The notes beneath the pieces were generated by a model, which was not told the origin of the DNA, made no database searches, and saw nothing but the letters and a program-made list of their open reading frames with translations. A program made the translations under genes and the position numbers. A stretch of DNA of 57,978 bases from Duncaniella sp. Lineage in GTDB: Bacteria > Bacteroidota > Bacteroidia > Bacteroidales > Muribaculaceae. The stretch is taken from contig JAMPEV010000003.1 in the NCBI GenBank assembly GCA_023664955.1, forward strand, positions 1 to 57,978. Reading direction: 5' to 3'. This document shows positions 1 through 57,978 of this stretch, piece by piece (positions within the stretch are counted from its first letter, which is position 1; each line of letters opens with the position of its first letter).

Positions 1-333
1 GGGGTCACTTGGCTTCACTGCGAATACTATGAAAATAATCCAGCCAATCAAGGGTATGAGATTGATAAGCACCCACCAACCTGAACGGTTAGTATCGTGC
101 ATACGACGGACGCCAAGCCCCAAGCTCGGCAATAGAAGAGCCAATTCAACGACACCATTCACAATCATGAGGGTATTATTCTTTAAAATGAGGCTGATAA
201 TGGCACTGATAATGAAAGTGAAGAGTACAAACCACCAGTACTCAGAGAGTGATGCGCGACCGTTGAAGTTGCAATAGTTCTCGGTGAGTGCGCGCTTCAC
301 AGCTTCACCGAATGTTAGTTGTCTTTGATACAT
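1..333 (-). CDS. DUF805 family inner-membrane protein (C-terminus cut by window)
   Basis: The minus frame is open from an ATG at 333 to the window edge (111 codons, no stop), so the C-terminus is missing. The N-terminus reads MYQRQLTFGEAVKRALTENY and continues into a NFNGRASLSEYWWF block, then two or three hydrophobic segments and a GVRRMHDTNRSGWW motif. The (G)RxSRxEYW-like block and the RRxHDxxxSGWW motif are the signatures of DUF805, a small polytopic membrane family of unknown biochemical role. Divergent from the GH43 gene across a 167-nt spacer. Confidence 0.85.
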   Translation of the reverse strand, partial: MYQRQLTFGEAVKRALTENYCNFNGRASLSEYWWFVLFTFIISAIISLILKNNTLMIVNGVVELALLLPSLGLGVRRMHDTNRSGWWVLINLIPLIGWIIFIVFAVKPSDP

Positions 334-432
334 AATTAGTTGGTTTAATAAGAATAATCTCTTTTTTTGCAAAGATATGAAAAATTACTATTTAATGGTC
401 AATTATAACAACAAAAATAACCTCAATAATGA

Positions 433-462
433 TTTGATAAGTGATATAAATCCCTAAATTTG
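433..462 (+). promoter_or_regulatory. Bacteroidota-type promoter for the GH43 gene
   Basis: TTTG at 433-436 and TAAATTTG at 455-462 are separated by 18 nt, close to the -33 TTTG / -7 TAnnTTTG consensus of the Bacteroidota primary sigma factor. Transcription would start near 469, giving a leader of about 30 nt before the ATG at 501. Confidence 0.6.
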
Positions 463-500
463 CAAAAAGTAACAATCACTCAAAACAAATCTATATCATT

Positions 501-2120
501 ATGTGCAAGATTAATTGCGGGTTCATGAAACCGCTAATATGTGCGTTTGGCATCGGGATGCTTGGCTCTGTGTCAAGCATGCTTGCAGTCAACCCCATCC
601 TGCCCCTTTGGGAATATATCCCTGACGGCGAACCTTACGTGTTTGAGGATCCTGACAACCCCGGATCATATCGTGTGTATCTTTACGGTTCACATGACTC
701 CGAAAAGACACAATATTGCGGACGCGAACAGGTGGTGTGGTCAGCACCCATTAACGATCTCAACAACTGGCGTTACGACGGCATAATCTTTGAGTCGGCT
801 CTCGATGCTAACGGTGACCCCATTCATCCCGACGGTGCCGGCGATATTCTTTATGCTCCTGACGTGGCTGTAATGGTGGGGAAGGATGGTAAAAAAACAT
901 ATTATCTATATCCCAATAATCAGGGCGGAGGACGAAACGGCATGGTGGCTAAGAGCGACCGCCCCGATGGTCCATTCGTGGTGATTAATTGGGACAAAGA
1001 AAACCCAAAGGAGACCGACGGAGTGCTGGAATTCGATCCGGCAGTATTCGTTGATGACGATGGGAAAGTGTATGGCTACTGGGGATTTGACCGCTCTTAC
1101 GGAGCCCAACTCAATCCCGAAACTATGGCGACAGTTATGCCGGGCACCGAGATTGTGGAGGATATGATCAGCGGACGCCATCAGGAAGGAGATTTCCGTT
1201 TCTTCGAGGCTTCATCAATTCGTAAAATCAAGGACAAATATGTGTTCATCTACAGTCGCTGGACCGGCGAAGGTGAATTTGGTCTGTATGGTAGCAACTA
1301 CACCTTGGCTTACGCCTACAGTGACAGTCCATTAGGACCGTTCACCTACGGTGGCACAATCATCGACGGACGCGCTCGTGGCGAGGATGAGAATGCCAAC
1401 GTCATCCCCACAGCTACACCCTTCGGAAACACCCACGGCAGCATTGCTGAGATTGATGGCAAATGGTATGTGTTCTACCACCGACAGAGTGGCACAGACG
1501 AATATGCCCGCCAAGCTATGGCCGCGCCAATCGAGGTGGCAGTAGAGGAAGGTCCCGGCGGCAAAGTAGTGATTTCGGAAGCCGAATATACTTCGGAAGG
1601 GTTTGAAACCGACGGATTGGATCCGTTCAAAAGATACTCCGCAGGCATAATGTGCTACTACACCGGCGATGGCATCGCTTCGCATAATTATCCTTACGTG
1701 AAATTCACCGGTTCATACGTGCAGCCTTTCTATGGCGATTACCTGAAATTCAGAGAGCCGTACAATCCCCGTTACAACCGTAATATCGTGGTAAATAATG
1801 TCAATAATGCCACTATCGGTTATAAGTATTTCAACCTCGACAATATGGACACCGATGCCGATTTGATTCTTGCGCTCAAGCCGTTAGGGATTGATGGCAA
1901 CATCGATGTGATGATTGACAGCCCATGGGAAAGTAAAGGAGGAAAGAAAATCGGTTCGCTCGCTATCTCCAAGGATGCTCCCCAGGAAACCGTTGACATG
2001 ACAGTAAAAACTACCGGGCTTAAAGGTGAGAAAGGGAAACACGCCCTATATCTGAAATTCACTTCACCCGAGGAGAATAAATCTATTTGTGACCTCTACG
2101 AACTTCAGTTCAAGAAATAG
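501..2120 (+). CDS. Secreted glycoside hydrolase family 43 with C-terminal CBM6-like domain
   Basis: 539 aa. The N-terminus has a hydrophobic stretch (residues about 10-30) consistent with a signal peptide; an alternative start is Met9. Residues about 38-345 form a GH43 five-bladed propeller: the base region lies near D50 (PYVFEDPDNPGSY followed by YGSHD), the pKa-modulating Asp near 179 (EFDPAVFVDDDGKVYGYWG), the general acid near E236 (FEASSIRKI), and a His at about 312 in GNTHGSIAEIDGKWYVFYHR. The last 130 residues look like a CBM6-type beta-sandwich (YKYFNL near 445, then GKHALYLKF). GH43 members are mostly arabinofuranosidases, xylosidases or arabinanases; the substrate cannot be read from the sequence. 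It stands alone, without neighbouring SusC/D. Confidence 0.88.
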   Translation: MCKINCGFMKPLICAFGIGMLGSVSSMLAVNPILPLWEYIPDGEPYVFEDPDNPGSYRVYLYGSHDSEKTQYCGREQVVWSAPINDLNNWRYDGIIFESALDANGDPIHPDGAGDILYAPDVAVMVGKDGKKTYYLYPNNQGGGRNGMVAKSDRPDGPFVVINWDKENPKETDGVLEFDPAVFVDDDGKVYGYWGFDRSYGAQLNPETMATVMPGTEIVEDMISGRHQEGDFRFFEASSIRKIKDKYVFIYSRWTGEGEFGLYGSNYTLAYAYSDSPLGPFTYGGTIIDGRARGEDENANVIPTATPFGNTHGSIAEIDGKWYVFYHRQSGTDEYARQAMAAPIEVAVEEGPGGKVVISEAEYTSEGFETDGLDPFKRYSAGIMCYYTGDGIASHNYPYVKFTGSYVQPFYGDYLKFREPYNPRYNRNIVVNNVNNATIGYKYFNLDNMDTDADLILALKPLGIDGNIDVMIDSPWESKGGKKIGSLAISKDAPQETVDMTVKTTGLKGEKGKHALYLKFTSPEENKSICDLYELQFKK

Positions 2121-2128
2121 CATCACAC

Positions 2129-2500
2129 TTAATATCCATTGAACAATGTGGGGTAGAACGCATCGGGGATGTGTTCTACCTCATAATTTTGCTCACTACC
2201 GATTACTATCAGGATATCGAATTGAGGCTCGTGAGGCACGTCAAACATACGTATATAAGTATCAGCAGCCCTCACCATTCTCATTCTCTTCTTCCTGTCT
2301 ATGGCATCAGCCGGGTCCGTGACATGGGTGGAACGGGTCTTAACCTCAACGAAACATATCCTATTATCTTTCAGGACTATGAGGTCTATTTCCACATTGC
2401 CGACACGCACATTTTCAGCCACAATGGCATAGCCGGAGGCAATGAAATATTCACGTGCCACCGCCTCTCCCCATTTACCAAGCTCGTTGTGATATGCCAT
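2129..2500 (-). CDS. yraN: YraN/UPF0102 family nuclease-like protein
   Basis: 123 aa, the usual length of the family. It has the restriction-endonuclease-like core: LGKWGEAVAREYF near the N-terminus, then NVEIDLIVLKDNRICFVEVKTR, which carries the conserved Asp and the ExK pair. UPF0102 proteins are widespread and presumed nucleic-acid enzymes; no firm function is known. It lies 26 nt downstream of obgE on the same strand. Confidence 0.9.
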   Translation of the reverse strand: MAYHNELGKWGEAVAREYFIASGYAIVAENVRVGNVEIDLIVLKDNRICFVEVKTRSTHVTDPADAIDRKKRMRMVRAADTYIRMFDVPHEPQFDILIVIGSEQNYEVEHIPDAFYPTLFNGY

Positions 2501-2526
2501 TAGTTATAATGCCGATAGTGTCAGTA

Positions 2527-3747
2527 TTATTCTTTTTCGGGGTCATCGTAAAATCCTTCATCATCAGCCACTTCATAGCCGCCGGCATCGTAGTCATCGT
2601 CATCTCCGTAGTCTTCATCGAAGTCATCGTCATATTCCTCATCGTCATTGCCGGGAGTGGGAACATTTTCAAAGATGAATTCATCCTCTTCTCGTACACG
2701 ATGATGGCCGTCGAGTGGACGGTGAGTGATTGGATTAACCTCGATGCGGTTACGCTCATCGGTGATTTCACCCCAAAGGATATCCTTCAAATCTGTTATT
2801 CCGTAGCCGGTTACAGCAGAGATAAACACATGAGGAATTCCCGCGGGCAGAGTTTTTTCCAACTCCTGCATGAGCTCATCGTCAAGCATATCACTCTTAG
2901 AGATGGCAAGGATGCGCGGCTTGTCGGCAAGTTGAGGATTGAATTGTTCGAGTTCGCGGACAAGAATGTCATATTGAGCCTTAATATCATCAGCATCAGC
3001 AGGAACCATAAACAATAGCACAGCGTTACGCTCGATATGGCGCAAGAATCGCAATCCCAAGCCCTTGCCTTCACTGGCTCCCTCGATAATACCGGGAATA
3101 TCTGCCATGACAAACGATTTGTCGCCTCGATAGGACACAATACCCAGTTGAGGCTCCATAGTGGTAAATGGATAGTCGGCAATCTTCGGTCGTGCGGCTG
3201 AAATTGCTGATAAAAGGGTAGATTTTCCGGCATTAGGGAATCCAACAAGACCGACATCGGCAAGCAGTTTCAACTCCAAAATGATACTCCTTTCAATGGC
3301 CGGTTCTCCAGGTTGGGCATAACGAGGAGTTCGGTTGGTGGCACTTTTGAAATGCCAATTGCCAAGGCCACCACGACCGCCGCGAAGCAATTTCACTTCT
3401 TCGCCATCGTAAGTAACTTCACAGAGGAATTCACCGGTTTCAGCGTCAAACACTACTGTGCCGCATGGAACGTCAACGATAACATCCTCACCATCCTTGC
3501 CAAACGACCTGCCGCCGGAGCCGCTTTGTCCATTCCCGGCAAAGATATGGCGACGATATCGTAATGGCAACAGTGTCCACATATGGCTATTGCCGCGAAG
3601 AATAATGTGTCCACCGCGGCCACCGTCACCCCCGTCCGGTCCACCTTTGGGGATATACTTTGCGCGATAGAAATGACGAGAGCCGGCACCACCTTTGCCA
3701 GAACGGCAAAGCACCTTTACATAGTCTATGAAGTTGGAATCAGCCAT
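2527..3747 (-). CDS. obgE: GTPase Obg/CgtA
   Basis: 406 aa. The Gly-rich Obg fold spans about 1-158 ([25 protein letters not shown]). It is followed by the GTPase domain with G1 GFPNAGKS, G3 DIPGI and a G4 that reads SKSD rather than NKxD, then SA(V)xG as G5. Obg proteins act in late 50S subunit maturation and stringent-response control. The C-terminal 60 residues are an Asp/Glu/Tyr-rich low-complexity tail ([15 protein letters not shown]) in place of an OCT domain. The start follows from the conserved N-terminal [17 protein letters not shown]. Confidence 0.96.
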
Positions 3748-3867
3748 GACTGAAATTGATTTTAAATTGATGATTATAGGAGGGAAAATCTCTTTGAAAT
3801 ATGATGCTACGAGCCAGCTTATGAACAGTCATATTGACAGGCAGGAGCTATTTTATTGATATAACAA

Positions 3868-4920
3868 TCATGAATGGGAAAAAGTCATCTGCACATGCTT
3901 CATTAATTCTTTGGCGTGATTGAAGTCAGTGGGCGAGCCTATGTCAATCCATGTGCCATTGATAGGAAAGTAGGTTACTTTTTTTCCGGCGGCTATCGCA
4001 TACTCTATAAGGTCAGTGGCATCGGTGCGCTCATCGGGTGAAAGTCCTCTAAGCAACTCGTTGGCAATTATATATATTCCGGCATTAGCATAGTATGAAT
4101 ATGACGGTTTCTCCTCCAAGCTACGAACCTCCGAACCTTCCGTGGCCAGGATTGCGTAAGGTACAGAGACATTATAAGGCACAGCGGCGATTGTTATATC
4201 AGCTTTTTCGGCAACATGCCGAATGTACATATCTTCAAATGAAATAGAGGTGAGAAGGTCGGAATTCATCACGATGGTGTCGCCGGTGGCGGGCAGGTCG
4301 ACGAGCGATGCCGACCCGATGGTGCCCAAAGGTTTATCCTCCTTGACACATTTCACATTTACCCCGGCTACCGGTGTGGAGAAATGCTTTTCGAGCTGTT
4401 CGGCGAGATAATTAGTGGTGACGTATATATCTTCAATTCCCACTCCGGCAAGGGCTTCAATATTATAGTCGATTATGGCTTTATCGCCAATTTTTAGAAG
4501 CGGTTTAGGGGTGTTAAACGTGAGCGGGCGCAGACGTTCGCCTTTACCTCCGGCCATGAGTAGCGCGCTCACCGGGAGAATAGTCCCAGTAATGCGAGTG
4601 TCAATAATTCGTCGCACTTTCCCCTCAGCATCAAGCACCGGTATAAGTTTCAACCCGATCATACGCATCTCACGAAGAGCGCCGACATCTACCTTGTCCT
4701 CCTTCAAGAACCTGAAATTACGATGCATAGCGGCAGTGACCGGAGCTTCAAGTGACACTCCGCTAATCAGTGCGCGACGCACATCCCCGTCGGTCAGAGT
4801 TCCTGCCATCACACCCGAATCGTCAGTGACAAGGAGTGTCATCACTTCCCCAGACAGTGCGTTGAGATGATGCAGAGCTGTGAGAAGTGTCGTTTTTTCG
4901 TTGATAAGATGCTTATCCAT
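3868..4920 (-). CDS. CBS-domain sugar nucleotidyltransferase (PtmE/GlmU-N-like)
   Basis: 350 aa. Two CBS motifs occupy about 1-115 (TDGDVRRALISG is the typical CBS block). A nucleotidyltransferase domain follows, with the signature LMAGGKGERLRPLTFNTPKPLL at about 121-142 and metal-binding NSD. The CBS-NTP_transferase order matches PtmE, the glucosamine-1-phosphate guanylyltransferase of the Campylobacter legionaminic acid pathway. Adjacency to NeuA-like and NeuC-like genes (13-nt gap to the former) supports a role in making an activated nonulosonic acid or a precursor sugar nucleotide. Whether the nucleotide is GTP, CTP or dTTP cannot be read directly. Confidence 0.82.
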   Translation of the reverse strand: MDKHLINEKTTLLTALHHLNALSGEVMTLLVTDDSGVMAGTLTDGDVRRALISGVSLEAPVTAAMHRNFRFLKEDKVDVGALREMRMIGLKLIPVLDAEGKVRRIIDTRITGTILPVSALLMAGGKGERLRPLTFNTPKPLLKIGDKAIIDYNIEALAGVGIEDIYVTTNYLAEQLEKHFSTPVAGVNVKCVKEDKPLGTIGSASLVDLPATGDTIVMNSDLLTSISFEDMYIRHVAEKADITIAAVPYNVSVPYAILATEGSEVRSLEEKPSYSYYANAGIYIIANELLRGLSPDERTDATDLIEYAIAAGKKVTYFPINGTWIDIGSPTDFNHAKELMKHVQMTFSHS

Positions 4921-4933
4921 AGATTATTTTCTT

Positions 4934-5632
4934 CTATTTATTTGCTTCCTTCATTAGCATTTCGGTAATTTTCCAGTCAATTGGCGTGTCAAGGTCGACG
5001 GATCTTGATCGAGGCATTTCGTAGGGAATCCTAACCGGAAACTCACCCAATCCCATTTTTCGGATTGAGTCAGGATTGATTACGTACACCGCACCATTGT
5101 ATTGCCATGCCTTAGGCACATCTTGACGGCGAGTGTATTTCCCGTCCCCTTTGGATATATGCAGACAGCCATCTTCACCGGTCTCAAAACAATCGTAATA
5201 GGGATTACAAGCGGCTTGAGTGACTGACACTACCATGTCTACCTCCGGACGGTAAAGCTTTATGCATCCCTCCACATCTTCCACAGTCCGCATGGGGGAA
5301 GTGGGTTGAAGGAGAATCACTTTATCATATACAATCCATTTGTGGTCAGCATAATCCATGGCATCAAGAATCACCTCACGGGAACCTACGGTGTCGCCAC
5401 CTAAAGCAGCCGGACGCCGATAATTCATTTTCAATCCGGTAAGCTCCGCCACATGACGAATTTCATCATCATCAGTTGACACTATGATATGAGAATCGGG
5501 AGCGAGAGCGCGAGCCACTTCGATTGAATAGTGTATGAGTGGCTTGCCACACAATTCTTTGATGTTTTTGCGTGGTATTCCTTTGCTACCACCTCGGGCA
5601 GGGATTATGAAAAGAGCATTGTTATCGGTCAT
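4934..5632 (-). CDS. neuA: CMP-nonulosonic acid synthetase (NeuA/LegF-like cytidylyltransferase)
   Basis: 232 aa from the ATG at 5632, chosen because the family motif IIPARGGSKGIPRKN then sits near the N-terminus; a start at 5674 would add 14 uncharacteristic residues inside the upstream gene. Other conserved blocks are KPLIHYSIEVA, VSTDDDEI, RPAALGGDT and LLQPTSPMR. The family transfers CMP from CTP to sialic, legionaminic or pseudaminic acids. The start overlaps the NeuC-like gene by 11 nt, indicating translational coupling. No NeuB/LegI condensing enzyme is found in the window. Confidence 0.88.
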   Translation of the reverse strand: MTDNNALFIIPARGGSKGIPRKNIKELCGKPLIHYSIEVARALAPDSHIIVSTDDDEIRHVAELTGLKMNYRRPAALGGDTVGSREVILDAMDYADHKWIVYDKVILLQPTSPMRTVEDVEGCIKLYRPEVDMVVSVTQAACNPYYDCFETGEDGCLHISKGDGKYTRRQDVPKAWQYNGAVYVINPDSIRKMGLGEFPVRIPYEMPRSRSVDLDTPIDWKITEMLMKEANK

Positions 5633-6773
5633 AAAATTTCTTTGTGCGAAGGGTTTCGATCGGTGTTTCTGCAATAGCTTCCACTATTTTGTGGAGTGTG
5701 TCGGCTTGGTAATATGGGTTGCTGCTTTGGATAGCACGTCGTTTACCTTCGTCGCTAAGAGCAAGCCTGATTGCAGCGGCAATTTCATCGGACAAGTCGC
5801 CACAATGTATCACACTGTCGCAACATAAACGCCCCTGCTGCCTCATTCCTATGTCCACGGTGGGTATTTTCATCGTCGGGACTTCGACAATGCCACTTGA
5901 GGAATTGCCCACAACTGCGCTGACATAGCGTAAAGCCGACAGATAGCGTTTCTTGCCAAGCGAGGGTATGACTTTAACCCTTTCCGGGTGTTTTCTGCCA
6001 TACTCCTCGATAAGGTCAATGATAACCTTACCGCGAGAATCGTTATTGGGATAAGTGATAATCACGTGTGACTCAGGGAATTTATCCAATGCCATTAATA
6101 AATTGGAACATCTCAGTGTCACATCCTCATCGTCGAGGGTGGCAGGGTGATAAGTGACGAGAAGTGATCCTTCCGGTAGCGAGAAGCCGATGGATGCTTC
6201 AAGCTCCTCACGGCTCATGGAAGGCTCACGTATAATGTTGTAGACACCTATTGCGCCGGTGTTTATGACTCGGATGGGCTCTTCCCCCATGGCGATAACT
6301 CGCTGGCGGTAGGGTTCGGTGGCTGTGAGATGAAGCGATGACATTTTAGTGATGGCATGACGGATTGAATCGTCAATCGCACCTTCGGAGATTTCTCCGC
6401 CTGCGATATGCACGATGGGTACGCGCATCATCATAGCAGCTGACGCTGTTGCAAGCATCTCAAAGCGATCGCCAAGTATCACAATCATGTCAGGCTTCAA
6501 CTGTTCGAGTGCCGCGGCCATCCCCGCCATGCAGGTCGACATAGCTTTGACAGTGCCTATGGGGGTGTCGGTGGTGTCATCCATGGTCACTTTTACAGGG
6601 TGGAATCCATCGGCTATAATCTCATTGATAGTGTTGCCATATCGAGGGAACAAGTGCATGTTTGTGGCGAGAATGGTCACATCGCAATCCTCCCTCTTGT
6701 TGAGGGCTTTTGCGATACAGCTGAGAAGTCCCCAGTCGGCACGTGTACCTGTTGCTATGGCTATTTTTCTCAT
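5622..6773 (-). CDS. neuC: UDP-GlcNAc 2-epimerase, hydrolysing (NeuC/LegG-like)
   Basis: 383 aa, the normal length. It has GTRADWG at the N-terminus, the GDRFEM and HIAGGEISEGAIDDSIRHA blocks typical of hydrolysing epimerases (yielding ManNAc or the diacetamido equivalent plus UDP), then TYHPATL and the C-terminal VVGNSSSGIVEVP nucleotide-binding motif. It is the first of three consecutive genes that together would supply a precursor hexosamine and CMP-activate a nonulosonic acid, presumably for a surface glycan. Whether it works on UDP-GlcNAc or UDP-diNAcBac cannot be told. Confidence 0.88.
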   Translation of the reverse strand: MRKIAIATGTRADWGLLSCIAKALNKREDCDVTILATNMHLFPRYGNTINEIIADGFHPVKVTMDDTTDTPIGTVKAMSTCMAGMAAALEQLKPDMIVILGDRFEMLATASAAMMMRVPIVHIAGGEISEGAIDDSIRHAITKMSSLHLTATEPYRQRVIAMGEEPIRVINTGAIGVYNIIREPSMSREELEASIGFSLPEGSLLVTYHPATLDDEDVTLRCSNLLMALDKFPESHVIITYPNNDSRGKVIIDLIEEYGRKHPERVKVIPSLGKKRYLSALRYVSAVVGNSSSGIVEVPTMKIPTVDIGMRQQGRLCCDSVIHCGDLSDEIAAAIRLALSDEGKRRAIQSSNPYYQADTLHKIVEAIAETPIETLRTKKFYDR

Positions 6774-6823
6774 GATTAAGTTGATATGCCTTGACCTTAC
6801 TTGACCTTAATAGATATATTATT

Positions 6824-7492
6824 CTAATACTCTCTTTCGCCGAATATGTTTGTGCCGACGCGTATCATGTTGGAACCCTCCTCAGCGGCAATTTCCCAGT
6901 CATGGCTCATCCCCATGCTTATGATGTTGAAGTCACTGTCAGTGGCAAAAACTGTTGATTTTAAGGCATAGAATGCCTGACGTATTTCACGAAAGTCTTG
7001 ACGAATGCGTGCCTCGTCATCTACATTTGACGCCATTCCCATGACACCGACTATCCTTATTCCGTCCAGTTCGGATAAAAGAGTTGTTGTGACCGTGTCA
7101 AGTAATTCCTCGGGGGTGAAGCCAAATTTGGTTTCCTCCTTTGCCACATGAAGCTGCATCAGCACGTCCGTAATCCGATTGAGTTTAAGTGACTCGCTGT
7201 TTATCAACCGAAGCAATCGCTCTGAGTCAACACTGTGGATAAGTGTGACGTAGGGGAGTATCTGACGCACTTTGTTGGTCTGTAAGTGTCCGATAAAGTG
7301 CCATCTTACATCCTTCGGCATTTGCTTGGCTTTTTCTATAAGCTCGTTGGCCCGGCTTTCGCCAAACATGCGCTGACCCTCATCGTAGGCTTCTTGCAGT
7401 GCTTCCAATGGATGAAATTTGGACACGGCAACTAATTCCACCCCTTGCGGAATGGTGCTTAGCAATTGCCGGAGATTTTCTTTTACTGACAT
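6824..7492 (-). CDS. YggS/PROSC family pyridoxal-phosphate homeostasis protein
   Basis: 222 aa. The PLP-binding Lys lies in LVAVSKFHP near residue 24. GESRANELIEKA, WHFIGHLQTNK, FGFTPEE and SMGMSHDWEIAAEEGSNMIRVGTNIFG are signature blocks of the single-domain alanine-racemase-like fold. The family controls free PLP levels and has no known catalytic activity. It lies 42 nt after DUF4494 and 50 nt before the NeuC-like gene. Confidence 0.94.
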   Translation of the reverse strand: MSVKENLRQLLSTIPQGVELVAVSKFHPLEALQEAYDEGQRMFGESRANELIEKAKQMPKDVRWHFIGHLQTNKVRQILPYVTLIHSVDSERLLRLINSESLKLNRITDVLMQLHVAKEETKFGFTPEELLDTVTTTLLSELDGIRIVGVMGMASNVDDEARIRQDFREIRQAFYALKSTVFATDSDFNIISMGMSHDWEIAAEEGSNMIRVGTNIFGEREY

Positions 7493-7534
7493 GTTGGAGC
7501 GATTTTTTTACCGTTTTGAGGTTGCTACAGCCTC

Positions 7535-7981
7535 TTATTCAGCACTCTTTTCGCCGCTTAGATTGGCGTCGTATACATCCATGATAAGAGTTTCCTGGAT
7601 GGTATTGATTTCAAAGTCAGCCATAGTGCCCTTCATGCCTTCCATGAAGTTGTCGTAAGCCTCTTTGAAACTGTCGGCCGACACGAGAATCTGGGAGATT
7701 GACTTTTTTTCCACGGCGGTCTTTTCATCGAGGGTGATGAATGCCACTTTCACGAGATACCATTTGTCACCGATTTTTTCACGGAATATTTCAGCGATTT
7801 TGGTGCGCTTTACTGCGGAAACAGAGAATTCGCTTGTGAAGTGAGCGATTTCTTCTGAGATGCGGGCTTCTGCCTCTGTGAATGAAAGGGCATCTACCAT
7901 ATAGGCCTCGGTAACTTTCTTTATCGAACCGTTATCCATTGTCTTATCGTAGCGGACCTTAGTTTCAAACCATTGTGCCAT
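7535..7981 (-). CDS. DUF4494 family protein
   Basis: 148 aa, cytoplasmic, no signal peptide. The N-terminus MAQWFETKVRYDK, the EAYMVDALSFTEAEARI block and the central RTKIAEIF...DKWYLVKVAFITLDEK match DUF4494, a short family almost confined to Bacteroidota with no known function. It is the first gene of the minus-strand group 7981-2129 and has a palindromic leader (see the entry at 8029-8082). Confidence 0.85.
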   Translation of the reverse strand: MAQWFETKVRYDKTMDNGSIKKVTEAYMVDALSFTEAEARISEEIAHFTSEFSVSAVKRTKIAEIFREKIGDKWYLVKVAFITLDEKTAVEKKSISQILVSADSFKEAYDNFMEGMKGTMADFEINTIQETLIMDVYDANLSGEKSAE

Positions 7982-8028
7982 AGTGATTATGCTTGATGTT
8001 TAAATTTTTATTCAGTTATTTTTGCAAA

Positions 8029-8082
8029 TGGACTGATTTAAATCAGTCCATTATCCCTGCGGGATATCACACCACAAAGATA
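8029..8082 (-). promoter_or_regulatory. Promoter -7 box and 22-bp palindrome in the DUF4494 leader
   Basis: On the minus strand TATCTTTG (8082-8075) matches the Bacteroidota -7 box; the -33 TTG (8101-8099) is closer than the usual spacing. Downstream, 8029-8050 is a perfect palindrome (TGGACTGATTT and its complement). It lies in the expected 5' leader, about 20 nt after the likely transcription start and 50 nt before the ATG, so it could be an RNA hairpin or a dimeric repressor site. Confidence 0.45.
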
Positions 8083-8152
8083 CAACATTTTTTTGAATCA
8101 ATGTTGGAGAACTCAACATTGTAACACACATATCCGATCACATATAAACCGA

Positions 8153-8188
8153 CATCCTCTCTCGAATTAATCAATTCGAAAGAGGATG
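8153..8188 (-). terminator. Hairpin downstream of the protease-serpin operon
   Basis: A 16-bp stem (CATCCTCTCTCGAATT and complement, one mismatch) with a 4-nt AATC loop ends 37 nt after the serpin stop codon. The following minus-strand sequence is only moderately U-rich, so it is a likely but imperfect intrinsic terminator. Confidence 0.6.
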
Positions 8189-8224
8189 CGAAATTATATA
8201 ACGACAAAAAGTGTCACTAATTCA

Positions 8225-9460
8225 TCAAAGGTCAGCGATTCTGCCTGAAAGCAGACATGCTCTGGTGCTATATTCATTTATGAAGAAATAGAACGGCCGG
8301 TCGAAAGTCACAATGTCGGGCTCTGTGATATTGCTTGACAACATATCGCTTGATTGTGAAACCGCGGCTGCCTCAACACCCTTTTCATTAATTTCAAAAG
8401 AGCAACCTTGGTGAAACAAAGTGATATGATCTCTGACTGCTTCGTTGAACAGGGTGAGTTTGGAATTGACAAGGTCAATTTTCCCATATTCGGTAAGCAC
8501 TTTAGTGAGGTCTCTTTTATTTTCCAATTTGAACTTTGGAATATAAAGGTCAAACTTTTTCCACTTCATGCCATTCTCCAATGAACGCAGCATATCTGCT
8601 GTGAGTAATTGATTCGCTTCTGAGGTGCTTAAGTCTTCAGCGGGGAGAACAAGCGTGATACTGAAAGCTCCATTCCCAAAAGGAATTTTAACCGCTATAA
8701 AATCAGCTGTGACGCAACGTAGCAGTTCATGCTCGTAGGATGACATGAAGTCTATATTATTATCACCGTTTATTCCATGAAAGGTTTTCTTTTTGGTGGC
8801 TTCTTTCCTGAAATATTCCTCTTTCCATATATCTTTGAAATACATTGCATTTATCATCATGAAGTTGGTATATGGGTCGATATTGTCGTTGAAATTCTTG
8901 ATAAGACCATTGGTACTGTTTTCAATCCAACTGTTGACTTTGTTCTTAATTGTAGAGGAGGCGAAGTCAACAGGTTTTACAGCTGGCATATAGAATTCAT
9001 CCACAACGGAACTGAAATTGCTGGTCAGGCTGAATTGCTCATCGTACCAAATTGAGTTGGCAAGTGTCATAGAGGCTTTACTATCAGCCTTTGGCAACTC
9101 AAGCTGCAGTTGGAGCATGAGCTTGTTTAGGGCATCAAGATCAGATGTGCCAAGATAGTTATAAACCTGCTTACTTGTCACATCGTCAACGCCATTAGCC
9201 AACATACCCAATGACATAGATGCTGAAAGTGGCGATAAAATTACATTTTTTGAAGCCTCAGTGGGTGATTGGTCCACATGACTGACCACGTCAGTTGTGA
9301 AACGAACATGGAAATCATTGATTGCATCGCTGACTGCACGACTTTTAACATCAAGTTTGATTTCTTGACGGTCTTTTAATCCACCCGGTTCATCTGATGA
9401 ACAGGCTGTGCAAAATCCTAATATCGACAAAATAAAGGATAAAAATAATGTTTTGTTCAT
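8225..9460 (-). CDS. Serpin (serine/cysteine protease inhibitor) lipoprotein
   Basis: 411 aa. A lipoprotein signal ends at Cys20 (GFCTAC), so the protein is probably membrane-anchored and exported. The serpin fold is supported by NVILSPLSASMSLGMLANG, TLANSIWYD, FMMINAMYFKDIWKEEYF and the C-terminal FDRPFYFFINEYST...LLSGRI. The hinge of the reactive loop at 359-368 is EKGVEAAAVS, the small-residue pattern of inhibitory serpins (P14 is Val, not the usual Thr/Ser). The scissile bond should lie near SDMLSSN (about 372-378); P1 cannot be fixed because the loop is about three residues longer than in alpha-1-antitrypsin. It starts 21 nt after the C10 protease gene, so the two are almost certainly co-transcribed. 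Confidence 0.93.
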   Translation of the reverse strand: MNKTLFLSFILSILGFCTACSSDEPGGLKDRQEIKLDVKSRAVSDAINDFHVRFTTDVVSHVDQSPTEASKNVILSPLSASMSLGMLANGVDDVTSKQVYNYLGTSDLDALNKLMLQLQLELPKADSKASMTLANSIWYDEQFSLTSNFSSVVDEFYMPAVKPVDFASSTIKNKVNSWIENSTNGLIKNFNDNIDPYTNFMMINAMYFKDIWKEEYFRKEATKKKTFHGINGDNNIDFMSSYEHELLRCVTADFIAVKIPFGNGAFSITLVLPAEDLSTSEANQLLTADMLRSLENGMKWKKFDLYIPKFKLENKRDLTKVLTEYGKIDLVNSKLTLFNEAVRDHITLFHQGCSFEINEKGVEAAAVSQSSDMLSSNITEPDIVTFDRPFYFFINEYSTRACLLSGRIADL

Positions 9461-9481
9461 AAAGTTATAATTTGTTACTGA

Positions 9482-10951
9482 TTAGTTACGTTTTGTCCGT
9501 ACATGAATTGTGTGATTCAAGTTATATTTTAGACCACCAATAGACCATGATTCATAGGGGGAATAAAATATTGAATTATAGTATTCTCCATTTTGGTTTG
9601 CTCCCCAATTCATAGATATGTTGTAACTTGGAATAGTGTTGATTATCTCATTAGTGTAAGCCCATGATATGACATTACCCTCTTCATCCATGTCATCCCA
9701 ATCCCATATGTCCTCTGTTCCTGAAGGAAGTGGGTCTCTTTTGTAAACATATGTTAATTTATATGTACTTGTTTCTACCTTATATTGGTCGATTAAGAAG
9801 GAATGACCAGTCATGGATGATTCTTTACCTTCCGATGTAATGTCTGAATTGGCGTCAGTAATTATTGGTAGATTGTCATCTATAGAGGTTTTGATTTTGC
9901 CAATATTTAGCTCTTCAGAGGAAAATTCATCTAAGTAAATTGCTTCGAGATATGGGTCAATCTTGTCTCTTTTGATGATTGTACCATTATATTGATAATC
10001 TGCTCCGAGCTTGTGACCTATATCTCCGATAAATGCAGCTACATAGTCGAAATTGCCCACATCATTACTTGACAATGGCATTTCATACCAAGACATTAGA
10101 CTTGGCTCAGAATATGTGAAGTCTTTGCCATCTTCTGTCAGAGTCGCAGTTGTTACGGAAATCTTAGGCCAATTTTCGATGAAATGAGTATAGAACATGT
10201 ATTGCGCAATCGATACCGCCACACAGCCATTAGGTGCTAACACATACTGCTTAGTGATAGGATTTTGCACATATTTGGAATATTTATTCCACGGGGATTG
10301 CTGATGCCAATATGTGGTCGTTAGTTTTGGAGAAATATCTGTAGTTTCATCAATTTTTTCTGTTGAGTACCATTCCCAATGTCCTGGCGGAAGGTCGCTA
10401 TAGCTTATTACTCTTCTTTGTGCTGAGCGAGATTTTACTTTGGCTGTTATGTGTCCATCTCTTAAATCTGCTTCTGTTATAGAAGCTGCGCCCCAAGAAG
10501 AATGAACCTGCTCTGGTCCCGTTTCACGTGGCAAGTATTTAATCTCCTGTGCATTCGCTTCAATTATGAATCTTAAGGACTCTGGAAGTTCATCAGTGAA
10601 ATCAAAGATGCCATGTTCTGAGGAAAAAAGCACCATGTTTGTCAGTTTACTACCGGAATAAATTTCCCAGCCATCGGCATACTGAGCAATATAAAGAACA
10701 GTGTCACCGTCCAATATATGAGGTGTCAATCTTACATCGATGGATCTTGATTTAGGACTTGTTTGAGTTACATTCCCAGTCCGGTTTAGCGCAATATTCA
10801 TCACGATATCACGCTGGATTCCCTGTAATTGCTCGATTACGGGATTCTCTTCAATTTCATTAATGAAATCTCCTTCATATTGGCATGACGAGAGTGTTAA
10901 GGCAAATAATGAAGCAAAAAGAATTTTTTGTTTAAGGCTACTTTTTGTCAT
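9482..10951 (-). CDS. C10 family (streptopain-like) cysteine protease, lipoprotein zymogen
   Basis: 489 aa. The lipobox is LTLSSC (Cys23). A long propeptide (to about 210) precedes the papain-like catalytic part: TTYWHQQSPWNKY at 212-224, the nucleophile Cys243 in PNGCVAVSIAQYM, the general base His383 in MTGHSFLIDQYK, and the C-terminal NISMNWGANQNGEYY block corresponding to the streptopain VNWGWGG(x)nGYF region. These are the hallmarks of MEROPS C10. Bacteroides C10 enzymes (Bfp, Btp) are often paired with small Spi-like inhibitors; here the gene immediately downstream is a serpin instead. First gene of a two-gene operon. Confidence 0.92.
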   Translation of the reverse strand: MTKSSLKQKILFASLFALTLSSCQYEGDFINEIEENPVIEQLQGIQRDIVMNIALNRTGNVTQTSPKSRSIDVRLTPHILDGDTVLYIAQYADGWEIYSGSKLTNMVLFSSEHGIFDFTDELPESLRFIIEANAQEIKYLPRETGPEQVHSSWGAASITEADLRDGHITAKVKSRSAQRRVISYSDLPPGHWEWYSTEKIDETTDISPKLTTTYWHQQSPWNKYSKYVQNPITKQYVLAPNGCVAVSIAQYMFYTHFIENWPKISVTTATLTEDGKDFTYSEPSLMSWYEMPLSSNDVGNFDYVAAFIGDIGHKLGADYQYNGTIIKRDKIDPYLEAIYLDEFSSEELNIGKIKTSIDDNLPIITDANSDITSEGKESSMTGHSFLIDQYKVETSTYKLTYVYKRDPLPSGTEDIWDWDDMDEEGNVISWAYTNEIINTIPSYNISMNWGANQNGEYYNSIFYSPYESWSIGGLKYNLNHTIHVRTKRN

Positions 10952-11532
10952 AAGTGTGATAAATTAGTTTACAATCGTAAAATAAGCTGTTTTAATCCAA
11001 ATAATCAAGAACAATGACCTTATTTAATATAATTTAACAAAAATATCTAATTCTTATGTATGATTAATAACATTTTTTATCAAAGTGTGATACCTCAAAT
11101 CCGCAACTAAATTTTTGAGAAGAGCAAATCGGTTATAGGAATTCAATCAGGCTGAATTCTATGAAAGAATAGGGATAGAAAATAGATATCAAGGCATAGT
11201 TTCTACTTTCCCCATATTGCAGGGACAGTCAGTTTTTGCCCGCGAAGATGATTTTGTCAGATTTTATTGCTATTTTTGCTTCCATGTCAGATGTTTATCG
11301 CAACACCAATTTAGGCGAAATTTCTGACATGGCAAAATCTTTTGAGCACTTTGTTACTCAAAGGTTTGGTTTTTTTATGCAATATTCAGTTGCGGATGCG
11401 AGGTACATGACTTCGGAACAACCACATCAGCAGTGTTACCACATACTGCAAAGTATTTAATCGTCTATTACAAACTAAAAGTTAGATTTCTCCGTTATAA
11501 ACCTAAAGAATCTTCTCATATTTGCAAGTATT
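10952..11532. other. 581-nt intergenic region with one doubtful small ORF
   Basis: AT-rich spacer between the C10 protease (minus) and DUF2461 (plus). It contains a 74-codon plus-strand ORF at 11236-11460 (starts MPAKMILSDFIAIFASMSDV) that I do not recognise; it has no evident promoter or family motif and may be non-coding or a relic. CCATGTCAGA at 11282-11291 is repeated inverted at 11323-11332 inside it. I saw nothing else convincing. Confidence 0.4.
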
Positions 11533-12210
11533 ATGAGCTATATTCCAGACTTATATAAATTCTTCGCTGAGCTTTCAGCTAACAATAACCGCGTGTGGTT
11601 TGCGGCTAACCGTGAGCGTTATGACTATCTGAGGGCGTGCTGGATGGCAGATCTTGACCGCATGATTGACCACATGAAGACGTGGGAACCGGCTCTTGAT
11701 GACCAAAATGCCAAAAGTTGCGCTTACCGCATTAACCGCAACCTCCGCTTCTCGCAGGACAAACGTCCTTATAAAGACCATTTCGGAGCTTCAATCCACG
11801 TGGGAGGCCGTCGCAAGGGTAACGCCGGCTACTATATCGACATCGGTTGCCCCGATGAATACGAGTCAGGCCTTTATGGCGGATTATGGCATGTGGAGTC
11901 TCCTATGCTGCGTAAGTTGCGACACGCAATAGTCGACAATATTGAAGAATTTGAGGAAATAGTGAATTCCCCCGACATGCTGCGTGACTTTCCGGGATGG
12001 TGTAGCGAGACGATTAAGACTATCCCGAAGGGGTGGGATAGAAACCATCCACAGGCTGAGTACCTTCGCATGACTAATTATGGGAAAATGAGAATATGCA
12101 CCCCGGAGTTTTACCTCGACCCCGACTGGCCGATTCATGCCTCCAATCTTTTCCGCACCCTCAAGCCATTCATCGACTTTATAAACTACTCAATGGAGGA
12201 AGAGCTTTGA
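11533..12210 (+). CDS. DUF2461 (TIGR02453) family protein
   Basis: 225 aa. The N-terminal LYKFFAELSANNNRVWFAANRERYDYLR and the block AYRINRNLRFSQDKRPYKDHFGA are diagnostic of DUF2461, a family with no established activity found across Bacteroidota and Proteobacteria. Its 3' end shares a hairpin with the converging MATE gene. Confidence 0.9.
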   Translation: MSYIPDLYKFFAELSANNNRVWFAANRERYDYLRACWMADLDRMIDHMKTWEPALDDQNAKSCAYRINRNLRFSQDKRPYKDHFGASIHVGGRRKGNAGYYIDIGCPDEYESGLYGGLWHVESPMLRKLRHAIVDNIEEFEEIVNSPDMLRDFPGWCSETIKTIPKGWDRNHPQAEYLRMTNYGKMRICTPEFYLDPDWPIHASNLFRTLKPFIDFINYSMEEEL

Positions 12211-12233
12211 CAATTGAAGATTGTCAAAGCTCT
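12201..12233. terminator. Bidirectional terminator hairpin between converging genes
   Basis: A perfect 14-bp stem (AGAGCTTTGACAAT and complement) with the 5-nt loop TGAAG. It includes the last codons and stop of the DUF2461 gene on one side and touches the first base of the MATE stop codon on the other, so a single hairpin could terminate both converging transcripts. Confidence 0.65.
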
Positions 12234-13633
12234 CAGAGTCCTTTCTTAAGCCATGCGCCTGATATGAGCCTCCAAAGGAATATCGCGCCGCGGAAACAAA
12301 GTTCGATGCACATTGCAAGCCACACTCCGGCAAGACCCATCGTAGGTGCGAGAAGCGCGGCAATAGGCAGGCGCACAAGCCATATACTTCCGAAGTTCAT
12401 CACGGCAGGAATAATGGTATCACCCACACCGATCATAACTCCGTAGGCCACAATCGCGGCGGCAAACATCGGTTCGGCAAAGGCTTCGATTCTCAGTGAC
12501 TCCACTCCGAGGTCGCGGATAGCATCAACCGGAGTCATCATCTCCATGACATAGGGGGCGAAAACGTATAGAATCACTCCCATTAGTGTCATCGTGAGCA
12601 TTCCTAACCCAACGGTGATATATCCAAATCGTTTTGCCAAGTCAAACCGTTTAGCCCCATAGCTTTGCCCCACGAGGGTTGTTGCGGCATCTCCTATACC
12701 ATAGCCGGGCATGTAGCAAATGCTCTCGGCAGTAACGGCAAAGGCGTTGGCGGCGATTGCCATAACACCAAGTGGTGCAACAATGACTGTGACAGCAATC
12801 TGGGCTCCGCATATCACAGCGTGTTCGAGGGTCATCGGCGCTGATACTTTCAGTGCTTTTTTCAGCACAACTCCGGTGGGACGGAAGCTTCCAGTGGTCC
12901 CCTTCAGCTTTATAGTCTTTTCCCTTATGCAAAGATACCACATCATAGTCCCTGCTGTGATAATCTCAGCTGAAACTGTGCCTAAAGCGGCTCCTAATAC
13001 ACCTAAATTAGCACCCGGGAGTGTGATATGTGTACCCAGAACGTCGAAATGGTGGGTAGGAAAAATCAGAAAAAAATTAAATACCACATCCAACACACAC
13101 ATCATCACGTTCAAACCGCCCGGTACTTTCATATTACCCACGCAGCGGAGCATTCCGCCGGACAGGTAATTCATGGTAAGCAGCGGAAGAGCCAACACGA
13201 ATACGAGAAAGTATATTGTGGCTTTGTGACACACCGCTTCAGTGCCACCAAGCCAATGAGGTAGCGGAACGCAGATAGCCGCTCCGATAGCTGTCACAAC
13301 AAGGCTGAACAGCAGGCATGCGGTAATTGACTGTCGCAGAATGGTGCGCGCGGTGGTGTAGTCAGATGCACCGATACGGTGGGCCACCTGTACCGAAAAT
13401 CCGACTGTCACTGCCGAGCATATTCCCCAAAATAGCCACAGGCTTGTAGAAACCAATCCCACGGCGGCCGAGTCGTCAGCTCCGAGCTGCCCCACCATTG
13501 ATGCGTCGATATACTGCATCATGATGCTCGAAAGCTGTGCCATCATGGCCGGCCACGACAATTGTGCGGTCAGCTTAAGTTGCTGGCCGAATGTCACCTT
13601 TTCGCCTGATTGTATAATGGATATGTCAGCCAT
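12233..13633 (-). CDS. MATE family multidrug/metabolite exporter
   Basis: 466 aa with about 12 hydrophobic segments in two similar halves, the MATE topology. Conserved features are LSWPAMMAQLSSIMMQYIDASMVGQLG in TM1 (with Asp) and the second-half equivalent GYGIGDAATTLVGQSYGAKR. These proteins expel cationic compounds using Na+ or H+. The start lies 24 nt after the PatB-type lyase, suggesting co-transcription. The transported compound is unknown. Confidence 0.93.
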   Translation of the reverse strand: MADISIIQSGEKVTFGQQLKLTAQLSWPAMMAQLSSIMMQYIDASMVGQLGADDSAAVGLVSTSLWLFWGICSAVTVGFSVQVAHRIGASDYTTARTILRQSITACLLFSLVVTAIGAAICVPLPHWLGGTEAVCHKATIYFLVFVLALPLLTMNYLSGGMLRCVGNMKVPGGLNVMMCVLDVVFNFFLIFPTHHFDVLGTHITLPGANLGVLGAALGTVSAEIITAGTMMWYLCIREKTIKLKGTTGSFRPTGVVLKKALKVSAPMTLEHAVICGAQIAVTVIVAPLGVMAIAANAFAVTAESICYMPGYGIGDAATTLVGQSYGAKRFDLAKRFGYITVGLGMLTMTLMGVILYVFAPYVMEMMTPVDAIRDLGVESLRIEAFAEPMFAAAIVAYGVMIGVGDTIIPAVMNFGSIWLVRLPIAALLAPTMGLAGVWLAMCIELCFRGAIFLWRLISGAWLKKGL

Positions 13634-13657
13634 TATTTCACGTTACCCTTTATGTAA

Positions 13658-14809
13658 TTATCCGGTGATTAGTGTCTTCTCCATTTGCTCGAAAGCTTCC
13701 TCAAGGATAGAACGCGGACAAGCGATGTTGAGACGCATATATCCGTCTTTGCCATACATTACTCCGGAATTGACCCACACTTTGGCTTCGTTGAGCAGTT
13801 TCTCTTCAAGTTCATCCCCTGTCATCCCAAGCGGCGAAATGTCCACCCACGGCAGGTAGGTGGCATCAAGCCGGGTTATAGGACAATGTAGCGTCCTGGA
13901 AATGAACTCTTTGGTATATAGGTAATTTTGGTATAGATACTCTCTCAGGTCACTGAGCCACGCATTTCCAGCCGGCGAATAAGCAGCGATGAGTGCTTCC
14001 ACGCCGAAAGGGTTAACGTCACACACCTCGTTGATGTTTATTGCCTTGTCAATTTTCGCACGTAGCTCAGGGCTAGTGCAGATGATGTTGGCTATCTGCA
14101 AACCTGCGGTATTAAAAGCTTTAGAGGGAGACAGGCATATTATGGCATTTTTGTCAATCGTCCCATAGGGGGTATATCGAAGCCCCGGCATGGTAAGTTC
14201 GCAATGGATTTCATCGCTCACCACCATCACTCCATGGCTGCTGCAAATTTCGTGCAAGCGTTGTAATTCCTCTCTACTCCAACATCTTCCGGCCGGATTA
14301 TGTGGATTGCAAAGTAAGAGCATTTTGTTGTCATGGTCGGAGGCGAGTCGCTCAAGTCCCTCAAAATCCATCCGGTAGGTAAACTCGAGGTCGTCTAAGT
14401 CCTCACGGATTAGCTCGTTTTCCACAATCTTACAATCATTGTTGCGGATAGAGGAAAAGAAGCAATTATACACCGGAGTCTGCACTATCACACCTTCGCC
14501 GGGTGCAATTAATGCCTTGATTATTGCCGATATAGCAGGTACTACTCCTGATGTGTATATGACATCATAGCGTGAGAACATATACAAATGGCGAGTGGAA
14601 AACCAGTCGATGAGGGCATCGTAGTAGTCATCGCGCACAAGTGTGTACCCGAAAATACCATGACGCACACGCTCTTCCAATGCATCGATGATACATGGTG
14701 CAGTCTGGAAATCCATATCGGCAACCCATAGTGGGGTGACATCTTTGCGAGAGTCCCATTTATATGACCCGGTGCCATGGCGGTTGATGATTTTATCAAA
14801 TTGACTCAT
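13658..14809 (-). CDS. PatB/MalY family PLP-dependent C-S lyase (aminotransferase fold)
   Basis: 383 aa. The N-terminus has SYKWDSRKDVTPLWVADMDF, the signature of MalY/PatB cystathionine beta-lyase-like enzymes, and FGYTLVRDDYYDALIDWF. CNPHNPAGRCWSREEL and VVSDEIHCEL are PLP-fold blocks; the Schiff-base Lys is in LSPSKAFNTAGLQIAN. The family cleaves C-S bonds of cystathionine, cysteine or cysteine conjugates to pyruvate, ammonia and a thiol. It sits between DUF3737 (44-nt gap) and a MATE exporter (24-nt gap). Confidence 0.93.
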   Translation of the reverse strand: MSQFDKIINRHGTGSYKWDSRKDVTPLWVADMDFQTAPCIIDALEERVRHGIFGYTLVRDDYYDALIDWFSTRHLYMFSRYDVIYTSGVVPAISAIIKALIAPGEGVIVQTPVYNCFFSSIRNNDCKIVENELIREDLDDLEFTYRMDFEGLERLASDHDNKMLLLCNPHNPAGRCWSREELQRLHEICSSHGVMVVSDEIHCELTMPGLRYTPYGTIDKNAIICLSPSKAFNTAGLQIANIICTSPELRAKIDKAININEVCDVNPFGVEALIAAYSPAGNAWLSDLREYLYQNYLYTKEFISRTLHCPITRLDATYLPWVDISPLGMTGDELEEKLLNEAKVWVNSGVMYGKDGYMRLNIACPRSILEEAFEQMEKTLITG

Positions 14810-14853
14810 ATGTGGATATTATGCAGTATTGTTAATCCAATCTAAACAACTGC

Positions 14854-15699
14854 TTAAATCTCAGTCTTGATTTTACAGTCGCCAGGCGCGAGGATATTGT
14901 TGTCGATAATCACTTCTCCTATCGCAAGAGCGTTGATAGAACCTGTGCGAGGGTTCTTGACGCTGACAATGTTGGACTTGATGGTGGCGTTGACTTCAGA
15001 GTCCTCAAATGCGAGGTTGGCATCGTCGCCAAAAATGCAATCCTCCATTACGAGGTTGTGGCAATAGCAAAGTGGCTGAGTGCCTGAGATTTTGCATCTC
15101 ACGAGCTTGAGGTTCTTAGAGTGCCAGCCAAGGTATTCGCCTTCAAGTTCGGAGTCGTAGATAGTCACATCCTCAGAGTTCCAGAATGCATCCTTGGAGT
15201 CGATGCGAGCGTTGCGAATCTCCACGCTCTTGCAGTATTGGAATGAGTAGTTACCCTGCTGACGGTAGTCGGAAATCTTTATGTCGGATGAGTGCATTAG
15301 GAGATAGTCTGCGTTCTTTACTTCTACATCGTGTAGGGTCACGTCATGGCAGTGCCATAGAGTCTCTTGGGCATCGGGGATACGCACGTTGGTGAGGGCC
15401 AATTTAGTCATTTCGCGAAACATTTTCGGAGCCTCAACCAGAGTGTTGGTCATTACTAAATTGGTTGAATACCAAAGAGCGGCACGAGCGCCGGGAGTGA
15501 AGACACAGTCGTTAATGCGAAAACCGTTAGTGTGCCAGAATGGATACTTCCCCTCAAAGCGGCAATTGTTGGCGGTAATCTCAGAGCAGCATTTCAGGGC
15601 TGACTCACCGGCATGGATTGTTACGTTTTCGAGTGTGAGGTCATGGGTTGCAAATAGGGGGCGTTCCCCACCGAATTCAATATCTGATACTATTTTCAT
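14854..15699 (-). CDS. DUF3737 family right-handed beta-helix-like protein
   Basis: 281 aa, no signal peptide. The sequence is a string of short beta-helix turns with recurring patterns such as CRFEGKYPFWHTNGF, ECxx-rich rungs and W/C/H at similar positions. The start MKIVSDIEFGGERPLFATHDL matches DUF3737. The family's function is unknown; pectate-lyase-like helical folds are a structural inference only. First gene of an apparent three-gene unit with the C-S lyase and MATE exporter. Confidence 0.85.
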   Translation of the reverse strand: MKIVSDIEFGGERPLFATHDLTLENVTIHAGESALKCCSEITANNCRFEGKYPFWHTNGFRINDCVFTPGARAALWYSTNLVMTNTLVEAPKMFREMTKLALTNVRIPDAQETLWHCHDVTLHDVEVKNADYLLMHSSDIKISDYRQQGNYSFQYCKSVEIRNARIDSKDAFWNSEDVTIYDSELEGEYLGWHSKNLKLVRCKISGTQPLCYCHNLVMEDCIFGDDANLAFEDSEVNATIKSNIVSVKNPRTGSINALAIGEVIIDNNILAPGDCKIKTEI

Positions 15700-15880
15700 G
15701 ATTATAATTTGTTAAGTTAAGTGAACAAATGTGTCCGTATTTGCCGTGCAAATGCGAATAACTCTACAAAATTAATAACCTTTCAAGTGTCCAAAAGGAT
15801 TATTTTCCGGATTTTCCTACCATTTTTCAAAAATTATCCATACTCAAAGTCTGAGTTTCGGAGCTGCGGAGTCGTTGTGA

Positions 15881-16846
15881 TTACTTAACGAAATGTGGAG
15901 CTTCGAGATGTGCGCCGCGAAGATATTCTGACGTGGTGACACGTCGTTTGCCGGGCACTTGCAGACTCAATATTTCGATTGTGCCATCGCCGGTTCCGAC
16001 CATCATGTGTGAATTTTCTATCTTCACCTCGCCCGGTTGTAGATTCGGCTCTGAGGTAATCAGTTTGGTTTCGAATATTTTAACAGCTCCAATCTCTCGG
16101 TCACCGTCATAAAGCGTAGACCAAGCGGCCGGGTATGGGGAAAGCCCTCTCACGAGATTGTGGATGGCAGTAGCTCCCTTTTCCCATGCTATTTCGCAAG
16201 TATCTTTGAATATCTTTGGGGCAGGGGTGGGATCGGTGTCGCCGATGAGTTTATCTTGGGGGGTAGGGGATAGGGTTCCGGCGATAATGTCGTTGATAGT
16301 TTTAATGGTGAGTTTTGCTCCCAATTCCATCAGTCGGTCATGGACATCGCCCACATTGTCGGTGGGAAGGATGGTGATTCTCTCCTGTGCGATAATGTCG
16401 CCGGTGTCTATCTCATGTTTGAGGAAGAATGTGGTGACACCGGTTTCAGTGTCGCCGTTAATCACTGCCCAGTTTATCGGGGCGGCTCCACGATAGCGAG
16501 GGAGTAGGGAGGCATGGAGGTTGAAGGTGCCGAGTCGCGGCATCTGCCAAACCACCTCAGGCAGCATTCTGAAAGCTATCACTATGAAGAGGTCAGCATC
16601 GAGAGAGCGTAATTCATCCACGAATGCCTCATCCTTGAGCTTTACCGGTTGCATCACTTTTAAGCCATGCTCAAGGGCGAAGAGTTTGACGGGTGATTGA
16701 TACATCTTGTGGCCACGTCCGGCCGGTTTGTCGGGCATTGTCACAACTCCTACCACGTTGAAACCGTTGTCTACAATCTGACGAAGGCTTTCAACAGCAA
16801 AATCGGGAGTGCCGAGGAATACTATTTTGAGGTCTTGTTTTGTCAT
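15881..16846 (-). CDS. fmt: Methionyl-tRNA formyltransferase
   Basis: 321 aa. IVFLGTPDFAVESLRQIVD at the N-terminus, then NLHASLLPRYRGAAPINWAVINGDTETGVT, which contains the catalytic Asn-His...Asp signature of formyltransferases, and a C-terminal OB-like domain. It formylates initiator Met-tRNA using 10-formyl-THF. Two palindromic repeats separate it from rsmD upstream. Confidence 0.97.
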   Translation of the reverse strand: MTKQDLKIVFLGTPDFAVESLRQIVDNGFNVVGVVTMPDKPAGRGHKMYQSPVKLFALEHGLKVMQPVKLKDEAFVDELRSLDADLFIVIAFRMLPEVVWQMPRLGTFNLHASLLPRYRGAAPINWAVINGDTETGVTTFFLKHEIDTGDIIAQERITILPTDNVGDVHDRLMELGAKLTIKTINDIIAGTLSPTPQDKLIGDTDPTPAPKIFKDTCEIAWEKGATAIHNLVRGLSPYPAAWSTLYDGDREIGAVKIFETKLITSEPNLQPGEVKIENSHMMVGTGDGTIEILSLQVPGKRRVTTSEYLRGAHLEAPHFVK

Positions 16847-16865
16847 AATCTAATTACTGTTGTCG

Positions 16866-16894
16866 GGGGAGGACGCACCGTGGTGCGTCCCTAC
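16866..16894. repeat. Palindromic (REP-like) repeat, copy 1
   Basis: A 29-nt unit (gggga, then a palindrome of 9-bp arms GGACGCACC / GGTGCGTCC with a GT centre, then ctac). It lies in the 110-nt gap between rsmD and fmt and is repeated 37 nt further on in the same orientation. It resembles dispersed intergenic palindromes; copy number in the genome cannot be judged here. Confidence 0.75.
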
Positions 16895-16931
16895 GATACG
16901 AAAATGGTTGAGTGTTGAATCGTTGTTTGGT

Positions 16932-16960
16932 GGGGAGGACGCACCGTGGTGTGTCCCTAC
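16932..16960. repeat. Palindromic (REP-like) repeat, copy 2
   Basis: Same 29-nt unit as copy 1 with one change (gtgtcc instead of gcgtcc) in the right arm. Its last four bases (16957-16960) contain the stop codon of rsmD, read on the minus strand, so the repeat sits directly on the 3' end of that gene. Confidence 0.75.
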
Positions 16961-17490
16961 ATCTCGAAAATTGAGAAGTTAACGGACCCATATACCCGAT
17001 GGTTGACGAAATGGGGTAGTGAGGAGAAGTCGTAGGCTTTGGAATGTTCGACTATGAAGATGCTTCCGGGGTGGAGCAGCTGCGAGTCGAGCACAGCCTG
17101 CGGGATATCGCCAAATCCGTCAAGGTCGTATGGCGGGTCGGCGAAAATGAAGTCAAAAGAGGTTGTTGCTTCGCGGATATAGCGCAAAGCGTCCGTACGC
17201 AGTAATCGGAGATTTTTATCGCCAAGTTCATGTGCCACTTTCTCGATAAATCGAGCCTGGGTGGCCGATTTTTCCACTGCCGTTACGGAAGCGGCACCTC
17301 TTGAAAGCAGTTCAAACGAAATAGCTCCTGTGCCGGCAAAGAGGTCGAGACACTTTTTCCCTTCGAGGTCGATCATATTGTCGATGACATTGAAAATGTT
17401 CTCGCGGGCAAAGTCGGTGGTAGGGCGGGCTGTGATATTCGTGGGGACGGTGAAACGTCGTCGTCCGTATTTTCCTCGTATTATTCGCAT
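16957..17490 (-). CDS. rsmD: 16S rRNA (guanine(966)-N2)-methyltransferase RsmD
   Basis: 177 aa. It has the N-terminal MRIIRGKYGRRRFTVP and RPTTDFARENIFNVI, the SAM-binding motif LDLFAGTGAISFELLSRGA and the catalytic FADPPYDL (DPPY) motif. It modifies G966 of 16S rRNA during 30S assembly. The start overlaps the end of the DUF3822 gene by 10 nt; the stop lies inside a palindromic repeat. Confidence 0.95.
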   Translation of the reverse strand: MRIIRGKYGRRRFTVPTNITARPTTDFARENIFNVIDNMIDLEGKKCLDLFAGTGAISFELLSRGAASVTAVEKSATQARFIEKVAHELGDKNLRLLRTDALRYIREATTSFDFIFADPPYDLDGFGDIPQAVLDSQLLHPGSIFIVEHSKAYDFSSLPHFVNHRVYGSVNFSIFEM

Positions 17491-18308
17491 AGTGGTGTCA
17501 CAATTAAGTCAAAGGGAGAGAGCATGGCATCTTTGCCAGCGTTAAACATCTGGGGCGGGAAGATGGCAGGCATTACTCTTGCAAGATATTTGCGCAGCTC
17601 AAGCATTATCTTTTCTCTCACGGCGTTGTCGCCGGCGAGAAGCAGTTCGTCGTTGTGGGGGTCGAGGCCGATGTCGTTGCGGGAAGCGAGGATGTAGTAT
17701 ACTGCATCCATCGGATTGCGGAAAGAGAATGTGTTGGCAAGCATGAGGTTACCCCCTTGCATCACGATGATGTCAAGCGAAGACTCTCGGAGGTTTACAA
17801 GTGTTTTCACGTTGTTGCTCCTCCCGGCTTTAGCGGAAAAAAATCGGCATAGCGAAGACAAGTGGGTGTTAATTTGGGCATTATGGAACGTGCGATGCAG
17901 AAATGCCATGAGGTTATTGTCGATTCCGGCTATGATGGCGGCGTTGCGGCATCCTGTGGGGTCGATATGCACCTCACCTTTGAAGTCGGGATAAGCTGTG
18001 GCAATCAGGAGTCGACAGTCGGCTTCCGAGGAATATCCGGAGGGCACAACCATAAGCCGTGAGGTTTCTACAAGGCAGTACATACGGCGGAAGTCGCACA
18101 GCAACAATGGATTATCGTAGATATTCTCCTCAAGTGCTGCTAAATACCCTTTGGACTTGCCGGTAAGTGGAAATGCGCGGTAAATCAGCGAATTTTCCTC
18201 CACGATGGAATATGCCACCACATGCAGCGTTTCGGGGCTGACACGCAGCAACAGATTCCAAATCTCCGGATTGGGGATAAGTTCTTTGTCAAGTATGCTT
18301 AGATTCAT
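17481..18308 (-). CDS. DUF3822 family protein
   Basis: 275 aa from the ATG at 18308 (an upstream ATG at 18332 would add eight residues that do not look conserved). DUF3822 is a Bacteroidota family regularly located directly upstream of rsmD, as here, and has an actin/ASKHA-like fold by family knowledge. Visible motifs are LLISTAYPDF-like LLIATAYPDFKGEV and LLLAGDNAVREKIM. The function is not established. Confidence 0.85.
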   Translation of the reverse strand: MNLSILDKELIPNPEIWNLLLRVSPETLHVVAYSIVEENSLIYRAFPLTGKSKGYLAALEENIYDNPLLLCDFRRMYCLVETSRLMVVPSGYSSEADCRLLIATAYPDFKGEVHIDPTGCRNAAIIAGIDNNLMAFLHRTFHNAQINTHLSSLCRFFSAKAGRSNNVKTLVNLRESSLDIIVMQGGNLMLANTFSFRNPMDAVYYILASRNDIGLDPHNDELLLAGDNAVREKIMLELRKYLARVMPAIFPPQMFNAGKDAMLSPFDLIVTPLCE

Positions 18309-18403
18309 ACCGCAAAGGTAGCAAATTCCCACGACAAATCAATCGCCATAATAGAAATGCTACCATACATGCCGGAAGAAAACAGGAAGGCAAATATGAA
18401 TAA

Positions 18404-20668
18404 TCATTGTCTAACCGGACGGACGAAAACACCGGAGCTTTTAGTGTATGTCACGTATGAGAATGAACTTCCGGAAACCCAAAATAGTGTTCCATTTTTT
18501 TCATTTGCCGGAGTGTTATACCAATAAGCAGACCAATTATTCTTGGATACTGCATTTTCTAAATATCTATCGATGGGACATTTGGTCGTAGCACTGTTGT
18601 CAGTCCCGGCAATTCGGCATATTGAGTATTTATTTACGTACCTGAGGAATACATAACTGCGGAATGTTTCCGGCTCGGGTATCCTCCATCCCGGAGGACA
18701 CGGGTCAAAGATGCTTTTATCCTTGGAACCCTTGGGGCATTTCGGGTCAGACCATATTATGTCGGTACGATCCGCAAATTGGGAGTTATAATCATCGTGG
18801 CCGTAATATACGGTGGTAGGATGCAACACCCCTTCATAAACCTTCACTTGCGCCTTTTTGAAATTAAAGAGGCCCAATCCACCCGAAGCAGCGGCTCCGG
18901 TAGTTCCATCATCCGTGAATTTATGAGTTATGGGATTGCCGTCTATGTCGTATAGTTGATTAAATGTTATAGGATCCTTACGGCCATAGTGGTAAATTAA
19001 ACCATTTCGGTTTTGCACATATTCGGTTCCTTCAGCCCCTAATGGACGGTCCATTACGAATTTATTCTTATACGTCGGGTTGTCGCCACCCCAAAGAGAT
19101 ATGTTGCCATCAACAGGTGCATACCTGTGGACTTCACCGTTCATTCTACTTGCCGTGTAGATATATTTACCGTCTTCCCAAGTTCCTTGGTAATCATCGG
19201 GGTTATAATCAGTGAGCCATAGATGCCAGCTCCATAGATATTCACCGGCTTTTGCCATCTTTAGCCTCACTCCAATCAGCACATTTCCTTTTTTAGAATG
19301 ATTTGCTTCGTCAGTTACGAAATACACTCTTGAAGAGGAACCTATGCCATGGAAAGTTTTCCCATCCTCAGAGGCGTAGCATTTGCCGTCGGGTGAACTG
19401 ACAAACTTAATTACCGGAGCATTGATGTCTTGCCATATCACCTCAGCGACCCATTCAGTTTCATCGGTGAGCGCGTGTCCGATGCGCTCCTCTTCATCCT
19501 CGACGTATTGAGAGTCATTCCAGAATTCATTGATGCGTTGAATGGGGAATGAGAACCTGCGTGAAGTGAAAGATGAGTTTATTATGTAGCTGTTGGCTGT
19601 GTCAAAATCTACCGGAGAGTAATCATACACCCTTGAGTCTAACGATTCTACACCGCAGTCTTCAATGGTCAGATTATATTTATACAGATTGTTGGGCTCG
19701 ATGTTGAAATCATTAATCAGGTTTGCCCCGAGGTAGAAACGGTAGACGAACATCACGTTGTCAGATATACGTTTAGCCGCTATGTCGAGATATGTAGCAT
19801 CATCCGGGGCATAATTGTTTTTCTGCCATGCGGAAACGTTTTGAGGGAATACGCCTCGTTTATTACGGCTAAGGTAATATGTGAGGGATGATGAGCCGCC
19901 TTCTGATACGCCACCGCCGAGATTATCCCATTCGTATTCCACCATCTTCTGATTATCAGTGTTCACGGTCAGTTCGTCGCCGGCAAGTAGGCGATCTGCA
20001 TATGCGATACGCGGAGCGACATTGCATAACTTTGCCTGTAAAATCTGCATTCCGGAGTTCACCTTATTGCTAATCGTTATCTCCACCTTAGCAACGTTGC
20101 GATAAAGAGTGCATATAAACCGGTCTATACCGTCGGAGTTGGTCACTTCGCCCTCTCCGTTCATCATCAATTCATAATTGTCAGAGCCGTCACTCACAAG
20201 GAGGTCTTTTTCCTCAGAGATTGTTTTATATAACCCTTTGAGCTGATTGATGTCAGATACCGATTTCAGATCATTGAATGATGGTTTAAAAGTGTTGGCA
20301 ATGACAAAGTATCTCACTTTGTACTCCTCGGAGCTTTTCATAATCTTCACTGTGGTGGAACCCTCCTTGGAGAGGTCGTAGTACACGGGAGAGCCTATGC
20401 GCTTGTTGTCCGGGCCGAATTGCAGTAGCCAAATGTCATGCGGCATATAATCAGTAGCCACACCTTCATCAATGTAGCGAGAGCCGGAGACCGTTTCAGT
20501 GGGGACTGACTGTGACATTAACTTTGCGGCAAAGGTTAAGGTGATTTCTTCGCCATGCGTCTCGTCCTGTTGTATATTTTTAATAATATCGTCATCGTTG
20601 CAGCTGCATATAGCTGTAGTCAATGCGATAAAGATTAAATGTTTAAATAGGTTGCTTATATTTACCAT
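18404..20668 (-). CDS. Fimbrial tip-like lipoprotein (DUF4906-type, FISUMP-like C-terminus)
   Basis: 754 aa. A lipoprotein signal ends in ALTTAICSC. The N-terminal part (TLTFAAKL, then FVIANTF, a RNVAKVEITISN strand) resembles fimbrillin-type DUF4906 proteins. The C-terminal 150 residues have the FDPCPPGWRIPEPETF motif and end in ...SSGVFVRPVRQ, the pattern of Fibrobacter-paralogous-like domains often found on Bacteroidales surface and pilus-tip proteins. It is last in the fimbrial operon and much the largest, which fits a tip adhesin. The binding target is unknown. Confidence 0.75.
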   Translation of the reverse strand: MVNISNLFKHLIFIALTTAICSCNDDDIIKNIQQDETHGEEITLTFAAKLMSQSVPTETVSGSRYIDEGVATDYMPHDIWLLQFGPDNKRIGSPVYYDLSKEGSTTVKIMKSSEEYKVRYFVIANTFKPSFNDLKSVSDINQLKGLYKTISEEKDLLVSDGSDNYELMMNGEGEVTNSDGIDRFICTLYRNVAKVEITISNKVNSGMQILQAKLCNVAPRIAYADRLLAGDELTVNTDNQKMVEYEWDNLGGGVSEGGSSSLTYYLSRNKRGVFPQNVSAWQKNNYAPDDATYLDIAAKRISDNVMFVYRFYLGANLINDFNIEPNNLYKYNLTIEDCGVESLDSRVYDYSPVDFDTANSYIINSSFTSRRFSFPIQRINEFWNDSQYVEDEEERIGHALTDETEWVAEVIWQDINAPVIKFVSSPDGKCYASEDGKTFHGIGSSSRVYFVTDEANHSKKGNVLIGVRLKMAKAGEYLWSWHLWLTDYNPDDYQGTWEDGKYIYTASRMNGEVHRYAPVDGNISLWGGDNPTYKNKFVMDRPLGAEGTEYVQNRNGLIYHYGRKDPITFNQLYDIDGNPITHKFTDDGTTGAAASGGLGLFNFKKAQVKVYEGVLHPTTVYYGHDDYNSQFADRTDIIWSDPKCPKGSKDKSIFDPCPPGWRIPEPETFRSYVFLRYVNKYSICRIAGTDNSATTKCPIDRYLENAVSKNNWSAYWYNTPANEKNGTLFWVSGSSFSYVTYTKSSGVFVRPVRQ

Positions 20669-20706
20669 GTTGTCAGTGTTTTAAATATTGATTATATGGG
20701 GAGATT

Positions 20707-21825
20707 CTAATATTTGTTGCTAATAGAGGTGTTGCCTGAATCACCGGGCGTACCTTGTCCCCATCCATTGATATTCCATGTGCCGAGATTGTATTCACCA
20801 GCGAGGCCGCTGTTGATTTCGGTTGAAATGCCGTCTATTACATTCCATGGTGAGATGACAAGCGTGAGTTGTATGATTTCGGATGATAGAAGCACTCTGT
20901 AACTGTATTCCAATCCCGGCTCCAAGGTCTCAAATAGGTTGTCGGTAAGGAGCAGACTCTGAGGGAGTTCTACGCCATTCTGATATACTGAGAAGTTTAG
21001 GTAAATGTAATCGGAACTTAGTGAGCTTGTCAGTGTATGAGGGGAGTATGTGGCCGACACTACATGCATATTGCCGGTTGTCTTCATGAGCTTGAAGTTC
21101 TTTCCTTCAAATGTTATTTCCTTGGCGGTTTCGGGGTCAATGAGAGTTATGGTTCGTATCCTGTGGGAGTCGTCAGTCACAACTCTGTTTGTAGGAAGGT
21201 GATACAGGACTTCGTTAAAGGTGCCGGCGTTGTGTAACTCCACATCCTTTATTGTGGCTCCGGTTTCCGTTGAAAATTCCGACAGCTGAAAGAAGTTAAC
21301 AATAAGTCGGCTTCTTCGGTTTTTCAATATGTCACCCGAAAAATCGAGAGGTGCATAATCCATAAGAGCGGCGTAGTAATGCTGGTTAGAAACATATAAA
21401 GGCACTTCGGGGTTTACTAAGAGACATCCATTGTTTGTGTTAATGTTGCACGCCGGTGATACGAGGTAGATTTTCACTTTCGTTAAATATTTGTGGAGAG
21501 CCTTTTCCCTGCACTCGGTTGTACCGGTGATTATGTTATTATTGCTGTCGTAGGTGATTTCAGCCGGGGTTAGGTTGTTGTCACCATCGGTTTTTATGAA
21601 ATATGTACCAGAGTCGTAATAAGCCCCGTCGGCATTACCGAATACGATGGCGCGGAATGATGTTCCGGAGGCAAGTTTTGTCCCGTTGTCAGACCTTGAC
21701 GGTATTGTTATGTCGATAATATCATCGTCACACCCCGGCTCCGCGGTACTGTCGGTCCCGCATCCTGTAAGTGAAAGGAGCGCTATAAGGTATGGAATTG
21801 TTTTGAAAACGGTAAATCTTCTCAT
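20707..21825 (-). CDS. Fimbrillin-like accessory lipoprotein
   Basis: 372 aa. Lipobox LLSLTGC. Beta-rich sequence with the late YSYRVLLSSEIIQLTLVISPWNVIDG motif typical of the last strands of Bacteroidales fimbrillins, followed by a Gly/Ser/Asn-rich C-terminus (GTPGDSGNTSISNKY). It is probably a minor pilus subunit. It starts 36 nt after the preceding gene and ends 38 nt before the tip-like gene. Confidence 0.7.
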   Translation of the reverse strand: MRRFTVFKTIPYLIALLSLTGCGTDSTAEPGCDDDIIDITIPSRSDNGTKLASGTSFRAIVFGNADGAYYDSGTYFIKTDGDNNLTPAEITYDSNNNIITGTTECREKALHKYLTKVKIYLVSPACNINTNNGCLLVNPEVPLYVSNQHYYAALMDYAPLDFSGDILKNRRSRLIVNFFQLSEFSTETGATIKDVELHNAGTFNEVLYHLPTNRVVTDDSHRIRTITLIDPETAKEITFEGKNFKLMKTTGNMHVVSATYSPHTLTSSLSSDYIYLNFSVYQNGVELPQSLLLTDNLFETLEPGLEYSYRVLLSSEIIQLTLVISPWNVIDGISTEINSGLAGEYNLGTWNINGWGQGTPGDSGNTSISNKY

Positions 21826-21861
21826 AAGCCAATTGAGGATTAAAGGTTTTATTATCAGACT

Positions 21862-22893
21862 TTATATTATCAAATCTGACTTTTCAGTAGTACTCCATTC
21901 ACCTTCTTCGTCAATGGCTATGCCGTCAAAAGTGAATACATGGTCAAGCATGAGGTTATAGACATATTTCTTTCCTCGTTCAAGAGAAACTATCTTATTG
22001 CCGTCGGAGAAACTGAAGGGGAGAGTGTATTCCGTGGATAATTGTTGTTTATCTTCGGAATTTCTTTTTTGGTATGTAAGTTTGAATTTCAAGTCGCCTT
22101 CCTCCACGTTGTTTATTTCGGGGAAAATATACAGGAAAGAACTACCGCTTTTTATGAGATACAAGTTCCCCCCATAGGTCTGTTCAATCATACTTGCCTC
22201 CTCATCCGCTGTTATTTCTTTGGTCAATATATTTATATGCCCTTTTGTGACAATGCGGCTCTTACTATCGGAAAGAGTTACTTTAGTAACGTAGGGATAA
22301 GTTTCGTATTTAGTTCTTACGTTTATTTGTAGGCAGGTCATGATGTGGCTGAATTTCAGCGGCACAGTGATTTTGTCGTTAACACCGTTTGTCTGATTTG
22401 CTTTTACCAACACCTTGTCGCTTACGAGCCAGTCATCTGTCTTTGAAGTGTCGAAGGGGACTCTTTCAGGATTTACTGCTTCGTTGGTATAGGGATGGTA
22501 AGCATACACGTCATATGGAATGCCCGGCTGCACTGACAAAAAATTGTATATATAATCGTCAATGTTGTATTGCCAGGACGAATTAGTGCCGTCAGTGTTA
22601 TATTTTGCAAGGAAATTGATTAGTGATTCATTGTGTGGGTAGTGACTTTTGGTGGTGTCGTTGTCGACGAATCGATAAATGTAAACACCAAAATTGTAAG
22701 AACCTTTGGACAGTTTACCGTTGGAGCTGCTGACAGCTGCTCGTGTGCGTTCTGCTGTAGGGGCAATGATAGGATTCAGTTCAAGGTGTATGGACTCCGC
22801 CTCGTTGTAGTGTGGAGCTTCGGGCGTGTCAGAACAGCTGACAAAGGTCAGAGGCAGTATGATGGGAAGGATAAGTTTAATATAAAAATGCAT
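21862..22893 (-). CDS. Fimbrillin family (Mfa-like) lipoprotein
   Basis: 343 aa. Lipobox LTFVSC near residue 20. YNFGVYIYRF, KVLVKANQTNGVNDKITVPLKFSHIMTCLQINV (the FxH-hydrophobic strand typical of Mfa-like fimbrillins) and the final GKKYVYNLMLDHVFTFDGIAIDEEGEW are consistent with a two-domain transthyretin-like pilin. It starts only 3 nt after the upstream fimbrillin. Confidence 0.8.
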   Translation of the reverse strand: MHFYIKLILPIILPLTFVSCSDTPEAPHYNEAESIHLELNPIIAPTAERTRAAVSSSNGKLSKGSYNFGVYIYRFVDNDTTKSHYPHNESLINFLAKYNTDGTNSSWQYNIDDYIYNFLSVQPGIPYDVYAYHPYTNEAVNPERVPFDTSKTDDWLVSDKVLVKANQTNGVNDKITVPLKFSHIMTCLQINVRTKYETYPYVTKVTLSDSKSRIVTKGHINILTKEITADEEASMIEQTYGGNLYLIKSGSSFLYIFPEINNVEEGDLKFKLTYQKRNSEDKQQLSTEYTLPFSFSDGNKIVSLERGKKYVYNLMLDHVFTFDGIAIDEEGEWSTTEKSDLII

Positions 22894-22896
22894 GTG

Positions 22897-24012
22897 CTAA
22901 TAAATTGTTTCTTCTTTGTTTTCTATAATGATCCAATCGGTTAAGTTGCACACCAGTTCTTTTTCCACCGTGTTTATATTGATGGTGATATTAAGGGCTT
23001 GACCACCTTTGGCATTATTAATGCTTGATGTGTCAACATGGTAGTCAATTCCGTCAATGATTACATACATATTGTCGAGAACCCCGTCAACCGGGGGCAG
23101 GTATGCCACGCTATGAGATGTCTCGTTATGGTGTTCATTGTCGAGTTTTACATCAGCGGCAATCTTGATAGTGCTGTTGTCACCTTCGATGTAATCTTTG
23201 TCCCAACCGTCATTTGTGTCGAAGGTTTCAGTTGAATTACCGGGAAAAGTGTATGTGAACCTTCTTTTTGCTTTGTTAAAGACGATGTAGCTTACAGTTC
23301 CGGAATAGCCTGAATTGTTATCGGTGTGAAATTTCACAACGATTTTTTGAAGGAGATGCTTAAACACGAGTGGCACTTTGCCGTTATTTTGAGTTATGAT
23401 TGACTCTTTAGAAAATGGTTCTGTCGGGCCGGCAATGCGAATGTCGGTTTCACCGTCGGGTACAATCCGGATGGTGGCTGGCTTGTTTTTGTTGTAGCTG
23501 CTGACTGTCACCTGGCCGTTGCTGTGGGAAGAGTGGGGATACACACTGAGAAACCTTACGTGTGAGCCCTTTGTGCCGGGCCAATAGGCAGTCTCGCTTT
23601 CTTTTAGATATATCCATTGCCTACCAGTGTTGAGTATCAGAGCATTGTTGTACATTGTGTTAGGCGACGTTACACTTTCAGGTTCGGATTCGTAATTTTT
23701 TATTTCGTAGGCAAACACTCCGATTACGTCACCGGAATAAAATTCATTGTCGGATTTAACTTCTGAGGCGTCGCGTGAAGACAATTCACCCCATCCTTTT
23801 GTTGCGACTGAGCCGGAGAAGTCGATGGCAATCCTGCCGGCTGATGGATGTTCCGGCTCCACGGGAGGTGCATCCTGGTCGTTGCATGACACCATGAATG
23901 TTAAGAGAGCCATACTTATGACAACGCATGTCACACTGCGGAGTGTCCTAAAAATTTGTAATATTCCGCAGTGTGTTGTCGTGTTGAATTTATGCAACTT
24001 TATTGTCGTCAT
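22897..24012 (-). CDS. Fimbrillin family (Mfa-like) lipoprotein
   Basis: 371 aa. Long N-terminal segment before a hydrophobic stretch ending in the lipobox LTFMVSC. GDVIGVFAYEI, AYWPGTKGSHVRFLSVYP and VPLVFKHLLQKIVVKFH are standard fimbrillin-family blocks; the C-terminus ends with GQALNITININT...LTDWIIIENKEE. It is a second, divergent pilin-like subunit of the same operon. Confidence 0.82.
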   Translation of the reverse strand: MTTIKLHKFNTTTHCGILQIFRTLRSVTCVVISMALLTFMVSCNDQDAPPVEPEHPSAGRIAIDFSGSVATKGWGELSSRDASEVKSDNEFYSGDVIGVFAYEIKNYESEPESVTSPNTMYNNALILNTGRQWIYLKESETAYWPGTKGSHVRFLSVYPHSSHSNGQVTVSSYNKNKPATIRIVPDGETDIRIAGPTEPFSKESIITQNNGKVPLVFKHLLQKIVVKFHTDNNSGYSGTVSYIVFNKAKRRFTYTFPGNSTETFDTNDGWDKDYIEGDNSTIKIAADVKLDNEHHNETSHSVAYLPPVDGVLDNMYVIIDGIDYHVDTSSINNAKGGQALNITININTVEKELVCNLTDWIIIENKEETIY

Positions 24013-24062
24013 CAGATTTATGTGTCGGTTATAAATAGTGTGATTACACCGACTTTAGATTA

Positions 24063-25121
24063 TCAATTTAATTCAGTCTCGCTCCAAGAGCTAATTGATG
24101 AGGTAAACTCTATAACATTAAGACTGACATTCAGAGTAACAGTATATGCTTTTCCCTTTGCTAAGGTTAAGTTCTGATCTTCACTTTCGGAGGGAAGTGG
24201 AAAGTTTTGCTCAATCACATTGTGCTGAGCTTCTCCCCATTGTTGACTCACTGTATAATAGACTTTTATCTTGGGTAAATTGCCATTATGAAAGGTCTGA
24301 GGAATAATCATCAAAAAGGAGTTATCACTATGGACACTTTGGGCGGTAGCGGTTAACGGGGTTTCATTGCCGGTGATGGTGAAGGTCCTGTTCTCGAGTG
24401 AGGCTTCAGCGGCGCTCCATAAATGGCTTTCATCGGAGTTGATAGGCAATGTTATTGTGCCTTCTTTGTAGAACGTTCCTGTCACTTCAATCTTTTCGAT
24501 TGTAACCGTAACGGAATTATATTGGCTTGCAGTCTTGGCTTTGAATCCGATTGCAGCAAGAGCATGCTTGAAGGCAAGATTTACATGACCATTAGAATCG
24601 GTATTTTTGGGGGTTTGATTCACGGCTTTTGCCCAAATCAGGTCAGTTTGCTTTGTCACATCATCATCCACTGTGAAGTTAAATTCATAACCGACAGTGT
24701 GTTTGGGACTTTCAGCGGTGTGGCTCATTTTTGTATAAGTCAAATTTGAATTGGCAGCGTTGGGTGTGTTTGGACCTATTGCAAAGAAGGAGACTTTGAT
24801 ATTTTCATCGTTTTCCCAGTATCTTAAATCATCATAAGTCCAGTTGCCGTCTTTCTGATAGACTTTCACGTTACTCATAAAACCGTCGCATTGGGTGTCT
24901 GAAGCCAAATTGCCGGTGTGTTGTGTCGCGAATACGAAGAATTGGTTGTGGTTGGCGGATGTGATTTTTTCGGCACGTGAAACGGGGCTGCGTCCGGTAT
25001 AAGCCTCGAATGAGATCACATCGCTGAATTCCTGAGCGGCCTTTGGCTCATCGTCCTGGGAGCAGCTGGTCAACATTACAGCGGAGACTGCAATCAAAAA
25101 AGAGAATTTGTTCATAATCAC
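24063..25121 (-). CDS. Fimbrillin family (Mfa-like) lipoprotein, probably a main shaft subunit
   Basis: 352 aa (an alternative start is Met3). Lipobox AVMLTSC. VISFEAYTGRSPVSRAEK at the start of the mature protein, YWENDENIKVSFFAIGP, HVNLAFKHALAAIGFKAK and the closing LTLAKGKAYTVTLNVSLNVIEF are typical of Bacteroidales major fimbrillins. It is the first pilin gene of the operon, which is why a shaft role is suggested (inference). Confidence 0.82.
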   Translation of the reverse strand: MIMNKFSFLIAVSAVMLTSCSQDDEPKAAQEFSDVISFEAYTGRSPVSRAEKITSANHNQFFVFATQHTGNLASDTQCDGFMSNVKVYQKDGNWTYDDLRYWENDENIKVSFFAIGPNTPNAANSNLTYTKMSHTAESPKHTVGYEFNFTVDDDVTKQTDLIWAKAVNQTPKNTDSNGHVNLAFKHALAAIGFKAKTASQYNSVTVTIEKIEVTGTFYKEGTITLPINSDESHLWSAAEASLENRTFTITGNETPLTATAQSVHSDNSFLMIIPQTFHNGNLPKIKVYYTVSQQWGEAQHNVIEQNFPLPSESEDQNLTLAKGKAYTVTLNVSLNVIEFTSSISSWSETELN

Positions 25122-25168
25122 AGATTTATATGTTTATTTGTTATTATTGTTTGCGTTGCGTTTTAATT

Positions 25169-26218
25169 TTATATGTACACATCCGCTTCGACTTCATCCC
25201 ATGGCGTTACTTTGCTGCTGAAACCGCCGGCATATTCTCCTTCCGGTACCACGTTGGGAAGCACAATTGGTTTTCCAAGGTCATCGAATTCGATATTAAT
25301 AGTTTCTTCGGCAACACCTTTGTGTATACAGTCACCGATGTGAAACGAATAGTCTACCACTGTCTTGTTGTCAACCAGCAGGAATGATATTGTAAGCACA
25401 TTATCCTCCGGGGAGCCAGAGTGACTTTCGGGCAGACCGAAGCAAGTGAATGTTGACTCAATGTATCCATTTGCGTGATTGTCATTGTCAATGCTCATCG
25501 TCCACTCTTCCACAAGGTGAGTTGCCTTTGTGTCAAGCCTTATTTTCCCCTTTAGTATGATACCTCCGGCCAGGCCGCTAACACCACCGCGGGCGGAACG
25601 AAGATTATATATGTTTTTGATATTGATTCTAACAGTTTTTTCACAGACGATGTTTTCCGGAGTTAATTCAGCAATCATAGTGCCGGTTGCTTCAGAGTCC
25701 TCTTGCTTCGATGTGATCGTCTTTTCGGCTGACACAATTATCCCGGTTGCCTCCGCCAGTGCCAGCCATTCTGGGTGATGAGCTGTGATTTCATCCTCGG
25801 AGCGAGACACATACCAGCGTGAGGTGAATCTTTCCGCCTCGATTCTGGCCCTATCGCGGTCGTATAAGTCGAAGAAATTGAATGTGCCGAATTCGATTTC
25901 GCTTTGGTTGAACACTACAATATCGTAAACTCCGGGGGATAGCTTAAGGTTTGCCCGGTGTGTGTTAGCTGAGATGTGTTTTATTGTTTCAACACTTGTT
26001 TGCGACGACGAAGGGTAGAGTAACAATGTCATTCCGGTGGGCTTCTCATGTCTTTCGAGCTCCGACCAATCCACATTGACGTATACAGTTGTGGTAGTAT
26101 CTAAATCGGAATCACGGCGATTGCAACTGCTAAGCAGCAGAATTGCAAGCAGTAATGAGAATTGAAAAAGAATGATGTTAGCTTTGGCTAAATGTGGTAT
26201 AGGAGCGATACCCCCCCC
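25169..26218 (-). CDS. DUF5119 fimbrial lipoprotein lacking an in-frame start (gated by a G9 tract?)
   Basis: The open frame begins just after an in-frame TAG at 26221-26219. It encodes a clear lipoprotein signal (IILFQFSLLLAILLLSSC, Cys codon at 26125) and a 318-aa mature protein matching DUF5119 (VYVNVDWSELERHEKPTGMTLLLYP, YDIVVFN, SARGGVSGLAGGI), a family found at the head of Bacteroidales fimbrial operons. No ATG, GTG or TTG lies between the stop and the signal peptide; the first conventional start is a GTG at 26074, which would delete signal and lipobox. A one-base-shorter G run would fuse the frame to the ORF starting at 26363. Other readings are an ATA start at 26200, a lost start codon, or a sequencing error in the run. 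Confidence 0.8.
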   Translation of the reverse strand, partial: GGGIAPIPHLAKANIILFQFSLLLAILLLSSCNRRDSDLDTTTTVYVNVDWSELERHEKPTGMTLLLYPSSSQTSVETIKHISANTHRANLKLSPGVYDIVVFNQSEIEFGTFNFFDLYDRDRARIEAERFTSRWYVSRSEDEITAHHPEWLALAEATGIIVSAEKTITSKQEDSEATGTMIAELTPENIVCEKTVRINIKNIYNLRSARGGVSGLAGGIILKGKIRLDTKATHLVEEWTMSIDNDNHANGYIESTFTCFGLPESHSGSPEDNVLTISFLLVDNKTVVDYSFHIGDCIHKGVAEETINIEFDDLGKPIVLPNVVPEGEYAGGFSSKVTPWDEVEADVYI

Positions 26219-26363
26219 CTAAAATATTAAAAGACAGTTTGTTATGGTGGTTGTGGTTGTTAATCGGATTTGAGGGTGGAAGGACGCAAGCATATAATTC
26301 CGTCATCAGGCCGGTGGCGAAAGAAGTTACAAAGTTACTATTGTGTTTGCGGTGTCCTAACAT
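26178..26363 (-). CDS. Leader ORF that runs into the G9 tract ahead of DUF5119
   Basis: 61 codons from an ATG about 50 nt after a good promoter. The peptide ends LSFNILGGGYRSYTTFSQS, with GGG encoded by the homopolymer. With one G fewer (or two more) the ribosome would leave the tract reading GGGIAPIPHLAKANIILF and enter the DUF5119 signal peptide. In the given sequence it stops at 26178. I do not recognise the N-terminal peptide itself; it may be a real extension of the lipoprotein or only translated leader. Confidence 0.45.
   Translation of the reverse strand: MLGHRKHNSNFVTSFATGLMTELYACVLPPSNPINNHNHHNKLSFNILGGGYRSYTTFSQS
26211..26219. repeat. Homopolymer C9 (G9 on the coding strand), candidate slippage tract
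   Basis: Nine consecutive C residues, the longest G/C run I noticed in the window, at the junction between the leader ORF and the frame of the DUF5119 lipoprotein. The two flanking frames differ by one base, so length changes of the run would switch them in or out of register. Confidence 0.8.
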
Positions 26364-26418
26364 AATGATTTAATTAAAAGGGCTCACGCATTTCATGGCA
26401 TAAGCGTGATGAATCGCA

Positions 26419-26450
26419 CAAATTTATGTCAATTTTCTATTAAATGCAAG
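26419..26450 (-). promoter_or_regulatory. Promoter of the fimbrial operon
   Basis: On the minus strand TAAATTTG (26426-26419) is a full match to the -7 TAnnTTTG box, with a TTG (26449-26447) 20 nt upstream as -33. Transcription would start near 26412. The leader begins with a small hairpin (TCACGC 26384-26389 / GCGTGA 26404-26409) and reaches the leader-ORF ATG at 26363. All six fimbrial genes follow with gaps of 3-50 nt and no obvious internal terminator. Confidence 0.65.
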
Positions 26451-26561
26451 AAATAATTAGAAAAACATCGTGATTTTAACTAAAACCCTCGAAAATGAAT
26501 AAGAAAATAGATGATTTGTAAGATTTATAAGATATATAAAAGATTTATAATTATTGTGATT

Positions 26562-26593
26562 TTTGGTAATGAGGCTTAAATGTTATATCTTTG
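26562..26593 (+). promoter_or_regulatory. Promoter of the GH43-DUF4450 operon
   Basis: TTTG at 26562-26565, 20 nt spacer, TATCTTTG at 26586-26593: a near-ideal Bacteroidota promoter, with start near 26600 and a 65-nt leader. Just upstream is a 10-nt direct repeat AGATTTATAA (26521-26530 and 26541-26550), two helical turns apart, a possible activator site. The divergent fimbrial promoter lies about 110 nt away. Confidence 0.7.
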
Positions 26594-26664
26594 CAAGTGA
26601 ATAGATTTCTCCATAATGGGCGAATATAGTAACCATTTCATTTTTTTTAGCAAAGGAATATAGT

Positions 26665-27723
26665 ATGAGAACATTGGTGAGATGCTGGATGCTGCTATTG
26701 GCGGCTATACCCGCAGTTAGCGTTTTTGCGCAAAATTTACAGAAAGGTGATTACGGCTACCTCTATTGCCACATGAGTGGGCGGGGGGAGTGGACGGCTT
26801 ATGCTCTAAGCCGTGACGGATTTAATTACCACGACCTCCTGAACGGCGATTCAATTTTCAGCGCGGCAGAGCATGCCAGGATTGAAGGAGGCACACGCGA
26901 TGCATATATCACACGCAGGCATGACGGCTCAGGCTATCTCATGGTTACTACTGATATGTGTGTGGCAAAGAGCCACAAGTGGCATAACTATGGTATCGAC
27001 CTTCTCCGCAGCGATGATCTCATCAACTGGGAGTCAGTCACATTCGACTTCCGCGACGGTGCCAAGATTTTCTCCGACCCTGAATCACCTGACACCTATA
27101 AGGACTATTCAACCATAGTGAGAGTGTGGGCACCACAGATTTTCTGGGACCCCAATTACGATTGGGGTAATGGCAAAAAAGGTGGTTATATGATTTACTA
27201 CTCACTCTGGAATCCCGAAGATGGTGAAGAGTATGACCGCATGTATTACTCCTACGCCGACGAATCATTCACAACATTGACAAAACCCAAATTGCTCTTC
27301 GACTGGGGATATGCCACCATCGATGCCGATATTAATTATCTTGAAAAGGATGGACTGTACCACATGATGATAAAGAAGGAGGGTGGTACACCGGGAATTT
27401 TCACCTCCACAGCACCCACTCTCCATGGTCCATGGAGCGAGCCTGACGAATCCGACTACGTAAACTTCGAGGGTAACAAGAAATGCGAAGGGGTTTCTGC
27501 ATTCCAGCTCGTGGGTGACCCCAACTGGTGCATCGCCTATATCGAATACTCCTCCAACCCAAAGCATTACCGTATATGCCGCGCCGATGAGTATATGAAA
27601 AACTTCCACGACCCGGTGGATATTAAAGGAGTAGATGCACCCCAGCATGGCTCATTCATGCGTCTTACCAAGGAGGAATATGACCGTCTTGAAAAGTGGG
27701 CTGCAGAGAAGGGCAAGAAATAA
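26665..27723 (+). CDS. Secreted glycoside hydrolase family 43 enzyme
   Basis: 352 aa. Signal peptide 1-22 ending SVFAQ. The propeller starts GYLYCHMSGRGEWTAYALSRDGFNYHDLLNGD. Likely catalytic residues are Asp79 (GGTRDAYITRR), Asp222 (TIDADINYLEKDGLYHMMIKKE) and Glu275 (NKKCEGVSAFQL), in the order expected for GH43. Most relatives with this N-terminus act on arabinose-containing side chains, but the substrate is not determined. It ends 101 nt before the DUF4450 gene and is likely co-transcribed with it. Confidence 0.85.
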   Translation: MRTLVRCWMLLLAAIPAVSVFAQNLQKGDYGYLYCHMSGRGEWTAYALSRDGFNYHDLLNGDSIFSAAEHARIEGGTRDAYITRRHDGSGYLMVTTDMCVAKSHKWHNYGIDLLRSDDLINWESVTFDFRDGAKIFSDPESPDTYKDYSTIVRVWAPQIFWDPNYDWGNGKKGGYMIYYSLWNPEDGEEYDRMYYSYADESFTTLTKPKLLFDWGYATIDADINYLEKDGLYHMMIKKEGGTPGIFTSTAPTLHGPWSEPDESDYVNFEGNKKCEGVSAFQLVGDPNWCIAYIEYSSNPKHYRICRADEYMKNFHDPVDIKGVDAPQHGSFMRLTKEEYDRLEKWAAEKGKK

Positions 27724-27824
27724 GGCCTGCTTTGAAAGAATACCTGTAATTGCAATGGATGGGAGCCTCTCGTTTAGAAATCCACCAGGCAAGGTAAATG
27801 TGTCACTAAAATATAGGAAATACC

Positions 27825-30800
27825 ATGAAAATAAAATTAGCGATACTCGGCATAGCCATTCCGGTGTGTATGGCAGGTCAATCGTATGTTAACAACTTTA
27901 ATTACAATACAATTGACAAAGACGCCAAGCGGGAACTCCAATATGCACCCACCTCGGGAGGGTATATAACATCGGTAAATGGAAAAAATCTCTACACTCG
28001 TGCCCTTTACGGCGGTAACACGGCCTTCAGAATGGAGACAAGCGACATGCCGATTTTCGCGGCGTTCTACGGGAAAGAAAATCGCAATATCCATTTCATT
28101 GCCGATGTGAACGGTCATAAACTGCGTCTCGACTCCGTGGCCGCATGTGTATCGTCGTACCGAGGGGGCGAACGCCTCTATCGGATCTCCGACCCCTCGT
28201 GGAATGGAGGTGAGATTGAGATGACACTTGTTGCTCCACGCGACTATGAGGGCGGCATTTGGAAAATTGTTGCTAAAAATATGCCAAAAGGTAGCACCCT
28301 CACTGCGGCGTGTTGTGCCACCATTAAAATAAAGTTGAATCGTAATGGAGATATGGGCGCCGACCCCGCCAACTGTCTTGCGCCCGACCCAGAGCGACTT
28401 GAACTAAGGGAATGCACCGCACAAATAGGAGGGAGGAATAAGACGGTATACTTCGGATATGCCAATTATGGTATCACCGTAGCTGACCAAAAGAATCTAG
28501 CAAAAGAGTATGCAAAAGCTGACCGTCAGAAAGAGGAATTGAACAATATGCTGGTTATTGACACCCCCGATCCGTATTTCAATGCTCTAGGGCCAGTGAT
28601 TATGAATGCTGCTGATGGCAATTACGATGGAAAAGTGTGGCTCCATGGAGCTGTGGGCTGGAGAATGCCTTTGAGCGGCTGGCGCGGTGCATACAATGGT
28701 GATTTTCTTGGATGGCACGATCGAGCACGCTCGCATTTCGACGCATATTCTAAGTCGCAGGTTACAGATGTAGAGCCTGTTATCCCGCATCCAACACAGG
28801 ATCCGGACAAGAATATGGCCCGCGCATTGAAAAAGTGGGGTACACAGATGTACAGTAATGGTTATATATGCCGCAATCCCGAACGCAACGACCAGATGCA
28901 CCATTATGATATGAATCTTTGCTACATGGATGAACTCCTGTGGCATCTCAAATGGACCGGAGACCTGGATTACGCGCGCAAAATGTGGCCGGTGATCACA
29001 GCCCATCTTGCTTGGGAAAAGCGCAATTATGACCCAAATGATGACGGACTTTATGACGCCTATTGCTGCATCTGGGCGAGTGACGCACTCTATTACAATA
29101 GCGGAGCCGTAACCCATTCATCAGCATATAATTACCGTGCTAATAAGATAGCCGCTGAAATAGCTGGGAAAATCGGAGAGAATCCGGAGCCATACTTGAA
29201 AGAAGCTGAGAAGATTCTGAGCGGACTTAACTCAACGCTATGGATGCAGGACAAGGGCGTATGGGCTGAACATAAGGATTTTATGGGATATGGAAGAGTT
29301 CATGACCACCCCGGCCTATGGACGGTCTATCATGCGATTGACAGCGATGTGGCTGATGAATTCCAGGCTTATAGAGCTACCCGGTATATTGACAATAATA
29401 TTCCTCATATCCCGGTTGTGGCTAAAGGCCTTGACCGTGACGATTATGCCACAATTTCAACAACTGACTGGCTGCCATACGCATGGAGTATTAATAATGT
29501 GGCATTTGCCGAAGTCCTTCACACCACTTTGGCATATTGGCAGGCCGGGCGACCAGACGCGGCAGCACATCTCTTCAAAAGTTCGATGCTCGATGGTATG
29601 TACCTTGGCAATAGTCCCGGCAACATAGGTCAGGTGAGCCACTACGATGCGGCCCGCGGTGAATGTTACAGGGATTTTGCCGATCCGACAGCTATGATGT
29701 CGCGAGCAGTGGTGCAGGGCCTTTTCGGATTTCGCCCCGACGCTCTAAATCATTGCCTCTCCGTGCGTCCCGGTTTCCCGACTGATTGGAACCATGCGTC
29801 AATCAAACATTCTGATTTCACCCTCGATTTCAAGCGCAACGGGATGCATGACAATTATAAGCTCACTCTGGGGCTCGATTCCATCCGCACAGTTGATTTC
29901 ACTCTGCGAGCTTATGCTGACAGGGTTAAGTCGGTAAAAGTTAACGGTAAACCGGTGGAATGGAAGCAGTCAGAAAGCAGTATTGACGCACCTTACATAG
30001 TGATAACAATGCCTGTTGAGGATACTATAGATATAAATGTGGAATGGGCAGGCACACCGATTAAGGATGTGAAAGCTGCAAGTACCGGAAAGGGTCGAGA
30101 TGGTTTTCGCCAGGTGAAATCAGGCGACCTTACATGGTGGGAGGAGAGTGAAAGCTATTGTCATCCGTCACTCGACCCATCGAAACTCGGTATTGACCTC
30201 ATGGTATCCGAAAATGATGAGTATGAACCGGTTGATCTCAGCGGGCACTATAATGCCAACATTAGTGACATCTTCCGTAATCAATATCTTTCACCACGTT
30301 CGCCTTACACCACACTCCAGATTCCGGTACAAGGCATAGGGGAATGGTGCCATCCGGACGACACTGCCCACATTGACGACTCGGGACTACGCAAATTAGC
30401 AGTGAATACCGGCATGTTTACGACATCGCTTGGGATTCCGTTTTCAACGCCTGTAGAGGGACGGAATGTGATATACACTTCATTGTTTGATAATTATCCT
30501 GACAGCGTTGCTATTCCTTTATCAGGGAAGGCCAGAGCATTGCAACTCCTACTGGCAGGTAGCACCAACCATATGCAATGTCACATTGAGAACGGCAGGA
30601 TTAAAGTGATGTATGCCGATGGGACCGAAGGAGTGTTGCCGCTTATAGCACCAAACAATTGGTGCCCGATAGAGCAGGATTACTATGTTGATGGTAAGTC
30701 TTTTAAAATTGACACTCCACGTCCCTATCGTGTGACATTCAAGGAAGGTATAGTGAGCAAAGATTTGGGCAAAGAGCTTAATATTGAAGGTGTTTATGGC

Positions 30801-30935
30801 CGTCGTATCGACGGAGGCGCCGGTGTTATGCTCCGTATGCCACTCGACCCTGCCAAAGAGCTAAGGTCTCTTCAATTGGAAACCCTGTCGAATGACGTAG
30901 TGACCGGAATTGTCGGAGTAACCTACGTGAGATAG
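27825..30935 (+). CDS. DUF4450 family (alpha/alpha)6-type putative glycosidase
   Basis: 1036 aa. Signal peptide ending CMAGQ. The N-terminal beta-rich domain starts with YNTIDKDAKRELQYAPTSGGY, the DUF4450 signature. The middle (about 330-650) has the helical-barrel pattern of six-hairpin glycosidases: NDQMHHYDMNLCYMDELLWH, DPNDDGLYDAYCCIWASDA, GYGRVHDHPGLWTVYHAID. A C-terminal beta region follows. Members occur in Bacteroidota loci for complex plant polysaccharides, often pectins. The exact bond cleaved is not evident. No SusC/D is adjacent. Confidence 0.75.
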   Translation: MKIKLAILGIAIPVCMAGQSYVNNFNYNTIDKDAKRELQYAPTSGGYITSVNGKNLYTRALYGGNTAFRMETSDMPIFAAFYGKENRNIHFIADVNGHKLRLDSVAACVSSYRGGERLYRISDPSWNGGEIEMTLVAPRDYEGGIWKIVAKNMPKGSTLTAACCATIKIKLNRNGDMGADPANCLAPDPERLELRECTAQIGGRNKTVYFGYANYGITVADQKNLAKEYAKADRQKEELNNMLVIDTPDPYFNALGPVIMNAADGNYDGKVWLHGAVGWRMPLSGWRGAYNGDFLGWHDRARSHFDAYSKSQVTDVEPVIPHPTQDPDKNMARALKKWGTQMYSNGYICRNPERNDQMHHYDMNLCYMDELLWHLKWTGDLDYARKMWPVITAHLAWEKRNYDPNDDGLYDAYCCIWASDALYYNSGAVTHSSAYNYRANKIAAEIAGKIGENPEPYLKEAEKILSGLNSTLWMQDKGVWAEHKDFMGYGRVHDHPGLWTVYHAIDSDVADEFQAYRATRYIDNNIPHIPVVAKGLDRDDYATISTTDWLPYAWSINNVAFAEVLHTTLAYWQAGRPDAAAHLFKSSMLDGMYLGNSPGNIGQVSHYDAARGECYRDFADPTAMMSRAVVQGLFGFRPDALNHCLSVRPGFPTDWNHASIKHSDFTLDFKRNGMHDNYKLTLGLDSIRTVDFTLRAYADRVKSVKVNGKPVEWKQSESSIDAPYIVITMPVEDTIDINVEWAGTPIKDVKAASTGKGRDGFRQVKSGDLTWWEESESYCHPSLDPSKLGIDLMVSENDEYEPVDLSGHYNANISDIFRNQYLSPRSPYTTLQIPVQGIGEWCHPDDTAHIDDSGLRKLAVNTGMFTTSLGIPFSTPVEGRNVIYTSLFDNYPDSVAIPLSGKARALQLLLAGSTNHMQCHIENGRIKVMYADGTEGVLPLIAPNNWCPIEQDYYVDGKSFKIDTPRPYRVTFKEGIVSKDLGKELNIEGVYGRRIDGGAGVMLRMPLDPAKELRSLQLETLSNDVVTGIVGVTYVR

Positions 30936-31103
30936 GGAAGTAGTCACTTTGAGTCATTGGCATGATTACATAATATAGATAAATATATGGGACTGCATGA
31001 AAGGTTCATTAAATTGGTAAGTAAAAAGCTTGGATTCATCTAAAATTTGTGTAAAATAATGTTAAATGGCTTGGAATTGACTTAATATTCCAAATAATAT
31101 GCT

Positions 31104-31190
31104 TACATTTGCATGTGTGTTTTTCATAGTATTAGATTAAGATAAAGGTTTAAAAAGGAAAAGAGCTGTCGCGAGACAGCTCTTTTTTTC
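31104..31190 (+). ncRNA. Candidate small RNA or orphan leader
   Basis: A consensus -7 box TACATTTG (31104-31111; a possible -33 TTG is 24 nt upstream, longer than usual) is followed, after about 50 nt without any ORF, by a strong intrinsic terminator at 31162-31189. The predicted transcript is about 70 nt (roughly 31118-31190). The segment TTTTTCATAGTATTAGATTA (31120-31139) resembles, from memory, a recurrent intergenic element of Bacteroidales. It lies between DUF4450 and pyrE, and pyrE has its own promoter downstream. Confidence 0.45.
31162..31189 (+). terminator. Strong rho-independent terminator
   Basis: A perfect 9-bp stem AGAGCTGTC / GACAGCTCT with a GCGA tetraloop, followed by an uninterrupted T run to 31189. 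It ends the candidate small RNA and would also stop read-through from the DUF4450 operon. Confidence 0.9.
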
Positions 31191-31271
31191 GTCACTAAGT
31201 GAAGTGAAGTTACCTTTGTGACTTTAAAATAACTTAAGTGAACTTCAAAAAATAACTTTAGTTGGAAAAAA

Positions 31272-31303
31272 TTTGCATTTAGCCGCTATAAGCACTAATT
31301 TTG
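31272..31303 (+). promoter_or_regulatory. Promoter of pyrE
   Basis: TTTG at 31272-31275, 20-nt spacer, TAATTTTG at 31296-31303. Transcription would start near 31310, leaving a very short leader before the ATG at 31330. It may also serve the downstream plus-strand genes up to cobC. Confidence 0.7.
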
Positions 31304-31329
31304 CGGTCGAAATTTAGCTAGATTAACTT

Positions 31330-31977
31330 ATGAAACATCTTGACCTCATCCTCGCAGAGAAACTCTTAAAGATTAGTGCCATAAAGCTTCAACCCGAAAA
31401 TCCGTTCACATGGGCATCGGGCTGGAATTCACCAATTTACACAGACAATCGCAAAACTCTCTCTTATCCGGATGTCCGTAACTTTATCAAGGTTGAGCTC
31501 AGTCGCATAATTCTTGAAAACTTTGGAGAAGTAGACGCAATAGCAGGCGTGGCCACCGGCGCGATTGCTCAGGGTGCACTCGTGTCAGACAATCTCGGAC
31601 TCCCTTATGTATATGTCCGCTCAACCCCCAAAGACCATGGCTTGGAAAACCTTATTGAAGGCGACCTTCGTCCGGGTCAGAAAGTCGTGGTAATCGAAGA
31701 CCTTGTGTCAACAGGAGGCAGCAGCTTAAAGGCAGTCGAGGCTATACGCAACGCAGGTTGTGAAGTTATAGGAATGGTAGCAATATTCAGCTATGAATTC
31801 CCCGTAGCCACCAAGCGATTCAAAGAAGCCAACGTCAATCTTATCACCCTCTCAAACTACTCAGCCCTCATTTCAGCAGCCCTTGAGACAGGCTTTATCC
31901 GTGACAAGGATGTAGCAACCCTCAAGGAATGGAGAAAGGACCCGGCAGAATGGGTTCCCGCCTCGGCTGAAGAGTAA
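31330..31977 (+). CDS. pyrE: Orotate phosphoribosyltransferase
   Basis: 215 aa, usual length. It has FTWASGWNSPIYTDNRKTLSYP at the N-terminus, a PRPP-binding site KVVVIEDLVSTGGSSLKAVE and the flexible loop STPKDHGLENLIEG. It forms OMP from orotate and PRPP in de novo pyrimidine synthesis. It has its own promoter; a 117-nt gap separates it from the next gene. Confidence 0.97.
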   Translation: MKHLDLILAEKLLKISAIKLQPENPFTWASGWNSPIYTDNRKTLSYPDVRNFIKVELSRIILENFGEVDAIAGVATGAIAQGALVSDNLGLPYVYVRSTPKDHGLENLIEGDLRPGQKVVVIEDLVSTGGSSLKAVEAIRNAGCEVIGMVAIFSYEFPVATKRFKEANVNLITLSNYSALISAALETGFIRDKDVATLKEWRKDPAEWVPASAEE

Positions 31978-32094
31978 CCAAGGTGCAGAATCACCCTCCC
32001 CTGTCAAATCATAACTCATTCATATCCAGAGCCACCAAGTAGAGCATAATGCCTGCTTGATGGCTCTGATTAACATCTTTTTAGCGATACAACC

Positions 32095-32514
32095 ATGTCA
32101 GTATATTCCGGTAAGACTGTAACTTTACCTCGCCCTATCGAGGAAATTTATGCAAAGGTATCCGACCTTGCACAATACAAACCATTAGTAGACCAACTTC
32201 CTGATGAACAGCGAGTAAAGCTACAGGGAGTCGAGTTCAACGGTGACTCAGTGAAAATGGATGCGCCTTCTATCGGACAATTAGTGTTCCGGATCTCCGA
32301 GCGTACAGCTCCTACTCACGTTGGCTTCGAGGCTGAGGGCTCACCTGTGCCCCTTAAATTAAGCCTTGACCTTGCAAGTGTCAGCGAGAATTCCACCTCG
32401 CTCACACCGAAGATTGACATTGAAATTCCGGCAATGCTGCGTCCGTTCATCGGTAATAAACTTCAGCAGGCAGCCGATCATTTCGGTGATATGTTTACAT
32501 CTCTCTTCCAATAA
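32095..32514 (+). CDS. SRPBCC (START-like) superfamily protein
   Basis: 139 aa, no signal peptide. The pattern SGKTVTLPRPIEEIYAKVSDLAQYKPLVDQLP, then repeated beta strands and a C-terminal amphipathic helix (GNKLQQAADHFGDMFTSLF), fits a SRPBCC ligand-binding fold. Such small proteins are common directly after pyrE in Bacteroidales. The ligand and function are not known. Confidence 0.72.
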   Translation: MSVYSGKTVTLPRPIEEIYAKVSDLAQYKPLVDQLPDEQRVKLQGVEFNGDSVKMDAPSIGQLVFRISERTAPTHVGFEAEGSPVPLKLSLDLASVSENSTSLTPKIDIEIPAMLRPFIGNKLQQAADHFGDMFTSLFQ

Positions 32515-32527
32515 TTATCAACCACAG

Positions 32528-33037
32528 TTGCGACGCTTTTCACATATAGCTTTCCTCTTCACAGTGTTAGCAGCGTGGATTTCATGCGGCTGCAGTTCTG
32601 TTGACGATAATCGGATACCATATGCCGAAGTCCATCTCACATTTCACACTGTGGGTGATTGGAACATTTATGGAGTGAAGGGAGCGGCTGCCGACTCTCG
32701 AAGCTACATATTCACCCAAAAGGAACATATACCAGCCGGCTTTCCCTACACCGTGCTCGACCGAACCGGTTTTGGGGGTCTGCTTTTGGTGAACGATGTG
32801 ATAGGTGAGACTCTCGCATATGACCTCGCCTGCCCTTACGAGTGTCGTGCCAATGTGAGAGTAGAGATACCCGCGGGTGAATTATATGCGCAATGTCCGG
32901 TGTGCGGAAGTACTTACGATGTGTTTACCAACTTTGGCAAACCGCGTTCAGGACCGGCCGCCGACAAAGGATATGCGCTTGCCCGGTACTCCGTGATATC
33001 AGGAGGCGCTACCGAATACCGGGTTGTTACTCGTTGA
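32528..33037 (+). CDS. Rieske-like lipoprotein with cysteine-only metal motif
   Basis: 169 aa from a TTG start at 32528, chosen because it gives a compact signal peptide (MRRFSHIAFLFTVLAAWISC) with a lipoprotein-type Cys at 20-22, 13 nt after the SRPBCC stop; no ATG lies in this position. The C-terminal half has CPYEC...CPVCGSTYDVFTNFGKP, laid out like a Rieske domain (CxH...CxxH) but with the His ligands absent and Cys in their place, then SGPAADKGYALARY. It may bind an Fe-S cluster or zinc by Cys, or be a degenerate Rieske fold. Redox role unknown. Confidence 0.7.
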   Translation: MRRFSHIAFLFTVLAAWISCGCSSVDDNRIPYAEVHLTFHTVGDWNIYGVKGAAADSRSYIFTQKEHIPAGFPYTVLDRTGFGGLLLVNDVIGETLAYDLACPYECRANVRVEIPAGELYAQCPVCGSTYDVFTNFGKPRSGPAADKGYALARYSVISGGATEYRVVTR

Positions 33038-33096
33038 AAAAGTCCAAAACCGACATACTTGTATCAGTAACTGTTATTAGATAATCACCAAGCGCA

Positions 33097-33609
33097 ATGG
33101 GGAAAAGAATAATACTAATAACCGGCGGTCAACGATGCGGGAAAAGCGAATATGCTGAAAAGATGGCACTTGAGCTATCTGATTCACCGGTATATCTTGC
33201 AACAGCCTATCCCGGCGACGATGAATTTCGCCACCGCATTAAGCTCCATCAGGAAAGGCGTGGCCATCAGTGGTCTACGATAGAAGAGAAGATCAAGCTC
33301 AGCCGGCATAATATAACAGGAAAGACGGTGCTTATTGACTGCCTGACCCTTTGGAGTTCTAACATATTCTTCACTCACAACGAAGATGTAAGTCAGTCGC
33401 TCGAATTCCTTAAGCGTGAGTTTGACCAATTCACGTCGCAGGATGCCACTTTCATCTTCGTAACAAACGAGATAGGGCTCGGTGGTGTGAGTGAAAATGC
33501 CATGCGTCGTCATTTTACTGACTTGCTGGGCTGGACCAACCAGTATGTGGCAACCCTTGCCGATGAAGTATATTTTGTAGTTTCCGGTATACCGGTAAAA
33601 ATAAAATAA
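33097..33609 (+). CDS. cobU: Adenosylcobinamide kinase / guanylyltransferase
   Basis: 170 aa, normal for CobU. The P-loop is [18 protein letters not shown]; the guanylylated His lies in [28 protein letters not shown] is a family block. It phosphorylates adenosylcobinamide and adds GMP to give AdoCbi-GDP, the first steps of nucleotide-loop assembly. It leads cobT by 2 nt. Confidence 0.95.
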
Positions 33610-33611
33610 CA

Positions 33612-34649
33612 ATGCGCCAATTCGACATCACAGCTCCCGACCAAAGCATCTTGCCAAGTCTTATATCCAAAATTGACAATCTTACCAAGCCGAAAGGTTC
33701 ACTTGGCAAACTTGAAACTCTTGCAACAAAGATAGGGCTCATACAGCAAACACTCTCGCCGGAATTAAAGAATCCCCATAACATCCTCTTTGCCGCCGAC
33801 CATGGTATCATTGAGGAAGGTGTCACAGTTTCACCTAAAGAAGTTACTTGGCAGCAATTAAGTCATTTTTCACACGGGGGAGCGGGAATCAATTTCCTTT
33901 GCGAGCAACATGGATTCAGGCTCGTACTTGTTGATGCGGGAGTTGACTATGACATTCCCCAGGGAAGGGGTATCATAGATAAAAAAGTGCGAAAATCCAC
34001 CCGCAATTTCCTTCATGAGCCAGCCATGACAAGCGAAGAATTTGACCTGTGCATCCAGCGAGGTGCAAAAGTGGTCGATGATGTATACGCGACGGGATGC
34101 AATGTGGTGAGTTTCGGAGAAATGGGGAGCGGCAACACTTCCCCCTCATCACTTTGGATGCATATTTTGACCGATATTCCTTTGGCCGACTGCATCGGCG
34201 CAGGAGCCGGACTTGATAATGAGGGAATTCGACATAAACTCAATGTGTTGACGCAGTCTCTTGAGAACTATCGCGGTGATGGTACATTAAAGAACCGTCT
34301 CGAATGGTTTGGCGGTCTGGAAATGGCAATGGCTGTCGGAGGAATGCTACGTGCAGCCGAATTGGGAATGTTGATAATAGTTGACGGTTTTATAATGACC
34401 GCATGTATTGCTGCCGCGGCTTCATTCTATCCTGTAGTGCTCGATTACGCAGTGTTTGGTCATCAGGGAGATGAGTCGGGACATAAGCTCATGCTTCAAG
34501 CACTCAAAGCTGACCCTATCCTGCACTTGGGAATGCGTCTTGGCGAAGGTTCGGGAGCCGTGTGCTCATATCCGATTCTTCAATCTGCCGTCAACATGAT
34601 AAACCGAATGGACGAGTTTGCCGATGTGGCAGTGACAAAGTATTTTTAA
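33612..34649 (+). CDS. cobT: Nicotinate-nucleotide-dimethylbenzimidazole phosphoribosyltransferase
   Basis: 345 aa. Conserved [10 protein letters not shown]-type start ([15 protein letters not shown]), [34 protein letters not shown] and the catalytic Glu in [11 protein letters not shown] near the C-terminus. It activates the lower-ligand base as the alpha-ribazole phosphate used by CobS. Tightly packed after cobU. Confidence 0.97.
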
Positions 34650-34687
34650 ATCAGCACAATATTTCTACAACGGAATTCCCTATAACG

Positions 34688-35434
34688 ATGAAAAGGCTTC
34701 ATGCGGCATTGATTTTCTTCACCCGAATACCCTTTTGGAAGCTTGGCGATGTGCCTTCGGAGTGCTATAAACGAGTGGTTGACTGCTGGCCGATAACCGG
34801 TTGGCTTACGGGTGGAGTAATGGCTTTAACATTATGGCTTACCAGCTATTTATTCCCTGTGGAAATAGCGGTAATCCTCGCTTTCCTCTCACGCCTATTA
34901 GTAACCGGCGCACTACATGAAGATGGAATGGCCGACTTCATCGACGGAATGGGTGGCGGCATCAACCGCCAGCGCATACTGGAGATAATGAAGGACTCAC
35001 ACATAGGCACATATGGAGTGATTGGGCTTATAATGTATTACATTTTGGTTATCAAACTGATAATAGCAATTCCTAACATTGAGATAGCCTGTGTCACACT
35101 TTTTGCCGGAGATACATGGAGTAAGAGTTGCGCATCCCAGATTATCAACTTCCTTCCCTACTCACGCAAGGAAGAAGAAGCGAAAAATCGTACCGTATAT
35201 GGTCGCATGACACCTTTTGCGTGGGTAATTAACCTCTTGTTTGGTATTGTCCCTCTCCTTCTTCTCCCAATCAACTTGATGTTAGCTACTATCCTCCCGA
35301 TGATAACAACTGCAATTCTCATCCTTTACATGAAAAAGAAAATCGGTGGTTACACGGGTGATTGCTGCGGTGCAACGTTTTTACTTTCAGAGCTTTCGTT
35401 CTATATTGGAATCGTGGTGTTATACTATAATTAA
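34688..35434 (+). CDS. cobS: Adenosylcobinamide-GDP ribazoletransferase (cobalamin synthase)
   Basis: 248 aa from the ATG at 34688, where the family N-terminus MKRLHAALIFFTRIPFWKLG begins; the longer upstream frame overlaps cobT and is not conserved. It is a polytopic membrane protein with GALHEDGMADFIDGMGGG and GTYGVIGL, the metal/substrate-binding blocks of CobS. It joins AdoCbi-GDP and alpha-ribazole(-phosphate). It ends 1 nt before cobC. Confidence 0.96.
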   Translation: MKRLHAALIFFTRIPFWKLGDVPSECYKRVVDCWPITGWLTGGVMALTLWLTSYLFPVEIAVILAFLSRLLVTGALHEDGMADFIDGMGGGINRQRILEIMKDSHIGTYGVIGLIMYYILVIKLIIAIPNIEIACVTLFAGDTWSKSCASQIINFLPYSRKEEEAKNRTVYGRMTPFAWVINLLFGIVPLLLLPINLMLATILPMITTAILILYMKKKIGGYTGDCCGATFLLSELSFYIGIVVLYYN

Positions 35435-35435
35435 A

Positions 35436-35963
35436 ATGAGAATCACATTTATTCGTCACACATCGGTTGATGTACCACCCGGCACATGTTACGGGCAGAC
35501 AGATGTGCCATTGAAACCGACATTTCGAGAAGAAGCATCGGCAGTAAAAGGTCAACTAAAGGGTAAAGAATTCGATGCAGTATTCACAAGTCCTCTTTCA
35601 CGATGCACACGTCTTGCTGATGCTTGTGGATATACGAATGCCATTCGTGACTACCGTCTTAAGGAGCTGAATTTCGGAGAATGGGAAATGAAAACCTACG
35701 ACGAAATAGATGACCCGCGACTCCAGGAATGGTTTGAGGACTATTTCAACGTTGCTCCCACAGGTGGTGAGTCATTTAAAGATCAGCGTGACAGGCTTCA
35801 AGAGTTTATTAAAGAAGTAAAGGGTAGTGGATATGATTCGGTTGCAGTATTTGCCCATGGCGGTATTTTACTGCAAGCCATGCTCATGGCCGGAGTTATC
35901 ACCCCTGAAGAGACATTCAAACGGCAACCACCCTATGGCGGAGTTATCGAATTAGAATTCTGA
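35436..35963 (+). CDS. cobC: Alpha-ribazole phosphatase (histidine phosphatase family)
   Basis: 175 aa from the ATG at 35436. The active site FIRHTSVDVPPGTCYGQTDVPL contains the phospho-accepting RH; FTSPLSRCTRLAD and AVFAHGGIL carry the other conserved Arg/His. It dephosphorylates alpha-ribazole 5'-phosphate or adenosylcobalamin phosphate. Its last 20 nt overlap the converging cbiB gene. Confidence 0.92.
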   Translation: MRITFIRHTSVDVPPGTCYGQTDVPLKPTFREEASAVKGQLKGKEFDAVFTSPLSRCTRLADACGYTNAIRDYRLKELNFGEWEMKTYDEIDDPRLQEWFEDYFNVAPTGGESFKDQRDRLQEFIKEVKGSGYDSVAVFAHGGILLQAMLMAGVITPEETFKRQPPYGGVIELEF

Positions 35964-36873
35964 CGACGATAACCAATGCTATCATCATAAACTCGGACAA
36001 TCGATTGATTCTAACGGAAGTGAACATATCCTCAGTATTGACAGCTCGTTCATTAGAGCCGATGTGTGGTTTATACACGGTTTCTCCAAAATAATCATGA
36101 CTACCACCAAACCGACAATTCAGAATCCCGGCCAGTGCTGCTTCGGGATAGCCCGAATTGGGGCTTGCATGGCTTCGACCATATTTTTTAACGAAGGAGA
36201 AAAGATTGAGTTTCCCGGATGCTATTACCATAAGCCATGACGTCAGTCGTGCGGGAATGAAATTAGCCGCATCGTCGATTTTCGCTGCGAAGCAACCGAA
36301 GTCGCGATACCGTTTATTCTTATATCCAATCATCGAATCGAGGGTATTTACCATCTTGTAAGCCAACATCCCGGGCACGCCAAGTAACATATACCAAAAT
36401 AATGGAGCAATTACACCATCGCTCAGATTCTCTGCAAGTGTTTCAAGCGCAGCTATACGTATTTGCTGTGGATTGAGATTGGCAGTATCTCTTCCCACTA
36501 TTCTTCCCACCTGCTTTCGTCCCTCTTCAATGGAACAATCGACAGCGAGAAACACCATTTTTACTTCTTTAATTAAGGTGGTTCCGGCAAGGCAATAATA
36601 TATCAATAAGCTCTCTACCGCCACTTTCACCCATATCAACGGTGTGAGAAAATGAAGTAGTATGGTTGATGCCATAAACGTTGCAAGTATCAGACCGATA
36701 GCAGTTAAAGCACCGTTTCGTTTCCGATGCGGTCCGTTGTTTAAACGATGCTCAAAAAATGATATTAGTTTGCCGAAGCCAACCACGGGGTGTGGTAGTT
36801 TTGTCGGGTCGCCAAATATCAAATCAAGGCACCAACCTATTGCTAAGGGGAATACTGCTATAACGTAATCCAT
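35944..36873 (-). CDS. cbiB: Adenosylcobinamide-phosphate synthase CbiB
   Basis: 309 aa, polytopic membrane protein. FGDPTKLPHPVVGFGKLISFFEHRLN and ALETLAENLSDGVIAPLFWYMLLGVPGMLAYKMVNTLDSMIGYK are the CbiB signatures. It attaches aminopropanol phosphate to adenosylcobyric acid. It starts 16 nt inside the end of cobD and ends in a 20-nt convergent overlap with cobC. Confidence 0.95.
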   Translation of the reverse strand: MDYVIAVFPLAIGWCLDLIFGDPTKLPHPVVGFGKLISFFEHRLNNGPHRKRNGALTAIGLILATFMASTILLHFLTPLIWVKVAVESLLIYYCLAGTTLIKEVKMVFLAVDCSIEEGRKQVGRIVGRDTANLNPQQIRIAALETLAENLSDGVIAPLFWYMLLGVPGMLAYKMVNTLDSMIGYKNKRYRDFGCFAAKIDDAANFIPARLTSWLMVIASGKLNLFSFVKKYGRSHASPNSGYPEAALAGILNCRFGGSHDYFGETVYKPHIGSNERAVNTEDMFTSVRINRLSEFMMIALVIVVRILIR

Positions 36874-37868
36874 TGTTTTACTGCAGATATTAACAAATCA
36901 TTTTCTTCTGGAGTCTGGGCGGCAACTCTGAAATAATCATAACCAAGCGTTCGGAAATTTGAGGCATCACGTATCAAAATGCCATGATTCTCCACAAGAT
37001 ACTTCTTAAGTTCAGGTGCAGAGCCATGGGGAAGTTTGCATAGAATGAAGTTGCAATCAGTATCATAAACCTTTATTCCAATCACCCTGAACGCCTTAGC
37101 TATTCTCAGAGCTTCTTGGTGAAGTGTCTCAGCGTGTATGGGATATTCATCAACATGGTCAAGTAGGTAGTCGGCGCATATTATAGCAGGTGAGCTAACA
37201 CTCCAAGGCATCCTATGGTCGCGTGCGTTTCCAATTATACATTCGTCACCAACCAAATAGCCTAAACGAATACCGGGGACAGAGAAACGCTTCGTGAACG
37301 AACCAAGAAGCGCAACATTTCCTAACCACACAGCTTCAGCGGGGGTAAGAACCGAACAATTAGTATAATCAGCATAGGCCTGGTCGAGGACGAACATAGT
37401 GTCGGGATTATTCTTGATTATTTTTTTTAGCTTCTCACATTCAATCACCTTTCCGGTAGGATTGTTAGGATTACAGATCCATACTGTATCCATACCAGTG
37501 GTATCTTCTTTTAACTCATCCCAGAATATCAATTTATGTTGATATAGTTTGCAGGCATCCTCGTATTCCCGGAACGTAGGACAAACGATTGCCGTATGAC
37601 ATTCTTTAAATGCATGAGCCAAAAGATAAATTGCCTCAGTGACACCGCTCGTTACCATAACATTAATCGGAGAGATATTAAGCCACTTAGCTAATTTTTC
37701 CTCCAAATCGAATGGTTCCGGCTGGGGGTAATTGCCCACCAATCCGCCTTGTTTTACCATCACCTCTATCATCCGGGAATGGTCAACACCCGAAAGTATA
37801 TTCGAGCTGAAATTATGTTTTATCTTGCCTTTGTAAGCATATAAATCATCACCGTGTCCTAAAATCAT
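36858..37868 (-). CDS. cobD: Threonine-phosphate decarboxylase (aminotransferase class I/II fold)
   Basis: 336 aa. It has the compact N-terminus MILGHGDDLYAY with NFSSN, WICNPNNPTGKVIE, VLDQAYADY and the PLP Lys in GSFTKRFSVPGIRLGYL. Its position between cbiB and cobQ supports CobD (making aminopropanol phosphate from threonine phosphate) rather than histidinol-phosphate aminotransferase, which shares the fold. Confidence 0.9.
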   Translation of the reverse strand: MILGHGDDLYAYKGKIKHNFSSNILSGVDHSRMIEVMVKQGGLVGNYPQPEPFDLEEKLAKWLNISPINVMVTSGVTEAIYLLAHAFKECHTAIVCPTFREYEDACKLYQHKLIFWDELKEDTTGMDTVWICNPNNPTGKVIECEKLKKIIKNNPDTMFVLDQAYADYTNCSVLTPAEAVWLGNVALLGSFTKRFSVPGIRLGYLVGDECIIGNARDHRMPWSVSSPAIICADYLLDHVDEYPIHAETLHQEALRIAKAFRVIGIKVYDTDCNFILCKLPHGSAPELKKYLVENHGILIRDASNFRTLGYDYFRVAAQTPEENDLLISAVKQWITL

Positions 37869-37869
37869 A

Positions 37870-39381
37870 TTATCGTCCCATTATTTCATACAACTTATCA
37901 ATATCGACATACTCTCTCATCCTCTCTGCCAATAAATTGTATTGTTCCTCTTTAAAGGATTTATAATCCATATTATCATACACTACCGGAGCTTCCAGTG
38001 AGTGGAGATACGGTGATAAGAGGTAATCCACTATATCCGTATTATCCAATATGCCATGGATATATGTACCCATGCACTTGTCGTTGACAAAACATCCGTC
38101 ATTATCACCGTCAACGAACCGGTTCATTGGCTGATAATTTCCAACCGGAGAGGTAGTCCCAGAATGTATTTCGTATCCTTCATTCACAATCTCGCCTCCA
38201 AGAAAGCTGAAACGCACTTGCCGAGTGGTCTTTCCGTCCTCCATTACGGTGTGCATCGGGAGAAGCCCGAGTCCCGGTAAACTGGAAATTTCACCTTCAA
38301 TGCCGGCTGGATCATCCACCTTGACTCCCATCATTTGATAGCCGCCGCAAATTCCAAACACGGTTTTGCCATCATCTGATGCCCTCAGGATGGCTTGTGC
38401 CATTCCCGATTTTCGGAGCAGATACAGGTCATGGAGAGTAGACTTTGTCCCGGGTATTATCACAATATCAACATCGTTTAAATCCTCCGGATTGTCTGTG
38501 TAAAAAAGGTTAACCCTCTTGTCGTGTTCGAGCTGGTCAAAGTCGGTGTAGTTGGAGATGTGCTTTAGGAGTACCACGGCTATTTTCACCTTCCCCATCT
38601 TATTCTGTTTCGAGGACATCCGCTTATGAGATAATGCTACGGAATCCTCCTCTTCTATGTGGATGTCAGTCATATATGGCACAACACCGAGTACCGGCAC
38701 ACCGCAAATCCCCTCCATCAGTTTCCTCCCGGATTCAAATAGGCGCATATCACCCCGAAACTTATTTATAATTATTCCGGCAATTCGCCGGCGATCATCT
38801 TCGGATTGGAGCATAATTGACCCGTAGGCACTTGCAAACACACCACCGCGGTCAATGTCGGCAACGAGTATGACCTTTGCATTGGCATATCGCGCCATCG
38901 ACATGTTAACTAAGTCAGTATCACGAAGATTCAGTTCGGAAATGCTGCCTGCACCCTCCATTATAATCGGATTATAGCAGCTTGCCAGTCGGTCAAAGGC
39001 TTGGTGTACCTCTCTACGCAGTTCCTCCCTCCCGTCGCGGAGGAAGTAGTCATATGCGTCACGGTTTCCAATTGGTTTGCCATTGAGCACCACCTGCGAT
39101 GTGCGTTCGCCTGATGGTTTCAGAAGCAAGGGATTCATGTCGGTGCAACAATGTATTCCGGCAGCCTCCGCTTGCACTGCTTGCGCACGCCCTATCTCGA
39201 ATCCATCGGGCGTGGCGTAGGAATTAAGAGCCATGTTCTGGGCCTTGAAGGGTGCGGGAGAATAGCCGTCCTGCTTAAAGATACGGCATAATCCGGTGGC
39301 TAAAATGCTTTTACCCACATCACTGCCTGTCCCTGCAAGCATAATCGGGGTGAGTTTTTTACTACCGTGTTGTCTCATCAT
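37870..39381 (-). CDS. cobQ: Cobyric acid synthase (CobQ/CbiP)
   Basis: 503 aa. The ATP-binding N-terminus is MLAGTGSDVGKSILATGLCRIF with FKAQNMALNSY. The C-terminal class I glutamine amidotransferase part has the nucleophile Cys in TVFGICGGYQMMG and a His in GTYIHGILD. It amidates cobyrinic acid a,c-diamide at four positions. The start overlaps the end of btuC by 4 nt. Confidence 0.96.
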   Translation of the reverse strand: MMRQHGSKKLTPIMLAGTGSDVGKSILATGLCRIFKQDGYSPAPFKAQNMALNSYATPDGFEIGRAQAVQAEAAGIHCCTDMNPLLLKPSGERTSQVVLNGKPIGNRDAYDYFLRDGREELRREVHQAFDRLASCYNPIIMEGAGSISELNLRDTDLVNMSMARYANAKVILVADIDRGGVFASAYGSIMLQSEDDRRRIAGIIINKFRGDMRLFESGRKLMEGICGVPVLGVVPYMTDIHIEEEDSVALSHKRMSSKQNKMGKVKIAVVLLKHISNYTDFDQLEHDKRVNLFYTDNPEDLNDVDIVIIPGTKSTLHDLYLLRKSGMAQAILRASDDGKTVFGICGGYQMMGVKVDDPAGIEGEISSLPGLGLLPMHTVMEDGKTTRQVRFSFLGGEIVNEGYEIHSGTTSPVGNYQPMNRFVDGDNDGCFVNDKCMGTYIHGILDNTDIVDYLLSPYLHSLEAPVVYDNMDYKSFKEEQYNLLAERMREYVDIDKLYEIMGR

Positions 39382-40373
39382 TTCGACCTATGTTTTAACA
39401 GAACCCATATCACCACCGGAGCCCCGATTAATGGCGTCACCGCATTAAGCGGAATCACGGAATTGGCAGGAAGTACACAAAGCAGATTACAAGCCAATGC
39501 CACAGCTGCCCCTGTCATCATGGTACCCGGTATCAATATCTGGTGATTATCAGTGCGGTAAATCAATCTGGCAATGTGAGGCACAGACAGACCGATAAAA
39601 GCCACCGGACCGCAAAAGGCTGTGATCCCGGCCGTAAGAATACCAGTGGCAATAAGAAGCATATTTCTGACTCTGTGCAAGTTGACTCCAAGATTCTTGG
39701 CATATCCGTCTCCCAAAAGCAACAGATTCAAAGGCTTCATGAGCAGGATTGCCATTATTAGCCCGATGATGATAACCCCGGAGAAAAACGGTAACTGTTG
39801 CATAGAAACACCGTTGAAGCTGCTCATTCCCCACATTACGTACCCCTGTATACCATCGGCCGTCGATGCGAAATTCAACAGCATTATCACCGACGAGGTC
39901 AAATATCCAATCATGATTCCCGTAATAAGGAGCATCAGCGAGTTTTTTAACACTGTGGAAAGGAACAACAGTAGTCCCATTATGAGGATGCTCCCTACAA
40001 ACGCACCTACCATCACAGCAGCGTAACCGCCTATTGTGTAAGTCCCTGCAGTAATTGTCCCTCCAAGGAAAAGCATTACAATAGCCACGCCAAGGCTTGC
40101 CCCGGAGTTGATCCCTAACACTGATGGTCCGGCCAAAGGATTGCGGAACGATGTCTGAAGCATCAAGCCTGACACCGCCAAGCCAGCCCCGGCGAGGAGT
40201 GCTGTGATTGCCATTGGAAGGCGACTACTTTTAACTATAAATTCGGCCGCACCATAGCCTGTGCCGCCAGTCAAAATGTCAAATACATGACCGGCAGGTA
40301 TTTCCACTGAACCAAAGAACAGGTTTAGTAGAAAAAGCAAAAGTATCAAGATGGCGACACATACAAATTTCAT
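39378..40373 (-). CDS. btuC: FecCD/BtuC family ABC transporter permease
   Basis: 331 aa with about ten membrane segments. SGLMLQTSFRNPLAGPSVLGINSGASLG and GPVAFIGLSVPHIARLIYR are the FecCD permease signatures. The substrate is taken as cobamide or cobinamide because it is locked between cobQ and a BtuF-like protein in a riboswitch-controlled operon. The partner ATPase is not encoded here. Confidence 0.9.
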   Translation of the reverse strand: MKFVCVAILILLLFLLNLFFGSVEIPAGHVFDILTGGTGYGAAEFIVKSSRLPMAITALLAGAGLAVSGLMLQTSFRNPLAGPSVLGINSGASLGVAIVMLFLGGTITAGTYTIGGYAAVMVGAFVGSILIMGLLLFLSTVLKNSLMLLITGIMIGYLTSSVIMLLNFASTADGIQGYVMWGMSSFNGVSMQQLPFFSGVIIIGLIMAILLMKPLNLLLLGDGYAKNLGVNLHRVRNMLLIATGILTAGITAFCGPVAFIGLSVPHIARLIYRTDNHQILIPGTMMTGAAVALACNLLCVLPANSVIPLNAVTPLIGAPVVIWVLLKHRSK

Positions 40374-41506
40374 TGCATTTCAGTGTAATATTGCTTCGTC
40401 GGTTCCACGCTTGAAAGCTCCGGGTGGAATATTGAAATCATATCTTTAAGAAGCCATTGTGGATGAAACGGCACCTCTTCGTAAAAGAATACATTAGACG
40501 TGTTGCACCCGTAGACCCTCTTATCTTTAAACGCTTTGAATTGCGGATATATTGCATTGTCAGCGGCAAGTTCACGCAACGTTTTGTCAGAATTTTGCGA
40601 ATATCGTATCAGCCAGATATCAGCATCCTCTGCTTTTAAAAGCACTTGTTCACCGGCCAAGCCGACACTTCCGCTCCCCTCGAAATTGTCAAACGGATTT
40701 ATTCCGCCCGCATCTTTTATAAAAACCCCCATTGTAGAATTAGCGGCCGGAATATGCCATGATTGGCCATACAAGCGGTCAATCAGTACTTTAGGCTTAT
40801 TTTCGACATCCTTAACAAGGGATTTGAGCTGATTATACTCCCGCTTTGTCAATTCAAACATAGAATCAGCTTCTTTTTCCTTTCCAAAAAGTATTCCGTA
40901 GAATTTCATCCATTCAGCCCTCCCTAATGGAGATGTCTCCATATAGTCGGCACACTCGATAATAGGAATTCCCAATTTCCCCACCTTGCCATAACTACCT
41001 GAATTTTCAAACGGAGAAAGCATAATTCCATCAGGGTTAAGGCTTATAATCTTTTCAATGTTAGGCGATGTGCTGACACCGCAATCCACCACAGTCCCAT
41101 TAGAAATCCTGTCGGCAAGGTCCTGTTGATGAATATACCTTGCGCCACACACGCCTGAAATAGCATCAATGGCGCCCAATTCCGATACTAAGCTATTGTG
41201 GACTGAGGAATAAATCAGAGCTGATTCCATGGGGATGCGAACCACGGTTCCGCCGGGAAGATTTGCCGGCAGGTCAATGCTGTCAGGGACAAGCAGGTAA
41301 GTATGAAGTGTGGTTGTGGTGTCCCATGGATTCCTCACCGTTGCTTTCATATAATCATCGTATTTCACCATGGTGATATTAGTGGCATACTCCATACGGA
41401 TAGTGTCGCCACCGTCTTTTGAAACAAGAGCATTGCCGCCCTTGCAAGAAACAAGGAGCGGCAACACCATCGGCAGAAATAGACTGAATAAAGGTTTGAT
41501 TGTCAT
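40370..41506 (-). CDS. btuF: BtuF-like corrinoid-binding lipoprotein of an ABC importer
   Basis: 378 aa. Lipobox LPLLVSC near residue 21. Type III periplasmic binding protein features are SLNPDGIMLSPFENSG, LGIPIIECADYMETSPLGRAEWMKF and KPKVLIDRLYGQSWHIPAANS. It would deliver the corrinoid to the permease, with which it overlaps by 4 nt. By sequence alone a siderophore or heme ligand is possible; context argues for B12. Confidence 0.85.
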   Translation of the reverse strand: MTIKPLFSLFLPMVLPLLVSCKGGNALVSKDGGDTIRMEYATNITMVKYDDYMKATVRNPWDTTTTLHTYLLVPDSIDLPANLPGGTVVRIPMESALIYSSVHNSLVSELGAIDAISGVCGARYIHQQDLADRISNGTVVDCGVSTSPNIEKIISLNPDGIMLSPFENSGSYGKVGKLGIPIIECADYMETSPLGRAEWMKFYGILFGKEKEADSMFELTKREYNQLKSLVKDVENKPKVLIDRLYGQSWHIPAANSTMGVFIKDAGGINPFDNFEGSGSVGLAGEQVLLKAEDADIWLIRYSQNSDKTLRELAADNAIYPQFKAFKDKRVYGCNTSNVFFYEEVPFHPQWLLKDMISIFHPELSSVEPTKQYYTEMQ

Positions 41507-41584
41507 CTATATTTAATATCTACACTTAATTGTCTGTTTTAATGCGATCTAAGTGAACTAAAAATTGTCCAAGGCTTATTCTTA

Positions 41585-42730
41585 TTAGTCTACATCAAAG
41601 AACACTGCGGCACGGGGATTCTGACCACCACAGTCGAACTTCTCTACGAAAGTCCCATCTTTTGTGAAACGGTACATATCACCGTTGCTGTCGCCATAGT
41701 GGGTAACACCGATATAAATATCACCGGTTTCATCATCTACGACCATCATATATACGCTTGCGGTAGTAAGTTCAGCTGGAGCATTCTTGAGGAATGAACT
41801 GTTGTTCATTGTTCCGGTCTTGATGTTATAAGACGCAAAAGTATTGGTGGTTATGTAAGGTTTTGAAGAATAGTCTGTACGAGAGTCGACGAGATAAAGC
41901 ATATCATTTCCTGCTGCCATGTTTGTAGCATATCCAAGTTTTGAAACAGTGTTGTTCTTCTTCGGGTCAATCATCTGGAGCACATAGCTTTCTGCAGAAT
42001 AATCCCATGAAATTAAGAATACCTTATCGTCCTCTTCTACAAGCTGATTAGGATTCTTGGTTACAACGAGGGTTTCGGAAAGTGTGAAATTCCGAAGGTT
42101 GATTACGAAAACGTCTGTCTTGTAGTTGTATACATTCTTATCCTTCACGGGGTCATATACTTTTTCGTATGAGTTGGCTACATAAAGATTTTTATCTTCG
42201 ATTACCACGCCTTCGAGGTTATGACCGCCAGTCTGGAGCTTAGCTACAACCTGGAGTGTCTTAGCATTGATTTTGGCGACGATACCACCATAGAATGAAG
42301 CATAGATAAAGCCATCCTCTGCGTCTATATATCTGATACCCGCGCTAAGATCCGGGTCGTTAACAAATGACACTCGACCTTCCTCAACGCAAGATGCATT
42401 GAGCTTTACGAGGTAATTTGATTTATATACCGCTACGTAGATGCTTCCATTGTACTCAATCATATCCTGACCTACATCACCAAGGCGCATTCCGTTCTGC
42501 TGATAGAAGATATCACCAATAGTTGTGGCGTTGTTACGCGGAGCAAAGAATGCGATACCGGCATTATTCTGGTTGATTGATCCTTCGTTGAGGATAAACA
42601 TGCGGTCGGAGGGGAGTTCTACCTTCGAGCCATTGTCATTCCATTTCGGTTCGTCATCGTTGCTACATGAAGCAGCTGCGAATCCAAGTGCCAGCACGAG
42701 GCACCAGCTTAGAAATTCATTTACTTTCAT
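41585..42730 (-). CDS. BtuG-like surface beta-propeller lipoprotein (DUF5074/YncE-like)
   Basis: 381 aa. Lipobox GFAAASC followed by an SNDDEP acidic stretch, which resembles Bacteroidota surface lipoprotein export signals. Seven propeller-like repeats follow (for example FILNEGSINQNNAGIAFF, GGHNLEGVVIEDKNLYVANS, MAAGNDMLYLVDSR). The family includes BtuG of Bacteroides, which binds B12 with very high affinity and caps BtuB. Its position directly after btuB in the riboswitch operon makes BtuG the best assignment. Confidence 0.82.
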   Translation of the reverse strand: MKVNEFLSWCLVLALGFAAASCSNDDEPKWNDNGSKVELPSDRMFILNEGSINQNNAGIAFFAPRNNATTIGDIFYQQNGMRLGDVGQDMIEYNGSIYVAVYKSNYLVKLNASCVEEGRVSFVNDPDLSAGIRYIDAEDGFIYASFYGGIVAKINAKTLQVVAKLQTGGHNLEGVVIEDKNLYVANSYEKVYDPVKDKNVYNYKTDVFVINLRNFTLSETLVVTKNPNQLVEEDDKVFLISWDYSAESYVLQMIDPKKNNTVSKLGYATNMAAGNDMLYLVDSRTDYSSKPYITTNTFASYNIKTGTMNNSSFLKNAPAELTTASVYMMVVDDETGDIYIGVTHYGDSNGDMYRFTKDGTFVEKFDCGGQNPRAAVFFDVD

Positions 42731-42796
42731 TTCCTTTTTTTAAAATATATGTTCTTAAGATATATGTTCTATTGTATATGTAATTTTCTTTATCAA

Positions 42797-44815
42797 TTAG
42801 AATTTCACACTTGCCACCAGTCGCCACGAACGTCCCGGCATCGGGTAGAATTTTATCACGTCATATTGCTTGTTGGCAAGGTTGATTATCTCACCTCTCA
42901 GGTTCACCTTACACCCTTTCAATCCGAATTCATGCCCAAGGGTAAGCGTCTGTTCCACATATCCGCCTATCTCATTTTCCGGGATATTCTGCGACATGTA
43001 GTATCTTTTTCCGACTCCCACAAGTGAATACCCCAGCGTAATCCATGGCGATTTCATTATCACGGAGGCGTTTCCGGTATGTTCTGGGGTATAAGGCAAT
43101 TGTGCCTTGTAGTTCTTAGAATCTTTATTGGTAAGGTCGCGTGCTTGTTGCCATGTATAGGACGCGGAGAGTGATAGGTTTAACCTGTAAGGCAGGGAAA
43201 AAGCGGTAGCGACAGTCACATCCATGCCTTTAACATGAACTTTTCCATAATTGGCCATCTTCCATGCGTAGGTGGTGGGAAATGCCACAATCTTGTCGGT
43301 CACATCGTTATAATATCCGTCAAGTGTGATTGAAAAGTAATCCATGGCGGGGAAGAAAGAGCTGCTCCATGTCACACCAAGGTCGTACTCACTTGCTTTC
43401 TCCGGGCGGAGAGAACGGTTACCCAAGCGGTCGTAGTATAAATCGTTGAACGATGGAGTGCGGAAGGTGCTTTTATACATGGCTCGGAGGAAAAGCATCT
43501 CCTCTTTCCAGGGCTGGACACTGACTGACAGACTCGGAAGAAGCCGGTGAAGATCCTTTGGAGCTTTTCCTTGCTTAACATCCTCAGTGACGTATGTTCC
43601 GCTCAATGTGCCGTTAGCGGTGAGAATTCCATATTTCCACCGTGCGCTCAGCGCGGTGAGTGAGGTATAGCGGGTAGGGAACGGGCACTCTGCTAATGTG
43701 CTTTTAAGCTTGTTTATAACGCCATCCTGGGCAAGTGCAATGGACAGCGATTTCAATGGGGTGTAGACAGCAGAGACCGTAAGATAATACTCCTTTTGGG
43801 TATGAAGGTCTTGGTACATTCCACCGGTAAATTCGTTGCCATACTCGCGGTCACGATTCCATGCGTAGTTATATTTCCCTATTGCCTGGAAATTCCACTT
43901 AGGGTTGAATTCTTTATGGTATCTCACCTGCACGAAGCCGTTTTTATCCCAAAGAGTCTCTGTGGATAATGGGTTATAGAGTGTGACCGCGCCGGGCAAT
44001 CCGCGCTTAGAGTAAAAGTAATACCCTTTCACCTGTATCTCACCTCCGTCGGCCATGTCGTAATATACGTTTGCCTCGCCGTGCCATGAGTCAATTGCGG
44101 AATTGCTGCGCCGCTCTTTAGTGACGTATTTTCCATTGACAAGCGTGTAGGGGTAATTACCATCGGCGCGCATGAAATTGCCATCGAGCGATGTGCGTAT
44201 GCGGCTACCTATTTTCTGCCACCATCTCATCATTGGGTTGACGTAGCCGAAGGAGCCGCCTTTCATTTGCACTTCTAAGGCTGAACTACGGTTTCCCTCA
44301 AAATTCGGCGTGTTTGTGCGGATGTTTAGTACAGCGGCTGAAGCATAAAGTTTTGCAGGCTGTAGGAGGTCATCGGCTTGGCCGATGGCAAGTGATAGCA
44401 TCGAGATATTATCCAAGGAGAATCTACCTATGTCTATCTGTCCGGCCTGGCAATTGCTGATAGGGGCTCCATCGTAGCTCACTCCGGTGTGAGATGCGCC
44501 CATATTGCGCACAGATACGGTTTTCAATCCTCCAATGCCGCCGTAGTCTTTCACATTTGTTCCGGCAAATCGCCGCACAGCGTCTGCCATGTTTTGGATT
44601 CCTAATTCGGAAATGCTCTGTGCGCTGATGGTTTGAACAGGCATTGCTGCCGATACTCTGATTGGCGATCTCTTGGCTGTGACTGTGACTTCCTCAATTT
44701 TTTGCTCAGTGCCGGTACTGATTGTATCGGTACGCACCGATTGACACATCGCCCGAAGGGGTAGCAATGCGGATACAAGTAAAAGCAATATTAATGGATG
44801 TTTTACTTTTCCCAT
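42797..44815 (-). CDS. btuB: TonB-dependent outer-membrane corrinoid receptor BtuB
   Basis: 672 aa. Signal peptide to about residue 24, then a TonB-box-like EEVTVTAKRSPIRVSAAMPV and a plug domain (GIQNMADAVRRFAGTNVKDYGG, NMGASHTGVSYDGAPI). The rest is a 22-strand barrel ending in an aromatic residue (SVKF). The upstream cobalamin riboswitch fixes the substrate class. First gene of the seven-gene minus-strand B12 operon. Confidence 0.93.
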   Translation of the reverse strand: MGKVKHPLILLLLVSALLPLRAMCQSVRTDTISTGTEQKIEEVTVTAKRSPIRVSAAMPVQTISAQSISELGIQNMADAVRRFAGTNVKDYGGIGGLKTVSVRNMGASHTGVSYDGAPISNCQAGQIDIGRFSLDNISMLSLAIGQADDLLQPAKLYASAAVLNIRTNTPNFEGNRSSALEVQMKGGSFGYVNPMMRWWQKIGSRIRTSLDGNFMRADGNYPYTLVNGKYVTKERRSNSAIDSWHGEANVYYDMADGGEIQVKGYYFYSKRGLPGAVTLYNPLSTETLWDKNGFVQVRYHKEFNPKWNFQAIGKYNYAWNRDREYGNEFTGGMYQDLHTQKEYYLTVSAVYTPLKSLSIALAQDGVINKLKSTLAECPFPTRYTSLTALSARWKYGILTANGTLSGTYVTEDVKQGKAPKDLHRLLPSLSVSVQPWKEEMLFLRAMYKSTFRTPSFNDLYYDRLGNRSLRPEKASEYDLGVTWSSSFFPAMDYFSITLDGYYNDVTDKIVAFPTTYAWKMANYGKVHVKGMDVTVATAFSLPYRLNLSLSASYTWQQARDLTNKDSKNYKAQLPYTPEHTGNASVIMKSPWITLGYSLVGVGKRYYMSQNIPENEIGGYVEQTLTLGHEFGLKGCKVNLRGEIINLANKQYDVIKFYPMPGRSWRLVASVKF

Positions 44816-45045
44816 CAGTGATTGAGTCCATCAAATTAAACCGGGCATTACCGGCGACGCCGCAACTCACCACTCCAGCTCTTCTCCTATCTTAACGATA
44901 GGTGGAACTCGGAATCTGATGGAATTGTTTTGTCGCTTTATTCCCCGAAAACTTCAAAACGTGTAAAGACTGGCAGTTACGCAGATGAATAGATGCCCGG
45001 TTAAATGAACGACCATTCATTCTTGTATTGTCAATCTGCGATTTT

Positions 45046-45200
45046 GGCAGGTCTTCTGACTTTTCCCATCACCGGTCGCCTTCCCGATTAGTTATCAGTG
45101 GCTTTATTGACCGGTGACTCAAAGGAATCACAGCAGCGGGTCTGTCCGGGATTCTCACCCGGTTCCCTTTTCATCGTTCATCCGTGAACCACATTTATTT
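45046..45200 (-). promoter_or_regulatory. Cobalamin (AdoCbl) riboswitch
   Basis: Read on the minus strand it contains GGGAACCGGGTGAGAATCCC, GACCCGCTGCTGT, the B12-box core GCCACTG (45102-45096), GGGAAGGCG and the closing GTCAGAAGACCTGCC (45060-45046), in the order of the Rfam cobalamin family. A 230-nt expression platform follows before btuB. It should repress the btuB operon when B12 is ample. Confidence 0.95.
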
Positions 45201-45233
45201 TTTACGTTCACCAAGCGACACCAAAATCGTTTA

Positions 45234-45265
45234 CAAAATTATATATTTTTTCTCGTATTAACAAA
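45234..45265 (-). promoter_or_regulatory. Promoter of the btuB riboswitch operon
   Basis: On the minus strand TTTG (45265-45262), 20-nt spacer, TAATTTTG (45241-45234): exact fit to the Bacteroidota consensus. Transcription would begin near 45227, just ahead of the riboswitch. Confidence 0.75.
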
Positions 45266-45402
45266 ATTAAGACTGATTTTTGATTTTAAAGGGCATGAAA
45301 TCGTAGCTAAGACTTCTAAGATTACTATCTTTGCGGTGAATTATCTTACAGAATAAATGTTATCAAGCCATTTTTTGAAGATTGCCAATACATTTACGGA
45401 TT

Positions 45403-46254
45403 ATGGATTTAAAGAAACACCTTTTTGTATCTGACATGGACGGTACGCTGCTTAATGAGGAAAGTCAGATAAGCAGTGAAACTGCAGAAATTATAAGTCG
45501 CCTGTCGCAGAGTGGGGCTATGATCACTGTTGCCACAGCCCGTACTCCCGCAACGGTGGAGGAGCTTATGAAGGATACTTATATTAATGTTCCGGCGATT
45601 GTGCTGACCGGCGCGGCGATGTGGGATCGTGTGGCGAAGCGTTATGTCAATCCGGTGCTTCATGAGCCGGAGGCTTTGCCGGCATTGATGGAGGCGTTTC
45701 ATACCCACAATATTAATCCTTTTGTATATGTGCTGGATGAAGAGATTCTCAAGGTGTTTCATAATGGAGAAATGAACCGTCATGAAAGGAAATTTTATGA
45801 GGAACGTCGTTATTTGGGACTTAAAAGGTTTATTCTTGATTCACCGGAGGGAGAACAGCCGTATATTCCCGGCACGATTTTAGTGTTTGCCGTTGGAAAT
45901 TATGATGATATTGAGAGAGTGGCTATGACGCTAAGGAGTGACACACGGCTGTCTGTGTCGTTTTATCGTGATATTTTCAATCATGATATAGCCTATCTTG
46001 AGGTGTTTCAGGCGGGGGTTTCTAAATCAGCTGCCATTAAAAGGTTGGCTGAGATGGTTGGGGCAACGAGTATGACCGTGTATGGCGATAATCTTAATGA
46101 TTTGTCAATGATGGAGATTGCGAATGATTCTGTGGCTGTGGATAATGCTGTTGAGGAGGTGAAATTAAGAGCTTCCAGGCTGATTGGTTCTAATAAGGAA
46201 AATTCCGTGGCCAGGGACATTGAAAAGATATTTTTAGGCAGAAATAAAAAATGA
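45403..46254 (+). CDS. Cof-type HAD-IIB sugar/nucleotide phosphatase
   Basis: 283 aa from the ATG at 45403, just before the HAD motif I HLFVSDMDGTLLNEES. Motif II is in TVATARTP and motif IV in MTVYGDNLNDLSMMEIANDSVAVDNA; the long C2B cap lies between. Members dephosphorylate sugar phosphates, FMN or PLP; the substrate is unknown. A TATCTTTG box at 45326-45333 is a likely -7 element. Confidence 0.92.
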   Translation: MDLKKHLFVSDMDGTLLNEESQISSETAEIISRLSQSGAMITVATARTPATVEELMKDTYINVPAIVLTGAAMWDRVAKRYVNPVLHEPEALPALMEAFHTHNINPFVYVLDEEILKVFHNGEMNRHERKFYEERRYLGLKRFILDSPEGEQPYIPGTILVFAVGNYDDIERVAMTLRSDTRLSVSFYRDIFNHDIAYLEVFQAGVSKSAAIKRLAEMVGATSMTVYGDNLNDLSMMEIANDSVAVDNAVEEVKLRASRLIGSNKENSVARDIEKIFLGRNKK

Positions 46255-46286
46255 TTTGGATATTTGATAAAAAGTATTTAACTTTG
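46255..46286 (+). promoter_or_regulatory. Promoter of tRNA-Leu
   Basis: TTTG at 46255-46258, beginning right after the stop codon of the HAD gene, a 20-nt spacer, and TAACTTTG at 46279-46286. The start would be near 46293, about 12 nt before the mature tRNA. Confidence 0.7.
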
Positions 46287-46304
46287 CAGTCGCAAATCAG
46301 AACT

Positions 46305-46386
46305 GCGCACGTGGCGTAATTGGTAGCCGCGCTAGACTTAGGATCTAGTGACTAACGTCGTGGGGGTTCGAGTCCCTTCGTGCGCA
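46305..46386 (+). tRNA. tRNA-Leu (anticodon TAG)
   Basis: 82 nt. Acceptor stem GCGCACG / CGTGCGC, anticodon stem CTAGA / TCTAG with the loop CTTAGGA giving anticodon TAG, a long class II variable arm, and T-loop GGTTCGAGTCC. CCA is not encoded. The 3' acceptor strand is also part of a long inverted repeat that follows. Confidence 0.96.
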
Positions 46387-46436
46387 CAAAGAAAGTCCCC
46401 TTGGCGAATCTCGCCAAGGGGACTTTCTTTGTGCGC
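46382..46436 (+). terminator. Perfect 26-bp inverted repeat at the tRNA-Leu 3' end
   Basis: Arms 46382-46407 and 46411-46436 are exact reverse complements with a 3-nt loop (ATC). The outer six base pairs use GCGCAC, which includes the last four bases of the tRNA acceptor strand (46382-46385) and the discriminator base. It is placed where a terminator is expected, but no T run follows the full stem; the inner TTTCTTT could serve if a shorter hairpin forms. Confidence 0.7.
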
Positions 46437-46527
46437 TAATATGTGTTGCCTATTAGGGGTGTTCTGCGGCGCGATAGAAATAGGGATACCACGACATAGC
46501 CACTCCGGGGCTCAGGGAAGGAGGGGA

Positions 46528-46570
46528 GGCCATACCCCGGGTGGAACGAAGCGGAACCCGGGGTATGGCC
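46528..46570. repeat. Palindromic repeat (REP-like) between tRNA-Leu and M48 gene
   Basis: 15-bp perfect arms GGCCATACCCCGGGT / ACCCGGGGTATGGCC around a 13-nt loop GGAACGAAGCGGA. The G/C-rich block is clearly unlike the AT-rich intergenic surroundings and looks like a dispersed repeat. It is unrelated in sequence to the repeats at 16866-16960. Confidence 0.75.
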
Positions 46571-46623
46571 ACAACCATCGCCCCTCTACGGCTCTGCTGG
46601 AATATTATTGGATACACTCTAAG

Positions 46624-47424
46624 TTATTCACCGGCTGTTGGGCGGGGAATTCCGTCCTTTTCGCAACGCTTGGTCATAGCTTCAATGCGTGCCTTTGTTT
46701 CGGGGTGGGAGGAGAACATTTTGGTAAGCATGCTCTGCTTGCCGGCAGCGTCACCTTCGAGCGACTGGAGTTTTTCAAATGACATCACGATACCCCACGG
46801 ATTTTTTCCTTTGGATACCAAGAAGTCGTAACCACAATCGTCAGCTTCTTTCTCCTGCTTTTGTGAATATTTGGCGTTGATGAGTGATTCGCCGAGGGTG
46901 CCAAGTTGTGATTCGGTCAATGCTGCGGCTTTTCCTCCGGTTGAGGCCACGGCATCTTTCATCGCACCGGTAAGGAGCTGGGTTTTGAATGCGTTTTTTG
47001 AGTGATGCTTCAACACATGGCCTATTTCGTGACCGATGACACCGAGTAGCTCGTCATCGTTCATAAGGTCCATGAGCGATGAGAAGACGCGGACGCTACC
47101 GTCTGGACAAGCGAACGCATTCACATCAATGACATCATAAACCTTGAAATTCAAGGGTATTCCATCGGCATCGGTGATACCTTCGGTAAGTTTGCGGAGG
47201 CGCTGAGTGTAGGCGTTGTCTTCGGGAAGCACTGGATTGTTTTTGTCCATCCAAACCACTGATTCCTTAACATATGCAGCCATCTGTGCATCCGTAAGTG
47301 TGAGAGCTTGAGCTGCTTTGGTAGCACTGCCAACTGCTTTTTTGAGGTTAAACTGAGCGAAGGCAGGAGTTGTCACAGCAACCATAAGTGAAAATAGCAA
47401 AAGTTTTAGATTGATTTTTCTCAT
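46624..47424 (-). CDS. M48 family secreted metalloprotease
   Basis: 266 aa. Signal peptide ending TPAFAQ. The zinc site is VIGHEIGHVLKHH, with the third ligand Glu in QEKEADDCGYDFL; MFSSHPETKARI is the typical C-terminal block. The family degrades or chaperones periplasmic and outer-membrane proteins (BepA/LoiP-like). A -7-like TAACTTTG lies at 47470-47463. Confidence 0.93.
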   Translation of the reverse strand: MRKINLKLLLFSLMVAVTTPAFAQFNLKKAVGSATKAAQALTLTDAQMAAYVKESVVWMDKNNPVLPEDNAYTQRLRKLTEGITDADGIPLNFKVYDVIDVNAFACPDGSVRVFSSLMDLMNDDELLGVIGHEIGHVLKHHSKNAFKTQLLTGAMKDAVASTGGKAAALTESQLGTLGESLINAKYSQKQEKEADDCGYDFLVSKGKNPWGIVMSFEKLQSLEGDAAGKQSMLTKMFSSHPETKARIEAMTKRCEKDGIPRPTAGE

Positions 47425-47559
47425 AGCATGAAATGTTGTAATTTTGTTTTTGATTTTGAATGCAAAGTTACGATAAGAAATCGTAAAAATAAGTTCATCT
47501 AATAGGAATTTTGAATTCGTGGAGGTTTACTATACAAGTAATCAGCTAACTTACTTAGT

Positions 47560-48111
47560 ATGAAAGGTGGTATCAGGATAGCCGTAGTGATATTTTTGAC
47601 GGTCGTATGCTATATTATGGCCGTGACGATCGGTAATGATGCGTTGATTGCCTGCTGGGTACCGTTTGCCATTTGCGGCATGGTAGCCGCGGTGTTATCT
47701 GTCGTAGCGATCAGACTTTTCCGGTGTATCACCGGGTTCAAGCCGAGATGGATTAACTATTTATGTGGAGTTGTTTCGCTTACGGGGATACTAACCGCTA
47801 TATTCCTTACTTTAAATTTCTCGCTTGCGGATGATTCAACTATACATGAACAGGAGGTTAAAATCGATAGGAAGTATCATAAAGTACGGCATCACATCAA
47901 GCGTATCACCCGGAAGTCATATGCCCAAGGTGAAGCGTATAACGTGTATTTCATTCAGATACAATTTGATAACGGCATGAATCGTGACATCATTGTCTCC
48001 TTCCAAAAGTATCGTAAACTCAAAGTTGGTCAGAAGATGAATGTAAAAATCGCTGACGGACTATTTGGAATACCGGTTATGAAAAGACACATCTCAGGGT
48101 CAGCAAGATGA
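47560..48111 (+). CDS. Small inner-membrane protein of unknown function
   Basis: 183 aa, not recognised. Three hydrophobic segments (about 6-26, 30-52 and 66-88) are followed by a soluble C-terminal part with a basic stretch (KYHKVRHHIKRITRKSY) and a short beta-like domain ending GQKMNVKIADGLFGIPVMKR. Divergent from the M48 gene and convergent with the glycerophosphodiesterase. Confidence 0.6.
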   Translation: MKGGIRIAVVIFLTVVCYIMAVTIGNDALIACWVPFAICGMVAAVLSVVAIRLFRCITGFKPRWINYLCGVVSLTGILTAIFLTLNFSLADDSTIHEQEVKIDRKYHKVRHHIKRITRKSYAQGEAYNVYFIQIQFDNGMNRDIIVSFQKYRKLKVGQKMNVKIADGLFGIPVMKRHISGSAR

Positions 48112-48126
48112 GTAATCAACTTTCTC

Positions 48127-48930
48127 TTATTTTGATGACGTTTCGTCGTTGACGGATTGAGTGGGGGTTTCTTGCAGTAACTTCTGCAGGAGCTCAGGTT
48201 GATTTGTGGTGATGAAGTCGGCTCCGTTGCCGATACACCATTTCATATCTTCCTCCTTGTCAACAGTCCATACGTTTACCAGCAGTCCAAGTTGATGGGC
48301 CTGCTCAAACCATTGAGGATGACGGCGCATAGCCCCTATGGAGTAGTCCAGTCCTTTGCCTCCCATCTCTGCTATTTGTGCCGGGACATAATCTCCGTCA
48401 AGGTAATAAACATCTGTGCCTGCGGGTGCTGATTTAATGAAATCCTTGAATGCATCCTTTGAGAATGTTATATACTCCACACGATCCTCCAGTCCGTATT
48501 TCTTCATCATTTCAAGGATGTCCTTAACCGCTTTGCGTTCTTTCGCACGACTGTCGTGGGTCTTTAATTCGCAAATAAGCCGACATTTAAGCGGTTGTGC
48601 TGCTGAGAGATATGCGTCGAGAGTAGGGACAGTCTCACCATTAGCTAATCGCTGGGCGAGTATGGTGGCAGCATCGGTGTTTTCGATACGGTAACCATTG
48701 ATTATGGCATCATGATTTACCACAGGGACATTATCGACAGTCAACCATACGTCAAACTCTGAGCCATAACTACCTATAGAATCGGCCTTTATGAGCGCAC
48801 GGATGGAATTCTGTGCCGAACCCTCGGTTTTCCAATATCCGCGGTGGGCAATTACTTTGGGGGTAGCGGCTTGCAAATGGCAAACAATAAAGAATGCCAT
48901 GAGCATTGTTATGGAGATGATCTTTCTCAT
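48127..48930 (-). CDS. Glycerophosphodiester phosphodiesterase, secreted
   Basis: 267 aa. Signal peptide ending HLQAA. GDPD motifs are VIAHRGYWKTEGSAQNSIRAL with the catalytic His-Arg, SEFDVWLTVDNVPVVNHDAIING with Glu/Asp metal ligands and the second catalytic His, and LICELKTH. It hydrolyses glycerophosphodiesters to an alcohol and glycerol-3-phosphate, presumably in the periplasm. Confidence 0.93.
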   Translation of the reverse strand: MRKIISITMLMAFFIVCHLQAATPKVIAHRGYWKTEGSAQNSIRALIKADSIGSYGSEFDVWLTVDNVPVVNHDAIINGYRIENTDAATILAQRLANGETVPTLDAYLSAAQPLKCRLICELKTHDSRAKERKAVKDILEMMKKYGLEDRVEYITFSKDAFKDFIKSAPAGTDVYYLDGDYVPAQIAEMGGKGLDYSIGAMRRHPQWFEQAHQLGLLVNVWTVDKEEDMKWCIGNGADFITTNQPELLQKLLQETPTQSVNDETSSK

Positions 48931-49071
48931 GTCAAGTGTAGTAAATCTGTTGGTTTTATTGTCTCTGCAAAGATATACAAAAATTCCCGAAATAGATGCG
49001 TGGTTGTTGGTAATAAAGTGAACATTTACGGAACGGTTTACATTATTATTATTATATTACAACTATTTATT

Positions 49072-50193
49072 ATGAGTTTATCTTCAATATCTCGTCCATT
49101 TACTTTCGATAGAGTAGTGCGCATAATTATCGGCATAAGCCTGATTCTGGGTGCTGTATGGCTGGTTAACATTCTTAGCAATGTCCTCTTGCCATTCTGT
49201 TTGGCATGTCTCATTGCTTATATTCTTGAGCCATTCCTTGAATTTAACCAGCGACTGCTTCACCTGAAAGGGCGTGTGTTGGTGACTTTCATAACTCTTT
49301 TTGAGGTGGCTTTCTTCATTGTAGTGATTGCCTATTTGTTCCTGCCGTCCGTAATTGATGAAATTCACCAGATGGAGGATATGATAAAAGCTTATACCGG
49401 AACTGATTATGCTCCATTGCTTCCCAAGGAGGTTCATGAGTACATCACTGAGCATTTGAATACTGATAAATTTCAGGAACTTCTAAGCGGGCAGCATATT
49501 GGTGCGATTTTGAATAAGGGTACTTCTCTTATCACCCAGACTATCGACTTTATACTCCACACCTTAGAATGGTTTTTGACCTTCATCTATGTAATTTTCA
49601 TAATGATTGACTATAAGCGGCTTATGCGTGGATTTCGTATGCTTGTCCCGCCGAAGTACCGCCCGATTGCTTATAAGGTGGGCGATGATATCAAGTCGAG
49701 CATGAACCGTTATTTCCGTGGTCAGGCTATTCTGGCACTCTGTGCGGCTGTATTCTATTGTATCGGGTTTTCAATCGTTGGCATTCCACTCGCAATCGTG
49801 TTGGGAATCCTCGTCGGAATATTGTATATGATACCTTACTTCCAGTATATCACTGTGATACCGGTGGCATTGGTGTGTTTCCTATATTCGTTGGGGGGGA
49901 CTGAGAGCTTTTGGTCGCTTTTGGGAAAGTGTGGACTCGTATACGTGGTGAGCCAGTGTATATGTGATTATATTCTCACGCCGAAGATTATGGGAAAAGC
50001 GATGGGATTGAATCCGGCTATAATTCTGTTATCACTTTCAGTGTGGGGTACGCTTTTGGGGCTTATCGGCATGATTATCGCTTTACCGCTCACTACATTG
50101 CTGTTGGCTTATTATGAGGAATATGTGATCGGGGATAATGATGATGATGTTATGCCGGTTATTCCTAACAGGAAAACGGCCAAAAGCTCTTGA
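49072..50193 (+). CDS. AI-2E family transporter (PF01594)
   Basis: 373 aa from the ATG at 49072; the much longer upstream frame overlaps the divergent GDPD gene and is not conserved. About seven to eight membrane segments surround a large soluble region (IDEIHQMEDMIKAYTG...). The block GIPLAIVLGILVGILYMIPYFQ and ICDYILTPKIMGKAMGLNPAIILLSL are PF01594 signatures. Despite the name, members export varied small molecules or ions; the substrate is unknown. Confidence 0.92.
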   Translation: MSLSSISRPFTFDRVVRIIIGISLILGAVWLVNILSNVLLPFCLACLIAYILEPFLEFNQRLLHLKGRVLVTFITLFEVAFFIVVIAYLFLPSVIDEIHQMEDMIKAYTGTDYAPLLPKEVHEYITEHLNTDKFQELLSGQHIGAILNKGTSLITQTIDFILHTLEWFLTFIYVIFIMIDYKRLMRGFRMLVPPKYRPIAYKVGDDIKSSMNRYFRGQAILALCAAVFYCIGFSIVGIPLAIVLGILVGILYMIPYFQYITVIPVALVCFLYSLGGTESFWSLLGKCGLVYVVSQCICDYILTPKIMGKAMGLNPAIILLSLSVWGTLLGLIGMIIALPLTTLLLAYYEEYVIGDNDDDVMPVIPNRKTAKSS

Positions 50194-50215
50194 TGGATAA
50201 GCTTTCAGCCGTTTT
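50173..50215 (+). terminator. Hairpin overlapping the end of the AI-2E gene
   Basis: AAAACGGCCAAAAGCT (50173-50188) pairs with AGCTTTCAGCCGTTTT (50200-50215) with two mismatches across an 11-nt loop that includes the stop codon. T-poor afterwards, so only a probable terminator. Confidence 0.45.
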
Positions 50216-50309
50216 GGGGATTCGATTGGATTTTGGATAAACCCTTATAATTTAACCCTTTTAGAAATCGAAAAGAGTGGGATGATATATGCCATATCTT
50301 TTGTCCCTC

Positions 50310-53114
50310 TTAATTTCCATAGGGCTTTGTTGACTCAGTGAAGATTGATAGAGGCCAGTAGAAGGTCTCGGGGTCATCGGGCGTAGCCGGGTCGAAGTCT
50401 TCAAAGTTCACGAGGTGTTTTGCAAGCTCCGGTGCGGCGGTTTTCAGACCTTCCGCCACGCATTTTGCAATTTCGTAAGCGCCATATGTGTTAAAGTGGG
50501 TATTGTCAGCGAGAGCTTTTTCCTGTCCGGGGAAAGTGCCTGCCGGGTAATGCACAAGAGCTTTCTTGCTGCCTTCTTCGCCGAGGGCTTCATATAGAGT
50601 GGTCGACATGTCGGTAAGCTCGATTACCGGCACATTTTCACGCTCCCCGACTTTACGCACGGCATCCACGTAATCACCGTGGGTATTAACATTTTTGCCA
50701 TTCTCGAAACGGCGACGTGCGGTAGGGGTGAGGAGGATCGGGTTAAGCCCCTTTGCCTTGGCCTCGTCGATGAATCGCTTGAGGTTGTAAGTGAAATTAT
50801 AGTAGGCACCGCTGCCGGGCCCACGGTCTTTCTCATCGTTGTGTCCGAACTCTACGAGGATGTAATCACCTTTCTTTGCCATGTTCAACACTTTTTTCAG
50901 ACGGTTGGAGCCTATAAATGAGGTGGTGCGTTGGCCGCTTTCAGCATTATTGGCGATTGACACGGTGCTATCGAAGAAATATGGAATCATTTGACCCCAG
51001 CTTGCCCAAGGCTCGTAAGCTTGGTCGACTACCGTGCTGTTTCCGCAAAGGAACACCGTTGTGACATTTTCATCTGCAGGCACGATAGTGATGTGTGACA
51101 CCGCCGGGGCTTCGCCTGTGAATTCAAGGGTAAGTTTATCATCCCATGATGGTAATCCTACTTCGCGGGGATTGATGCGCACGGTGTCACGTAGGTTGAT
51201 TGCCACGTCGCGCTTATTGACGGTGAATGTTATATCTTGGGACTTCCCTTTTTTCAGCTCGATAGGTCCGGCGATAAGTCGACGTTGTTCGGCACGGACC
51301 ATCGTTGACGATGCTTTTTTCTTGTCACCAAGTGTCACGGTGACTTTGTAATCACCATCTGGCACATTGACTGAGAAGTAGAACGGTGACTTGCCGTCAG
51401 GTTGTGTGCCGAAGTCGTAGCCGTAGCCCTCCATGGAAGAGTAGGGAGTCATTCCGGCCATATCGTAGTCATGTTTTTTCTCTTTAAGATAGCCTTTAAG
51501 CGGACTGTTGGTGGCACGGAGACCGTCGGCAATACTCCTGGCGTTCATTCGTGCGCCAAGTTTTGATGCGTGGGTATGGTCCTTTTTGAAATAGGGGGAG
51601 GTGTTGCCTTCTCCAAGTTCTTGAAGTTTTTTGCCTGAGAGTTGGTTGAGGTCGATGAAGTCCACGCCTGTGCGAATGGCAATATCCTTAGCCCATTTGC
51701 CATAAGATGCGGCATTGCTTTCTATTTTGCCATCTTTCCATTTGTTACGGGGGGTGTGGGAGAGTATAATTGGTGTTGCACCCTTTTCGAGGCAGTCGAG
51801 TACGAATTTGCGCAGGTACCAGCCATAGGTGTAGACAACCTGATATTTTCCATCCTTTTCCATCTTGAACACTTTGCTCTCGTCGCCGCTGCCATGAAGC
51901 TCGCCCCGGGCTTTGCCGGTGTTTATGTCGCCACCGTCGTTATGCCCGAATTGCATTATCACGAAGTCGCCGGGCTGAAGGGCATTGTACACCTTGTCCC
52001 AACGGCCCTCATCGAGAAATGTGCGTGCGCTTCGGCCTGCCATTGCGCAGTTTTCTACTGTGATGCGTGTGGTATCAAATTGTTCGGCGATGACGCTTCC
52101 CCATCCCCACATACCATCTTCGTCTTTATCCTCGTTCTTGACAGTGCTGTCACCAATTGTGAACACTACCGGGCATCCGGGTTTGCGGCTCTTACCCGTT
52201 ACATTGTCAACTTGCACCGGAAGCAGGTATTGAGCCAATTCAAGTCCGGGGTAGTTACGGATTCCTTCTACGGCTGACTCGACATTGTTGCGCGCACCGA
52301 ATGCGCTGGTGTGGATGTTGTCGAGGTAGAACATCTGCTGTTTCACCTTCTCTTTTCCGAATTTCTCAAACTTGCGGGCAGAGATTTCGTTTAGATTGAT
52401 AAATGGTATGTTCTCCTCCTCAGCTACTTGCTTAGCCCACTTGGTGAATGTCTCGTCATAGCGTGTCACTTTGGTGCTATCTTTGTCGGTCCACGATTTG
52501 CGTGGCGTGAGGGACATGAGAATCGGCTTGCCGCCCTTGGCCTTCACATCATTGACATAGCGGCGCATATATTCGCCGTAGCTGTAGACGGTTTCTTTTT
52601 TCCCAGTTTCTTTTATGGTTACATTAAGAGAGTCCTTACCTACACCGGGTATTGAGGCGCGGGCGCGACCGCTGTCGTATGGACCGTTGTCATTGTGTCC
52701 AAGCTCAATAATCACCCAGTCACCGGGACGAATTCCGGCATTCACATCGTTCCAAAGCACATTGTAGAAGGTTCGGCTGCTCATTCCGCCGAGGGCATGG
52801 TTTTCGACGGTAATTTTTGAGGGGTCAAAATATTCATTCATGAAGTAGCCCCATCCCCATTGTCCATTATTGCCGTTGCCAAGGGTTCCGGTGCGCATTG
52901 TGGAATTACCGACGAGAAACAACACAGGGTTGTTGCCCACTCTGGTCGATCCGGATATGGGGCGTACTGTGCGTGCGAGGTTGAGACTATCAAGGGTGTT
53001 GTCAACAACATTGTTGACATCTTTCATCGGACCGGGCACTTGCGCCACGGCTGTCGCACTGACTGTGGCCATGCCCAGGCATAGCGTAATCACTGAACTT
53101 TTGAAGAATTTCAT
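50310..53114 (-). CDS. Secreted triple-domain SGNH acetylesterase (CE12-like)
   Basis: 934 aa with a signal peptide (1-25). Three SGNH hydrolase domains are each complete. Domain 1 has Ser71 (GNSTMR), GHNDNG at 139-144 and Asp265/His268 (DNIHTSAFG). Domain 2 has Ser323 (GDSTVKN), GHNDGG at 390-395 and Asp512/His515 (DHTHASKLG). Domain 3 has Ser693 (GNSTVVDQ), GHNDEK at 757-762 and Asp870/His873 (DNTHFNTYG). Residues about 560-680 are a beta-sandwich (YGYDFGTQPDG...) like the N-terminal module of CE12 rhamnogalacturonan acetylesterases. It would remove acetyl groups from pectin backbones. It follows susD in the same direction. Confidence 0.88.
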   Translation of the reverse strand: MKFFKSSVITLCLGMATVSATAVAQVPGPMKDVNNVVDNTLDSLNLARTVRPISGSTRVGNNPVLFLVGNSTMRTGTLGNGNNGQWGWGYFMNEYFDPSKITVENHALGGMSSRTFYNVLWNDVNAGIRPGDWVIIELGHNDNGPYDSGRARASIPGVGKDSLNVTIKETGKKETVYSYGEYMRRYVNDVKAKGGKPILMSLTPRKSWTDKDSTKVTRYDETFTKWAKQVAEEENIPFINLNEISARKFEKFGKEKVKQQMFYLDNIHTSAFGARNNVESAVEGIRNYPGLELAQYLLPVQVDNVTGKSRKPGCPVVFTIGDSTVKNEDKDEDGMWGWGSVIAEQFDTTRITVENCAMAGRSARTFLDEGRWDKVYNALQPGDFVIMQFGHNDGGDINTGKARGELHGSGDESKVFKMEKDGKYQVVYTYGWYLRKFVLDCLEKGATPIILSHTPRNKWKDGKIESNAASYGKWAKDIAIRTGVDFIDLNQLSGKKLQELGEGNTSPYFKKDHTHASKLGARMNARSIADGLRATNSPLKGYLKEKKHDYDMAGMTPYSSMEGYGYDFGTQPDGKSPFYFSVNVPDGDYKVTVTLGDKKKASSTMVRAEQRRLIAGPIELKKGKSQDITFTVNKRDVAINLRDTVRINPREVGLPSWDDKLTLEFTGEAPAVSHITIVPADENVTTVFLCGNSTVVDQAYEPWASWGQMIPYFFDSTVSIANNAESGQRTTSFIGSNRLKKVLNMAKKGDYILVEFGHNDEKDRGPGSGAYYNFTYNLKRFIDEAKAKGLNPILLTPTARRRFENGKNVNTHGDYVDAVRKVGERENVPVIELTDMSTTLYEALGEEGSKKALVHYPAGTFPGQEKALADNTHFNTYGAYEIAKCVAEGLKTAAPELAKHLVNFEDFDPATPDDPETFYWPLSIFTESTKPYGN

Positions 53115-53221
53115 GATATTTTAAGTACTTGTATATGATGAAATGGTTATAACTGGTTTATGATGCTGCAAATATAGGCAAAAACTTTGGAAATCCTTGT
53201 AAAATGATGGAGATAAAATTA

Positions 53222-53250
53222 GAGCCACACAGCTTACGGCGGTGTGGCTC
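53222..53250 (-). terminator. Hairpin between susD and the acetylesterase gene
   Basis: A 9-bp stem GAGCCACAC / GTGTGGCTC with an 11-nt loop. On the minus strand it is followed by TAATTTTAT, a modest U-rich tail. It lies in the 221-nt gap and may attenuate, rather than fully stop, transcription into the downstream esterase gene. Confidence 0.6.
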
Positions 53251-53335
53251 TTGTTGCGTATTGGTTATTTACAATTGGCAATCGGAATGCTTAGCCAATC
53301 AATTAATAACTTAAATTTAGCTTAGTAGTTGCCGA

Positions 53336-55471
53336 TTAATAACCCTTGTTCTGCCAAGCAGCCTTCTGCTCGTCGGTGAGGTTAGTACCGTCAGCATTCT
53401 GGAGCTGATCGAGGAAGCCCTGAGGAATTGGACGATAGTAGTGCTTGTTGGCATCGAAGAACTTGATGTCAGAGTTGAGTTTCACGGCACGTGTGTGGAT
53501 AGTTTTTGTACGTGACATGTGTTCCCAACGTACCATTTCACCAATCAACTCACGAGTGTGCTCGTTGAGGATGAAGTGAAGGGCGCGTTCAAACTGACCG
53601 GTAACGCCAATCTTAGCGAGGATAGCCTCATCTTCAGCGGGAAGCTTATCCCATGTCCAGTTGGTCATGGCTGCTTCAGTTGAAGCTGTGGTGGGTTCGA
53701 GATCTGGGTTAGAGAGGTAGTATGTATTCATACCGAGGTTCCAACCATTGTTAGCGTCGATGTTAGCCTGCTTGCCTGTTACGTTGGTGGTTGTCATTGC
53801 AGCTGCATAGCAACCGTCAACGAAGTAGCTGCGGTTTTCACCGTTGTGCCAAGCACCGCGGCGACGGAGTGCGTCGATATCTTCCTTAGCGCCTGCGTAG
53901 TCGTTAAGACGAACCTTGATTTCAGCACGAACGAGGTAAGTTTCACCAAGACGGGCGAGGATAAGGTCGCGTGAACCGTAATCACCAGCGAAATCGTTGA
54001 GATAACCGCAAGTGTGCTTAATCACACCGGGGAACATGTTAGCACCGTGAGCGCCGTAAGCGCCTTCCCTGATGTTACCGAACTGGTCACCTACAAACTG
54101 ACCATTCTTGTAAAGAATCCATGAGTTAAGGATGGGTTGGTTAGTCTTGCCTGAGAATGTAGTCGCACCATTGCGAACCTGTTTGCGACCTGCTTCGGGA
54201 AGGCGACCCTTTTCATCTACGAAGTTTGATTCTGTTTGGTAACGAGCAGCCCCGAATTCAAACTTATCGTAGGCGTGTTCGTTCTTTTTATTGATGATGA
54301 ATACAATAGAGGGATCACCAATATGTACGGGATCGTGAGTTTTATCACCCTTGTATTCTACAGCTGTGCCATAAACGGTAGCGAATGATTTCCAAAGACG
54401 AGCGTCGTTTACGTTGTCGAATACAGAAAGTGCATATTCAGTGGGACGGAAACGCTGGAAGTCCTTACCACCGGTGATACAACCACGCATGCCACCGAGA
54501 GTGGTGTTGGCGAAGTTAGAGAACTGAGGATTGAAGAATGCACCGGGGTTACGACAAGCGGTACGGCCTGAGAAATTCTCATCCTGACCACCTGCCATAA
54601 GAATTTCGTTGCTCTTTTCAAGGTCGCAGTTAACGCCTGTCCAGTTGCCATAGAGGTCGATTACGTCGCTTTCGAGTGAACGAGCGCTGATGGTATAGTT
54701 GGCAGCTTCGAGAGCTTCCTGAAGATATGCTTGCTTAACTGAAGCATTCCAATCATCGTTGCGCTCAGAAGCGGCGAAGAGGAGTGCTTTAGCAAGGAAG
54801 TGACCGGCTGTAGCTTTAGTCCAGCTGAGGGGCTTGCCTGCGAGGTCGTTCTTTTCACCATCGAAGAGTTCAAAGGCCATGCGGAAGTCAGAGATAACTT
54901 GTTCCCAACATTCTTGGGGTGTGGTGAGTTTGAAAGTACGAACCACGCCTGATGCTGGCTCTGTCTGGAGCACGCAGTGTCCGAAGTGAGTGGTCAACTG
55001 ATAGAAGTTGAAACCGCGGAGGAAGTAAGCCTGAGCGAGAGCTGCGTTGCGAGTTGCTTCGTCAGCAATCTTGTCAGCTGATTTGATGATCACGTTGGCT
55101 GATGAAATTCCATAGTAAACTTCATCCCAGATTGAAGTGTTGGTACCGGTGTTACCGTTGACTGTCACCCAGGTGGGAGCCATACGCACGTCGTATGTAA
55201 GCCACATTTCGTTAGCCATGTCAGTACCGATAGCCCATTCGTCAGTACCACCCATCATTTGGTAGTAACCTTGACCCTCATAACCGCCAATCCAACGGAT
55301 GTGACCGTAGAGTGAGAGGGTAAGTGCCTGGATACCTTCCGGGGTCTCAAAATATTGTGTCGTGTAACCGGTGGTCATGTTCTCATCAAGGAAGTCGCTT
55401 GAGCATGATGAGAATCCGGCACCGGTCATAGCGGCGAGCACACCTGCCGCAATATATTTGTTGAATTTCAT
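53336..55471 (-). CDS. susD: SusD/RagB family glycan-binding outer-membrane lipoprotein
   Basis: 711 aa, longer than the usual 500-650. Lipobox AGFSSC followed by SSDFLDEN, the classic SusD start. TPEGIQALTLSLYGHIRWIGGY, AQAYFLRGFNFYQLTTHFG, and the late LILARLGETYLVRAEIKVRLNDYAGAKEDIDALRRR and HTRELIGEMVRWEHMSRTKT are SusD signatures. It caps the SusC channel and binds the glycan. Strong codon bias shared with susC suggests high expression. Gap of 33 nt after susC. Confidence 0.96.
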   Translation of the reverse strand: MKFNKYIAAGVLAAMTGAGFSSCSSDFLDENMTTGYTTQYFETPEGIQALTLSLYGHIRWIGGYEGQGYYQMMGGTDEWAIGTDMANEMWLTYDVRMAPTWVTVNGNTGTNTSIWDEVYYGISSANVIIKSADKIADEATRNAALAQAYFLRGFNFYQLTTHFGHCVLQTEPASGVVRTFKLTTPQECWEQVISDFRMAFELFDGEKNDLAGKPLSWTKATAGHFLAKALLFAASERNDDWNASVKQAYLQEALEAANYTISARSLESDVIDLYGNWTGVNCDLEKSNEILMAGGQDENFSGRTACRNPGAFFNPQFSNFANTTLGGMRGCITGGKDFQRFRPTEYALSVFDNVNDARLWKSFATVYGTAVEYKGDKTHDPVHIGDPSIVFIINKKNEHAYDKFEFGAARYQTESNFVDEKGRLPEAGRKQVRNGATTFSGKTNQPILNSWILYKNGQFVGDQFGNIREGAYGAHGANMFPGVIKHTCGYLNDFAGDYGSRDLILARLGETYLVRAEIKVRLNDYAGAKEDIDALRRRGAWHNGENRSYFVDGCYAAAMTTTNVTGKQANIDANNGWNLGMNTYYLSNPDLEPTTASTEAAMTNWTWDKLPAEDEAILAKIGVTGQFERALHFILNEHTRELIGEMVRWEHMSRTKTIHTRAVKLNSDIKFFDANKHYYRPIPQGFLDQLQNADGTNLTDEQKAAWQNKGY

Positions 55472-55504
55472 TATTGTATTATTTAATTATTTAAGGTGTC
55501 AAAA

Positions 55505-57978
55505 TTAGAAACCAACTTCAAGACCGAGTACCCAGCTACGGTTGTAGTAAGATGCACCGGTGTCAAGGTCGATTCCGTTAACTGACTGATGGATATCAAA
55601 TGGATTGATAACCTGGCCGTAAACCTTCAAGCTCTTAAGTGTGGCCTTTTGGATGAGCTTGGTGGGGAGGTTGTAACCGAGAGAGATGTTACGCATACGG
55701 ATGAAGTTACCCTTCTGGTAGCCGAGCTGACCTGCGAACTGGTCGATACAGCCTGTCTGTACTGAAGTAAGGATAGGCTTGATGTGTTCTGCACCGGTGT
55801 TGTCGGGAGTCCAGTAATCAACAGCTGTTCCGATGTTGCCGAAACCGTTGAGGTGCTGAGCGTACTGTACGGTGTAGTTGAAGCGACCATACATCTGGAA
55901 GCTGAGTTCGATGCCCTTGTAGTTGAATGTGTTGGTCCAACCTGCGGTTACTGCCGGACGTTTGTGACCTACGATAACGCGGTCTTCGTCGTCCATCTTG
56001 TAGTCGCCGTTCATATCGTGAGGACGTGCCATACCAGCTGAGAAGTTGTAACCGCTGGTTTCTTTCCACTTAGCCATTTCAGCAAGGTCCTCGGGAGTGT
56101 CCTGCCATAGGCCGTCAGTAGTATAGTCATAGTAAACACCGATCTGCTCACCGATGAACCATTTGTTGGCAACGTCATCTTCCTTACCGTTAGCAAGTTC
56201 GTCGATGCGGTCCTTCTGCCAGCCCATGTTGAATGAAGTGTCCCAGTTGAAGTCACGGGTTACAACGGGGTTAGCGTTGATGGTTATTTCGACACCCTTG
56301 TTAGAGGTCTTACCGATGTTAGCGATTGTTGAGGCGTAACCGGTAACGGTGGGCACTGACATGTTGAGGAGGAGGTCGTTAGTCTTTGAGAAGTAAACTT
56401 CCAGGCTACCGTTGATGCGGTTGTTGAGGAAACCGTAGTCGATACCGAAGTTCCACTGAGTAGTCTTTTCCCAACCTACCTCGGTGTTAGCCATTACCAA
56501 TACATCCTTAACGAATGCAGGGTCGTTCAAGGTGTAAGCTTTGTCATAGCCGTCAGATGTAGGAACATAGAATGACTGGATCTGACCAAGGGTAGAGTAG
56601 GGTGAGATAGCTGAGTTACCAGTTGTACCAACACCGGCACGGATCTTCAAATTGGTCAACCATGCCACGTCATTAAGGAAGTCTTCCTGCTGGATTCTCC
56701 AACCGAGTGACATAGAGGGGAAGAACGCCCACTTGCGACCTGCTGAGAGCTGTGATGCACCGTCCCAACGACCTGATGCTGTCAACAAGTAGCGGTCGTT
56801 GAAGCCGTAGTTAACACGGATCATGTATGATTCGAGCTGACGTTCGTTGAGGCCTGTGCTCATGCCTGCGCCATTTTCCTTGTCGGTGATGTCGAGAGAG
56901 CCCATTGCGTTCCACTTGTACATATCCTGCTCAAGACGGCTGAGTGACATAGAAGCTGTCTCGTAGTTCCACTTTGAAGCAGTCTGGAGGAGGGTTACAC
57001 CTACGTTGTGTACCTTATTGAAGGTGTTGTTGTAAGTGATCATGTTATCGAGAGTCCAAGAGAAGTCACGGCGTTGTTGCCAACGGGCCTGGTTATTAGC
57101 ACCGCTCATCCACTTGTAAGCTGACTGAGCATCGATGTAGTCACCTTGACGGAAGTTACGGTAGTCAGGACCGAAAGCGATCTTGTATTCAAGACCCTTG
57201 AGAGGAGCCCAAATTTCGCCGAGGTGGAGCTGAGCTGAGAATGAACCGAGCACACGGTAAGTCTCACGCTGTGAGATGTTGTGTTCCCACTCGTCGATTG
57301 GGTTGTAGCACTGGTTGTCACCACCGGGGTAGAGGATGCGGTTGCCGTCTACGTCGTAGGGCTGTGCATAGCGGTAGCTCTTCTTGTAGAGGTCGTAGAT
57401 AGCACCTGCTGAGTTGGTGCTTGAAGGTGCGAAGGTGCTTGACATACCATAATCCTGGTATTCACGAGAAGCGTTCATTGACATTGAGATGGTCATCCAC
57501 TTAACCGGGGTGATGTTCATACCTACACGTGCGGTGTAACGGTTGTATTCCTGACCGTGCTGGGTACCCTCGTTGCTGAGGTAACCGAATGAACCGAATG
57601 CGTTCATCTTTTCAGTACCACCTGATGCGCTGATGGTGTGTTCGTGCATAAATCCTGTGCGTAGAGCTTGGCCAGTCCAGTCATAGTCAATAACATCATC
57701 CGGATTCCAACGACCTGAGCTCCATCCGTTCATGATGTTGTTGTAAGAGGTGATATCGTCGATTGAACCCCAAAGGAGATCATCGCTTTCGCGGGTCGGG
57801 TTGCGGGGATCGGCATACTTAACAGGATCGCTGTTGTATGCTGCCCAACGACGATATTCAATGAAGTCGGCTGCGCTGACTGCTTTGCTGCGGTCAACGA
57901 GCTTCTGCCATGTCACTGAACCAGAGTAGTTCAATGAGAACTGACCAGCCTTACCGGTCTTGGTGGTAACGATAACGA
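55505..57978 (-). CDS. susC: SusC/RagA family TonB-linked outer-membrane glycan importer (5' part outside window)
   Basis: The frame is open to the window edge; about 824 C-terminal residues are present. At the edge it reads VIVTTKTGKAGQFSLNYSG, the conserved plug-domain segment, so the signal peptide, carboxypeptidase-like domain and TonB box lie beyond. Conserved barrel blocks include LTASGRWDGASQLSAGRKWAFFPSMSLGWRI, IRAGVGTTGNSAI, RNISLGYNLPTKLIQKA and a final LGLEVGF. It is paired with SusD downstream. The nearby acetylesterase suggests an acetylated pectin as substrate. Confidence 0.96.
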   Translation of the reverse strand, partial: VIVTTKTGKAGQFSLNYSGSVTWQKLVDRSKAVSAADFIEYRRWAAYNSDPVKYADPRNPTRESDDLLWGSIDDITSYNNIMNGWSSGRWNPDDVIDYDWTGQALRTGFMHEHTISASGGTEKMNAFGSFGYLSNEGTQHGQEYNRYTARVGMNITPVKWMTISMSMNASREYQDYGMSSTFAPSSTNSAGAIYDLYKKSYRYAQPYDVDGNRILYPGGDNQCYNPIDEWEHNISQRETYRVLGSFSAQLHLGEIWAPLKGLEYKIAFGPDYRNFRQGDYIDAQSAYKWMSGANNQARWQQRRDFSWTLDNMITYNNTFNKVHNVGVTLLQTASKWNYETASMSLSRLEQDMYKWNAMGSLDITDKENGAGMSTGLNERQLESYMIRVNYGFNDRYLLTASGRWDGASQLSAGRKWAFFPSMSLGWRIQQEDFLNDVAWLTNLKIRAGVGTTGNSAISPYSTLGQIQSFYVPTSDGYDKAYTLNDPAFVKDVLVMANTEVGWEKTTQWNFGIDYGFLNNRINGSLEVYFSKTNDLLLNMSVPTVTGYASTIANIGKTSNKGVEITINANPVVTRDFNWDTSFNMGWQKDRIDELANGKEDDVANKWFIGEQIGVYYDYTTDGLWQDTPEDLAEMAKWKETSGYNFSAGMARPHDMNGDYKMDDEDRVIVGHKRPAVTAGWTNTFNYKGIELSFQMYGRFNYTVQYAQHLNGFGNIGTAVDYWTPDNTGAEHIKPILTSVQTGCIDQFAGQLGYQKGNFIRMRNISLGYNLPTKLIQKATLKSLKVYGQVINPFDIHQSVNGIDLDTGASYYNRSWVLGLEVGF

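Follow-up and report, generated by a model that had tools for sequence, protein, structure and literature searches.

Organization of the fimbrial locus

The window, by which we mean the whole stretch of 57,978 bases analysed here, belongs to a 2.18-Mb draft genome that comprises 21 contigs and is 82.7% complete. Its minus strand carries an operon that consists, by gene order, of six genes: DUF5119, three clear and one weak Mfa_like_1 gene, and DUF4906 (Table 1). Signal peptides and lipoboxes are present in the Mfa-like genes, as identified by eye in the translations, and mark the operon as type V fimbrial. A housekeeping protein of the window shows at most 78% identity to named relatives among its best 80 matches. 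The top match and many more bear the label Muribaculaceae, with labels such as Bacteroides sp. or Porphyromonadaceae interspersed. No close relative of the locus was found, the best DUF5119 relatives being ~35% identical, and a scan of named genomes with the DUF5119 protein of the window, which may omit its own and very near genomes, returned nothing. A DUF5119 profile search against the PDB retrieved 5cag_A (E 3.5e-19), an uncharacterised protein and the sole solved relative above the threshold; one further match was at chance level, and literature searches for 5CAG listed no paper on it. A role of DUF5119 as pilus anchor, proposed from the sequence alone, gains no support from this homology to one uncharacterised solved structure.

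Table 1. Features of the fimbrial operon and its upstream region, in window coordinates
Feature	Position	Strand	Details
Bacteroidota-type promoter, TTG - 20 bp - TAAATTTG	26419..26449	-	TTG at 26449, TAAATTTG at 26426-26419
61-aa ORF through G9, candidate leader or N-terminal extension	26178..26363	-	ATG 26363, internal ATG 26306
In-frame TAG closing the DUF5119 frame at G9	26219..26221	-	Frame inspection
G9 homopolymer, then TA	26211..26219	-	Reads C9 on the plus strand
DUF5119 lipoprotein frame	25169..26218	-	PF17145, E 2.9e-28; without a standard start before the signal peptide
Mfa_like_1 fimbrillin-like	24063..25121	-	E 7.8e-25
Mfa_like_1 fimbrillin-like	22897..24012	-	E 1e-14
Mfa_like_1 fimbrillin-like	21862..22893	-	E 4.9e-19
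Weak Mfa_like_1 match	20707..21825	-	E 0.0013, 19.3 bits, family cut-off 27
DUF4906 protein, last operon gene	18404..20668	-	E 1.8e-11

The G9 homopolymer is the sole G/C run of at least eight in the window, which also holds one G7 at 49893. On the minus strand, it is located between a Bacteroidota-type promoter and the DUF5119 signal peptide, in the order promoter, ATG 26363, G9 and the stop at 26178, and the DUF5119 frame overlaps the candidate leader ORF. The coordinates and frame arithmetic given by a sequence-only reading of this DNA for the tract, the 61-aa ORF, the TAG and the stop were all correct. Its claim that the DUF5119 frame offers no standard start codon was also borne out by frame inspection: between the TAG and the lipobox (LLLSSC by eye, with the Cys codon at 26125-26123), ATG, GTG and TTG are all absent, and the codon at 26200 is ATA. 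ATG 26363 and ATG 26306 share one frame, which neighbours that of DUF5119, and are the only start codons open into the G9; neither the third frame nor the DUF5119 frame has one. The tract is a homopolymer of at least eight whose length sets the frame of a start codon relative to the DUF5119 gene, as in tracts of the coding type. The leader ORF has a weak codon score of 0.045, whereas the DUF5119 body reaches 0.388 and the two remaining frames of the leader score -0.35 and -0.58; this ORF was open by chance in 12% of simulations.

The same reading had placed a consensus promoter before ATG 26363, and we agree: TTG - 20 bp - TAAATTTG fits the Bacteroidota promoter consensus. An E. coli-type promoter scan of positions 25000-27000 gave 4 sites, where 4.1 were expected, and the Bacteroidota-type promoter was not among them. 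A second -7-like TAnnTTTG, TAACTTTG, is found at window positions 26337-26330, between the two ATG codons.

Poly-G tracts at the heads of related operons

A protein search identified DUF5119 relatives in 7 of 27 genomes of the genus and, at E <= 1e-20, in 12 of 397 genomes of the family, the source genome being included in both counts; from the labels on the housekeeping-protein matches, we take this family to be Muribaculaceae. Seven of 16 larger loci have a tract of at least eight at the head of the operon (L064, L068, L069, L072, L074, L076 and L077), and the other nine have no tract of this length. A set chosen independently of tracts was formed from the PF17145 matches, 113 in 62 of 118 family genomes. 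Four loci with too little flank were dropped, leaving 109, eight of which belong to the 16 above. A G/C tract of at least eight occurs in 22 of these 109 loci and is missing from the remaining 87, with some flanks ending at contig edges.

The tracts at the heads of relatives' DUF5119 operons are 8-12 long, come from several genera and lie in promoters or in the first gene. Sorted by eye, nine of the 22 have an exact TAnnTTTG 19-31 bp past the tract and before the first gene of the operon (L064, L068, L082, L099, L115, L137, L149, L154 and L159), and L072, with a single mismatch in this box, is a tenth promoter-type case. Seven are located in the gene before DUF5119 or in its leader (L098, L103, L145, L146, L156, L166 and the window), and five are elsewhere or could not be sorted (L081, L086, L131, L133 and L175). 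The tract is read through in frame in L098, L103, L145, L146 and L166 but not in L156. In the fimbrial head genes of L076 (C8), L077 (C9) and L027 (C9), the tract is placed 9-13 codons past the start, before a signal peptide recognized by eye. A heuristic frame test found 19 frames in frame through the tract and 6 not, with the window, as L009, among the 6. In L086, a C10 at about 3498-3507 coincides with a break in the frame of a regulator, AraC-like as judged by eye, ~2 kb upstream of a DUF5119 gene.

With the window excluded, the regions around operon heads make up 4.7% of the bases but contain 9 of the relatives' 21 tracts (P = 1.9e-7). The rule used to call heads was simple and failed in some loci, and three of the nine (L081, L131 and L133) are ones that we count as unclear by eye. 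The total number of G/C runs of at least eight in the family loci is 21, within the range of 10-24 from 20 first-order Markov simulations, and an overall excess of long runs was accordingly dropped as evidence. Since the total does not rise above expectation, a run alone proves nothing; the telling feature is the position of the tracts around operon heads, and we give weight to placement and flanks, not to the run count. By length, the counts are 81 runs of six, 14 of seven, 7 of eight, 7 of nine, 6 of ten and 1 of twelve, that is, a plateau rather than a fall.

The sequence-only reading had also pointed to relatives with an ATG and no tract as evidence against a switch. This is borne out in part: in each of the 14 homologues inspected, an ATG stands either upstream of the signal peptide or at it, and no tract immediately precedes the signal peptide. 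However, in most of them DUF5119 is behind another operon gene instead of heading the operon, and any tract is at the operon head.

Promoter-type tracts in Muribaculaceae

Among 103 distinct G8-12 tracts in the fetched family loci, 22 have TAnnTTTG on the G side at a downstream distance of 18-21 or 29-31 bp and 1 has it on the C side, whereas shuffling gave a mean of 0.47 and a maximum of 4. The P value of this G-side excess, 1.8e-6, is not a clean test, because the distance classes were set after the histogram and L078-L080 came from a search with the promoter pattern. A TTAA repeat directly precedes the tract in 14 of the 22 loci with TAnnTTTG, compared with 3 of the 81 others. A whole-genome scan is the cleaner test: G8-N18-20-TAnnTTTGC is present in 91 of 226 family genomes, covering 20 of 26 genera, and the reversed pattern in 0. 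Across the order, the same pattern was found in 7 of 295 genomes, including 3 of the 5 family genomes in the draw, and the control gave five matches in four genomes, all outside the family. This pattern replaced a stricter one with -33 and -7 boxes, which was too strict for a survey (3 of 198 family genomes, control 0). From these counts, poly-G promoters look common within Muribaculaceae.

Thirty loci (L309-L338) were taken from the family scan by the promoter pattern, of which the TTAA boxes are not part. Their tracts are 8-11 long, and in 26 of the 30 two TTAA boxes 10-12 bp apart, TTAAC-like and separated by one helical turn, precede the tract. In the 27 loci where the distance could be measured, 33-40 bp separate the proximal box from the -7 box, with a mode of 37, and this total distance varies somewhat less than independent parts would (permutation P = 0.037). 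Pfam matches among 27 proteins behind such promoters comprise BspA-type LRR (3), DUF3575 (2), glycosyl hydrolase 8 (2) and autotransporter barrel (2), and single cases include a TonB plug, an OmpA domain, a citrate transporter and an AraC-type regulator. By eye, most of the 27 start like secreted proteins. At L023, positions 1500-2269, poly-G promoter units with G10, G9 and G7 are nearly repeated ~310 bp apart.

The source genome contains 15 G9 match starts, which correspond to 10 distinct G/C tracts of at least nine in 2.18 Mb. One is inside an open acyltransferase-like gene (L003) and three are upstream of secreted or SusC-like genes (L002, L021 and L022), all labelled by eye. At L001, positions 1501-1509, a C9 occurs where two overlapping open frames meet, and at E 1e-4 no Pfam family matches the downstream portion. 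The source genome holds no match to the 18-20 bp poly-G promoter pattern; a 30-bp form is present at L022, in front of another gene. At the G9 of the window, the layout of Bordetella fim promoters is not found, as no TAnnTTTG occurs 18-31 bp after the tract. A promoter-type reading of this G9 was therefore dropped, since both that -7 box and a TTAAC repeat before the tract are absent at the right distance.

Tract lengths, tract genes and the TA flank

Two contigs of the relative G010, L076 and L077, are 97.9% identical over 15,142 nt and differ by three 1-nt indels, one of which is the C8 versus C9 tract early in the fimbrial head gene. The two lengths fit different ATG codons, each being in frame with one of them, as in Haemophilus lic1A. 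The difference may reflect a mixed-strain assembly, because 207 columns of this alignment hold N. Corresponding fimbrial promoter tracts across species read G9 in L068, G10 in L069, G9 in L072 and G8 in L080. Two relatives have a G9 (L040, 1501-1509, minus strand) and a G10 (L041, about 182-191) close to the 5' ends of corresponding genes. These genes resemble type III DNA methylases by eye, which makes them a candidate phasevarion in Muribaculaceae.

Of 76 genus tracts of at least nine, chosen only by G9 and from the fetched part of a longer list, 64 were given a gene. Assignment was by the longest frame and favours long genes such as SusC; with this bias, the set contains TonB plug (16), DUF3575 (4), acyltransferase-3 (4), autotransporter barrel (3) and DNA methylase (N6_N4_Mtase, 2). 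Phase-variable gene sets usually have a similar make-up.

The dinucleotide TA directly follows 73 of 104 distinct tracts of 8-12, many from loci fetched because they hold a G9, compared with 5.5-6.7% of runs of 3-6 and 3 of 19 sevens. This flank occurs with G as well as with C on the gene strand. At L204, positions 1501-1509, an ATG is followed by a G9 with an immediate TAA, ahead of a signal peptide that appears SusC-like by eye. G9-TAA was tried as a signature across Bacteroidales and dropped: it is present in 66 of 198 order genomes, but the reversed control matches many too, so no conclusion is drawn outside the family.

Interpretation of the G9 tract

The G9 of the window is probably a slippage frame switch of the coding or leader type at the head of a type V fimbrial operon. 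Transcription would begin from the promoter near 26419 and translation from ATG 26363 or ATG 26306. Slippage during replication would alter the length of the G9 and thereby decide whether the leader frame enters the DUF5119 lipoprotein, and the downstream operon genes might also drop by polarity. The assembled state is read as OFF for DUF5119, because at nine Gs the leader frame misses it. The frames, the promoter match and the recurrence, placing and differing lengths of tracts at the heads of related operons are observed; slippage at this tract, use of the leader start, the present loss of DUF5119 and the effects downstream are what we infer. Its recurrent placing in such operons, the positions of promoter and ATG, the TA flank and the pre-signal-peptide tracts of relatives make a switch probable. 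The homopolymer switch proposed from the sequence alone thus gains from relatives, whose head tracts range from 8 to 12 and differ in length between orthologues and between near-identical contigs, although the 14 homologues with an ATG and no tract do not bear it out. An odd feature is that the leader would place ~60 residues ahead of the signal peptide, whereas other N-terminal fimbrial tracts are 9-32 codons from the ATG; this counts against a frame switch, as do the weak codon score and 12% chance openness of the leader, the missing promoter layout at the G9, the 87 of 109 DUF5119 loci that have no tract and a total of long runs no higher than the Markov expectation.

Four other explanations bear on the same evidence. 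DUF5119 might start at ATA 26200 or ATC 26209 and always be made, with the G9 an incidental part of a long 5' UTR. With ATA 26200 as the start codon, the signal peptide would be compact and of normal length, with a lysine ahead of the hydrophobic stretch, and such a start would be in line with the ordinary starts of the 14 homologues upstream of or at the signal peptide. We nevertheless consider it unlikely: it implies a 5' leader of ~210 nt, bacteria very rarely use ATA or ATC as start codons, and tracts recur at the heads of such operons above expectation. The ATA codon, which stands where an ATG would suit, could also be a lost start, and the frame has no standard in-frame start, as would be expected of a DUF5119 gene that is an early pseudogene in this strain. 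Decay of this kind seems very improbable, since the remaining ~340 codons are open, as are the five downstream genes, and the codon score of the DUF5119 body is normal (0.388, compared with -0.34 and -0.44).

There is a similarly slight chance that the assembly miscalled the length of the G9 and that DUF5119 is an intact gene whose product is extended at the N-terminus. Errors are frequent in homopolymers and the genome is an incomplete draft, but several other genomes carry tracts at corresponding places, in frame or not, and the tract would be slippage-prone even then. Finally, the G9 could act on RNA, through leader structure or short-ORF coupling, or on transcription instead of on the frame. 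Judged by eye from their positions, 10 of the 22 tracts at DUF5119 loci, all ten in relatives, would act on a promoter; the G9 of the window, which has neither the -7 box after it nor the TTAAC repeat before it, does not share their layout, and we rate this explanation as very improbable.

Collectively, the tracts could be read as a family-wide system of poly-G switches in Muribaculaceae, unlike inversion, and we see the case for this broader proposal as evenly balanced. It would include two types. In the promoter type, a variable G8-12 followed by TA would have a pair of TTAAC boxes, spaced by one helical turn, on one side and a -7 box on the other, and slippage would alter the spacing of an activator. 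Tracts of the other type would sit early in the coding sequence of surface, fimbrial and DNA-methylase genes, and the tract of the window would be a coding or leader member of the system. If this is true, plain slippage is a means by which a common gut family varies fimbriae, outer-membrane receptors and DNA methylases, some of the variation in Muribaculaceae escapes scans for invertible DNA, and existing short-read metagenomes can be read for the ON and OFF states of host-facing structures. The proposal would also offer a promoter architecture whose activator can be sought.

Comparison with known systems

The sequence-only reading had called a homopolymer switch unusual for Bacteroidales. This agrees with the relevant passages of two reviews: those of one speak of inversion for Bacteroides (PMC11868660), and the words "slipped" and "homopolymer" occur 0 times in the other (PMC12632263). 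Within Muribaculaceae, however, poly-G promoters look common (91/226). Among the open-licence papers listed, none had a title or abstract opening that describes phase variation by homopolymers or slipped strands for Bacteroidales or Muribaculaceae. Switching by slippage is already known as a kind, and as a Muribaculaceae system it looks new.

The closest layout to the promoter type is that of fim2 and fim3 in Bordetella pertussis, for which the relevant passages of PMC10172299 describe single-base changes in a promoter poly(C) that switch the fimbrial genes, the length of the homopolymer setting the fit between BvgA and RNA polymerase. The layout of the Muribaculaceae promoters, with a repeat, a homopolymer and a -7 box, is comparable. 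The Bordetella genes belong to another phylum and another pilus type, however, and the Muribaculaceae promoters have G on the coding strand and a putative activator. The window differs further, as its G9 is not in the promoter. In contingency loci of Neisseria, Campylobacter and Haemophilus, the frame of a surface gene is set by a homopolymer close to its 5' end; compared with these, the leader in the window is unusually long. The invertible promoters of Bacteroidales, which control fimbriae, capsules and SusC, vary the same kinds of genes, but by recombinase inversion rather than slippage. With the type V (Mfa/FimA) pili of Bacteroidota, the operon shares Mfa_like_1 fimbrillins, a lipoprotein at the operon head and a DUF4906 protein, and it lacks the DUF3575-like gene that, by eye, often precedes DUF5119 in relatives.
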